NCBI GenBank assembly: GCA_029338675.1 | Contig: JAQYAV010000072.1 | Span: 1 to 38,507, forward strand | DNA length: 38,507 bases | DNA from: Lachnospiraceae bacterium | Lineage (GTDB): Bacteria > Bacillota > Clostridia > Lachnospirales > Lachnospiraceae | Direction of reading: 5' to 3' | In this document: piece after piece, positions 1 to 38,507 of the stretch | How positions within the stretch are numbered: the stretch's first letter is position 1 | Layout: every line of letters begins with the position of its first letter | Program-made: the position numbers and the translations under genes | Notes under the pieces: model-generated | Database searches by the model: none | Told to the model about the DNA's origin: nothing | The model's input: the letters and a program-made list of their open reading frames with translations, nothing else

Positions 1-162
1 ATTCGTTCTCAAAAGCTTGAAAAACCATATTTTCCTGCAGGTGTAGTTGTGTCATATGCAGCAACCGGAGATGAAAGTATAAAAGAAAAAGCACTTGCGA
101 ACGCAATACCAGAATTTTTACGATTTAATATAGTGGAAAGCGAGGTGCGAAATGTCTGCTGA
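1..162 (+). CDS. C-terminal end of an unidentified protein (5' part outside window)
   Basis: Frame 1 is open from the first base to TGA at 160-162, giving 53 residues with no start in the window. The fragment reads as folded protein (Pro/Gly-rich start, then a charged helix, ending near FNIVESEVRNVC), and I do not recognise a family. Its stop lies 11 bases inside the next gene, which starts at 152, so the two are very probably translationally coupled. In nucleotidyltransferase-type toxin-antitoxin pairs the antitoxin often precedes the toxin with such an overlap, so this could be the partner of the next gene. That is inference from layout only. Confidence 0.55.
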   Translation: MRSQKLEKPYFPAGVVVSYAATGDESIKEKALANAIPEFLRFNIVESEVRNVC

Positions 163-934
163 TAAGCCTTTTACAAAAGAAAATCTGGATAGCTATCTAA
201 AAGAACTGGCAAAAGAATTTCGAAAAAAGAATGGTACCCAAATGCCGGCGGAGATTATTCTGATTGGAGGGGCATCAATTCTTATAAATTATGGTTTTAG
301 AGAAATGACCTATGACATTGATGCAATTATTAAGTCATCAGGAGCAATGAAGGATGCGATTAATACTGTAGGGGACAGACTCGGTCTTCCGGTTGGCTGG
401 TTAAACACAGACTTTGTTAATACAAATTCGTATACGCCAAGATTGGTGGAATATTCAAAGTATTATAAGACTTTTGCGAATATTTTACAGATTAGAACAG
501 TATCAGCTGAATATCTTGTAGCAATGAAACTTATGGCAGGACGCCAATATAAAAATGATTTATCTGACATTGTAGGTGTGCTGATTGAGCAGGAAGAACG
601 GAATGCCCCATTGACATTTGAAAAAATTCAAAAGGCTATAATCGATTTATACGATTCTTATAGTCGAATACCGGAAGATTCCAGAGCTTTTATCGAGGCT
701 GTTTATAAGAAAGAAGATTTGTATGCTTTTTATAAGCTGTGTAGAGAACTTGAACAGGAAAATAAGGATGTATTAGTTGGATTCCAGGAAGATTATCCGG
801 GAGTGCTTAATGGTGATAATCTTGCTGAGATTTTGAAAACAGCCAAAGCGAAAAAAACGAGAACTGTACCGCTTGCATATGGCTCTCTCACGAAAGAACA
901 ATTTGATAAAGAAATCGAAAAAAGGTATGGCTGA
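152..934 (+). CDS. DUF6036-like nucleotidyltransferase-fold protein
   Basis: 260 residues. Residues 36-60 carry the nucleotidyltransferase (NTase) signature: GGAS at 39-42, then a spacer and Asp-Ile-Asp at 55-57, matching the hG[GS]...DhD pattern whose acidic residues bind metal. Further on, a helix with KLMAGRQYKNDLSDI resembles the helical part of DUF6036/AbiEii-type proteins. Family members include type IV toxin-antitoxin toxins and stand-alone NTases of unknown substrate. The start overlaps the previous gene by 11 bases, with GCGAGG ahead of the ATG. The last 8 bases overlap a 26-codon ORF. A toxin or defence role is plausible; which nucleotide is transferred, and to what, cannot be read from sequence. 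Confidence 0.75.
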   Translation: MSADKPFTKENLDSYLKELAKEFRKKNGTQMPAEIILIGGASILINYGFREMTYDIDAIIKSSGAMKDAINTVGDRLGLPVGWLNTDFVNTNSYTPRLVEYSKYYKTFANILQIRTVSAEYLVAMKLMAGRQYKNDLSDIVGVLIEQEERNAPLTFEKIQKAIIDLYDSYSRIPEDSRAFIEAVYKKEDLYAFYKLCRELEQENKDVLVGFQEDYPGVLNGDNLAEILKTAKAKKTRTVPLAYGSLTKEQFDKEIEKRYG

Positions 935-1007
935 TGTAAAGGATGGCAGAGTATACTCAGCAGATGCCATCGAAACCGCAATGGTAGGAGAAAAAACAAC
1001 TGAATGA
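927..1007 (+). CDS. Possible 26-residue small protein overlapping the NTase gene
   Basis: ATG at 927 lies inside the end of the NTase gene in another frame, behind an A-rich AAAAAAGG that could act as a weak ribosome site. It encodes MADVKDGRVYSADAIETAMV and six more residues, then stops. The composition is protein-like, but the length, overlap and lack of family recognition make it uncertain. It may be the remnant of a longer gene or a coupled micropeptide. Confidence 0.25.
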   Translation: MADVKDGRVYSADAIETAMVGEKTTE

Positions 1008-1152
1008 TAAATAAAAATGTTATCAAATGTATATGGTAAAAACTATAGAATAGTTGATGGATTCAGTTGAACAATTGATGTATAAGCAAGGAGTTATTTA
1101 TTAAAATGGATGATACTTTGTTTTTCTATGAAATGTGAGAAATACTTAATGT

Positions 1153-1180
1153 GATATTAAACCTAATTACCGCATATACT
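1153..1180 (+). promoter_or_regulatory. Sigma-E-type promoter candidate for spoIIID
   Basis: GATATT at 1153-1158, 14 bases, then CATATACT at 1173-1180. This fits the Bacillus sigma-E pattern (ATATT, 14-15 bases, CATACA-like -10) with one mismatch in the -10. The expected start point is about 25 bases ahead of the spoIIID GTG. spoIIID is a sigma-E gene in Bacillus, so biology and sequence agree. A sigma-A reading of TATACT is possible but has no good -35. Confidence 0.5.
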
Positions 1181-1210
1181 GTACAAACAAGCTATAAGAG
1201 GTTTGCATAG

Positions 1211-1465
1211 GTGAGAGACTACATCGAACAACGTGTGATAGAAATCGGACATTATATCATCGAGGAGGGCGCCACAGTCAGGCAGGCGGCGAAGAAGTTT
1301 GGGATTTCTAAATCAACCGTACATAAGGACGTTACAGAACGATTAGCGTACTTAGATTCAGAGCTTGCCAAAGAAACAAGAAGCGTTTTAGATATAAATA
1401 AACAGGAAAGACATATTAGAGGCGGACAGGCGACAAGAGAAAAATATAAGAGAAAGCTGGAGTGA
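1211..1465 (+). CDS. spoIIID: Stage III sporulation transcriptional regulator SpoIIID
   Basis: 84 residues, the normal SpoIIID length. It begins RDYIEQRVIEIGHYIIEEGA, then a helix-turn-helix around residues 22-42 (VRQAAKKFGISKSTVHKDV), and ends in a basic tail with RHIRGGQATREKYKRK, the second DNA-contacting element of SpoIIID. It is a mother-cell regulator that adjusts the sigma-E regulon and leads to sigma-K-phase expression. The start is GTG with AGAGG about 9 bases upstream; no ATG lies in a better place. The gene ends three bases before a DUF3783 gene. Strong evidence that the organism is, or recently was, a spore former. Confidence 0.95.
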   Translation: MRDYIEQRVIEIGHYIIEEGATVRQAAKKFGISKSTVHKDVTERLAYLDSELAKETRSVLDINKQERHIRGGQATREKYKRKLE

Positions 1466-1468
1466 ATT

Positions 1469-1858
1469 ATGGGAAAGGTTTTGCTATATAGCGTACCACA
1501 GGAAATACATAGAAAGATAAGTGATATGTGTTTGACCTTGAATTTTGAGGTAAAAAAGATACCTAAAAGAAGATTTTTACAACCAATTGGTTGTCATGCA
1601 GGCGCACTAGGATATGATGATGGGATTACCGAACAATCAGACAAGGATTTAGATGAGCCAATGCTTGTATTTTATGAGATAAATGATAAGCAGTTAGATG
1701 TATTTCTTGCAAAATATAAAGCAAATAATATTGAACCTATTTCGTGTAAGGCTATAATAACTAAACATAACATTGATTGGAATGCGTATGAGCTATATAA
1801 AGAGCTTACAAGAGAGAGAGAAGCATTAAAATCCATTGCTAATATTGAAAAAAAGTAA
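1469..1858 (+). CDS. DUF3783 family protein
   Basis: 129 residues, no signal or membrane segment. The order GKVLLYSVP..., IGCHAGALGYDDG, then EPMLVFYEI and an alpha-beta tail (CKAIITKHNIDWNAYELYKEL) matches DUF3783, a small uncharacterised family of anaerobic Firmicutes. It starts three bases after spoIIID, whose last codons (AGCTGGAG) provide the ribosome site, so it should be co-transcribed with spoIIID and thus may be expressed in the mother cell. The function is unknown; the link to sporulation rests on operon position alone. Confidence 0.75.
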   Translation: MGKVLLYSVPQEIHRKISDMCLTLNFEVKKIPKRRFLQPIGCHAGALGYDDGITEQSDKDLDEPMLVFYEINDKQLDVFLAKYKANNIEPISCKAIITKHNIDWNAYELYKELTREREALKSIANIEKK

Positions 1859-1877
1859 TATAATTTAAGGATAAGTG

Positions 1878-1906
1878 TTGATAAAGTATTGGTTATTTTA
1901 TATTAC
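1878..1906 (+). promoter_or_regulatory. Sigma-A-like promoter for the SbcD/SbcC-like pair
   Basis: TTGATA at 1878-1883, 17-base spacer, TATTAC at 1901-1906, about 50 bases before the start codon. The -35 and spacing are good; the -10 is only moderate. Confidence 0.35.
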
Positions 1907-1958
1907 TATTTGGACATGCATAATATGAATAATTAGTGCTTCATAATGAGGGGTAATG

Positions 1959-3026
1959 ATGAAATTTATACATATTGCAGATATTCATATGGGAATGGCT
2001 CCAGATAAGGGTAAGATTTGGAGTAATGATCGAACAGAAGAGATACATAACACATTTGTTAAGGTTACTAAGATATGTGAGGCAGACAAAATCGACCTAC
2101 TAATTATTGCAGGTGATTTGTTTGATTCGCAACCAACTGAGAAGCAGTTAAAAGAGTTGGATTTTAGACTCAAGCAGATGGGCGGAACAAAGACAGTAAT
2201 TGTGGCAGGAGATCATGATTATATCAGCAAAGATAACAAATGGTCAGAGCATCCATTTGAGGCTGATGTTAAGATATTGTCTAGTGAACAGATAGATGAA
2301 GCATATTTTGAAGATTTGAAGGTTTCTGTAACAGGAATTAGTTACGGACATAAAGAATGTAAGAAGAACATTATTGAAACTATGGCTCCAAAGCGTGAGG
2401 ACACATACAATATTTTGCTTGGACATGGTGGAGACGATACTCACATGCCATTTTCAAGAGAGGTTGTTTCTAAGCTTGGTTTTGACTATGTTGCACTTGG
2501 ACATTTGCATAAGCCTTCGCATATGCTTAAAAACAGAATGGCATATGCTGGTTCATTAGAGCCACTTTGCAGTACTGAAACAGGTAAGCATGGATACATT
2601 TTAGGTGAAGTAGACGAGCAAAGAAATACAACAATATCCTTTGTTCCAATAAGTAGAAGAACATATATTAATATGTGCGTTAATGTTTCTCCTTCAGATA
2701 CCAACGAGGATATAGTTGAAATTTTGGATGAGCAGATTAAGAAAAATGGCACACAGAACATATATAATATTACTATTAAGGGGAGTCTTGCATCAAACGT
2801 AGCTATTAACATGAGTGCAATAACAAGACGATATAATGTATTTGCTCTTAATAACGAAACTAAAAATGAATACAATTTAAGTGAACTGTACGAATGCAAT
2901 GAAGGAAATTTGTTAGGTGAATTCATTAAGGAAATGTCGAAGCAAAATCAAATCGAAGAAAAAGAAATTAGGTACAAGGCGCTTAGATATGGCGTAGATG
3001 CGTTGCTTAATATTGGAGAAGAATAA
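1959..3026 (+). CDS. SbcD/Mre11/YhaO-like metallophosphoesterase (DNA exonuclease)
   Basis: 355 residues from ATG 1959; ATG 1956 is only 2 bases after the GAGGGG ribosome site, so 1959 is preferred. The calcineurin-like phosphoesterase motifs run in order: DIHMG (~9-13), GDLFDS (~48-53), GDHDY (~86-90), GHGGDD (~152-157) and GHLHKP (~179-184). These bind two metal ions for nuclease chemistry. The C-terminal half is a smaller mixed domain, as in YhaO. It overlaps the next gene, a P-loop ATPase, by one base, the standard nuclease/ATPase pair of Mre11-Rad50 type acting on DNA ends. Compared with Escherichia SbcD it looks closer to Bacillus YhaO, because the partner is short and has membrane segments. 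Confidence 0.88.
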   Translation: MKFIHIADIHMGMAPDKGKIWSNDRTEEIHNTFVKVTKICEADKIDLLIIAGDLFDSQPTEKQLKELDFRLKQMGGTKTVIVAGDHDYISKDNKWSEHPFEADVKILSSEQIDEAYFEDLKVSVTGISYGHKECKKNIIETMAPKREDTYNILLGHGGDDTHMPFSREVVSKLGFDYVALGHLHKPSHMLKNRMAYAGSLEPLCSTETGKHGYILGEVDEQRNTTISFVPISRRTYINMCVNVSPSDTNEDIVEILDEQIKKNGTQNIYNITIKGSLASNVAINMSAITRRYNVFALNNETKNEYNLSELYECNEGNLLGEFIKEMSKQNQIEEKEIRYKALRYGVDALLNIGEE

Positions 3027-4714
3027 TGTTTTTAAATAAATTGTTACTTAAAGAATATGGCCAATTTAATAATAAAGAGATAAGCCTTAAAAAAGGATTT
3101 AATATTATTTGCGGAGGCAAACAATCAGGAAAAACAACAATAAGAGATTTTATTTCTGCAATGATATATGGGCATAACGATATCGACAGAAAAAAGAAGG
3201 GCAAGCCAGATAGAAAACCTAATAATGGTGGAGGATATACAGGCAAGGCATACATTAATCATAATGATCACAACTATCTTGTGGAGAAGGATTTTACAGC
3301 GGTTAACAAGAAGACTAGTGTGATGGATGTAATGACTGGAAGAGAAGTGCCCCTAAAGTATAATAATAGTCTTCAGGAAAGTATTATTGATTACGATAAT
3401 AGCTTGTTTGAAGAGATTCTTTGTATTGATGGTTGCAAAGGAAATAATTCTTTGGTGATTTCTAAAAATATTGAAGGATATTTAAGTAATCTTACTTTAT
3501 CGGGTTCAAGTGTGTATGATGTTGAAGCAGCAGTAAACAAGCTTGAAGAGAAAAAGAGTACATTAGATACGTACGAATATGATAGACAGATTGAAAAATT
3601 AGGCTTTGACTTAGAAGATTATGATGATGTAGAAGATTGTCTTAGAGTTGTTAAAGAAAAAATAGATGAACTTGATTCAGAATTTGCATTAGAAACTGCA
3701 AAGAGAAAACGTGAAGCTAGAAAGCTTATTGAAAATAAAAAGGGTGAAGAGACATTTGTTGAAAGTGAAGATGTTAATGAGCAGCTTGACGAATTGGTAT
3801 CAAATAGTGTGTTCCTTGATCCAGACCTATTAAAGGATTATATGCCTGAAGAGAAGTTTACTGACAAAGTATGGGTTATTTTGTTAACTGGTTTATTTGT
3901 ATTTGGCGTAATTTGCCTTATGGTAAATATTGTTCCTCTTTCCAAAGAGGTTAGACAGATTTTTTGTATATGTGCTTTTGTAATCGTTGCAATTACAATA
4001 ATTGAAGGTATGTTTGAAAAAGGAATGTTTTCCGCTGAAAAGAATATGCCTTCTGAAGAAGAGTTTAAGCGAATTATTTACAGCATGGAGAGAAAGCAAG
4101 AAGCTCAGGATGTTGAAATTGATATGTCATATGCAAAGGAGTTCATGGATAGAAAAGCCGAGTTTAGAGCGGTTGAGGCAGAATTCCTAGAAAGACAAAA
4201 TAAAAAGATAGAAATTAAACATGAGCGAGAAGAATTAATAGCAAAACGTACTGCAATTCAAAGAGAAATACATTCTATTAATCTTGCAATTAATGCTATA
4301 CGAGATATTTCTGCAGAAATCAAAGGCAGATATGAACAGATAATTAATTCTGAAGCAAAAGATATAATTGCAAAGATTACATCAGGAAAGTTTACTGACA
4401 TTCGTTTTGATGATAGACATAAGTTATATGTTAAAAGTGAAGAAGGATTTGTAGAATTTGCTAATATAAGAGTTGAAGATATGAAACCACTTTATTTAGC
4501 AATAAGAATAGCGTTAGCCGCTAAGCTTTGTTCAGAAAATATGCCGATTGTTCTTGATGAAGCATTTGTAGGCTGTGACAGATTTACAATAATCAATACA
4601 TTGGAATGCTTAAAAGATATTCCTTCAGATCAGATAATAATTCTGACTAAGAATGAGACATTAAAAGTATTATTTGACAACTTGAAATTAGAATATACTT
4701 ATCATACACTATAG
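3026..4714 (+). CDS. SbcC/YhaN-like AAA ATPase with central membrane segments
   Basis: 562 residues, much shorter than SbcC (~1000) or Bacillus YhaN (~960). Walker A is GGKQSGKT at 30-37; Walker B is PIVLDEAFVGCD around residue 512. The coiled-coil parts are reduced (about 170-270 and 340-440). Between them lie two hydrophobic stretches at about 285-330 (WVILLTGLFVFGVICLMV and IFCICAFVIVAITII), typical of YhaN-type proteins and absent from true SbcC. The start ATG shares one base with the stop of the nuclease gene. The likely complex is a membrane-attached end-processing nuclease; substrate and biological role are inferred from the family. Confidence 0.85.
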   Translation: MFLNKLLLKEYGQFNNKEISLKKGFNIICGGKQSGKTTIRDFISAMIYGHNDIDRKKKGKPDRKPNNGGGYTGKAYINHNDHNYLVEKDFTAVNKKTSVMDVMTGREVPLKYNNSLQESIIDYDNSLFEEILCIDGCKGNNSLVISKNIEGYLSNLTLSGSSVYDVEAAVNKLEEKKSTLDTYEYDRQIEKLGFDLEDYDDVEDCLRVVKEKIDELDSEFALETAKRKREARKLIENKKGEETFVESEDVNEQLDELVSNSVFLDPDLLKDYMPEEKFTDKVWVILLTGLFVFGVICLMVNIVPLSKEVRQIFCICAFVIVAITIIEGMFEKGMFSAEKNMPSEEEFKRIIYSMERKQEAQDVEIDMSYAKEFMDRKAEFRAVEAEFLERQNKKIEIKHEREELIAKRTAIQREIHSINLAINAIRDISAEIKGRYEQIINSEAKDIIAKITSGKFTDIRFDDRHKLYVKSEEGFVEFANIRVEDMKPLYLAIRIALAAKLCSENMPIVLDEAFVGCDRFTIINTLECLKDIPSDQIIILTKNETLKVLFDNLKLEYTYHTL

Positions 4715-4768
4715 AATAAAAAATACTAGGAACGGGAATTAATAATCCTGTTCCTAGTATTTTTTATT
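4715..4768. terminator. Bidirectional intrinsic terminator
   Basis: A 22-base inverted repeat with one G-T wobble (4715-4736 and 4747-4768), stem core ACTAGGAACGGG / CCTGTTCCTAGT, with A-runs and T-runs on both sides. It serves the ATPase gene (plus) and prs (minus), which converge here. Confidence 0.9.
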
Positions 4769-4783
4769 GGAAACTAAACTATG

Positions 4784-5995
4784 TTAGTTGTTAACCTTAG
4801 GTGCTTTATAATTTGAAGTGATTGTACCAGTCTCTTTGTATTCCTTAATTCTTGACTGAATTCTTTCAGACTGATCAGTAAGACCATTAATTGATGCATC
4901 ATGGTTAAGATGATCAATTAAGATTGCAATGTACTTGCTTAAATCAGCAGACTCATACCATTTTCTTTCAAATAATTCAGGACTTTGATAAGTAAGGTTT
5001 GTAGTAATAACCTTCTCGATAATGCCTTCTTCATAACATTTATCAAATATCTCAAGTCCATTTGTAAATAAACCGAATGTAGCAAGAGCATATACTCGTC
5101 TTGCTTTTCTTGACTTTAACTGTCTTGCAACATCTAAAATACTTTCGCCAGAAGCAATCATATCATCAATAACGATTACATCTTTACCTTCAACTGTATC
5201 ACCAAGGAATTCGTGAGCGACAATAGGGTTCTTTCCATTGACAATAGTAGAATAATCTCTTCTCTTATAGAACATACCCATATCAACACCTAAATGGTTT
5301 GCAAAGAAGATTGCACGCTTCATTGCACCTTCATCTGGGCTTATTACCATCATATGATCGCTATCTAATGTGAGATCTGGTGTAGTCTTTAATAACGTCT
5401 TTATAAACTGATAAGTTGGCATTATATTTTCAAAACCATTGAGAGGAATTGCATTCTGTACTCTAGGATCATGAGCATCGAAAGTGATAATGTTATCAAC
5501 GCCCATAGCTACAAGCTCCTGAAGAGCAATAGCACAGTCAAGAGATTCACGCCCATTACGTTTATGCTGTCTGCTCTCGTATAAGAATGGCATAATAACT
5601 GTAATACGAGCTGCTTTACCGCCAATTGCTGCAATAACTCTCTTCAAATCAGAATAGTGATCATCTGGAGACATCATTGTAGGCTGACCACATACATTAT
5701 ACTGGATGCTATGATTAACAACATCAACAAGAAGGTATACATCTGTACCACGAACAGACTCTGAAATTGTACCTTTAGCTTCTCCTGAACCAAAACGTGG
5801 GCAAGAAGATTTGATAATGTAAGATTCTTTTTCGTAACCAGCAAAAGTTATACTGTCTTTATGTTCGTTGTGACGCTCTGCACGCCAACGAGCAATATAC
5901 ATATCTACCTTTTCGCCAAGGGGCATACAACTTTGTAAAGGTATAATTCCTAGTTTTCCAACAGGGATGTTAATAAGATTACTTGAATCAGGCAT
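4784..5995 (-). CDS. prs: Ribose-phosphate pyrophosphokinase (PRPP synthase)
   Basis: 403 residues. It makes 5-phosphoribosyl-1-pyrophosphate from ribose-5-phosphate and ATP for nucleotide, His, Trp and NAD synthesis. Visible: the catalytic flexible-loop region MPFLYESRQHKRNGRESLDC, FDAHDPRVQNAI, ISPDEGAMKRA, and the PRPP loop VIVIDDMIASGESI. It is longer than Escherichia Prs (315) owing to an N-terminal extension of about 50 residues and extra C-terminal residues; clostridial relatives share this long form. GGAGG precedes the ATG. It is last in the dnaD - helicase loader - prs unit, 18 bases after the loader gene, so it may share the promoter near 8.23-8.26 kb. The nadBC pair nearby uses PRPP at the NadC step, but no direct link is shown. 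Confidence 0.93.
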   Translation of the reverse strand: MPDSSNLINIPVGKLGIIPLQSCMPLGEKVDMYIARWRAERHNEHKDSITFAGYEKESYIIKSSCPRFGSGEAKGTISESVRGTDVYLLVDVVNHSIQYNVCGQPTMMSPDDHYSDLKRVIAAIGGKAARITVIMPFLYESRQHKRNGRESLDCAIALQELVAMGVDNIITFDAHDPRVQNAIPLNGFENIMPTYQFIKTLLKTTPDLTLDSDHMMVISPDEGAMKRAIFFANHLGVDMGMFYKRRDYSTIVNGKNPIVAHEFLGDTVEGKDVIVIDDMIASGESILDVARQLKSRKARRVYALATFGLFTNGLEIFDKCYEEGIIEKVITTNLTYQSPELFERKWYESADLSKYIAILIDHLNHDASINGLTDQSERIQSRIKEYKETGTITSNYKAPKVNN

Positions 5996-6013
5996 TGTTT
6001 TTCCTCCGTAGCA

Positions 6014-7030
6014 TTAAGAAATACTGCTAATCTCTTTCTTTCTTTTTTGATATCTTATATTATCACCGTACATATTAAATACAGTGTAATTAGCTATTAT
6101 TCTTGACATAATTCGTTCAGAATATCTGTCACGAAGTTGTTTCATACTTAGGTTTGTAGATATTAAAGTTGAACGACCTGAAGTCTCTCTTTTGTTGATA
6201 ATCTCAAAGAACTGGGATAAAACAAAATTATTTGTAAGCTCAGTTCCTAAATCATCCACTATCAACAATTCGCTATTATATATGTATCTGAACAAATCTT
6301 CAAGCTCTATTTTTTGATTCATTAAATATCCTGCCAATACAGACTCGAATAATTCCCCTGCAGAAAGATATAAAACTGAATGTCCAGCGTCTAATAATTC
6401 CTTTGCAATGCAGTTAGTGAGAAAAGTTTTTCCAAGACCTGTTTCACCATATATAAGTATGTTTCCTCTGTATGACTTTTGGGTTTCAAAACGATTAATA
6501 AAATTCTTTGAATGCTCCACAATATTTTTGACATTGTCATAAGGAGAGAATTTTTTGTCATTATAAAGCTCTTTGCTATAGTATTCGAAAGAAAATGTAT
6601 TAAAATTCTCTTGTTTCAAAATATTATTTAAATTTGATTGTAAATATAGTGAATCAATAATTTTATTTATAAAGCAAGAACATTTTTCCTGGTTAACATA
6701 ACCAGTGTCCTTGCATATTTTGCAAGTATATATTGGATCTAAATAATCCGCTGGATAACCATGTTGTTCAAGGAGAAGAGTTTTTTCCTTGGCGAGTTCT
6801 CGATTTTTGTAGCTTGCAATTCGAGTCTGCGATTTATCGCTATCCTTTCCTAAAACACGCATTTTGGCAATTTCAAGATATGAAGAAGTACTGTCTGAAT
6901 CTATCTCGAAAATTCTTGGTATTTTCGCATATATCTCATTCTTTCTGTCCTGAATAATGCGCTTGTTTGCAAGGCGTGTTTTTTCGTATTCATGTAATAT
7001 GTTTTCTATACTAAGTGAAGTATATTCCAT
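6014..7030 (-). CDS. DnaC/DnaI-type helicase loader ATPase
   Basis: 338 residues. The N-terminal ~110 residues are helical and basic, followed by a Cys cluster (CKICKDTGYVNQEKCSC, near 102-118) like the zinc element of DnaI. The AAA+ module follows: Walker A GETGLGKTFL near 197-206, Walker B LLIVDDLGTE, sensor-type ISTNLS, and an Arg-rich RDRYSERIMSRI segment that should hold the arginine finger. Members load the replicative helicase at origins and during restart. Its start ATG overlaps the dnaD stop by one base, so the two are coupled, matching the joint DnaD/DnaI role in primosome assembly. Confidence 0.88.
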   Translation of the reverse strand: MEYTSLSIENILHEYEKTRLANKRIIQDRKNEIYAKIPRIFEIDSDSTSSYLEIAKMRVLGKDSDKSQTRIASYKNRELAKEKTLLLEQHGYPADYLDPIYTCKICKDTGYVNQEKCSCFINKIIDSLYLQSNLNNILKQENFNTFSFEYYSKELYNDKKFSPYDNVKNIVEHSKNFINRFETQKSYRGNILIYGETGLGKTFLTNCIAKELLDAGHSVLYLSAGELFESVLAGYLMNQKIELEDLFRYIYNSELLIVDDLGTELTNNFVLSQFFEIINKRETSGRSTLISTNLSMKQLRDRYSERIMSRIIANYTVFNMYGDNIRYQKRKKEISSIS

Positions 7031-8193
7031 TATCTGTTTACCTCATTAAGTAATAATTCTTCCATCTCATCAAGCTGAGCATCAAGCTTAGTCTGCTTAA
7101 AGTTATTGAAGCTGCTAACGTTGCTTGGCTGTTTTGTAGAATTAGTCTTTGCGTTAATTTTGGCTACAAATGTTTTATCTAGTTCATCAACATCTGAAAG
7201 GGTCTTAACATTATTTTTATGCCAGCTTTCAATTATGCCATTAACATATTTGAAGTTGGCTGAATTAGGCTTAGACAAAATAGCTTTCTGACATGCAAGC
7301 TGAATAAGTTCAGGAGTCATAGCATAATCGTTACTCCATGTTTTAACAAAAGCTAATTCTGCTTGGGTAGGACAAGTTCTATTGTTAATTCCAAGTTCTT
7401 TGTATACTAACTTAATCATTCCATTAGTTGCAGTGTAGTTTTCCTTGGCAGTCTGACGATTCTTTATGTCATCCTTATACCATTCAATAGCAACTGCTTG
7501 AGCGTATTTAACACTTTTCTTACCTAATGTCAGGCAATACTCAAAAAGATATTCCATTAAATCCACGCTAAAACCAAGTGAATCATGAATATACATAAGA
7601 GAATTAATTTCATTATTAGACAAAGGTCTTGCGAAATATGTTTCTAGCTGGAAAGTAAGATCCTCCCATTCCTCATCACGAAGTTTTGCCTCAATAGCTT
7701 TTTTAGTAAAAACAGGAACATCAGGGACCTGCTTAGTTTGACTAACTGGTGCTTTAATGTTACCGTTTGTTGCATTATTGTCTAAGATATTCTTTTCAGC
7801 ATAAATAACTTCGTTTTTTGTATTGTCTTCTAAATCACTTGCATCTGATTTGAGAAGTGTCACAGCATCAATACCTAAATCCATATCTGTAGCTGGTGCA
7901 TGAAGTGGAAGTAAAACAATACCACTGAGACGCTTGTTGTCATCATATTTGAAACGCAACACATCCCTTGAAATCCAATATCTTATAGCTCTACAAATAT
8001 CATTCTCAGTTAAATTGAAATGATCAGCAATCTGAGCTACAGTAACAGGATTACCATGCTGAAGAAGTCTTACTAAATATAAATATATTTTAACAAATTC
8101 ACCATTTGCATCTGTCATATAATAGTCAATAAAGAAGTTAGAAATGGATGAATAAGTTTCGCTATTTTCTGTTGAAATTGTAATAGTTTTCAT
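7030..8193 (-). CDS. DnaD-domain replication initiation/primosome protein
   Basis: 387 residues. The N-terminal ~100 residues form a winged-helix-like part (NPVTVAQIADHFNLTENDIC...RAIRYW). A low-complexity linker follows (~110-165), then two DnaD/DnaB_2-type helical domains; the second ends in YVNGIIESWHKNNVKTL, the YxxxIxxxW-type signature of DnaD-family C-domains. DnaD-like proteins bridge DnaA or PriA and the helicase loader, which is the next gene here. The ATG is preceded by AAAAGGGG. A sigma-A-like promoter and a tandem array of DnaA boxes sit upstream, suggesting control by DnaA. Confidence 0.85.
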   Translation of the reverse strand: MKTITISTENSETYSSISNFFIDYYMTDANGEFVKIYLYLVRLLQHGNPVTVAQIADHFNLTENDICRAIRYWISRDVLRFKYDDNKRLSGIVLLPLHAPATDMDLGIDAVTLLKSDASDLEDNTKNEVIYAEKNILDNNATNGNIKAPVSQTKQVPDVPVFTKKAIEAKLRDEEWEDLTFQLETYFARPLSNNEINSLMYIHDSLGFSVDLMEYLFEYCLTLGKKSVKYAQAVAIEWYKDDIKNRQTAKENYTATNGMIKLVYKELGINNRTCPTQAELAFVKTWSNDYAMTPELIQLACQKAILSKPNSANFKYVNGIIESWHKNNVKTLSDVDELDKTFVAKINAKTNSTKQPSNVSSFNNFKQTKLDAQLDEMEELLLNEVNR

Positions 8194-8228
8194 TGCGAAT
8201 TTTACCCCTTTTCTCTAATGCAAAATGA

Positions 8229-8256
8229 ATTATAACATAGGGATAAATATTTGCAA
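8229..8256 (-). promoter_or_regulatory. Sigma-A-like promoter of the dnaD - loader - prs unit
   Basis: On the minus strand: TTGCAA (8256-8251), 16-base spacer, TATAAT (8234-8229). The -10 is perfect. The transcript would start about 30 bases before the dnaD start codon. Confidence 0.6.
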
Positions 8257-8291
8257 TCGAACATAGTTTTGCTCGACGAAAATAGGAAAAA

Positions 8292-8318
8292 TGTGGATAA
8301 TGTGGATAGTGTGGATAG
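8292..8318 (-). promoter_or_regulatory. Three contiguous DnaA-box 9-mers
   Basis: On the plus strand TGTGGATAA (8292-8300), TGTGGATAG (8301-8309) and TGTGGATAG (8310-8318) follow each other without a gap. The first is the exact complement of the DnaA box TTATCCACA; the others differ by one base. They lie about 36 bases upstream of the -35 of the dnaD promoter. A second pair, TGTGGATAA (8432-8440) and TGTTGATAA (8441-8449), lies at the murC stop codon. Confidence 0.6.
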
Positions 8319-8387
8319 TTAGTTACCATAATTTTGATAACTGTTGTTATGCATTGAAAATGCGTAGTTATTGTAAATTTTATGTAA

Positions 8388-8434
8388 ATAAAAAAACAAG
8401 AAGTATTTGTAGATTAGTTACAAACACTTCTTGT
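8388..8434 (-). terminator. Intrinsic terminator of murC
   Basis: 16-base arms 8396-8411 and 8419-8434 with one wobble; on the minus strand the stem is followed by seven T. The right arm shares three bases with the DnaA-like box at 8432. Confidence 0.8.
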
Positions 8435-8449
8435 GGATAATGTTGATAA

Positions 8450-9832
8450 CTATTTTTTTATTAGCTCATTTCCAATAGTATCAACGTTTCCGGCGCCCAT
8501 AGTTATCAACAAGTCATTTTTTTTGCAATTTTTTTGAACGAATTCTTTTATTCCATCAAATGAGTCAATATAGACTGCAACATTATTAATAGCATTAATT
8601 TTATCACATAAATCCTTAGAAGATATCATTCCTGTATCTTTTTCACGTGCAGCATAGATGTCTGCAAGGATTACATGGTCACAAACACTAAGTGCCTTTG
8701 CAAAATCATCTAATAAAGCATATGTTCTTGTGTATGTATGTGGCTGGAATATACACCATAACTCGTTGTGAGGAGTATTTTTTGCAGCAGCAAGTGTTGC
8801 AGATATTTCTGTTGGGTGATGAGCATAATCGTCTAATACCAACACTCCGTTTTCAGTAACGCCCTTTTTCTCGAAACGTCTCTTTGCACTTGTGCAAGAG
8901 ATAAGGCCGTTAAGTATATGCTTAGAATCAATTCCAAGAAAATCTGATACAGCAATTACAGATAATGAATTCACAACATTGTGTATTCCTGTAGAGCTTA
9001 ACTTAACAACATACTTTTCTTCGCCATCAACATACAAAGTATATGTAGGCTGGCCATTTTCGTTAAATGAAATATTTTTAGCCTGATATTTATTGTTATC
9101 GTTAAGACCAAAACTTACTATATTACAATTAAGACCATCTATTATTTTTCCGTAATGCTCCATATCGCCATTAATTACAAGTAAGCCATCATTAGGGAGC
9201 TTTGTTGCAAATGTTTTGAAAGATTCAACTATCTCATCAATTCCACTAAAGAAATCTAAGTGGTCCTCATCAACATTGAGGATAACACTTACATATGGAT
9301 TGAATTCATGGAAACTATTTGTATATTCGCAAGCCTCTGTTACAAAATAATCAGAATTACCCACTCTAATATTTCCACCGATTACATCAAGCATACCGCC
9401 GATAGATACTGTTGGATCTGTATCTGCCTGGAGTAATACATGGGTCATCATAGAAGTAGTTGTTGTCTTTCCATGAGTACCACTTATTGCAATACCATAT
9501 TTGTAGTTGCTCATTATCTGACCAAGAAGCTGCGCTCTTGATAGCATAGGAATGTTCTTTGCCTGAACCTCTAAAAGCTCTTCATTAGCTTTATTGATGG
9601 CAGCAGTATAAACAACTAAATCAATGTCATTACCTATATTAGAAGCAATCTGTGAATAATTAATATGTGCTCCCTTTGCCACTAATGAAGCAGTAATGTC
9701 AGTTTCTTTTATATCAGAGCCTGAAACCTTAAAGTTTGCGTCAATAAGTATTTCGGCTAAACCACTCATGCTAATTCCACCAATGCCCATAAAATATACA
9801 TGGCATGGTTTACTAAAATCAATTGTATACAT
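8450..9832 (-). CDS. murC: UDP-N-acetylmuramate--L-alanine ligase
   Basis: 460 residues from the ATG at 9832. A GTG four codons earlier (9844) is open but overlaps the AAGGAAGG ribosome site, so the ATG is preferred. MurC adds L-Ala to UDP-MurNAc in the cytoplasm, the first peptide step of peptidoglycan synthesis. Visible: the N-terminal nucleotide-sugar loop VYFMGIGGISMSGLA, the ATP loop GTHGKTTTT, EACEYTNSFH, NVDEDHLDFF, DDYAHHPTEI and FQPHTYTRT. Length and motif order are normal. The gene is alone on this strand, with a terminator after it and a promoter divergent from nadB. Confidence 0.96.
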   Translation of the reverse strand: MYTIDFSKPCHVYFMGIGGISMSGLAEILIDANFKVSGSDIKETDITASLVAKGAHINYSQIASNIGNDIDLVVYTAAINKANEELLEVQAKNIPMLSRAQLLGQIMSNYKYGIAISGTHGKTTTTSMMTHVLLQADTDPTVSIGGMLDVIGGNIRVGNSDYFVTEACEYTNSFHEFNPYVSVILNVDEDHLDFFSGIDEIVESFKTFATKLPNDGLLVINGDMEHYGKIIDGLNCNIVSFGLNDNNKYQAKNISFNENGQPTYTLYVDGEEKYVVKLSSTGIHNVVNSLSVIAVSDFLGIDSKHILNGLISCTSAKRRFEKKGVTENGVLVLDDYAHHPTEISATLAAAKNTPHNELWCIFQPHTYTRTYALLDDFAKALSVCDHVILADIYAAREKDTGMISSKDLCDKINAINNVAVYIDSFDGIKEFVQKNCKKNDLLITMGAGNVDTIGNELIKK

Positions 9833-9873
9833 TATGTATTTCACCTTCCTTTAAAATCATAATACCTTTATGT

Positions 9874-9901
9874 AGTATATCATAATTAATTGACATTACA
9901 A
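9874..9901 (-). promoter_or_regulatory. Promoter candidate for murC
   Basis: Minus strand: TTGTAA (9901-9896), 16 bases, TATACT (9879-9874), about 42 bases before the murC ATG. On the plus strand a TTGACA at 9890-9895 with a poor GATTAT 17 bases later (9913-9918) could be the nadB promoter, which would make the two divergent promoters overlap. Confidence 0.45.
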
Positions 9902-10028
9902 TAACTATATGAGATTATTGTAAATAATGGGAAAATGATTGGTAAAACTATTTTCTAACATATACGACATAAGATATTTTATTACCGCATTAATAATCAT
10001 TTCATATTAATTAAAAGAGGATAAAAAG

Positions 10029-11357
10029 GTGGAAGACAACAATTTAATTGAAATTAGAAATAGCTATGACATTATTATAGTAGGAACTGGTGTGGCAGGT
10101 TTGTTTGCTGCATTATCTATTTCTCCTAAGTACAAGATTTTGATGATTTCAAAGGACAGCATAAAGAACAGCGATTCTTATCTTGCTCAAGGTGGAATCT
10201 GTACACTCAAAGAGCCTACAGATTTTGATAGCTTCCTTGAGGATACACTTCGTGCAGGAAGATACGAGAACAATGAAGAAACTGTTCGAGTTATGATAGA
10301 GAATTCGCCTATGATAATGAAAAGATTAATTGAGTATGGCGTTTTATTTGATTTGAATCAGGATGGAACCTTTGAATATACAAGAGAAGGGGCACATTCA
10401 ACATACAGAATATTGCATCATAAGGATGTAACAGGTAAGGAGATAACAAATAAGCTTCTTAATAATGTAAGAGAAAGAGATAACATTACATTATGTGAGT
10501 ATACTAAGATGCTTGATTTGATCATTGAGGACAACGCATGCCATGGAATAGTCTTAGAAAGAAATGGTAAAGCAAAGGTTGTTTACTCAAAAGAGGTTGT
10601 ACTTGCCACAGGCGGAATAGGTGGTTTATTTGCTCATTCAACAAACTTCCGTCATATTACAGGTGACAGCTTTGCTCTTGCTCTTAGGCATAACATTGAA
10701 TTAGAGAATATTAATTATATACAGATTCATCCAACAACATTATATGAAGAAAATGTTAATCGTAAATTCCTTATTTCTGAATCTGTAAGAGGCGAAGGTG
10801 CAATATTACTTAACAAAGCAGGCCAGCGTTTTGTAAATGAACTGCTACCTCGTGATGTTGTTACTGAAGAGATAAGAAAGCAAATGGAAATTGACGGAAG
10901 ACCTTATGTTATGCTTTCTATCAAGCATATGCCTAAGGATGAAATTATGAGAAGATTCCCTAATATTTATAGACATTGCCTAGAGGTTGGGTACGATATT
11001 AGCAAGGAAGATATCCCAGTTACTCCAGCTCAGCATTATCTTATGGGTGGAATTATGGCTGATACCTATGGCAGAACTTCTGTTAAGAATTTATTTGCTG
11101 TTGGAGAGACAGCTTGTAATGGAGTTCATGGTGCTAACAGATTAGCTAGTAATTCATTGCTTGAGAGTCTTGTATTTTCAGAAAGAGCAGGTTGGATAAT
11201 CACAGAAGAGATTGATGGAATTGATCTTGTTCAAACTGACATTGATTTAGAAGCATATAGCGAGCCTGATAAATGGAATGAAGATAATAAGAGGCTGATT
11301 TTAAATGAAATAAAAAGAAGGGATGAGGATTTTTATGATAAATGGTGTAACAAATAG
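10029..11357 (+). CDS. nadB: L-aspartate oxidase (short form)
   Basis: 442 residues. It oxidises L-aspartate to iminoaspartate, the first step of de novo NAD synthesis; in anaerobes fumarate serves as electron acceptor. FAD-binding motif DIIIVGTGVAGLFAAL at ~15-30, SYLAQGGIC (~48-56), the substrate region HPTTLY and SVRGEGAILLN...GQRFVNEL, and the FAD C-terminal motif NLFAVGETACNGVHGANRLA. It lacks most of the C-terminal helical domain (Escherichia NadB is ~540). Start is GTG with AGAGG upstream. It overlaps nadC by 23 bases. nadA (quinolinate synthase) is not in the window although it is usually adjacent. The succinate dehydrogenase flavoprotein is a relative, but the nadC neighbour supports NadB. 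Confidence 0.92.
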   Translation: MEDNNLIEIRNSYDIIIVGTGVAGLFAALSISPKYKILMISKDSIKNSDSYLAQGGICTLKEPTDFDSFLEDTLRAGRYENNEETVRVMIENSPMIMKRLIEYGVLFDLNQDGTFEYTREGAHSTYRILHHKDVTGKEITNKLLNNVRERDNITLCEYTKMLDLIIEDNACHGIVLERNGKAKVVYSKEVVLATGGIGGLFAHSTNFRHITGDSFALALRHNIELENINYIQIHPTTLYEENVNRKFLISESVRGEGAILLNKAGQRFVNELLPRDVVTEEIRKQMEIDGRPYVMLSIKHMPKDEIMRRFPNIYRHCLEVGYDISKEDIPVTPAQHYLMGGIMADTYGRTSVKNLFAVGETACNGVHGANRLASNSLLESLVFSERAGWIITEEIDGIDLVQTDIDLEAYSEPDKWNEDNKRLILNEIKRRDEDFYDKWCNK

Positions 11358-12192
11358 AATTAATATTGATGAATACATTCTAAATGCTCTTAGAGAGGAT
11401 ATAACAAGTGAAGACGTAACTACAAATGCAATTATGCCTGAACCAAAGCAAGGAAAGGCAGATCTGATATGTAAGCAAGACGGAATCATTTGTGGCTTAG
11501 AAGTATTTAAGAGAACCTTTGAATTATTAGATGACACTGCAGTATTTGAAACAGATTTAAAGGATGGAGATGCTGTTAAAAATGGTCAGCTAATGGGTGT
11601 AATAAAAGGCGATATTAAGGCACTTCTTTCAGGTGAAAGAACAGCACTTAATTATTTACAGAGAATGAGTGGAATTGCTACATTTACAAGAAGCCTTGCT
11701 GATGAATTAGTAGGTAAGAAGACTAAGCTTCTTGACACAAGAAAGACAACTCCTAATATGAGACCTTTTGAAAAATATGCTGTAAAGGTTGGTGGCGGCA
11801 CTAATCATAGATATAATTTATCTGATGGTGTACTCATTAAGGATAATCATATTGGTGCAGCAGGAAGTATTAAAAAAGCTGTAGAAATGACAAGAGAATA
11901 TGCACCATTTGTTAGAAAAATCGAGGTAGAAGTTGAAAGTCTTGAGCAGCTTCAAGAGGCGATTGACGCTGGGGCAGATATTATTATGTTAGATAACATG
12001 GATAACGAGACAATGACTAAGGCTGTACAAATAGTTGCAGGACGAGCAGAAACAGAGTGCTCTGGTAATGTTACTAAAGAAAGACTTGCTGAAATAGCTA
12101 AAACAGGAGTTGATTATGTATCGTCAGGTGCGCTTACTCACTCAGCTCCAATTATGGACATTAGTCTTAAGAATTTGGTCCCAACTGAATAG
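11335..12192 (+). CDS. nadC: Nicotinate-nucleotide pyrophosphorylase (carboxylating)
   Basis: 285 residues from ATG 11335, preceded by GATGAGG at a proper distance; an ATG at 11323 would place that site inside the gene. NadC joins quinolinate and PRPP to nicotinate mononucleotide with loss of CO2. Visible: LREDITSEDVTTNAI at the start, SGERTALNYLQRMSGIAT, DTRKTTPNMRPFEKYAVKVGGGTNHR split over the PRPP/quinolinate site, IKDNHI, EVEVESLEQ and MLDNM. Length and motifs are standard. The 23-base overlap with nadB implies coupling. Confidence 0.96.
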   Translation: MINGVTNRINIDEYILNALREDITSEDVTTNAIMPEPKQGKADLICKQDGIICGLEVFKRTFELLDDTAVFETDLKDGDAVKNGQLMGVIKGDIKALLSGERTALNYLQRMSGIATFTRSLADELVGKKTKLLDTRKTTPNMRPFEKYAVKVGGGTNHRYNLSDGVLIKDNHIGAAGSIKKAVEMTREYAPFVRKIEVEVESLEQLQEAIDAGADIIMLDNMDNETMTKAVQIVAGRAETECSGNVTKERLAEIAKTGVDYVSSGALTHSAPIMDISLKNLVPTE

Positions 12193-12217
12193 TAAAATTG
12201 ATTATGGAGATATACGT

Positions 12218-12601
12218 ATGGATAGAAAGACTAAAGTTTTTCTAACAGTGTTAATAGATTTTTTGCTGTTTGTTATAGTCTGCTTTTCGACATATAGAAT
12301 GTCAGTTGACGCAAATGGCTCAATGAATAGAATTTTTTCTGTATTAATTTTCATTTCTATTCCGATTATGTTTTATCTGACATATATGACGTTTGCAGGT
12401 GAAAAATACACCTATGAGGACAAAATGTTTGGTGAAGAAGATGATGAAGATGATGCCGATGAGTTTTTGGAAGAGACGAAGTTAGAGGGTGAAAACGAGG
12501 CTGATGAGTTTTTGAAAGAAACAAAGTCAGATGATGAAAAGTGGCAACATAAAGAGTCTTTTGAACAGTTCACTAATTATCAACAGAATGATAAATTATG
12601 A
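12218..12601 (+). CDS. Small two-helix membrane protein with acidic repeated tail
   Basis: 127 residues from ATG 12218, with GGAG eight bases upstream. Two hydrophobic helices (about 5-26 and 36-58) are followed by an acidic cytoplasmic-like tail. The tail holds an imperfect repeat, DADEFLEETKLEGE then EADEFLKETKSDDE. I do not recognise a family. It follows nadC by 25 bases and is probably in the same transcript. The order of membrane hairpin plus acidic tail suggests an anchor or adaptor, but no function can be given. Confidence 0.6.
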   Translation: MDRKTKVFLTVLIDFLLFVIVCFSTYRMSVDANGSMNRIFSVLIFISIPIMFYLTYMTFAGEKYTYEDKMFGEEDDEDDADEFLEETKLEGENEADEFLKETKSDDEKWQHKESFEQFTNYQQNDKL

Positions 12602-12662
12602 CAATAAGTCGGCTGTCAGAGAAAGGAAAAGGAAGACTAATTGGATGGTTGGAAGATTATTC

Positions 12663-12708
12663 AAATAAAAAAGTTCAATTCTCTAATAAGAATTGAACTT
12701 TTTTATTT
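12663..12708. terminator. Bidirectional intrinsic terminator
   Basis: Perfect 20-base arms (12663-12682 and 12689-12708), core AGTTCAATTCT with a six-base loop, flanked by A- and T-runs, between the nad unit (plus) and the lipoprotein gene (minus), whose stop codon lies in the right arm. Confidence 0.9.
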
Positions 12709-13213
12709 AGTCTTTGAATGTAATTGTATCAGCCCATTGGAAAATATATTTTTCTATTCTGGAATAGTCCTTTGATTTACAAACAAAATTGCAAACCCAA
12801 TAAACCTTATTGCGTTCAAACATGAAGTGTACGTAGGTATATTTTGCACCACCAGATACTTCTGAATTAACAAAATAGTAGTAATCATTCTTTTGAATCA
12901 AGGATGATGTTGGCTGGTTGTTAAGGCTTAACAATTCATGACAATATCCTTTTAGAGATGAAACCTCATATCCAATAGCTTCAAGATCAGATGCTGTTTC
13001 TTTTTTTGCTGTGAAAACAACGTCATCACAAGATAAATACAAATTAAAATCTTTGCTTTTTCGCTCATTAAAATCTACAGTTAATGTTATTGTGAGGTCA
13101 TCAGATGAGAAATTTTTGGGTTTTCCAAAACAACCACATAAATTAAATGATAATATAAATAAAAATACAGAAAAGATAATTTTTTTGTGATTCCTATTTA
13201 GATGCGTGTTCAT
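12707..13213 (-). CDS. Predicted lipoprotein of unknown function
   Basis: 168 residues. The N-terminus is a lipoprotein signal: basic NRNHKK, a hydrophobic core IIFSVFLFILSF, then lipobox LCGC with Cys28 as the lipidated residue. The rest is a soluble domain of beta strands (LTITLTVDF..., YYYFVNSE, YTYVHFMFERNKVYWVCNFVC). It would be anchored on the outer face of the membrane. GGAGG precedes the ATG. No neighbour is on the same strand. No family recognised. Confidence 0.75.
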   Translation of the reverse strand: MNTHLNRNHKKIIFSVFLFILSFNLCGCFGKPKNFSSDDLTITLTVDFNERKSKDFNLYLSCDDVVFTAKKETASDLEAIGYEVSSLKGYCHELLSLNNQPTSSLIQKNDYYYFVNSEVSGGAKYTYVHFMFERNKVYWVCNFVCKSKDYSRIEKYIFQWADTITFKD

Positions 13214-13281
13214 AAAATCCTCCTAAAATAAATCCTATTTATATATTATCATTTTTATTAGAATTGTAAAGGATATATATA

Positions 13282-13310
13282 TTGATTTTATATATGTTAG
13301 ATAATATACT
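13282..13310 (+). promoter_or_regulatory. Sigma-A-like promoter of the glycosyltransferase unit
   Basis: TTGATT (13282-13287), 17 bases, TATACT (13305-13310), leader of about 80 bases. Confidence 0.45.
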
Positions 13311-13397
13311 ATATAAGAAATACTTTGCATCATACATGCATAAGGCAGTTAATGGGCATAGTATATTTCATTAGATTATTTTGCTATGAGGTATCGT

Positions 13398-14189
13398 ATG
13401 AAAATAAAAGATGGAGTACATACTTTTGTTGTATGTGCATATAAGGATAGTCCATTTTTGGAAGAATGTATATGTTCTTTAGAAAAACAAAGTGTGCGCA
13501 GTAGGATAATAATGGTGACATCTACACCAAGTGAATATATTGATGATTTAGCTAGGAAGCATGATGTACCACTTTATGTGAATGAAGGCGAGGGAGGTAT
13601 TGCGCAAGACTGGAATTTTGGTATTTCAAAGTGTAATACTAGATATGTAACTATTGCACACCAGGATGATACGTATGAACCGACTTATTTAGACACAATA
13701 ATGACTAAGCTAAAAAATAATCCCAATGCCTTGATTGCATTTTCAGATTATGGTGAAATCAGACAGGGACAAAGGGTAAATAAATCTAGGCTGCTTACAG
13801 TAAAAAGACTTATGCTTCTTCCTATGAAGTTTGCTAAATTGCAGAACAAAAAGTTTGCAAAAAAAGGAATTCTAATGTTTGGAAATCCAATATGTTGTCC
13901 GTCGGTCACATATAATATGGACAAATTGTCCACGCCAGTATTTGAAGTAAAATATGGAAGCAATTTAGACTGGCAAACATGGGTAAATTTTGCTACAATG
14001 CGAGGAGACTTTGTATATTGTAATAGGATACTGATGCATCATAGAATTCATGAACAATCTACTACAAGTGGATTAATTGATAATTCTAAGCGAGGAGAAG
14101 AAGATATGGACATGTTTAAGAAAATGTGGCCAAAACCTATTGCAAAGCTAATTGGGAAAATATATAAAAAAGGCGAAGGCCTAAATTAA
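13398..14189 (+). CDS. Family 2 glycosyltransferase
   Basis: 263 residues from ATG 13398, six bases after ATGAGG; an ATG at 13386 lacks a ribosome site. GT-A fold: FVVCAYKDSPFLEECICSL at the start, the nucleotide-sugar region around GGIAQDWNFGI, and HQDDTYEP as the DxD-like metal motif (near residue 95). No membrane segment, so it probably works at the inner face of the membrane on cell-surface polysaccharide or lipid-linked sugar. It is first in a three-gene set with a DPM-like transferase and a DUF2304 protein. Sugar and acceptor cannot be told. Confidence 0.87.
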   Translation: MKIKDGVHTFVVCAYKDSPFLEECICSLEKQSVRSRIIMVTSTPSEYIDDLARKHDVPLYVNEGEGGIAQDWNFGISKCNTRYVTIAHQDDTYEPTYLDTIMTKLKNNPNALIAFSDYGEIRQGQRVNKSRLLTVKRLMLLPMKFAKLQNKKFAKKGILMFGNPICCPSVTYNMDKLSTPVFEVKYGSNLDWQTWVNFATMRGDFVYCNRILMHHRIHEQSTTSGLIDNSKRGEEDMDMFKKMWPKPIAKLIGKIYKKGEGLN

Positions 14190-14211
14190 TTAAAGGATAA
14201 AGGTGCATTTG

Positions 14212-14898
14212 ATGAGCGTTTTGGTAATATTGCCTGCTTATAATGAGGAGGAGAGCATAGAGCGAGTTGTTGATAACATTGTAAAGAAGTATCCGAAATA
14301 CGACTATGTAATAATTAATGATGGTTCACGTGATAATACATCTAAAATATGTCACAAAAACAACTATAATATTGTTGATTTGCCAGTTAATTTAGGATTA
14401 GAGGGCGCATTTCAAACAGGTCTTAAATATGCCAATCTTAAAAAGTACGAATATGCGATACAGATAGATGCTGATGGACAACATAATCCAGATTATATTG
14501 ATATTATGTTAAAAAAAGCATCAGAGGGATTTGACATTGTTATAGGTTCAAGATTTGAAACAGAAAAGAAACCATGGAGCCCAAGAATGTTTGGAAGTCG
14601 TTTGATTGGCACAGCTATTAAGCTTACAACTGGTAAAAAATTATCTGATCCAACATCAGGAATGAGATTGTATAATCGAAAAATGATAAAGGAATTTGCT
14701 AATAATATAAATTACGGCCCGGAACCTGATACTATTGCGTTCTTGTTGAAACAAGGGGTAAATATTGCAAGTGTTCAGGTAACTATGGAAGAGAGAATGG
14801 CAGGGACAAGCTATCTTAATTTTGGCAAATCTATAATATATATGCTAAGAATGCTTATTTCGATTTTGTTGATAAATAACTTTAGAAAGAGGTCGTAA
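14212..14898 (+). CDS. DPM1/GtrB-like family 2 glycosyltransferase
   Basis: 228 residues from ATG 14212 with AAAGG upstream; the GTG at 14203 sits directly on that site and is less likely. Motifs: VILPAYNEEESIERVVD, VIINDGSRDNTS, NLGLEGAFQTGLKYA and IDADGQHNPDYI (DxD). It resembles dolichol/polyprenyl-phosphate mannose synthases, which charge a polyprenyl phosphate with a sugar for use outside the membrane. The protein is short, ending at a single hydrophobic C-terminal stretch (IIYMLRMLISILLI), so it has no multi-helix membrane domain. The next gene, DUF2304, is a frequent partner. Confidence 0.87.
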   Translation: MSVLVILPAYNEEESIERVVDNIVKKYPKYDYVIINDGSRDNTSKICHKNNYNIVDLPVNLGLEGAFQTGLKYANLKKYEYAIQIDADGQHNPDYIDIMLKKASEGFDIVIGSRFETEKKPWSPRMFGSRLIGTAIKLTTGKKLSDPTSGMRLYNRKMIKEFANNINYGPEPDTIAFLLKQGVNIASVQVTMEERMAGTSYLNFGKSIIYMLRMLISILLINNFRKRS

Positions 14899-14899
14899 A

Positions 14900-15265
14900 A
14901 TGTCAATAATATTAAGAATTTTACTTATTATCGTATCAATTTTATGCATGATAATTATGATGCGAAAGATTCGCCATTCCAAATTCCAAATACAATATTC
15001 GTTGTTTTGGATAATTTTATCACTAGTATTAATTGCAATGGCAATATTCCCAGATGTACTAGTTATGATGTCTGATGTGATAGGAATACAGTCGCCAGTT
15101 AATATGATATTTTTGGCAGTGATATTTATTTTATTAGTAAAATTATTTTATCTCAATATTCAAATTTCACAATTGGAATACAAGGTGAAAGAACTAGTAC
15201 AAAAGCTTGCGTTGAGTGAACATGATGATTTGAAAGATATTGACGATAAGAATATTAAAGAATAA
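14900..15265 (+). CDS. DUF2304 small membrane protein
   Basis: 121 residues. Three hydrophobic helices (about 3-21, 31-51, 64-86), then a charged amphipathic tail beginning QISQLEYKVKELVQKL. This matches DUF2304, small membrane proteins commonly next to DPM-like glycosyltransferases and thought to anchor or assist them. It starts one base after the transferase stop, with AGAGG in the end of that gene, so coupling is likely. Confidence 0.85.
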   Translation: MSIILRILLIIVSILCMIIMMRKIRHSKFQIQYSLFWIILSLVLIAMAIFPDVLVMMSDVIGIQSPVNMIFLAVIFILLVKLFYLNIQISQLEYKVKELVQKLALSEHDDLKDIDDKNIKE

Positions 15266-15311
15266 TCAAAAAAATCAAAAGAGTGTGGTTAATTACATAT
15301 AAAGGTATCTA

Positions 15312-15515
15312 ATGACAAGAGTTTTGATTTCTTTTGATAATATAGTGCTTACAACACTCTATGCCATAGCATTGAGGAAGGGTATTATCTTTAAATTGAA
15401 ATATAAAGATGAACATATATTGCATATAAAGATAAAAAATTACTTGATATATACTTCAAAATGCATTAGAATAACTCTAGATGATAAAGATTATCAATAT
15501 TACAAGGAGGAATAA
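15312..15515 (+). CDS. Doubtful 67-residue hypothetical protein
   Basis: ATG with AAAGG six bases upstream. The product is basic, Ile/Tyr-rich and matches nothing I know. Its last codons contain the AAGGAGG of the ferredoxin gene, and a good promoter for ferredoxin lies inside it (15444-15472), so the stretch may be only a ferredoxin leader. Either a small coupled gene or non-coding. Confidence 0.3.
   Translation: MTRVLISFDNIVLTTLYAIALRKGIIFKLKYKDEHILHIKIKNYLIYTSKCIRITLDDKDYQYYKEE
15444..15472 (+). promoter_or_regulatory. Sigma-A-like promoter of the ferredoxin gene
   Basis: TTGATA (15444-15449), 17 bases, TAGAAT (15467-15472); predicted start about 40 bases before the ferredoxin ATG. Confidence 0.45.
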
Positions 15516-15518
15516 ATC

Positions 15519-15689
15519 ATGGCATTCGTAATTGGTGATTCATGTGTTGCATGTGGAGCTTGTGCAGGAGCTTGTCCTGTAGGTGCTATTAGCGAAGGTG
15601 ATGGAAAGTTCGAAATCGCAGCAGATACTTGTATCTCATGTGGAGCTTGCGCAGGAACTTGTCCAACAGGTGCAATTTCAGAAGAGTAA
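15519..15689 (+). CDS. 2[4Fe-4S] ferredoxin, clostridial type
   Basis: 56 residues, the classic size. Two CxxCxxCxxxCP motifs: Cys 9, 12, 15, 19 and Cys 38, 41, 44, 48, each followed by a (V/T)GAI turn; the halves are internal repeats (SCVACGACAGACPVGAIS and TCISCGACAGTCPTGAIS). It is a low-potential one-electron carrier for cytosolic reactions such as pyruvate:ferredoxin oxidoreductase, hydrogenase or Rnf. AAGGAGG stands eight bases ahead of the ATG, an optimal site as expected for an abundant protein. It has its own terminator. Confidence 0.97.
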   Translation: MAFVIGDSCVACGACAGACPVGAISEGDGKFEIAADTCISCGACAGTCPTGAISEE

Positions 15690-15702
15690 TATATTATTAC
15701 AT

Positions 15703-15738
15703 AAAAAGGACTGATACATTACGTATCGGTCCTTTTTT
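15703..15738 (+). terminator. Intrinsic terminator of the ferredoxin gene
   Basis: Stem AAGGACTGATAC / GTATCGGTCCTT (one wobble) with a five-base loop and six T. Confidence 0.92.
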
Positions 15739-16157
15739 GTTGTGTATTGTATTATGCTATAGATTAGATTATTTATTTTAGTTTTGTAATATAACACCTT
15801 CCTTTCTTGCTGGCATATCATATAGTAGATATAAGGAGAATTGTGTGATATTTTATATATTCCATATATGATAATTCCGCAGTTGTATGTAAATCATTAG
15901 GAAAAAATGACATAACAATTTCTATAAAGACGTATGATGAATTAATTAGAAAGTTATGTAAAAAATATTTTGATAAAATAACCAAAATAAAATACAAAAA
16001 AATTCAAAAAATAAATATATGAATTGGTTTTGTGAAAAAATGCGTGATATACGCAATGAATAAAAAAGAAAACCTAACGATTTACTTACACATGATAATT
16101 TACTATAACTTCAAAATAAAATCAAGACATAAATGTGTGAAAAAATTAAGAATTATC
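15739..16157 (+). other. Gene-poor AT-rich stretch with a possible broken short ORF
   Basis: No intact gene. AAGGAG at 15834 is followed by short open pieces in different frames. One begins near 15843 (GTG, IFYIFHI) and stops after eight codons; another frame is open from 15846 to TGA at 16020-16022 and reads SAVVCKSLGKNDITISIKTY plus a Lys-rich tail. A single-base shift would join them into about 58 codons. This could be a decayed small gene or chance in very AT-rich DNA. Confidence 0.3.
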
Positions 16158-16185
16158 TTTACATGTGTATTTTTTGTGATAAACT
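16158..16185 (+). promoter_or_regulatory. Promoter candidate for mecA
   Basis: TTTACA (16158-16163), 16 bases, TAAACT (16180-16185), about 25 bases before the AAAGGAGTG ribosome site. Confidence 0.4.
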
Positions 16186-16216
16186 AATAATAGCTTTTAG
16201 CAAAGGAGTGACTAGT

Positions 16217-17038
16217 ATGAAGATAGAGAGAATAAGCGAAAATCAAATAAGATGTACTCTATATAAGGCAGATTTGGCAGACAAGGAACTTCTTTTGACT
16301 GAGTTGGCATATGGAACAGACAAAGCGAAAGAATTATTTCGTGAATTGATGCAACAGGCATCTAATGAGTTAGGGTTTGAGGTAGACAATATTCCATTGA
16401 TGATTGAGGCTATACCAGTTTCTAAGGAATGTTTAGTTTTGATAATTACTAAAGTGGAAGACCCTGATGAGCTTGATACAAGATTTTCTAGGTTTACTAA
16501 ACCTTTGGCTGATAAAGAATACTATGACGATACAGAATATGATGATGATATGGATGCGTTGAATTCAGAAGAGTCATCATCTACTGAAGATGCAAATGAT
16601 AATCAGCAGATAAGTAGTGTTGCAGGCAAGATGGCTGGAGGATTGATGGAAGCTCTTGGAAGCTTGGCAGAGGGTCTGGGCCTAGGAGCAATTAATAGTC
16701 AAAAGAAAAATAGCAACAGTCCTGTTATGAATGAAAAGGCAGTTGAAGTGTTTAGATTGTATGCTTTTAAGAGTTTAGAGGAAGTAATTAAGGCTTCTGA
16801 TTTTATAGCAGGAATATATAAGAGTAAGAATTCGCTATACAAGAATGAAAAAGATGGATTATACTATTTATTCTTAACAAAGAACGATAACACTGATTCA
16901 GAATTTGTTAGAGTATGCAATGTAGTAAGCGAGTATGGCGAGAGAGTAAGAACAACATATGCAACTCCAGATTATATTAAAGAACATTATAAGCTTATAG
17001 TTATGGATGACGCTATTCATACATTAGCTAAGATATAA
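16217..17038 (+). CDS. mecA: MecA-family adaptor protein
   Basis: 273 residues from ATG 16217 (AAAGGAGTG upstream); the frame is open further up to 16133 but without a site. The N-terminal domain (1-~95) begins MKIERISENQIRCTLYKADL, the MecA N-domain that binds substrates; the C-terminal domain (~185-273; VFRLYAFKSLEEVIKASDF..., LYKNEKDGLYYLFL) is the ClpC-binding part. The middle (~100-185) is longer than in Bacillus MecA (218 in all): an acidic stretch and then a Gly/Ala/Leu-rich segment (SVAGKMAGGLMEALGSLAEG). MecA delivers proteins to ClpCP; in Bacillus it controls competence and sporulation regulators. Partner ClpC is outside the window. Confidence 0.88.
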   Translation: MKIERISENQIRCTLYKADLADKELLLTELAYGTDKAKELFRELMQQASNELGFEVDNIPLMIEAIPVSKECLVLIITKVEDPDELDTRFSRFTKPLADKEYYDDTEYDDDMDALNSEESSSTEDANDNQQISSVAGKMAGGLMEALGSLAEGLGLGAINSQKKNSNSPVMNEKAVEVFRLYAFKSLEEVIKASDFIAGIYKSKNSLYKNEKDGLYYLFLTKNDNTDSEFVRVCNVVSEYGERVRTTYATPDYIKEHYKLIVMDDAIHTLAKI

Positions 17039-17059
17039 TTATTATGAAGTTTCTACATC

Positions 17060-17091
17060 AAAAAACGCACCTTGAATAAGGTGCGTTTTTT
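17060..17091. terminator. Bidirectional intrinsic terminator
   Basis: Stem CGCACCTT / AAGGTGCG with a GAAT loop and six A / six T either side, between the convergent mecA and Bax-inhibitor-like genes. Confidence 0.93.
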
Positions 17092-17101
17092 GTTATATAT
17101 A

Positions 17102-18064
17102 CTAATTTCTATTTGCTCTAGATAAAATACTAATTAATCTAATAAATACATTAACAATATTTATATACATTTCGCAAGCCATATAAATTGCGTTTCGAGT
17201 AGTTTTTTCGCAAGTGTTGGCTCTCGCCCAATCATATCCGATATATCCACAGAAGATAAATAAAATTAGATAATCAGTGAAGGTATAAAAGATACCAGTA
17301 AAAGCCAAAATAAGTTCAACGATAATTGTTATAATAAGTATTATACCCAAAGTAGTTCCTATACTGTTGAAGAAATTTTGGAATATGTTTGATAAAAGAA
17401 TCATTGTGAAAGTAATTGCTGCAGTTGCGAAAAAAGCTGTGGCAATTACTTTACTGTAACCGTAGACAATAAACGTATCAACAACGGTTGTTACAACAAA
17501 TCCAAGAGCAACAACGACTAAATTAAATCCAATGAAGTTGACAACAATTTCTTCAGATTTTTTAATCATAATATTTCCCACAATTATCATGGCAAAATAA
17601 ATTAAAAAGAAACCTAGTCCATTTGATGTTAACTCGTAAATTGGATCAAAAAAGAACATAATCATAATTGCGTTTATAAGAAAGCTATATATAAGCATTC
17701 CGCCATAGAGCATATTAAACTTCTTAGACGAAATAATATCTGTGCTCTTTGCATTAGCAATTGAATTAGACTGTGAAAATGTTGAATAGTTAACAGCAGA
17801 ACCGTTATTAGCATACATATCATTATAATATGGGTTGTATTGTGAATTCTGATTATACTGGTTATTGTACTGTCCCATCTGATTAGTCTGATTATATTGT
17901 CCTGATTGATTAGCCTGTGTAAATTGGTTGAAACCCTGATTGTATTGGTTTGGATTCTGGTTGTTTTGTGTATACTGACCATAATACTGAGTATTTGGAT
18001 TAGAATTATTCATTCCGCCAGCTAATTTAAAAGTATTATTTGAAGCATCATCATTATATGACAT
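17102..18064 (-). CDS. Bax inhibitor-1/YccA-like membrane protein with Asn/Gln/Tyr-rich N-terminus
   Basis: 320 residues. Residues 1-~90 are low complexity, built from Asn, Gln, Tyr and Gly with repeats of the form QYNQ/QYNN. From ~115 to 310 come about seven hydrophobic helices, ending with GYDWARANTCEKTTRN and a final helix YINIVNVFIRLISILSR, the typical C-terminus of BI-1 (UPF0005) proteins, which include the pH-gated calcium leak channel YetJ. The N-terminal tail should face the cytoplasm and is disordered. AGGAGGAG precedes the ATG. Its physiological role in this group is not known. A 12-base inverted repeat lies upstream. Confidence 0.85.
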   Translation of the reverse strand: MSYNDDASNNTFKLAGGMNNSNPNTQYYGQYTQNNQNPNQYNQGFNQFTQANQSGQYNQTNQMGQYNNQYNQNSQYNPYYNDMYANNGSAVNYSTFSQSNSIANAKSTDIISSKKFNMLYGGMLIYSFLINAIMIMFFFDPIYELTSNGLGFFLIYFAMIIVGNIMIKKSEEIVVNFIGFNLVVVALGFVVTTVVDTFIVYGYSKVIATAFFATAAITFTMILLSNIFQNFFNSIGTTLGIILIITIIVELILAFTGIFYTFTDYLILFIFCGYIGYDWARANTCEKTTRNAIYMACEMYINIVNVFIRLISILSRANRN

Positions 18065-18093
18065 ACGTACTCCTCCTAAAAAATATACGATTA

Positions 18094-18134
18094 CTTGATG
18101 TTACATATTAAAAGCATCCATCTGTAACATCAAG
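18094..18134. repeat. 12-base perfect inverted repeat between DUF1858 and BI-1-like genes
   Basis: CTTGATGTTACA (18094-18105) and TGTAACATCAAG (18123-18134), 17-base loop. On the minus strand it is followed only after several bases by T-rich DNA, so it could be a weak terminator after the DUF1858 gene or an RNA structure in the leader of the BI-1-like gene. Confidence 0.6.
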
Positions 18135-18155
18135 AATCAACCTATAAAATAACAA

Positions 18156-18371
18156 TTAATTGCTTTCTTTTTTTGCTAAATAGTCATTGATTGAAGCAAT
18201 AACTTCATCAACATTCATTCCATGAACCATACAAGCTTCTTCTAATGATTCCATTGCTGCTGAAGGGCATCCAACACAATGCATTCCAGAAGCCATAAGA
18301 ATAGCTGCATTACCTGGATCAACACTAATTATTTCATGTATAAGCATATCCTTTGTTATAACGTTAGCCAT
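18156..18371 (-). CDS. DUF1858 redox-disulfide domain protein
   Basis: 71 residues. The form is VITKDMLIHEIISVDPGNAAILMASGMHCVGCPSAAMESLEEAC..., with the CVGC pair (Cys32, Cys35) and a further Cys47 in EEACMVHG. This matches DUF1858, also called the hybrid-cluster-protein-associated disulfide redox domain, small thiol proteins of anaerobes that accompany hybrid cluster protein or other metalloenzymes. No hybrid cluster protein gene lies here. It is divergent from the pfl operon, sharing its 379-base intergenic region. GGAGG precedes the ATG. Confidence 0.88.
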   Translation of the reverse strand: MANVITKDMLIHEIISVDPGNAAILMASGMHCVGCPSAAMESLEEACMVHGMNVDEVIASINDYLAKKESN

Positions 18372-18552
18372 TTTGTTACCTCCTTATGTCTAATGTATAT
18401 TAGTATATAAATTGCTACTAATATTATGTACTATATAATAATACATTATTTTTGAAATGTCTATTATATAAATATCAATTTACAAGGGAATTACAAACAT
18501 TTTAGCAACACATTCATTATGTAAGCTTATTATAAATATTAATCAAAATAAT

Positions 18553-18567
18553 GTGTATACAGTATAC
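18553..18567. promoter_or_regulatory. Candidate operator upstream of pfl (GTATAC pair)
   Basis: TGTATACAGTATACA holds two GTATAC hexamers (18555-18560, 18562-18567) one base apart. A third copy, within TGTATACAA, lies in the spacer of the pfl promoter (18617-18622), about 58 bases further on. Repeated short palindromes at and above a promoter suggest a repressor, perhaps with looping. The regulator is unknown. Confidence 0.4.
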
Positions 18568-18609
18568 AATCTTTGTATCGGAAAAAGTACAATTAATTAT
18601 TTTTTTCCG

Positions 18610-18638
18610 TTGACGTGTATACAATTTGAAATTATAAT
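18610..18638 (+). promoter_or_regulatory. Sigma-A promoter of the pfl operon
   Basis: TTGACG (18610-18615), 17 bases, TATAAT (18633-18638), nearly consensus. The transcript would have a leader of about 105 bases. A GTATAC palindrome sits in the spacer. Confidence 0.8.
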
Positions 18639-18710
18639 ATAGATAACATCATAGATGTAGGATACTTAATCTTACATTTTGGTAAACACATTTATAATTA
18701 CAATAACAAT

Positions 18711-18727
18711 TTAGTGTCAAACACTAA
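18711..18727 (+). promoter_or_regulatory. Leader hairpin just ahead of the pflB ribosome site
   Basis: TTAGTGT, loop CAA, ACACTAA, ending four bases before AAAAAAGGAGG. It may stabilise the mRNA 5' end or keep the site open; it does not cover the site. Confidence 0.4.
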
Positions 18728-18750
18728 TTAAAAAAGGAGGAATTTAAACA

Positions 18751-20793
18751 ATGGAATCAACAGCATGGAATGGTTTCGTAGGTGGAAAGTGGCAGGAAGA
18801 AGTTAATCTTAGAGACTTCATCCAGAAGAATTATACTTTATATGAAGGTGATGATTCATTCTTAGCAGATGCTACTCAGGACACTAAGGATTTATGGCAG
18901 ATGGTACTTGACTTAAGCAAGAAGGAAAGAGAAGCAGGCGGTGTACTTGATATGGACACTAAGGTTGTTTCAACTCTTACTTCACATGGTCCAGGATACC
19001 TTGATAAGAGCAAGGAGAAGATCGTTGGTGTTCAGACTGACGCGCCATTCAAGAGAGGTATGAATGTATATGGTGGTATTCGTATGGCTATTAAGGCTTG
19101 CGAAGATAATGGATATAAAGTAGATCCAGAAGTAGTAGAGTTCTTTACAACTCATAGAAAAACTCATAATGCAGGTGTATTCGATGTTTATGATGAAGAA
19201 ATCAGAAAATGTCGTACAAACCACATCATTACTGGTCTTCCAGATGCTTATGGTCGTGGACGTATCATCGGTGACTATAGAAGAGTTGCACTTTATGGTG
19301 TAGACTTCTTGATTGAAGATAAGAAGAAACAGAAGAATTCATATGGCAAGGTATATACTGATGATGTTATCAGAGCAAGAGAAGAGCTTTCAGAGCAGAT
19401 TAGAGCTCTTGGTGAGTTAAAGCAGATGGCAGCTTCATATGGTATAGATATTTCTAAGCCAGCTACAAACGTTCAGGAAGCTATTCAGGCAGTATACTTT
19501 GGTTACTTAGGAGCAGTTAAGGAGCAGAACGGTGCTGCAATGTCACTTGGTCGTACTTCTACTTTCTTAGATTGCTATGCTGAGAGAGATCTTGCTAACG
19601 GAACATTTACAGAGGAGCAGATTCAGGAGTTCGTTGATCACTTCATTATGAAGCTTCGTATCGTTAAGTTTGCTCGTACTCCAGAGTACAATCAGTTATT
19701 CTCAGGAGATCCAGTATGGGTTACAGAGTCACTTGGTGGTGTTGGTATTGACGGACGTCCACTTGTAACAAAGATGTCATTCAGATATCTTCATACACTT
19801 GATAACTTAGGTCCAGCTCCAGAACCAAACTTAACAGTTCTTTGGTCAACAAGACTTCCAATCAACTGGAAGCAGTACTGTGCTAAGATGTCAATTAAGT
19901 CATCTTCAATCCAGTACGAGAATGATGATATGATGAGAGTAGTTCATGGTGATGATTACGCAATCGCTTGTTGTGTATCTTCAATGAGAGTTGGTAAGGA
20001 AATGCAGTTCTTCGGAGCTAGAGCAAACCTTGCTAAGTGTCTCCTTTACGCTATCAACGGTGGTGTTGATGAGTGTACAGGTGTACAGGTAGGTCCTAAG
20101 TATAGACCAATTACTTCTGAGTACCTTGATTACGATGAGGTTCTGGAGAAGTATGATGATATGATGGAATGGTTAGCAGGAGTATATGTAAGTGCTCTTA
20201 ATATCATCCACTACATGCATGATAAGTATGCTTACGAGAGAATCCAGATGGCTCTTCATGATAGAGATGTTAAGAGATATTTTGCAACTGGTATTGCTGG
20301 TCTTTCAGTTGTTGCTGACTCACTTTCAGCTATCAAGTATGCTAAGGTTAAGCCAATCAGAAATGAGCAGGGTGTTGTAGTAAGCTATGAGACTGAGGGC
20401 GATTTCCCTAAATATGGTAACAATGATGATAGAGTTGATAAGATTGCAGCTAACATTGTTTCAACATTCATGAACAAGATTAGAAAGCATCACGTATATA
20501 GAAATGGATTCCCTACAATGTCAGTTCTTACAATTACTTCTAATGTAACTTATGGTAAGAACACTGGTGATACTCCATGTGGTAGAAAGCATGGTCAGCC
20601 ACTTGCACCTGGTGCAAACCCATTACATGGTAGAGATAAGAGCGGAGCTCTTGCTTCACTTTCATCAGTTGCTAAACTTCCATTTATGGATTCACAGGAT
20701 GGTATTTCTAATACATTCTCAATCATTCCTGGAGCTCTTGGTAAGGAAGATCAGGTATTCGCTGGTGACATTGAGATTGACCTTGACAAGTAG
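18751..20793 (+). CDS. pflB: Pyruvate formate-lyase body lacking its glycyl-radical domain
   Basis: 680 residues; ordinary PFL is about 740-760. PFL cleaves pyruvate with CoA to acetyl-CoA and formate. Visible: [19 protein letters not shown] at the start, [28 protein letters not shown], the active-site pair Cys407-Cys408 in [10 protein letters not shown] followed by [15 protein letters not shown], and [20 protein letters not shown] at the end. The gene stops (TAG) where one-piece enzymes continue into the linker and C-terminal radical domain with RVSGYAV; that domain is encoded two genes on (21074-21313). Each cistron has its own ribosome site, so this is not a simple frameshift. AAAAAAGGAGG precedes the ATG. 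Codon use is highly regular, as expected of an abundant protein. Confidence 0.95.
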
Positions 20794-20817
20794 GAATAGA
20801 TTAATTGAGGAATTAAT

Positions 20818-21030
20818 ATGGATAATGGCTTAAGTAATGTTGATGATATTGTATCTATGCTTGATGACATGGTAGCTAACGGACACGGACACATTAATGT
20901 GTCCGTAGATCCGGAAGTTGAAGGTAAACAGGTTTCTACTATGGGCTGTACAGATTGCGCAAAAGGTGATTTGGCATGCAGCATACCTACACTTCATGAA
21001 GGTATAGATGAGTATTTAATTAATGAATAA
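20818..21030 (+). CDS. 70-residue protein resembling the start of a glycyl-radical domain, with Cys-rich tail
   Basis: Residues 8-31 (VDDIVSMLDDMVANGHGHIN then VSV) align by eye with residues 7-29 of the glycyl-radical protein that follows ([20 protein letters not shown] then VNV): shared D, SMLD, V, G, H, NV, V. After that point homology stops. There is no [13 protein letters not shown]; instead comes GCTDCAKGDLACSIP with Cys 44, 47 and 54, then an acidic end. It therefore cannot carry a radical. It has its own ribosome site (GAGG, eight bases before ATG) and lies 24 bases after the pflB stop. Possible roles: placeholder in the empty radical-domain site, assembly factor, redox or metal sensor for PflA access. 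All are inference. Confidence 0.85.
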   Translation: MDNGLSNVDDIVSMLDDMVANGHGHINVSVDPEVEGKQVSTMGCTDCAKGDLACSIPTLHEGIDEYLINE

Positions 21031-21073
21031 CTTACACGCTTGAATAATTAATAAATAAAGGAGGAATATTAAA

Positions 21074-21313
21074 ATGGCAAGCACACAGCAGATCGATAAC
21101 TTAATTAGTATGTTAGATGGTTATGTAGAAAAAGGTGGTCATCACCTTAACGTTAATGTTTATAATAGAGAGACTCTTCTTGATGCACAGGCTCATCCAG
21201 AGAATTACCCACAGCTTACAATTCGTGTTTCTGGATACGCTGTAAATTTCATCAAGTTAACTGAAGAACAGCAGAATGATGTTATTTCACGTACATTCCA
21301 TGAGTCAATCTAA
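21074..21313 (+). CDS. Stand-alone glycyl-radical domain of PFL (GrcA/YfiD-like)
   Basis: 79 residues. After a short lead and the helix [15 protein letters not shown] come [33 protein letters not shown] and [12 protein letters not shown], equivalent to the last ~75 residues of PFL and to the C-terminus of GrcA/YfiD. The radical residue is Gly54 in RVSGYAV. Added to the 680-residue body, Gly54 falls at 734, the number of the radical Gly in the 759-residue Escherichia enzyme. GrcA (127 residues) is a spare part for oxygen-cut PFL and has an extra N-terminal half; this protein has none. AAGGAGG stands nine bases before the ATG, one of the strongest sites in the window. In this operon the protein looks like an obligate subunit. 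Confidence 0.93.
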
Positions 21314-21353
21314 TTTAGGTTAATTCGTGAATTACTAGATTAATAAACATACG

Positions 21354-21381
21354 AAGAGGTACTCATATTTGGGTACCTCTT
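21354..21381 (+). terminator. Hairpin between the radical-domain gene and pflA (attenuator-like)
   Basis: Stem AAGAGGTAC (21354-21362) / GTACCTCTT (21373-21381), ten-base loop, followed by the weak tail TTGTAATAT. It may end part of the transcripts, giving less activase than enzyme, or protect the upstream message. Confidence 0.6.
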
Positions 21382-21420
21382 TGTAATATAAATTGTAATT
21401 AATAGTGAGGAGCTAGGTAT

Positions 21421-22182
21421 ATGGAAGGAATGATACATTCAATAGAAACATTTGGAACAGTTGATGGACCAGGTATAAGATATGTTGTTTTTGTAAAAGG
21501 ATGTCCTATGAGATGTCAGTATTGTCATAATCCAGATACTTGGGAAATGGCTGGTGGAACCAAAAAAACTGCCGATGAAATATTAGAAGATTATGATCGT
21601 TATGTACCATTTCTTAAAGACGGTGGTATTACAGTTTCAGGTGGAGAGCCACTTGTTCAAATTGACTTTTTGATAGAGCTTTTTGAAAAAGCAAAGAAAA
21701 AAGGCATTCATACATGTCTTGATACTTCTGGAATAATGTTTAGACGCGATAATCCTGAAACATTAGCAAAGTATGAAAAACTTATGGAATATACAGATTT
21801 AATTATGCTTGATATAAAGCATATTGATCCTGAAGAACATTTGAAATTAACTGGTCAGCCATGCGACAATATATTTGATTTCTTGAAATATATTGATGAG
21901 AAAGAAAAAGTAATCTGGATTAGACATGTTTTAGTGCCAGGTATTACTTTAATTCCTGAATATTTGGAAAGACTTGGAAGATTTATGGCTGAGTTTAAGC
22001 ATATAAAGGCGTTAGATGTTTTACCATACCATGATATGGGAAAAGAAAAGTATAAGAAGATGGGCTTGGACTATGTTTTAAAGGATGTTAAACCAGTTGG
22101 TAAGGAAGAAGCTATAAAGGCACGTGAGACAATACTTGGTGCAATGAAGAAACGTAGACAGGAAATGAAAGAAGGAAAATAA
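21421..22182 (+). CDS. pflA: Pyruvate formate-lyase activating enzyme
   Basis: 253 residues. Radical-SAM enzyme: CxxxCxxC at Cys28, Cys32, Cys35 (KGCPMRCQYCHNPDTW) holds the [4Fe-4S] cluster; ITVSGGEPLVQ is the SAM-binding GGE motif; DTSGI and IMLDIKHID follow. It makes the 5'-deoxyadenosyl radical that takes H from the PFL glycine. Length is standard. AGGAG precedes the ATG, 107 bases after the radical-domain gene. Here the substrate Gly lies on a separate 79-residue polypeptide, so PflA must act on that protein alone or on its complex with the body. Confidence 0.96.
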   Translation: MEGMIHSIETFGTVDGPGIRYVVFVKGCPMRCQYCHNPDTWEMAGGTKKTADEILEDYDRYVPFLKDGGITVSGGEPLVQIDFLIELFEKAKKKGIHTCLDTSGIMFRRDNPETLAKYEKLMEYTDLIMLDIKHIDPEEHLKLTGQPCDNIFDFLKYIDEKEKVIWIRHVLVPGITLIPEYLERLGRFMAEFKHIKALDVLPYHDMGKEKYKKMGLDYVLKDVKPVGKEEAIKARETILGAMKKRRQEMKEGK

Positions 22183-22222
22183 ATCTTCTATATAATATGT
22201 ACTAAATAAGAAATATATTTAA

Positions 22223-22241
22223 TATCATTATATTAATGATA
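22223..22241. repeat. Short palindrome ahead of the amidase gene
   Basis: TATCATTA, TAT, TAATGATA: eight-base perfect arms, 22 bases before the start codon. Could be an operator or a weak hairpin at the ribosome site. Confidence 0.35.
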
Positions 22242-22263
22242 ACTGTTTAGGTGATGTATTAAT

Positions 22264-23061
22264 ATGAAGATATTGAAAAAGAAAAGGCTAGCAATACAAC
22301 GATTTGTAAACAATAACAAATTAGTATGTATTGTTGGTCTTATTTTTTTTATTGTAGCATTTTGGAAAAGTAATTATTTTATGACGAAATATAATTTAAA
22401 GCACAATTTAATAGAAGAAATAATTCGAAATGCAGAATGCTCTAAAAACAAAATAAATGATAAATTACTTGGCAAGAAAAACCGCAAAATACAAACTATA
22501 GTTATTGATGCTGGACATGGCGGATATGATTCAGGAAAGGTAGGGTGTAATGGAGCTTATGAGAAAGATATAAATCTCAATATATCAAGAAAATTATTTG
22601 AAACCTTGCAGAAACAAGGGTATATGGTTTATATGACTAGAAAAAATGATGAAATGTTAGGAAATGAAAATAACAACAAAAAAAGAAGTGATATGCTGGA
22701 AAGAGTAAGATTTATTAATTCATGTAAACCGGATATTATGATTAGTATTCATCAAAATAGTTTTACAGATTGCGATGTTTATGGTGCACAAGTGTTTTAT
22801 TTAGCTGTCTCAAAGGAGGGTAAAAATATTTCTGAATTGTTACAAAACAATATAGTGAAAATAGTTGATGCAACAAATAAACGAAAAGCAAAAGGTTCAG
22901 AAGGATACTATATATTGGAAAATATAAACTGCACAGGGATTATTGTTGAATGCGGGTTTTTAAGTAATAAAATGGAAGCGGATAAGCTTGTGGATGAAAT
23001 GTATCAAAACAAGATAGTAAGTGCAATAGTTGAAACAATAGAAAATTATAATGAAAATTAA
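22264..23061 (+). CDS. N-acetylmuramoyl-L-alanine amidase, Amidase_3 family (CwlD-like)
   Basis: 265 residues. An N-terminal membrane anchor (about 19-37, LVCIVGLIFFIVAFW) is followed by a short linker and the zinc amidase domain: IDAGHGGYDSGKVG (first zinc His), EKDINLNIS (zinc Glu), SIHQNSF (third zinc ligand) and IIVECGFLSN with the catalytic Glu. It cuts the bond between muramic acid and the stem peptide outside the membrane. Size and lack of binding domains fit CwlD, which makes muramic-delta-lactam in spore cortex; vegetative amidases are usually larger. spoIIID in the window supports a sporulating host, but the exact role is inferred. Confidence 0.88.
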   Translation: MKILKKKRLAIQRFVNNNKLVCIVGLIFFIVAFWKSNYFMTKYNLKHNLIEEIIRNAECSKNKINDKLLGKKNRKIQTIVIDAGHGGYDSGKVGCNGAYEKDINLNISRKLFETLQKQGYMVYMTRKNDEMLGNENNNKKRSDMLERVRFINSCKPDIMISIHQNSFTDCDVYGAQVFYLAVSKEGKNISELLQNNIVKIVDATNKRKAKGSEGYYILENINCTGIIVECGFLSNKMEADKLVDEMYQNKIVSAIVETIENYNEN

Positions 23062-23104
23062 AAAAAGCATAATACAGTATCAAAGAAACTATACTATATT
23101 ATGC
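23057..23104 (-). terminator. Intrinsic terminator of the YjfB-like gene
   Basis: Arms GCATAATACAGTAT (23067-23080) and ATACTATATTATGC (23091-23104) pair fully on the minus strand (one G-U), followed there by seven T. Confidence 0.75.
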
Positions 23105-23115
23105 ATCATAAAATT

Positions 23116-23301
23116 CTATAATCTTATATCAATATTTGCTCCGATATTAGGATTAACAGATTGTTCCATCATTTTAGTTATGGCAGCACCACTAGTTTCT
23201 ACGGAATCTAATGATTTCTTTAACATCGCAAAATCAATTTGATTCATATTAGATGTATCGGTTAATGATATATTAGTACTACCTAAAGAAGTAATATTCA
23301 T
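23116..23301 (-). CDS. YjfB-like putative motility protein
   Basis: 61 residues: helical middle (MNQIDFAMLKKSLDSVETSG), then the family ending AAITKMMEQSVNPNIGANIDIRL. This matches YjfB, small proteins in many flagellated Firmicutes and Proteobacteria, in some cases transcribed by the flagellar sigma factor, function not settled. AGGAGG precedes the ATG on the minus strand. The opposite-strand ORF of similar length (23051-23242) has no such features and is a shadow. A good sigma-A promoter stands about 110 bases upstream; I saw no flagellar-sigma promoter. No flagellar genes are in the window. Confidence 0.85.
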   Translation of the reverse strand: MNITSLGSTNISLTDTSNMNQIDFAMLKKSLDSVETSGAAITKMMEQSVNPNIGANIDIRL

Positions 23302-23418
23302 ATGTTTCCCTCCTATTTAAGAAAAATAAATGTAACAATATTAAAATATTTCAAAAAATAATATGACATCTAAATAAATTAGTATAAAAAAATATAAAAC
23401 AACAAACTTCTTAAGATA

Positions 23419-23447
23419 ATTATACGCGAAAATTCTATATATTTCAA
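23419..23447 (-). promoter_or_regulatory. Sigma-A promoter of the YjfB-like gene
   Basis: Minus strand: TTGAAA (23447-23442), 17 bases, TATAAT (23424-23419). An interrupted inverted repeat, ACGCG-A-AATTC and GAATT-A-CGCGT type (23424-23459), encloses the promoter and is followed by eight T on the plus strand, so it may also act as an operator or a plus-strand terminator. Confidence 0.6.
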
Positions 23448-23543
23448 GGAATTACGCGTTTTTTTTATTTTAAAATACACAAGAAAAATTCTATATTTTG
23501 TATAAAAATATCTAAAAATACAATATATTGTCAAAAACAAAAA

Positions 23544-23560
23544 GTTACAAAAAAATTACA
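23544..23560 (-). promoter_or_regulatory. WalR(YycF)-like box upstream of the SH3/NlpC-P60 gene
   Basis: GTTACA, five bases, ATTACA; read on the minus strand this is TGTAAT-N5-TGTAAC, an exact match to the WalR consensus TGTWAH-N5-TGTWAH. It ends 12 bases above the -35 at 23573. Confidence 0.5.
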
Positions 23561-23572
23561 ATAAAAAAGGTG

Positions 23573-23601
23573 TTGACATAAAAAGTAAGTGTTGCTATAA
23601 T
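23573..23601 (+). promoter_or_regulatory. Consensus sigma-A promoter of the SH3/NlpC-P60 gene
   Basis: TTGACA (23573-23578), 17 bases, TATAAT (23596-23601): both hexamers perfect, optimal spacing. The leader is about 108 bases. Confidence 0.92.
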
Positions 23602-23606
23602 GAGAC

Positions 23607-23633
23607 TGTAACAAATTGTAACATTTTTGTAAT
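23607..23633 (+). promoter_or_regulatory. WalR-like repeats at the transcription start
   Basis: TGTAAC at 23607-23612 and 23617-23622, then TGTAAT at 23628-23633. The last two are five bases apart (exact WalR spacing), the first two are four apart. Another TGTAAC is at 23648. Placement at and after the start point suggests repression or autoregulatory tuning, while the upstream box suggests activation. Confidence 0.45.
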
Positions 23634-23716
23634 AAATTCAAATAAGATGTAACAAACGATAAAATTTGATACTTTTGGTTAAGAAAAATGTGTGTCAATT
23701 TTTTGGAGGTAATATA

Positions 23717-25096
23717 ATGAGAAAGAAAAAAAAGATTTTTGCTGCTTTTATCACGGCTGGTATGATTGCAAGCTCTTCAGGAGTTGTTAATATTCAGGCA
23801 AGTCAAGAGAAATATAGTGATAATAATGTTAGTTTGATTTCTGCAATTGATAATTATGTAGAAACAAATGATCAGGCTTTTATTAATGAATTTAATGACA
23901 GTATCCAGCTTTCACAGGATAATGTAAAATCATTTGATTCTGATAAAGTGGCTAACAAGGTAGAGGAAGAGCAGAAGGAAACTTCTGAAGTAACTGGGAG
24001 CATAGTTGCTGTAGCAGTTGATGACAGAGAGAATGTTAATCTTGATAACGAGAAAACAACAGAGGAAAATACAACAGAAGAAGCTACAACAGAAGAAACT
24101 ACAACAGAAGAAACTACAACAGAAGATGGTTCTTCTAGCGAGGAGGTTTCAGTTAGCTATCAGTCTTTTGAAGGTAAAGCCATAGTTACTGCAGGTGGAT
24201 ATGTAAATATCCGTAGTGGTGCAAGCACAGATGATTCAATAGTTGCTACAATTAACAATGGTGGTTTAGTTAATATAGAAGAAAATGGCAATGAGTGGTC
24301 ACTTGTTTCTTCTGGAAATTGTAAGGGATACATAAAGAATGATTTACTTGCTTTTGACGATGATGCAAGGGCATATGCAGATGCAAACTTAACAAAGGTT
24401 GCAGTAATCACTGCTTCATCATTATCATTAAGACAGGGACAGAGTACAGCAAGTGAGTGTCTTTCAATGTTACCTAATGGAGAAAGATACAGAGTTCTTG
24501 AAATTGGTAATGCATGGACAAAGGTCGAGGTTGATGATAGCTTATCAGGCTATGTAAGCAATGAATATATTGAAATTGGTTATAATACTTCTTCAGCTAC
24601 TGCTGTAGAAGCTTCACAGGATGATTCGTCAAATGAATCAGAAGACAATGATGATGAAGAGACAACAACTGAAGAAACTACAGAAGAATCATCAGAAGAC
24701 AATGATGAACCTGCAAGTGATGTACCTGCATCGTCAACAGGTATCGATATTGCAAATTTTGCATTACAATTTGTAGGAAATCCTTATGTTTGGGGTGGAA
24801 CAAGCCTTACAGAAGGTGCTGATTGTTCTGGTTTTGTAATGAGAGTTTTTGAGCATTTTCAATATCAACTTCCTAGAACAGCTGACGTTCAAGCTGAGGT
24901 TGGAACACCTATTAGTTTAGCAGCACTTGCACCTGGAGATTTATTATTCTATGATCATGGTTCAGGTTCTATACAGCACGTAGCAATTTATATTGGCGAT
25001 GGACAGATTGTTCATGCAAGTAACAGTACAACAGGTATTATTGTAAGTAACGCATACTACAGCACTCCATGCAAAGCTGTTAGAATAGCAGAGTAG
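23717..25096 (+). CDS. Secreted cell-wall hydrolase: two SH3b domains plus NlpC/P60
   Basis: 459 residues from ATG 23717 (GGAGG eight bases upstream). Signal peptide RKKKKIFAAFITAGMIASSS... with likely cleavage after NIQA. A Thr/Glu repeat linker (TTEE units, ~112-138) leads to SH3b domain 1 (~155-214, GGYVNIRSGAS) and domain 2 (~225-288, SSLSLRQGQST). A second acidic linker (~295-341) precedes NlpC/P60 (~342-459) with catalytic Cys370 in GADCSGF, His in QHVAIYIGDG and the third polar residue near IVHASNS. It should cut D-gamma-glutamyl-diaminopimelate bonds in peptide stems. The linker repeats are perfect in DNA (about 24062-24124) and may vary in copy number. Confidence 0.95.
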   Translation: MRKKKKIFAAFITAGMIASSSGVVNIQASQEKYSDNNVSLISAIDNYVETNDQAFINEFNDSIQLSQDNVKSFDSDKVANKVEEEQKETSEVTGSIVAVAVDDRENVNLDNEKTTEENTTEEATTEETTTEETTTEDGSSSEEVSVSYQSFEGKAIVTAGGYVNIRSGASTDDSIVATINNGGLVNIEENGNEWSLVSSGNCKGYIKNDLLAFDDDARAYADANLTKVAVITASSLSLRQGQSTASECLSMLPNGERYRVLEIGNAWTKVEVDDSLSGYVSNEYIEIGYNTSSATAVEASQDDSSNESEDNDDEETTTEETTEESSEDNDEPASDVPASSTGIDIANFALQFVGNPYVWGGTSLTEGADCSGFVMRVFEHFQYQLPRTADVQAEVGTPISLAALAPGDLLFYDHGSGSIQHVAIYIGDGQIVHASNSTTGIIVSNAYYSTPCKAVRIAE

Positions 25097-25121
25097 TAGT
25101 TCATATTTTAGGATAAGTTAG

Positions 25122-25159
25122 GGAGATATCTTTGATAAAAGGATATCTCCTTGCTTTTT
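25122..25159 (+). terminator. Intrinsic terminator after the NlpC/P60 gene
   Basis: GGAGATATC / GATATCTCC, 11-base loop, tail TTGCTTTTT. Confidence 0.88.
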
Positions 25160-25262
25160 ATAAATATGTTAAAAATATGTGAATTGTGCAAAATATAAAG
25201 TCAAAATAAGAGAAAAAAGTAGTAATATTATTCAAAAATCACTATGAAAAAAACAACTAGTG

Positions 25263-25271
25263 TGATATAAT
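25263..25271 (+). promoter_or_regulatory. Extended -10 promoter of hpf
   Basis: TG-A-TATAAT (25263-25271) is a perfect extended -10; there is no clear -35. Leader about 60 bases. Confidence 0.5.
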
Positions 25272-25339
25272 AGCTTTAATGTATCACTTTTATTATATAT
25301 TTGTGGCACATAAGTTTGACCAGAAAAGGAGTGGGGCAT

Positions 25340-25873
25340 ATGAATTACATAGTTAGTGGAAAAAACATTGAGGTTACTGAGGGTTTAAAATCTGCTATTT
25401 ATGACAAACTCGGGAGGTTAGAAAAGTTCTTTGCTGAAGACACAGACGTGCAGATAACATTTTCTGTTGAGAAAGAAAGACAGAAGATTGAAGTTACAAT
25501 TCCGATGAAAGGACACATTATCAGAGCTGAACAGTCAAGTGATGATATGTATGTATCTATAGATTTGGTTGTAGAAGTAATTGAACGTCAGGTTACAAGA
25601 TACAAGAAGAAGATTGTAGATAAAGAACAGAATGCAGCATATATTCAGAATGATTTCTTTAATGTTGATGAGGATGACTTAGACGATGAAGAAATTAAGA
25701 TTATCAGAAGTAAGAGATTTGCTGTAAAGCCAATGTATCCTGAAGATGCTTGTGTTCAGATGGATTTACTTGGTCATAATTTCTTTGTGTTCAGAAATGC
25801 TGAGACAGATGAAGTTAATGTGGTTTATAAGAGAAAAGGTAATACTTTTGGATTAATTGAACCAGAATTCTAA
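25340..25873 (+). CDS. hpf: Ribosome hibernation promoting factor, long form
   Basis: 177 residues from ATG 25340 with AAAAGGAG upstream. N-terminal S30AE/RaiA domain (~1-100: YIVSGKNIEVTEGLKSAIYDKL, EVTIPMKGHIIRAE, Lys/Arg-rich helix ERQVTRYKKKIVDK) binds the 30S subunit; an acidic linker; C-terminal domain (~120-177: IIRSKRFAVKPMYPEDACVQMDLLGHNFFVFRN) pairs two factors, so 70S ribosomes dimerise to 100S in resting cells. Long HPF is the usual form in Firmicutes, and hpf next to secA is a common gene order there. It has its own promoter and terminator. Confidence 0.95.
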   Translation: MNYIVSGKNIEVTEGLKSAIYDKLGRLEKFFAEDTDVQITFSVEKERQKIEVTIPMKGHIIRAEQSSDDMYVSIDLVVEVIERQVTRYKKKIVDKEQNAAYIQNDFFNVDEDDLDDEEIKIIRSKRFAVKPMYPEDACVQMDLLGHNFFVFRNAETDEVNVVYKRKGNTFGLIEPEF

Positions 25874-25892
25874 AATTCAATAATGTGATTTG

Positions 25893-25937
25893 AGAGCCAG
25901 ATTGTATTTATACAGTCTGGCTCTTTAGTTTCCTTTT
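25893..25937 (+). terminator. Intrinsic terminator of hpf
   Basis: GAGCCAGA / TCTGGCTC stem with inner TGTAT / ATACA continuation; T-rich tail. Confidence 0.82.
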
Positions 25938-26005
25938 TAAGGAAGTTATATATAATGATTATTATAATTCATAGGTAGTAAGAAAAAACTTGCCATGATG
26001 GTAGT

Positions 26006-26035
26006 TTGATGATATATTTAAGTTTATGATAGAAT
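26006..26035 (+). promoter_or_regulatory. Promoter candidate for secA
   Basis: TTGATG (26006-26011), 18 bases, TAGAAT (26030-26035), 80 bases before the start codon. Confidence 0.4.
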
Positions 26036-26114
26036 GCAGATATTATGGATATGGTGTATTCTCATATATAAACCATCCTACAGTGTGATAGGATACGTAT
26101 TTTGGAGGTATAGC

Positions 26115-28682
26115 ATGAGCCTGTTTGAGAAGGTGTTTGGTACACATAGCGAAAGAGAATTAAAGAGGATTTATCCTATTGTTGATAAGATAGAAGCCCT
26201 TGATCAAGATATGCAAAAGTTAAGTGACAGTGAGTTAAGAGCTAAAACTGATGAATTTAAAGAAAGATTATCAAAGGGTGAGACATTAGATGATCTTTTA
26301 GTAGAAGCTTTTGCTGTTGTTAGAGAAGCTGCTATGAGAGTGCTTGGAATTAAGCATTATAGAGTACAGCTTATTGGTGGTGTTTTATTACATCAAGGAA
26401 GAATTCCAGAGATGAGAACTGGTGAAGGTAAAACTTTGGTATCTACTTTACCAGCATATCTTAATGCACTTGAGGGGAAAGGCGTACACATTGTTACTGT
26501 AAATGATTATCTTGCTAAGCGTGATGCTGAGTGGATGGGGCAGATACATGAGTTTTTAGGTTTAAAGGTTGGCGTAATTCTTAATAGTGATAAGAATGAT
26601 GAGAGAAGAGCAGCATATAATTGTGACATTACATATGTTACAAATAATGAGTTGGGATTCGATTATTTACGTGACAACATGGTTATATATAAAGAACAGC
26701 TAGTTCAAAGAGAACTTAACTATGCAATCGTGGATGAGGTTGACTCTGTATTAATTGATGAGGCCAGAACTCCGCTTATTATTTCGGGTCAGAGTGGTAA
26801 GTCGACAGATTTATATAAGATGTGTGATTATCTTGCTAGACGAATGAAGAGAGGTACTGCTTCAATGGAGCTTAGCAAGATGGATGCTATTATGGGTAAT
26901 GCCATTGAGGAAGATGGAGATTATCTTGTTGATGAGAAGGATAAAGAGGTAGTACTTACTGAGCAAGGTGTTAAGGAAGTAGAGCAGTTCTTCCACATTG
27001 ACAATTTCTCTGATGCAGAGAATATTGATATTCAACACAATATGATTATGGCACTTCGTGCACATGCCCTTATGTTCAAGGATAAAGATTATGTTGTAAA
27101 GGATGACGAAGTTCTTATCGTAGATGAGTTCACTGGACGTATTATGCCAGGTAGACGTTTTTCAGATGGTTTACATCAGGCAATTGAGGCAAAGGAAAAT
27201 GTTAAGGTTAAGAGAGAAAGTAAGACACTTGCTACAATTACTTTCCAGAATTTCTTCAATAAATATAAGAAAAAAGCAGGTATGACAGGTACGGCTCTTA
27301 CTGAGGAAGAAGAATTTAGAGAAATTTATGGAATGGATGTTGTTGTTGTTCCAACAAATCTTCCAGTTCAGAGAATTGATCATCAGGATTCTATATTCAA
27401 AACAAAGAAAGAAAAGCTTAACGCTATTGTTGAGGCGGTTGAAGAAGCACATAGAAAAGGTCAGCCAGTCTTGGTTGGTACAATAACTATTGATTCATCA
27501 GAAGAATTAAGTAAAATGCTTACTAAGAGAGGAATTAAGCATAAAGTACTTAATGCAAAGTTCCATGAGTTGGAAGCAGAAATAGTAGCAGATGCAGGTC
27601 AGATGGGCGCGGTTACAATTGCAACTAATATGGCAGGTCGTGGTACTGATATTAAGCTTGGAGAAGGTGTGGCAGAATTAGGCGGTCTTAAGATTATTGG
27701 TACAGAAAGACATGAGTCAAGACGTATTGATAACCAGTTACGTGGACGTGCTGGTAGACAGGGTGATAAGGGTGAATCAAAATTCTACTTATCATTAGAT
27801 GATGATTTAATGAGATTGTTTGGTTCAGAAAGAGTAAAATCTGTATATGACGCGCTTAAGATACCAGAGGGCGAAGAAATTCAGCATAAGACTGTAACAA
27901 ACTTTATTGAAAAAGCACAAAAGAAGATAGAGTCAAACAACTTTGCCATCAGAAAGAGCTTATTGGAGTATGATCAGGTTAATAACGAACAAAGAGAAGT
28001 TATTTACGCTGAAAGAAGAAGAGTTCTTGATGGGGAGAACATGAGAGATGTTATTTTCAAGATGATTCAGGATACTGTAGAAACATATGTTAACAAAACA
28101 TGTTCATCAGAGGTACCTGCTTCAGAATGGGAGATTGGTGAATTAAATAAATTACTTATTCCAATTATTCCGTATGAGAAGATTGAGCTTACAGAAAAAG
28201 AGTTAAAGTCTAGCAATGTTGATAGCTTAAAGCAACGTTTGAAAGAAGAAGCTGCTAAGATATATGAGGATAAGGAATCAGAATTCCCAGATATTGAGCA
28301 GTTTAGAGAGATAGAGCGAGTAGTGCTGTTGAAGGTTATTGATAAGAAGTGGATGGCACATATTGATGACATGACACAGCTTAGACAAGGTATTTCATTA
28401 CAGTCGTATGGTAGCAAGGATCCTAGAGTGGAATATAAATTTGCTGGATATGATATGTTTAATGAAATGACTGCTGCAATTTGTGAAGAAACAGTAAGAA
28501 TGATCTTACACGTTAGGATTGAGCAGAAGGTAGAGAGAGAAGAGGTTGCTAAGGTAACTGGTACAAATAGAGACGACTCAGCAAAGAAAGGACCTATAAA
28601 GCGTGAGAGTGCTAAAATAGGTCGAAATGATCCATGTCCATGTGGAAGTGGAAAGAAATATAAGCAATGCTGTGGCCGATAG
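26115..28682 (+). CDS. secA: Preprotein translocase ATPase SecA
   Basis: 855 residues from ATG 26115 (GGAGG upstream); the open frame back to 26034 has no ribosome site. Motifs in order: [13 protein letters not shown], Walker [11 protein letters not shown] (~102), [28 protein letters not shown], Walker [53 protein letters not shown] and the C-terminal zinc motif [13 protein letters not shown] that binds SecB or phospholipid and ribosomes. It drives export through SecYEG at the membrane. Length normal. The next gene is prfB, the common Firmicutes order secA-prfB. Confidence 0.97.
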
Positions 28683-28689
28683 TATAGTG

Positions 28690-28721
28690 AAATTATATAG
28701 CAAAATTATATAGCAAAATTA
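28690..28721 (+). repeat. 13-base tandem repeat between secA and prfB
   Basis: AAATTATATAGCA occurs at 28690-28702 and 28703-28715, then AAATTA at 28716-28721. Probably a replication-slippage product. Confidence 0.8.
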
Positions 28722-28743
28722 ATTTGTGAAGTAGGTGAGGTAA

Positions 28744-29857
28744 GTGATTGAACTTGATCAGTACAAGTTTATGCTAAATGAATACAAGACACCACTTATT
28801 GAAGTGAGGGATTCACTTTGACATACCTGGCAAAAAAACTAGAATTGAACAGTTAGAATTAGGTATGGAGGTCCCAGGATTTTGGGACGATGTTCAAAAA
28901 AGCCAGGATGTGATGAAGGAGTTAAAAGGTCTTAAGGATGCTATAGAAGAATACGACAGAATAAAGTCTATGTATGATGATATAGAGGTACTTATTGAGA
29001 TGGCAGAAGAAGAAAATGACAGTAGCCTTCTTGAAGACATTTCTGCTATGGCAGATGAGTTTAAGATTTCCTTTGATGAATTTAGGATAAAAACCTTATT
29101 GTCTGGCGAATTTGATACAAATAACGCTGTAGTGACGATTCACGCAGGAACTGGTGGTACAGAATCCTGTGACTGGGTAAGTATGTTGTACAGAATGTAT
29201 ACACGATGGGCTGACAAAAAAGGATACGGCGTAGAAGTATTAGATTATTTAGATGGAGAAGAAGCTGGAATAAAAACAGTAACATTTCAAGTGAATGGTC
29301 TTAATGCATATGGATACTTGAAATCAGAAAAAGGTGTTCATAGATTAGTTAGAATCTCGCCATTTAATGCGGCAGGAAAAAGACAGACATCATTTGCTTC
29401 TGTGGATGTAATGCCAGAGCTTGATAATGATATTACAGTAGATATTAATGAAGAAGATTTGAAGATAGATACATATCGATCAAGTGGCGCAGGTGGTCAG
29501 CATGTAAATAAGACGGAATCTGCAATACGAATTACACACAAACCTACGGGAATAGTTGTTCAATGTCAGAATGAACGTTCACAACATAGTAATAAAGATA
29601 AGGCAATGAAAATGTTGGCTGCTAAGCTTTATTTGCTTAAACAACAAGAAAATCTAGATAAAATATCAGATATTAGAGGCGAGATTAGTGAAAATGGCTT
29701 TGGAAGCCAGATTAGATCGTATGTCTTGCAACCATATACAATGGTAAAGGATCACAGAAACAATCACGAAAGTGGTAATGCGCAAGCGGTACTTGATGGA
29801 GATTTGGATTCGTTTATTAATGCGTACTTGAAATGGATTAGTTTAGGTGAGGAGTGA
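28744..29857 (+). CDS. prfB: Peptide chain release factor 2 with programmed +1 frameshift
   Basis: GTG at 28744 (AGGTGAGG upstream) opens 25 codons (VIELDQYKFMLNEYK...RDSL), then in-frame TGA at 28819-28821. The slippery CTT-TGA-C lets ribosomes shift +1 at CTT and continue as DIPGKKTRIEQ from 28820, giving 370 residues. The internal Shine-Dalgarno-like AGGG is at 28807-28810, five bases before CTT (three in Escherichia). The TGA is codon 26, as in Escherichia. RF2 then shows the SPF stop-codon motif (ISPFNAAGKRQTSF) and SGAGGQHVN, the peptidyl-tRNA hydrolysis loop. RF2 reads TGA and TAA, so low RF2 favours the shift: an autoregulatory circuit. Not a pseudogene. Confidence 0.96.
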
Positions 29858-29861
29858 TTTC

Positions 29862-30344
29862 ATGGCTGAAGTAAAATACGTTGTGTTCTCTCTCGGAGAG
29901 CAAAGATATGGTATTAAGTTGGATAAAGTTAATGGAATAGAAGAGGATTATGTTATTTCTGCTTCGCATTACGAGTCGAATGATATTAAGGGAATTATTC
30001 ATTTACGAAATATGATTATTCCAGTTTTTGATCTAAAAAGAAAATTTGGCCTAGTTGGACGAGACAACACAAAAGCAAGAGGTATTATTTTAACTGAAAT
30101 TCATGGATATAATCTTGCAATCGAGGTTGATCGTGTAGTAGGTATATATGAAGTAGATAGTCAAAGGGATATTAATCCGATGCCAAAGGTTGTCTGTAAT
30201 TCAGACAATAAGTGCTTGGTTGAAGTGATGAATATAAATGACGCTGTAAAAAATAATGATGTAGTAGTAAATATATCTGTTGATAAGCTTCTTACAAATA
30301 ATCAAATGCAAGAGTTATCAGAGGCGTTGGAAAAAAAGAATTAG
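29862..30344 (+). CDS. cheW: CheW-domain protein
   Basis: 160 residues from ATG 29862 with GGAG eight bases upstream. One CheW fold: VVFSLGEQRYGIKLDKVNGI, IKGIIHLRNMIIPVFDLKRKFGL, ARGIILTEIHGYNLAIEVDRVVG. CheW couples chemoreceptors to the kinase CheA at the membrane. It stands alone between prfB and hom with no other chemotaxis gene nearby. It starts four bases after prfB. Either a second CheW serving a separate receptor set or a CheV-like remnant without its receiver domain; a YjfB-like gene elsewhere in the window also hints at motility. Confidence 0.88.
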   Translation: MAEVKYVVFSLGEQRYGIKLDKVNGIEEDYVISASHYESNDIKGIIHLRNMIIPVFDLKRKFGLVGRDNTKARGIILTEIHGYNLAIEVDRVVGIYEVDSQRDINPMPKVVCNSDNKCLVEVMNINDAVKNNDVVVNISVDKLLTNNQMQELSEALEKKN

Positions 30345-30365
30345 AGGATATAAGGAGATGCAAAA

Positions 30366-31571
30366 ATGATCAACGTAGCAGTGCTTGGATACGGTACAGT
30401 AGGTTCAGGAGTTGTTGAAGTAATAACAAAGAATAAGGACAGTATAGAGAAGAGAATTGGAAAAGAAATCAACATTAAATATGTATTGGATTTAAGAGAG
30501 TTTCCAGGAGATCCAGTACAGGATATTCTTGTTCATGATTATGAGACAATTGTCAATGATAAAGAGGTAGAAATAGTTGTTGAGGTTATGGGTGGAATTA
30601 AACCTGCTTATGATTTTGTTAAACGTGCTCTTGAAGCTGGTAAGAGTGTTGCTACTTCAAATAAGGAATTAGTTGCAGCCCATGGAGCAGAATTGCTTAA
30701 GGTTGCAAAAAGTAATAATGTAAACTTCTTATTTGAGGCAAGCGTTGGCGGCGGAATACCTATAATTAGACCTATTAATCAGTCACTTACTGCTGACAAG
30801 ATTACAGAGATAACAGGTATTCTCAATGGTACAACTAACTACATTTTGTCAAAGATGACTGATGAAGGACTTGATTTTGATACAGTATTAAAAACTGCTC
30901 AGGAGAAGGGTTATGCAGAGAGAAATCCAGAGGCAGATGTTGAAGGCTATGATGCTTGTAGAAAAATTGCCATCTTAACTTCATTAGCTTATGGCAAGCA
31001 GGTTGATTATCAAGATATTTATACAGAAGGTATCACAAAAATAACTAAAACTGATATACAGTATGCTAAGAAGCTTGGCGCTGCAATCAAATTATTTGGT
31101 ACAAGTAAGAATATAGATGGAACAATTTACTCAATGGTTGCACCATATATGATTAATTCAGAGCATACATTATACAATGTAAATGGTGTATTTAATGGAA
31201 TATTTATACATGGTAATATGCTTGGAGATACTATGTTCTATGGTCGTGGTGCAGGAAAGCTTCCTACTGCAAGTGCAGTTGTTGCAGATGTTGTTGATGC
31301 AGCAAAACATAGTGGAACAAATATTATGACAATTTGGGAAGAAGAGAAGATTACTTTAGGTAATATGGAGAACTTTAAGTGTAAGTTCTTTGTTCGTGTT
31401 AAAGATACTAACAAGCAGGATATAGAAAAGACTTTTGGAAATGTATCTTTTGTTGAAGTAGAAGGTGTTAATGATGAATTAGCATTTGTAACAGATGTTA
31501 TTTCGGAAGGTGAATTCGATAACCTTATCAAAAACTATACTTTGATTAATAGAATCAGAACAGCATTTTAA
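30366..31571 (+). CDS. hom: Homoserine dehydrogenase
   Basis: 401 residues. It reduces aspartate semialdehyde to homoserine with NAD(P)H, leading to Thr and Met. NAD motif VAVLGYGTVGSGVVEV at 4-19; SNKELVAAHG; EASVGGGIPIIRPI; GILNGTTNYILSKM; PEADVEGYDACRKI; PTASAVVADVVDA. A C-terminal ACT-like part (~330-401, KCKFFVRVKDTNKQDI...) is present, suggesting threonine feedback. AAGGAGAT precedes the ATG by a few bases. It follows cheW by 21 bases and could share its transcript. Confidence 0.95.
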   Translation: MINVAVLGYGTVGSGVVEVITKNKDSIEKRIGKEINIKYVLDLREFPGDPVQDILVHDYETIVNDKEVEIVVEVMGGIKPAYDFVKRALEAGKSVATSNKELVAAHGAELLKVAKSNNVNFLFEASVGGGIPIIRPINQSLTADKITEITGILNGTTNYILSKMTDEGLDFDTVLKTAQEKGYAERNPEADVEGYDACRKIAILTSLAYGKQVDYQDIYTEGITKITKTDIQYAKKLGAAIKLFGTSKNIDGTIYSMVAPYMINSEHTLYNVNGVFNGIFIHGNMLGDTMFYGRGAGKLPTASAVVADVVDAAKHSGTNIMTIWEEEKITLGNMENFKCKFFVRVKDTNKQDIEKTFGNVSFVEVEGVNDELAFVTDVISEGEFDNLIKNYTLINRIRTAF

Positions 31572-31592
31572 TAGAATATTATTTTGATGATT

Positions 31593-31640
31593 TTAGAACA
31601 CATTTTACTAACTACAAAAGGTTTGTTTGATGTGTTCTAA
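31593..31640. repeat. 11-base inverted repeat after hom
   Basis: TTAGAACACAT (31593-31603) and ATGTGTTCTAA (31630-31640), 26-base loop, no T-run. Could be a 3' stabilising hairpin for hom or an operator for the next gene. Confidence 0.5.
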
Positions 31641-31705
31641 ATTCGTTGTAATGCTATTTGATGAATATGCTACTTTGAATAGTGATGAAAAGGAGAATTG
31701 CAAAA

Positions 31706-32200
31706 ATGGAACAGTCTAAAAGTAAACGAATGGATTATATTACATGGGACCAATATTTTATGGGTATTGCTATAATGTCTGCTGCTAGAAGCAAGGATCC
31801 TGGAACACAGGTCGGAGCTTGCATAGTTGATTCGGATAATAGAATATTGTCTGTAGGGTATAATGGAATGCCTACAGGTTGCAATGATGATGACATGCCT
31901 TGGAGTAGAGAGGGCGAAGATTTAGAAAGTAAATATTTTTTTGTGTGTCATGCAGAATTGAATGCAATACTTAATTATCGTGGTGGAACTCTTAAGGGAG
32001 CCAGATGCTATTCAACTTTATTTCCATGTAACGAATGTGCCAAGGCAATAATTCAAAGTGGAATTAAGGAAGTAATTTATAAGTCTGATAAATATGCTGA
32101 TACAACTTCAACTATAGCATCGAAGAGAATGTTTGATATGGCTGGAGTAAAATATACAGCGTATGAAAATATGCACAAAATGATAGAAATTGAGCTTTAA
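31706..32200 (+). CDS. Deoxycytidylate deaminase (dCMP deaminase)
   Basis: 164 residues from ATG 31706 (AAAAGGAG upstream; ATGs at 31682 and 31685 precede that site). It converts dCMP to dUMP, feeding dTMP synthesis. Visible: YFMGIAIMSAARSKDPGTQVGA, VGYNGMPTGCNDDDMPW, the zinc motif CHAELNAIL (His and catalytic Glu), and PCNECAKAI with the two zinc Cys. Length fits ComEB/dCMP deaminase rather than cytidine deaminase, which is shorter and lacks the YNG-P region. Stand-alone in its own likely transcript. Confidence 0.94.
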   Translation: MEQSKSKRMDYITWDQYFMGIAIMSAARSKDPGTQVGACIVDSDNRILSVGYNGMPTGCNDDDMPWSREGEDLESKYFFVCHAELNAILNYRGGTLKGARCYSTLFPCNECAKAIIQSGIKEVIYKSDKYADTTSTIASKRMFDMAGVKYTAYENMHKMIEIEL

Positions 32201-32232
32201 GAAAATAGTTTACGAAAGGGAATTTTCAATAT

Positions 32233-32772
32233 ATGACAGAAGCAAAATCTAAATCTGTAACAATGAATTTTTCTGCATTATATAGTTATATACTTAACAC
32301 TAACTACAGAAGTGTGCCGGGAATTATGGGTCTGGCATTGAGTGCAGGTGCTATCGTATTATTGATAGTTGGTTGGGACAAGCTTTATATTGGTAGAAAA
32401 ATAATGATAATAATTGTAGCATTAATTTTTACGGTTATTAATCCGTTGATGCTTGCGTTAAAAACGTTGCAACAGCTAAAACTTAGTCCTTCATACAAAA
32501 AACCATTAGATTATACTTTCCATAATGAGGGAATAACAATTTCCCAAGGAGAGATTAGTCAGTCTATAGAGTGGAGCAATATTTATCGTTTGATGATGAC
32601 TAAAAAGATGCTTGCAATATATACAAATCGAATAAATGCATTTGTTATTCCATTGTCAGAACTTGGCGAGGATAGAGGTAAAATTATATCTTCTTTAGTT
32701 CAGTTTACAGTGGATTATAAACCGATATTAAGTGGAAATTTAAAGGGGTATAAAAGTGGAAAAGGAATATAA
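32233..32772 (+). CDS. YcxB-like membrane protein
   Basis: 179 residues. Two membrane helices (~30-46 and ~54-76), then a soluble C-terminal domain: LDYTFHNEGITISQGEISQS, IEWSNIYRLMMTKKMLAIYT, FVIPLSEL. The order 'hydrophobic hairpin, then PH-like YcxB domain' is recognised in the YcxB-like family; function unknown. The 3' end overlaps tsaE by 17 bases, so it is coupled to the t6A genes that follow. Confidence 0.75.
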   Translation: MTEAKSKSVTMNFSALYSYILNTNYRSVPGIMGLALSAGAIVLLIVGWDKLYIGRKIMIIIVALIFTVINPLMLALKTLQQLKLSPSYKKPLDYTFHNEGITISQGEISQSIEWSNIYRLMMTKKMLAIYTNRINAFVIPLSELGEDRGKIISSLVQFTVDYKPILSGNLKGYKSGKGI

Positions 32773-33190
32773 AGAAAGCTTTAGTTCGAAAGAAACGTTT
32801 AATATTGGTATGGAAATCGCGAAAAATGCGAAACCAGGCGAAGTGTTTTGCTTGCATGGAGATTTAGGAACTGGCAAAACAGTATTTTCGCAAGGCTTTG
32901 GTGCAGGTCTTGATATAGAAGAACCAATAAGTAGTCCTACATTTACGATACTCAAGGAGTACCATGACGGAAGATTGCCATTTTATCATTTTGATGTATA
33001 TCGAATAGGCAGTGAAGATGAAATGGATGAAATAGGGTATTACGATATAATAGATGGTGATGGCGTATGCCTTATTGAGTGGGCTGAATTAATCAAAGAC
33101 ATTTTGCCAAGAAAATATACGACTGTTACTATAGAAAAGGATACAGAAAAAGGTTTTGATTATAGAAGAATTACAATTGAGAGGCAATAA
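32756..33190 (+). CDS. tsaE: tRNA t6A synthesis ATPase TsaE
   Basis: 144 residues, GTG start with AAAGGGG six bases upstream. P-loop LHGDLGTGKTVFSQGF (~34-49), switch-like SSPTFTILKEY, YHFDVYRI, and CLIEWAELI. TsaE works with TsaB and TsaD to transfer the threonylcarbamoyl group to A37 of ANN-decoding tRNAs. The next gene is tsaB, two bases on. Normal length. Confidence 0.95.
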   Translation: MEKEYKESFSSKETFNIGMEIAKNAKPGEVFCLHGDLGTGKTVFSQGFGAGLDIEEPISSPTFTILKEYHDGRLPFYHFDVYRIGSEDEMDEIGYYDIIDGDGVCLIEWAELIKDILPRKYTTVTIEKDTEKGFDYRRITIERQ

Positions 33191-33192
33191 AT

Positions 33193-33906
33193 ATGAAGAT
33201 ATTAGGTGTAGATAGTTCGGGAATGGTAGCTAGTGTAGCAATTGTTGAGGACGATATACTGGTTGCAGAGTATTCCATTAATCATAAAAAAACACACTCG
33301 CAGACATTGTTACCGATGATTGATGAAGTGATGAAAATGACTGACATGGATATAAATAGTTTTGATGCTATTGCTGTTGCTGCTGGTCCTGGTTCTTTTA
33401 CAGGTCTTAGAATTGGTTCTGCAACAGTAAAAGGATTAGCCTATGCTATAAACAAACCAATTGTACCAGTGCCAACCTGTGATGCCATGGCATACAACTT
33501 ATGTATGAGCAGCGATTTAATTTGTCCGATTATTGATGCTAGAAGAAACCAAGTATATACAGCACTTTATGAATTTGAAAATGGAGTGGCAATTAAAATA
33601 CTTGAACAGACTGCTTTAGATATATGTGAGTTAATCGACAAGCTTAATAAATTAAATAAAAAAGTGATTTTTTTAGGCGATGGAGTTCCGGTACATACAG
33701 ATACAATTAATGAAAAGCTGACTGTAGAGTATTCATTTACACCTGCAAACCTGAATAGACAAAAGGCGAGTTCTGTTGCTGCACTTGGGATAAAATATTT
33801 TGAACAGGGGATGGTGGAAACTGCTCATGAACATAAACCAATTTATCTGAAAAAATCTCAAGCAGAGCGTGAGCGAGAAGAAAAACAGGAAAATAACAAT
33901 GAATGA
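33193..33906 (+). CDS. tsaB: tRNA t6A synthesis protein TsaB
   Basis: 237 residues. ASKHA-fold: ILGVDSSGMVASVAIV, HSQTLLPMIDEVMKM, AAGPGSFTGLRIGSATVKGLA, ICPIIDARRNQVYTALYE. It resembles TsaD but lacks the metal-binding HxxxH, as TsaB does; it is the scaffold partner of TsaD. The C-terminus ends in a charged tail (AEREREEKQENNNE). It overlaps the next gene by eight bases; GAGAGG in the tsaE end is its ribosome site. Confidence 0.95.
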   Translation: MKILGVDSSGMVASVAIVEDDILVAEYSINHKKTHSQTLLPMIDEVMKMTDMDINSFDAIAVAAGPGSFTGLRIGSATVKGLAYAINKPIVPVPTCDAMAYNLCMSSDLICPIIDARRNQVYTALYEFENGVAIKILEQTALDICELIDKLNKLNKKVIFLGDGVPVHTDTINEKLTVEYSFTPANLNRQKASSVAALGIKYFEQGMVETAHEHKPIYLKKSQAEREREEKQENNNE

Positions 33907-34360
33907 ACGAATATTAGAAGATATTACTTTGATAGAACAAGAAAATTTCGAGGATGCTTGGAATGTTCAAATGTTAAAGGATACGCTATCGTTTGATTAT
34001 AATTTTATTATTGTTTTGCTGGATGAAACAATAACAATACTTAATAACGAGTCTTTGCCTGAAAATGTGACCTATACTGAATTAAATGGATATCTGATTG
34101 GAAATTTAGTAGCAGGAGAAAGTGAGTTACTTAGAATAGCTATTAAAGATAAATTCAAGTCAAAAGGGCTAAGCAATCTTATTATGAATACGTATCTTAA
34201 ATACACAGGGGATAAAGCAAGTAGTTATTTTCTTGAAGTACGTAGCAATAACTACATAGCACGAAAACTATATGAAAAATACGGATATCAATCAATTGCA
34301 ACACGAAAAAACTATTATTCAAATCCGGTGGATGACGCAGTAATTTATCTAAGACAGTAA
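33899..34360 (+). CDS. rimI: GNAT acetyltransferase, RimI-like
   Basis: 153 residues from ATG 33899 (AGGAAAA upstream, inside tsaB). GNAT pattern: ELNGYLIGNLVAGESELLRIAI, KDKFKSKGLSNLIMNTYLKY, EVRSNNYIARKLYEKYGYQSIATRKNYY. The tail LEVR-N--A--LYEK-GY, then KNYY, is the RimI signature. RimI acetylates ribosomal protein S18 in Escherichia. The normal acetyl-CoA loop (RxxGxG/A) is replaced by KSKGLS, a mild departure. The insertion around ILNNESLPENVTY is longer than usual. The gene order tsaE-tsaB-rimI is common. Confidence 0.85.
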   Translation: MNERILEDITLIEQENFEDAWNVQMLKDTLSFDYNFIIVLLDETITILNNESLPENVTYTELNGYLIGNLVAGESELLRIAIKDKFKSKGLSNLIMNTYLKYTGDKASSYFLEVRSNNYIARKLYEKYGYQSIATRKNYYSNPVDDAVIYLRQ

Positions 34361-34487
34361 TTAATCTAAGAAAGCATTTTATTGCTGTTAGTAAATTATC
34401 AGAATAATTATAAAAAAGAAAAAATTGAAATTCTGAAAATGAAAAAATGAAACTAATATAGTACGAACAGAAATGAGAGGCAAAAAT

Positions 34488-35396
34488 ATGTTAGATATAT
34501 GTCTTTTGGGTACAGGTGGAATGTTGCCTTTACCTTATAGAGCACTTACATCCTTAATGACAAGATATAATGGAAGTAACATATTGATAGACTGTGGAGA
34601 AGGAACACAGAATCAGATTAGACTTCAAGGCTGGAGTTTTAAGCCAATAGATGTAATATGCATAACTCATTTTCACGCAGATCATATAAGTGGTTTACCG
34701 GGATTATTGCTTACAATGGGAAATGCAGAGAGAACAGAGCCACTTACAATGATAGGACCAAGCGGGCTAAAGAAGGTTGTTAATTCATTAAGAATTATTG
34801 CACCAGAGTTACCATTTGAAATAAAATTTATTGAATTAGAAAAAGAAAAAGAAACAATAGAGATATGTGGCTTGAAAATTGAGGCATTTAAGGTTAATCA
34901 TCGAGTGACATGTTATGGATATTCGTTGGTTCTTAACAGAGCAGGTAAATTTGAAGTGGATAAGGCTAAAGCGCTTGGGTTGCCAGTGCAGTACTGGAGT
35001 ATATTACAAAGAGGCGAAAAAATAACTTACGAAGGCAAGGAGTATGATAGCTCAATGGTAATGGGAGAGAGCAGAAAAGGCCTTAAAGTTACATATTGCA
35101 CAGATACTAGACCTATGGACTCAATAATTGAAAATGCGAAAAATGCAGATTTATTTATATGTGAAGGAATGTATGGCGAGGATGAGAAAATAACCAATGC
35201 CAAGGAACACAAACACATGATGATGACAGAGGCGGCTTCTCTTGCGCAGAAGGCAAAGGTAAAAGAAATGTGGTTGACACATTATAGTCCAGCCACTGCA
35301 AGACCTTATGAATTTGCAGACAAAATAAAATCAATATTTCCTAATACAGTAATTGCTAAAGACAGAATGGAATTAGAATTAAAATTTGAGGATTGA
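34488..35396 (+). CDS. rnz: Ribonuclease Z
   Basis: 302 residues from ATG 34488 (GAGAGG upstream). Metallo-beta-lactamase fold: LLGTGGMLPLP, LIDCGEGTQNQIR, ITHFHADHISGLPGLL (HxHxDH zinc motif), VNHRVTCYGY, YCTDTRP, EGMYGEDE...KHKHMM and WLTHYSPA. It trims 3' trailers of tRNA precursors that lack encoded CCA; the tRNA-Ser in this window lacks CCA, so such activity is needed. Overlaps the next gene by one base. Confidence 0.93.
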   Translation: MLDICLLGTGGMLPLPYRALTSLMTRYNGSNILIDCGEGTQNQIRLQGWSFKPIDVICITHFHADHISGLPGLLLTMGNAERTEPLTMIGPSGLKKVVNSLRIIAPELPFEIKFIELEKEKETIEICGLKIEAFKVNHRVTCYGYSLVLNRAGKFEVDKAKALGLPVQYWSILQRGEKITYEGKEYDSSMVMGESRKGLKVTYCTDTRPMDSIIENAKNADLFICEGMYGEDEKITNAKEHKHMMMTEAASLAQKAKVKEMWLTHYSPATARPYEFADKIKSIFPNTVIAKDRMELELKFED

Positions 35397-35980
35397 TGCT
35401 TGTGAAAAAGAAAAAAGAAAATAGTTTGCTAAAAAACTTAATACTTGCATTCTTCTTTGTTGGTATTATTTTGGTTTATTTTAACCATTTAAGCAATAAT
35501 GCTTCTAGAAAAAGAACAACTTCTGAAAAAACGGACATAGAGACTCTTGTTGAGTATGATATGCAGGGGAATTATCCGAAGACACCAAGGGATGTTGTTA
35601 AGCTGCATTGCAGATACATGAAGCTCTTCTATAGTAAAAAATTAGAAGATATAGAGATAAAAGAGCTTAATAGTAAAGTTATTGGCTTATACTCTTCTGA
35701 ACTTATGAGGATAAACACAGAAGAAACAATATATGCAGACTTAAAAGCAAATATAAAGGATATGAAAAAAGAAGGTTATGTATATTTAATGTATACGCTT
35801 CCAGAAATAAGCCAGATAAAAACATACACCAAAGATGGAAAAAATATGGCTACAATGGAAGTTGAAATAGCTTTAGATACAAAAGAACAAAAAGGCTATA
35901 TGTATATCCAATATGTATTGGTAAAAGAAAATGAACAGTGGAAAATTCTTGCATGGGGAGAGTCTAAACTGAACAATTAA
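35396..35980 (+). CDS. Membrane-anchored protein of unknown function (DUF6715-like)
   Basis: 194 residues from ATG 35396, sharing one base with the rnz stop, GAGG upstream; TTG 35393 and GTG 35402 are alternatives. Basic N-terminus (KKKKENSLLKN), one membrane helix (~14-31, LILAFFFVGIILVYF), then an outside domain with LVEYDMQGNYPKTPRDVVKL, a long helical part and beta strands ending WKILAWGESKL, which recalls small NTF2-like or DUF6715 domains of Lachnospiraceae. The family name is a guess from memory. It sits between rnz and tsaD. Confidence 0.65.
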   Translation: MLVKKKKENSLLKNLILAFFFVGIILVYFNHLSNNASRKRTTSEKTDIETLVEYDMQGNYPKTPRDVVKLHCRYMKLFYSKKLEDIEIKELNSKVIGLYSSELMRINTEETIYADLKANIKDMKKEGYVYLMYTLPEISQIKTYTKDGKNMATMEVEIALDTKEQKGYMYIQYVLVKENEQWKILAWGESKLNN

Positions 35981-36004
35981 TATAAAGAATAGGATGGTAA
36001 AAAA

Positions 36005-37024
36005 ATGAGCGTTACAATTTTGGCGATTGAATCATCATGTGATGAAACTGCAGCATCAATAGTTGTTGATGGAAAAAATGTTAAGTCTAATGTGATATAC
36101 TCGCAAATTGAATTGCATAAATTATATGGCGGAGTTGTACCAGAAATTGCTTCGAGAAAACATGTGGAAAAAATAACTCAGGTTATTGATACAGCTATTC
36201 AAGAAGCAAATGTTACATGGGATGAAATAGATGCCATAGCGGTAACCTATGGACCAGGATTAGTAGGTGCGTTGCTAGTTGGTGTAAGTGCGGCTAAAGC
36301 TTTAGCTTTTGCTAAAAACAAACCATTAGTGGGAGTTCATCATATTGAAGGCCACATTGCAGCTAATTATATTGAAAATGATGAATTAAAACCACCGTTT
36401 ATGTGTTTAGTAGCGTCAGGAGGACATTCTCATTTAGTATTGGTAAAAGACTACAACCAGTTTGAAATAATTGGAAGAACAAGAGACGATGCGGCTGGTG
36501 AAGCATTTGATAAGGTAGCTAGAGCAATCGGTTTAGGATATCCAGGTGGACCAAAGATAGATGCACTCTCTAAAGAAGGAAATCCAAAAGCAATCAGTTT
36601 TCCACGAGCCAACATAGAAGATGGAAAATACGACTTCTCTTTCAGTGGATTAAAATCTGCTGTTCTTAACTATCTTAATATGTGTGAAATGAAAAATATT
36701 GAAATAAACAAAGCTGATGTAGCAGCTTCATTTCAGCAGGCTGTAATAGAGGTTCTTACAGACAATGCAATAAAGGCAGCTAAAGAAAATAATTGTACGA
36801 GTATAGCATTAGCTGGTGGAGTAGCTTCGAATACAAGCTTGAGAGAGAATATGAAGAAAGAAGCAGAAAAAAATGGTTTGAATTTCTATCATCCATCATC
36901 AATATTTTGCACAGATAATGCAGCAATGATAGGTGTGGCTGGTTATTACGAATATATTAATGGAACAAGACATGGGTGGGACTTAAATGCAGTTCCAAAT
37001 CTAAAAATTGGCGAACGACAATAG
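36005..37024 (+). CDS. tsaD: tRNA N6-adenosine threonylcarbamoyltransferase TsaD
   Basis: 339 residues. Motifs: [55 protein letters not shown], the metal motif [10 protein letters not shown] (HxxxH), [36 protein letters not shown] and the late [14 protein letters not shown]. It transfers threonylcarbamoyl from TC-AMP to A37 of tRNA. With tsaE and tsaB close upstream only the TC-AMP synthase (TsaC/YwlC) of the pathway is missing from the window. GGATGG precedes the ATG. Confidence 0.97.
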
Positions 37025-37151
37025 TAATATATCACTTAATGTAACGTCACACAAAATAGGCGAAAGAAAATCTATACAAAAACAAATACATTTTTGATAA
37101 TTGCTGCAAAATTAACAATTTGATTATTGGCTTAGCGTGAGGAGGGATGAA

Positions 37152-37841
37152 ATGGCTACTGCAATAGTATTATCTGCTGGAAGCGGAAAAAGAATGAAAA
37201 GTGATATAGCAAAACAATACATAAAAATCAAAGAAAAAGAAGTACTATACTACTCATTGAAAGCGTTCAATGAAAATGAAAATATCACAGACATAATTCT
37301 AGTTGTTCGTCCTGAAGATGAACAGTATTGTCGTAATAACATTATAGATAAATATAACTTTAATAAAGTAACTCATATTTGCATGGGTGGAGTAGAAAGA
37401 TATAACTCCGTATATAACGGTTTGAAACTGATAGAAGATGATAAGGAAATTGTATTAGTCCATGACGGAGCGAGACCGTTTATATCTAATGATATGATTA
37501 ACAAATCAATAGAATGCGCGAAAGAACATAAAGCATGTACTTTAGGAATGCCAGTAAAAGACACAATTAAAATAGTAAATGATAATATGGAGGGCGTAGA
37601 AACCCCGGATAGAAAAAAAACTTATCTTATACAAACTCCTCAGACTTTCGAGGTGGGGCTGCTTAAAGAATCCTACGAGAAGATGTTTCAAAATGAAAAT
37701 CACAATATAACGGATGATACAATGCTGGTTGAACAATATAGTGGGGTGCGTTCTAGGGTGATAGAAGGATCGTATGAAAACATAAAAATAACTACACCTG
37801 AGGATAAAATAATCGCTGAAATTTTTTTGGAAAAAATATAA
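37152..37841 (+). CDS. ispD: 2-C-methyl-D-erythritol 4-phosphate cytidylyltransferase
   Basis: 229 residues from ATG 37152 with GAGGAGGGATG upstream; the GTG at 37137 lies before that site. IspD joins CTP and methylerythritol phosphate in isoprenoid synthesis. Visible: AIVLSAGSGKRMKSDIAKQY (CTP loop), VLVHDGARPFIS, GMPVKDTIKIV, QTPQTFEV and TDDTMLVEQ, KITTPEDKIIAEIFL. Normal length. It shows that the host uses the MEP route, supplying undecaprenyl carriers also needed by murC-type cell-wall work. It is the last protein gene before the tRNA/rRNA unit. Confidence 0.95.
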   Translation: MATAIVLSAGSGKRMKSDIAKQYIKIKEKEVLYYSLKAFNENENITDIILVVRPEDEQYCRNNIIDKYNFNKVTHICMGGVERYNSVYNGLKLIEDDKEIVLVHDGARPFISNDMINKSIECAKEHKACTLGMPVKDTIKIVNDNMEGVETPDRKKTYLIQTPQTFEVGLLKESYEKMFQNENHNITDDTMLVEQYSGVRSRVIEGSYENIKITTPEDKIIAEIFLEKI

Positions 37842-37849
37842 AAAAGTTG

Positions 37850-37878
37850 TTGACAACTGTGTAATATTTTGTTAAGAT
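37850..37878 (+). promoter_or_regulatory. Promoter of the tRNA-Ser / rRNA unit
   Basis: TTGACA (37850-37855), 17 bases, TAAGAT (37873-37878). It begins nine bases after the ispD stop. No other good promoter was seen between here and the 16S gene, so tRNA-Ser and the rRNA may share it. Confidence 0.7.
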
Positions 37879-37929
37879 AATCAAGTCGCTGGTGATAATC
37901 AGTAAGATAAATGAGATAAAATGACATAT

Positions 37930-38015
37930 GGAGAGGTATCGAAGTGGTCATAACGAGGCGGTCTTGAAAACCGTTTGTCCGCGAGGGCACGTGGGTTCGA
38001 ATCCCACCCTCTCCG
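37930..38015 (+). tRNA. tRNA-Ser (anticodon TGA)
   Basis: 86 bases with the long variable arm of serine tRNAs. Acceptor GGAGAGG pairs with CCTCTCC at the end, discriminator G; anticodon loop CTTGAAA (anticodon TGA, reads UCN); T-loop GGTTCGAATCC. CCA is not encoded (TTT follows). Confidence 0.96.
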
Positions 38016-38078
38016 TTTACAGCAATGAGCTGTAGATGTTCTATAAGAAAACTTAATATTTTAATAACATGATAACCC

Positions 38079-38118
38079 TGAAAATTCTTTAAATTTTCAA
38101 TCAAGTGAATTATTCACT
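38079..38118 (+). other. Two adjacent hairpins in the 16S leader
   Basis: TGAAAATT-CTTTA-AATTTTCA (38079-38099) and AGTGAAT-T-ATTCACT (38104-38118), between tRNA-Ser and 16S. A third small one, AAGTTT-C-AAACTT, lies just before the 16S start. They may guide processing of the precursor or shield the leader. Confidence 0.4.
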
Positions 38119-38180
38119 AACAACAGTAAACAGGGACATTATTAAAGCTAACGTTTTAATTTTGACCAAGTTTCAAACTT

Positions 38181-38507
<327 letters not shown>

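Follow-up and report, generated by a model that had tools for sequence, protein, structure and literature searches.

A pyruvate formate-lyase encoded in parts in Lachnospiraceae, with a stand-alone glycyl-radical domain and a small unnamed protein as its candidate third component

Pyruvate formate-lyase (PFL) makes formate and acetyl-CoA in fermentation. In the 38,507-nucleotide stretch of DNA analysed here (contig JAQYAV010000072.1 of a Lachnospiraceae bacterium, hereafter the window), we found PFL encoded in pieces on one strand, in the order of a catalytic body, a 70-residue unnamed protein (designated MID), a stand-alone glycyl-radical domain and a PFL activase (Table 1). The body scored 1098.8 bits against TIGR01255 (cut-off, 994.2), over profile positions 1-665 of 744, and matched only the first half of PF01228 (2-51 of 106). 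It thus has the score and the adjacent Cys-Cys of a TIGR01255 member, but the glycyl radical domain is absent from the same chain. The 79-residue protein scored 163.6 bits against NF038360 (GrcA3; cut-off, 158) and 97 bits against the GrcA profile TIGR04365, below the cut-off of 170 and over profile positions 67-126 only. The alignment placed the break between body residue 670, corresponding to residue 681 of Escherichia coli PFL, and domain residue 8, corresponding to residue 683, and the final ~10 residues of the body are an extension that does not belong to PFL. The body ending before the radical domain and the separate domain gene with its own ribosome site had already been recognised in a preliminary description of this DNA, and both are borne out by the reading frames and profiles. 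The agreement noted there between 680 + 54 = 734 and the radical-Gly position of one-piece Escherichia PFL proved to be a coincidence, as the alignment sets the break at 681/683, and the 70-residue reading frame between the halves had been overlooked.

Table 1. Features of the PFL locus (positions in the window)
Feature	Positions	Strand	Basis
PFL catalytic body without radical domain, 680 aa	18751-20793	+	PF02901, 1.3e-214; TIGR01255 positions 1-665 of 744, above cut-off
Cys407-Cys408 codons of the body	19969-19974	+	pair invariant in 18 chains of alignment A4
C-terminal end of the split body, mostly an extension absent from one-piece PFL	20746-20790	+	end comparison
MID, 70-aa unnamed protein	20818-21030	+	residues 1-29 homologous to the radical-domain N-terminus; no glycyl loop
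MID cysteine tail (Cys44, Cys47, Cys54, IPTLHEGID)	20947-21009	+	Cys47 and Cys54 invariant in 12 rows of alignment A1
AAGGAGG ribosome site of the radical-domain gene	21058-21064	+	read from the sequence
Stand-alone glycyl-radical domain, 79 aa, NCBIfam GrcA3	21074-21313	+	profile match
Gly54 codon (RVSGYAV), expected radical site	21233-21235	+	aligns with RVSGYAV of E. coli PFL
PFL-activating radical-SAM enzyme	21421-22182	+	TIGR02493, 295.7 bits; cut-off 231.75

Two small cysteine-bearing proteins are encoded near the operon. Divergent from it, at 18156-18371 on the minus strand, is a small CxxC protein of TIGR03980 ("hybrid cluster protein-associated redox disulfide"), and at 15519-15689 on the plus strand is a 56-residue cysteine-rich protein that resembles, by eye, a small 2[4Fe-4S] ferredoxin. 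A gene similar to that of the CxxC protein occurs in 19 of 54 related loci longer than 7 kb. With just this count, the DUF1858 neighbour was not taken as a part of the system.

The genome assembly containing the window comprises 2.85 Mb in 171 contigs and is 99.97% complete. Searches of this genome returned one PFL body, and neither an intact PFL of about 750 residues nor a second body was found in it. The other radical-domain matches in this genome were an NrdD-like protein recognised by eye (L003, on contig C41) and one match of 16 bits below the cut-off. No single-chain pyruvate:ferredoxin oxidoreductase scored above the cut-off, and three partial matches lay on contig C68. One possible explanation for a separate domain is that it serves as a mere repair part in the manner of GrcA/YfiD, the work being done by an intact PFL, as the NCBIfam name "autonomous glycyl radical cofactor GrcA3" and the closeness of the sequence to GrcA might imply. 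However, the failure to find an intact PFL or a second body in so complete an assembly, and the fact that bodies throughout the split clade stop before the domain, make this explanation highly improbable. On the showing of this assembly, there is no intact enzyme for which the separate domain could be a spare. Together with the conservation of the split as a clade, this supports the earlier proposal that the 79-residue protein is an obligate subunit.

The same split recurs in related genomes. Among 24 same-genus loci with a body end (L006-L029), body, MID and domain follow one another in 23, the domain of L012 being cut by a contig end; locus L027 stops inside MID. The remaining same-genus body matches were fragments or lay outside this set, that of G035 being a 785-residue frame with 62% identity. 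No body match was found in the same-genus genomes G002, G006, G012 and G018; G006 is a single contig of 99% completeness, which implies that some relatives can do without the enzyme. When the genome collection was scanned with a MID profile, 315 patterns matched and 166 places were confirmed; among the best 80 of these 166, 79 had MID flanked by a PFL body (or its end) on one side and a separate domain on the other. The one exception (L103) was cut by a contig end, and at L076 the body was read in two frames. A named carrier of the split with MID is Eubacterium ruminantium ATCC 17233 (L080).

We then surveyed 294 genomes of the order, each at least 85% complete. A TIGR01255 match at 1e-20 was obtained in 246 genomes, and a stand-alone domain (frame below 200 aa) was listed in 67. 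The MID profile matched in 84 genomes at E 0.01, of which 53 matches were strong (2.1e-10 or better); the other 31 reached at most about 28 bits and mostly covered residues 1-30, that is, the N-terminus of the radical domain itself. All 53 genomes with a strong MID were among the 67 with a stand-alone domain, and no strong MID was found outside them; the 53 include G299 and G313, whose MIDs are unusual in length and in location, respectively. In a phylum sample, in whose table six genomes of the order are named, two of 398 genomes had MID, both belonging to the genus of the window. These two MID-bearing genomes were also the only ones to pass the GrcA3 cut-off among 299 phylum genomes; the remaining matches listed in that scan were mostly frames above 700 aa, with shorter frames in G357, G456, G517, G521, G560, G564 and G612.

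In a first tree of bodies (44 split and 29 intact rows), the split bodies fell on one side of a supported branch (SH-aLRT 99), and in a second tree (44 split and 6 intact rows) the branch between split and intact bodies had a support of 100/100, the intact rows being mostly top-scoring TIGR01255 matches rather than a random draw. For these trees the MID rows were thinned from 80 distinct sequences to 32, and L027 and L103 were excluded. Judged by these trees, the split is old and has a single origin. An assembly or sequencing error was considered as the cause of the split and rejected, because dozens of species share the same break while the frame of the domain relative to the body differs among them. 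Another possibility, that readthrough or frameshifting rejoins the pieces into one chain, would be in line with the reading frames sharing one frame in some loci. However, full bodies were in frame at 36 of 135 MID-bearing body loci (duplicates included), which is about the chance level, the frames of the domain vary, and every placeable domain gene has a ribosome site of its own, so that rejoining is scarcely conceivable. Among placeable starts in the window and the best 80 of 166 loci, GGAGG was found upstream of 66 of 66 bodies, 79 of 79 domains and 30 of 76 MIDs. Since GGAGG is rarer before MID, these upstream sequences suggest that MID may be made in smaller amounts. The idea that the domain is made in excess, which had been drawn from its ribosome site, was not sustained, the site of the body being equally strong.

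We next examined MID itself. Residues 1-29 of MID showed 41% identity to the first 29 residues of the radical domain (hhalign; probability, 96; E 3.8e-9), indicating a homologous N-terminal helix-strand, and the RVSGYAV glycyl loop of PF01228 members is absent; beyond residue 29, a tail with conserved cysteines takes its place. The 12 aligned MIDs come from three families (f1, f11 and f22) and all retain Cys47, Cys54, Pro57, Thr58, Leu59, Gly62 and Asp64 (window numbering); a fourth family of the order, f8, also has a MID (G076). Some further MIDs vary at Asp46, Ala53, Leu59 or Gly62 and retain both cysteines, except for a truncated copy in G299 (L167:2147-2314, minus strand), which stops after GCTDCAK, before the second conserved cysteine, and is followed by an intact domain gene. 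Cys44 is found in only part of the MIDs. In G313, MID (L188:2916-3125) stands alone, about 370 kb from split PFL genes arranged as body, activase and domain (L174). The median dN/dS of MID was 0.088 (22 sequences; 153 unsaturated of 230 pairs kept), and that of the radical domain was 0.040 (222 of 225 pairs). By this measure MID is under purifying selection, and its interpretation as a pseudogene was rejected. The missing glycyl loop and the truncated G299 copy might otherwise have suggested a decaying, functionless duplicate of the radical-domain gene. In view of the low dN/dS, the invariant cysteines in MIDs from three families, the occurrence of MID in four families of the order and its co-occurrence with a stand-alone domain in 53 of 53 genomes, we regard such decay as extremely improbable.

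MID matched nothing in Pfam or PHROGs, and in NCBIfam it matched GrcA3 only, with its N-terminus and below the cut-off. There was no credible match in the PDB and none in the plasmid collection, and 142 pattern matches in viral contigs yielded no confirmed MID. The tail alone matched just two ferredoxins in the PDB, with E values (0.64 and 0.72) to be expected by chance. A structure model of body plus MID had a mean pLDDT of 40.5 and was too poor to use, probably because its input alignment held 18 similar rows. Like the beta and gamma subunits of BSS and the small subunit of HPAD, MID is a small cysteine-bearing partner of a glycyl-radical enzyme, and it could in principle be an iron-sulfur accessory subunit of that kind which controls the lifetime of the radical. 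HiPIP-like accessory subunits of glycyl-radical enzymes have four cluster-ligand cysteines. MID has just two that are invariant in the 12 aligned sequences, too few for it to have its own [4Fe-4S] cluster. According to the accessible part of PMC12590467, the BSS and HPAD subunits carry peripheral [4Fe-4S] clusters, and BSS beta controls thiyl radical formation, whereas MID is a relative of the radical domain by its N-terminus and matches no family. We consider this interpretation improbable, the chance-level ferredoxin matches notwithstanding. The alanyl, seryl and threonyl radical enzymes covered by the available portion of PMC11528403 were also considered and have no bearing on MID.

The function of the MID tail was further assessed from the 14 split genomes that lack MID, of which 13 were readable, the body end of G270 lying on another contig. 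In 12 of the 13, the body itself ends in a tail with at least two cysteines, such as DCACCEPN, DCLCCEPN, ECGNQACNIPN and ECGVDSACAIPN; 12 of 13 is the fair figure, since the label "tail" was defined by the cysteine count itself. The exception among the 13 was G204 (L171), whose body has no two-cysteine tail and forms a rather long branch in the trees. Among MID-bearing bodies, cysteine was found in the end of 0 of 108 (43 distinct ends; some loci counted twice). On the tree, the tail requires four changes and MID three. In three independent pairs on supported branches, tail and MID went in opposite directions in an average of 2.9 pairs (median p, 0.25), a test that cannot reach significance with just three pairs. 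The cysteine spacing of tails and MIDs ranges from C-x-C-C to C-x6-C and, because of this variation, does not support a fixed cysteine chemistry. We read this distribution as suggesting that a cysteine tail near the body end is one function met in two ways, by MID or by a fused tail.

These data also bear on whether MID might act as a recruiting or activation adaptor, which would supply a strand element in trans, like residues 696-733 of E. coli PFL, with its cysteines being secondary. In the accessible part of PMC8683613, E. coli PFL truncated at 695 is as active with YfiD as the wild type once activated, but its activation through YfiD is 32-fold lower and binding is no longer measurable, because residues 696-733 help YfiD bind. 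The homologous helix-strand of MID would suit such a role. However, the MID-less lineages have the cysteine tail on the body without any added helix-strand, pointing to the tail as the essential part, and we consider the adaptor explanation rather unlikely. Since the truncated E. coli enzyme loses measurable YfiD binding, a naturally separate domain must also dock better than YfiD does there.

We prefer the hypothesis of a multi-part PFL, in which the radical subunit is obligate, replaceable and supplied in trans, and MID is a third component acting as a dithiol arm seated in the radical socket; we give it a probability of about one in two. According to this hypothesis, the body would hold the substrate site and Cys407/Cys408, the 79-residue subunit would dock in the radical socket of the body, and the neighbouring activase would provide that subunit with its glycyl radical, so that catalysis would start in trans. 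Being a separate chain, a subunit cleaved by oxygen could be exchanged while the body is kept. In the absence of the radical subunit, the radical-domain-like helix and strand of MID may target the same socket, and its two-cysteine tail may then be a dithiol arm for the exposed active site, one that would keep Cys407/Cys408 reduced, return them to that state, or cap the cavity until the radical subunit displaces MID. In lineages without MID, the cysteine tail on the body itself would play the part of the arm. We favour a dithiol arm over a strand element in trans because the tail alone appears to stand in for MID. A precedent for such chemistry is class I ribonucleotide reductase, in which a flexible C-terminal dithiol tail reduces the active-site disulfide; the likeness to the MID tail is an analogy only, and no sequence relation is claimed. 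More tentatively, the whole may be viewed as a reloadable enzyme with a consumable radical domain, in which MID as a mimic fills the empty socket and offers the catalytic cysteine pair a dithiol as a cap or reductant. This function would be important enough for lineages without MID to bear a cysteine tail on the body, on three or four separate occasions in the tree; this broader picture is possible but doubtful.

The closest known system is E. coli PflB with GrcA/YfiD, which shares the body family, the Cys-Cys pair, the RVSGYAV domain, the activase and a domain that works in trans on truncated PFL. GrcA also supports formate production by G734A PflB, as stated in the accessible text of PMC12338860. 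There, however, the domain serves to repair an enzyme made in one piece, whereas here no one-piece enzyme was found and MID is present. The 79-residue domain also lacks the long N-terminal half of YfiD, the aligned part being YfiD 68-127. By score it is a member of NF038360, but the name of that family implies an autonomous repair cofactor, while the context here indicates an obligate subunit. As compared by alignment alone, the closest solved relatives of the body are PDB 38LA and 38LB ("Formate acetyltransferase"), neither of which was matched by the radical-domain query at E 0.01. The chain of 38LB runs on into FGECDMCEMKELD, a cysteine-bearing end whose best matches in the order are split bodies, and that of 38LA, which may have been trimmed as a construct, stops at LGKED. 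Neither a MID nor a radical-domain chain was found with 38LA or 38LB by sequence.

Since NCBI names GrcA3 and the PDB holds PFL chains without a radical domain, the split is already known to databases; no published split PFL was recognised in a literature search whose reach excluded most subscription papers. MID and its exchange for a body tail appear to be undescribed in the searchable literature. Anas et al. note, in the available part of PMC12590467, that glycyl-radical enzymes may have more accessory subunits which are still unidentified or unannotated, and MID is a candidate for such a subunit. In many gut and rumen bacteria this central enzyme of fermentation is encoded as separate proteins, its oxygen-sensitive radical part being one of them and the gene of a small two-cysteine protein lying between the halves. 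This natural split with an unnamed partner offers a direct test of how a radical enzyme killed by oxygen can be kept in service and of how the radical domain leaves its place to be activated, and the test is practical because named carriers include the E. ruminantium strain mentioned above.

The exchangeability of the subunit, which had likewise been proposed earlier, receives circumstantial support from second domain genes. Two stand-alone domains were found in 8 genomes of the order survey. In G143 the second one belongs to a second set of MID, domain and activase at a contig end (L189), and 7 of the 67 genomes carrying stand-alone domains have a second domain gene with no PFL body next to it. 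Six second domain genes had listed neighbours, and two of the six were beside rubrerythrin, in G233 preceding thioredoxin and rubrerythrin (L180:3234-4438) and in G242 divergent from desulfoferrodoxin and rubrerythrin (L179:1884-3610). The other four had no recognised oxygen-defence neighbour; the two neighbours scanned there encode a stage III sporulation protein (L177) and a PadR regulator (L173).

Domain genes were also found on viral contigs. L225 (144,741 bases) encodes at 2998-3231 a 78-residue domain, 79% identical to that of the window, which scored 159 bits against the GrcA3 cut-off of 158 and lies near exonuclease and helicase genes. L226 (166,546 bases) encodes at 2998-3228 a 77-residue domain, 76% identical to that of the window, which scored 150.9 bits, below the GrcA3 cut-off. 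The other 29 viral domain loci matched from residue 20 onward only, and the two that were read are of the longer GrcA type (120-122 aa). Large phages perhaps resupply the split PFL of their hosts. A scan of viral contigs with the PFL body gave 10 PFL loci, and the PFL genes on L263 (132,525 bases) and L259 (233,329 bases), both labelled viral, are either phage genes or bacterial carry-over.
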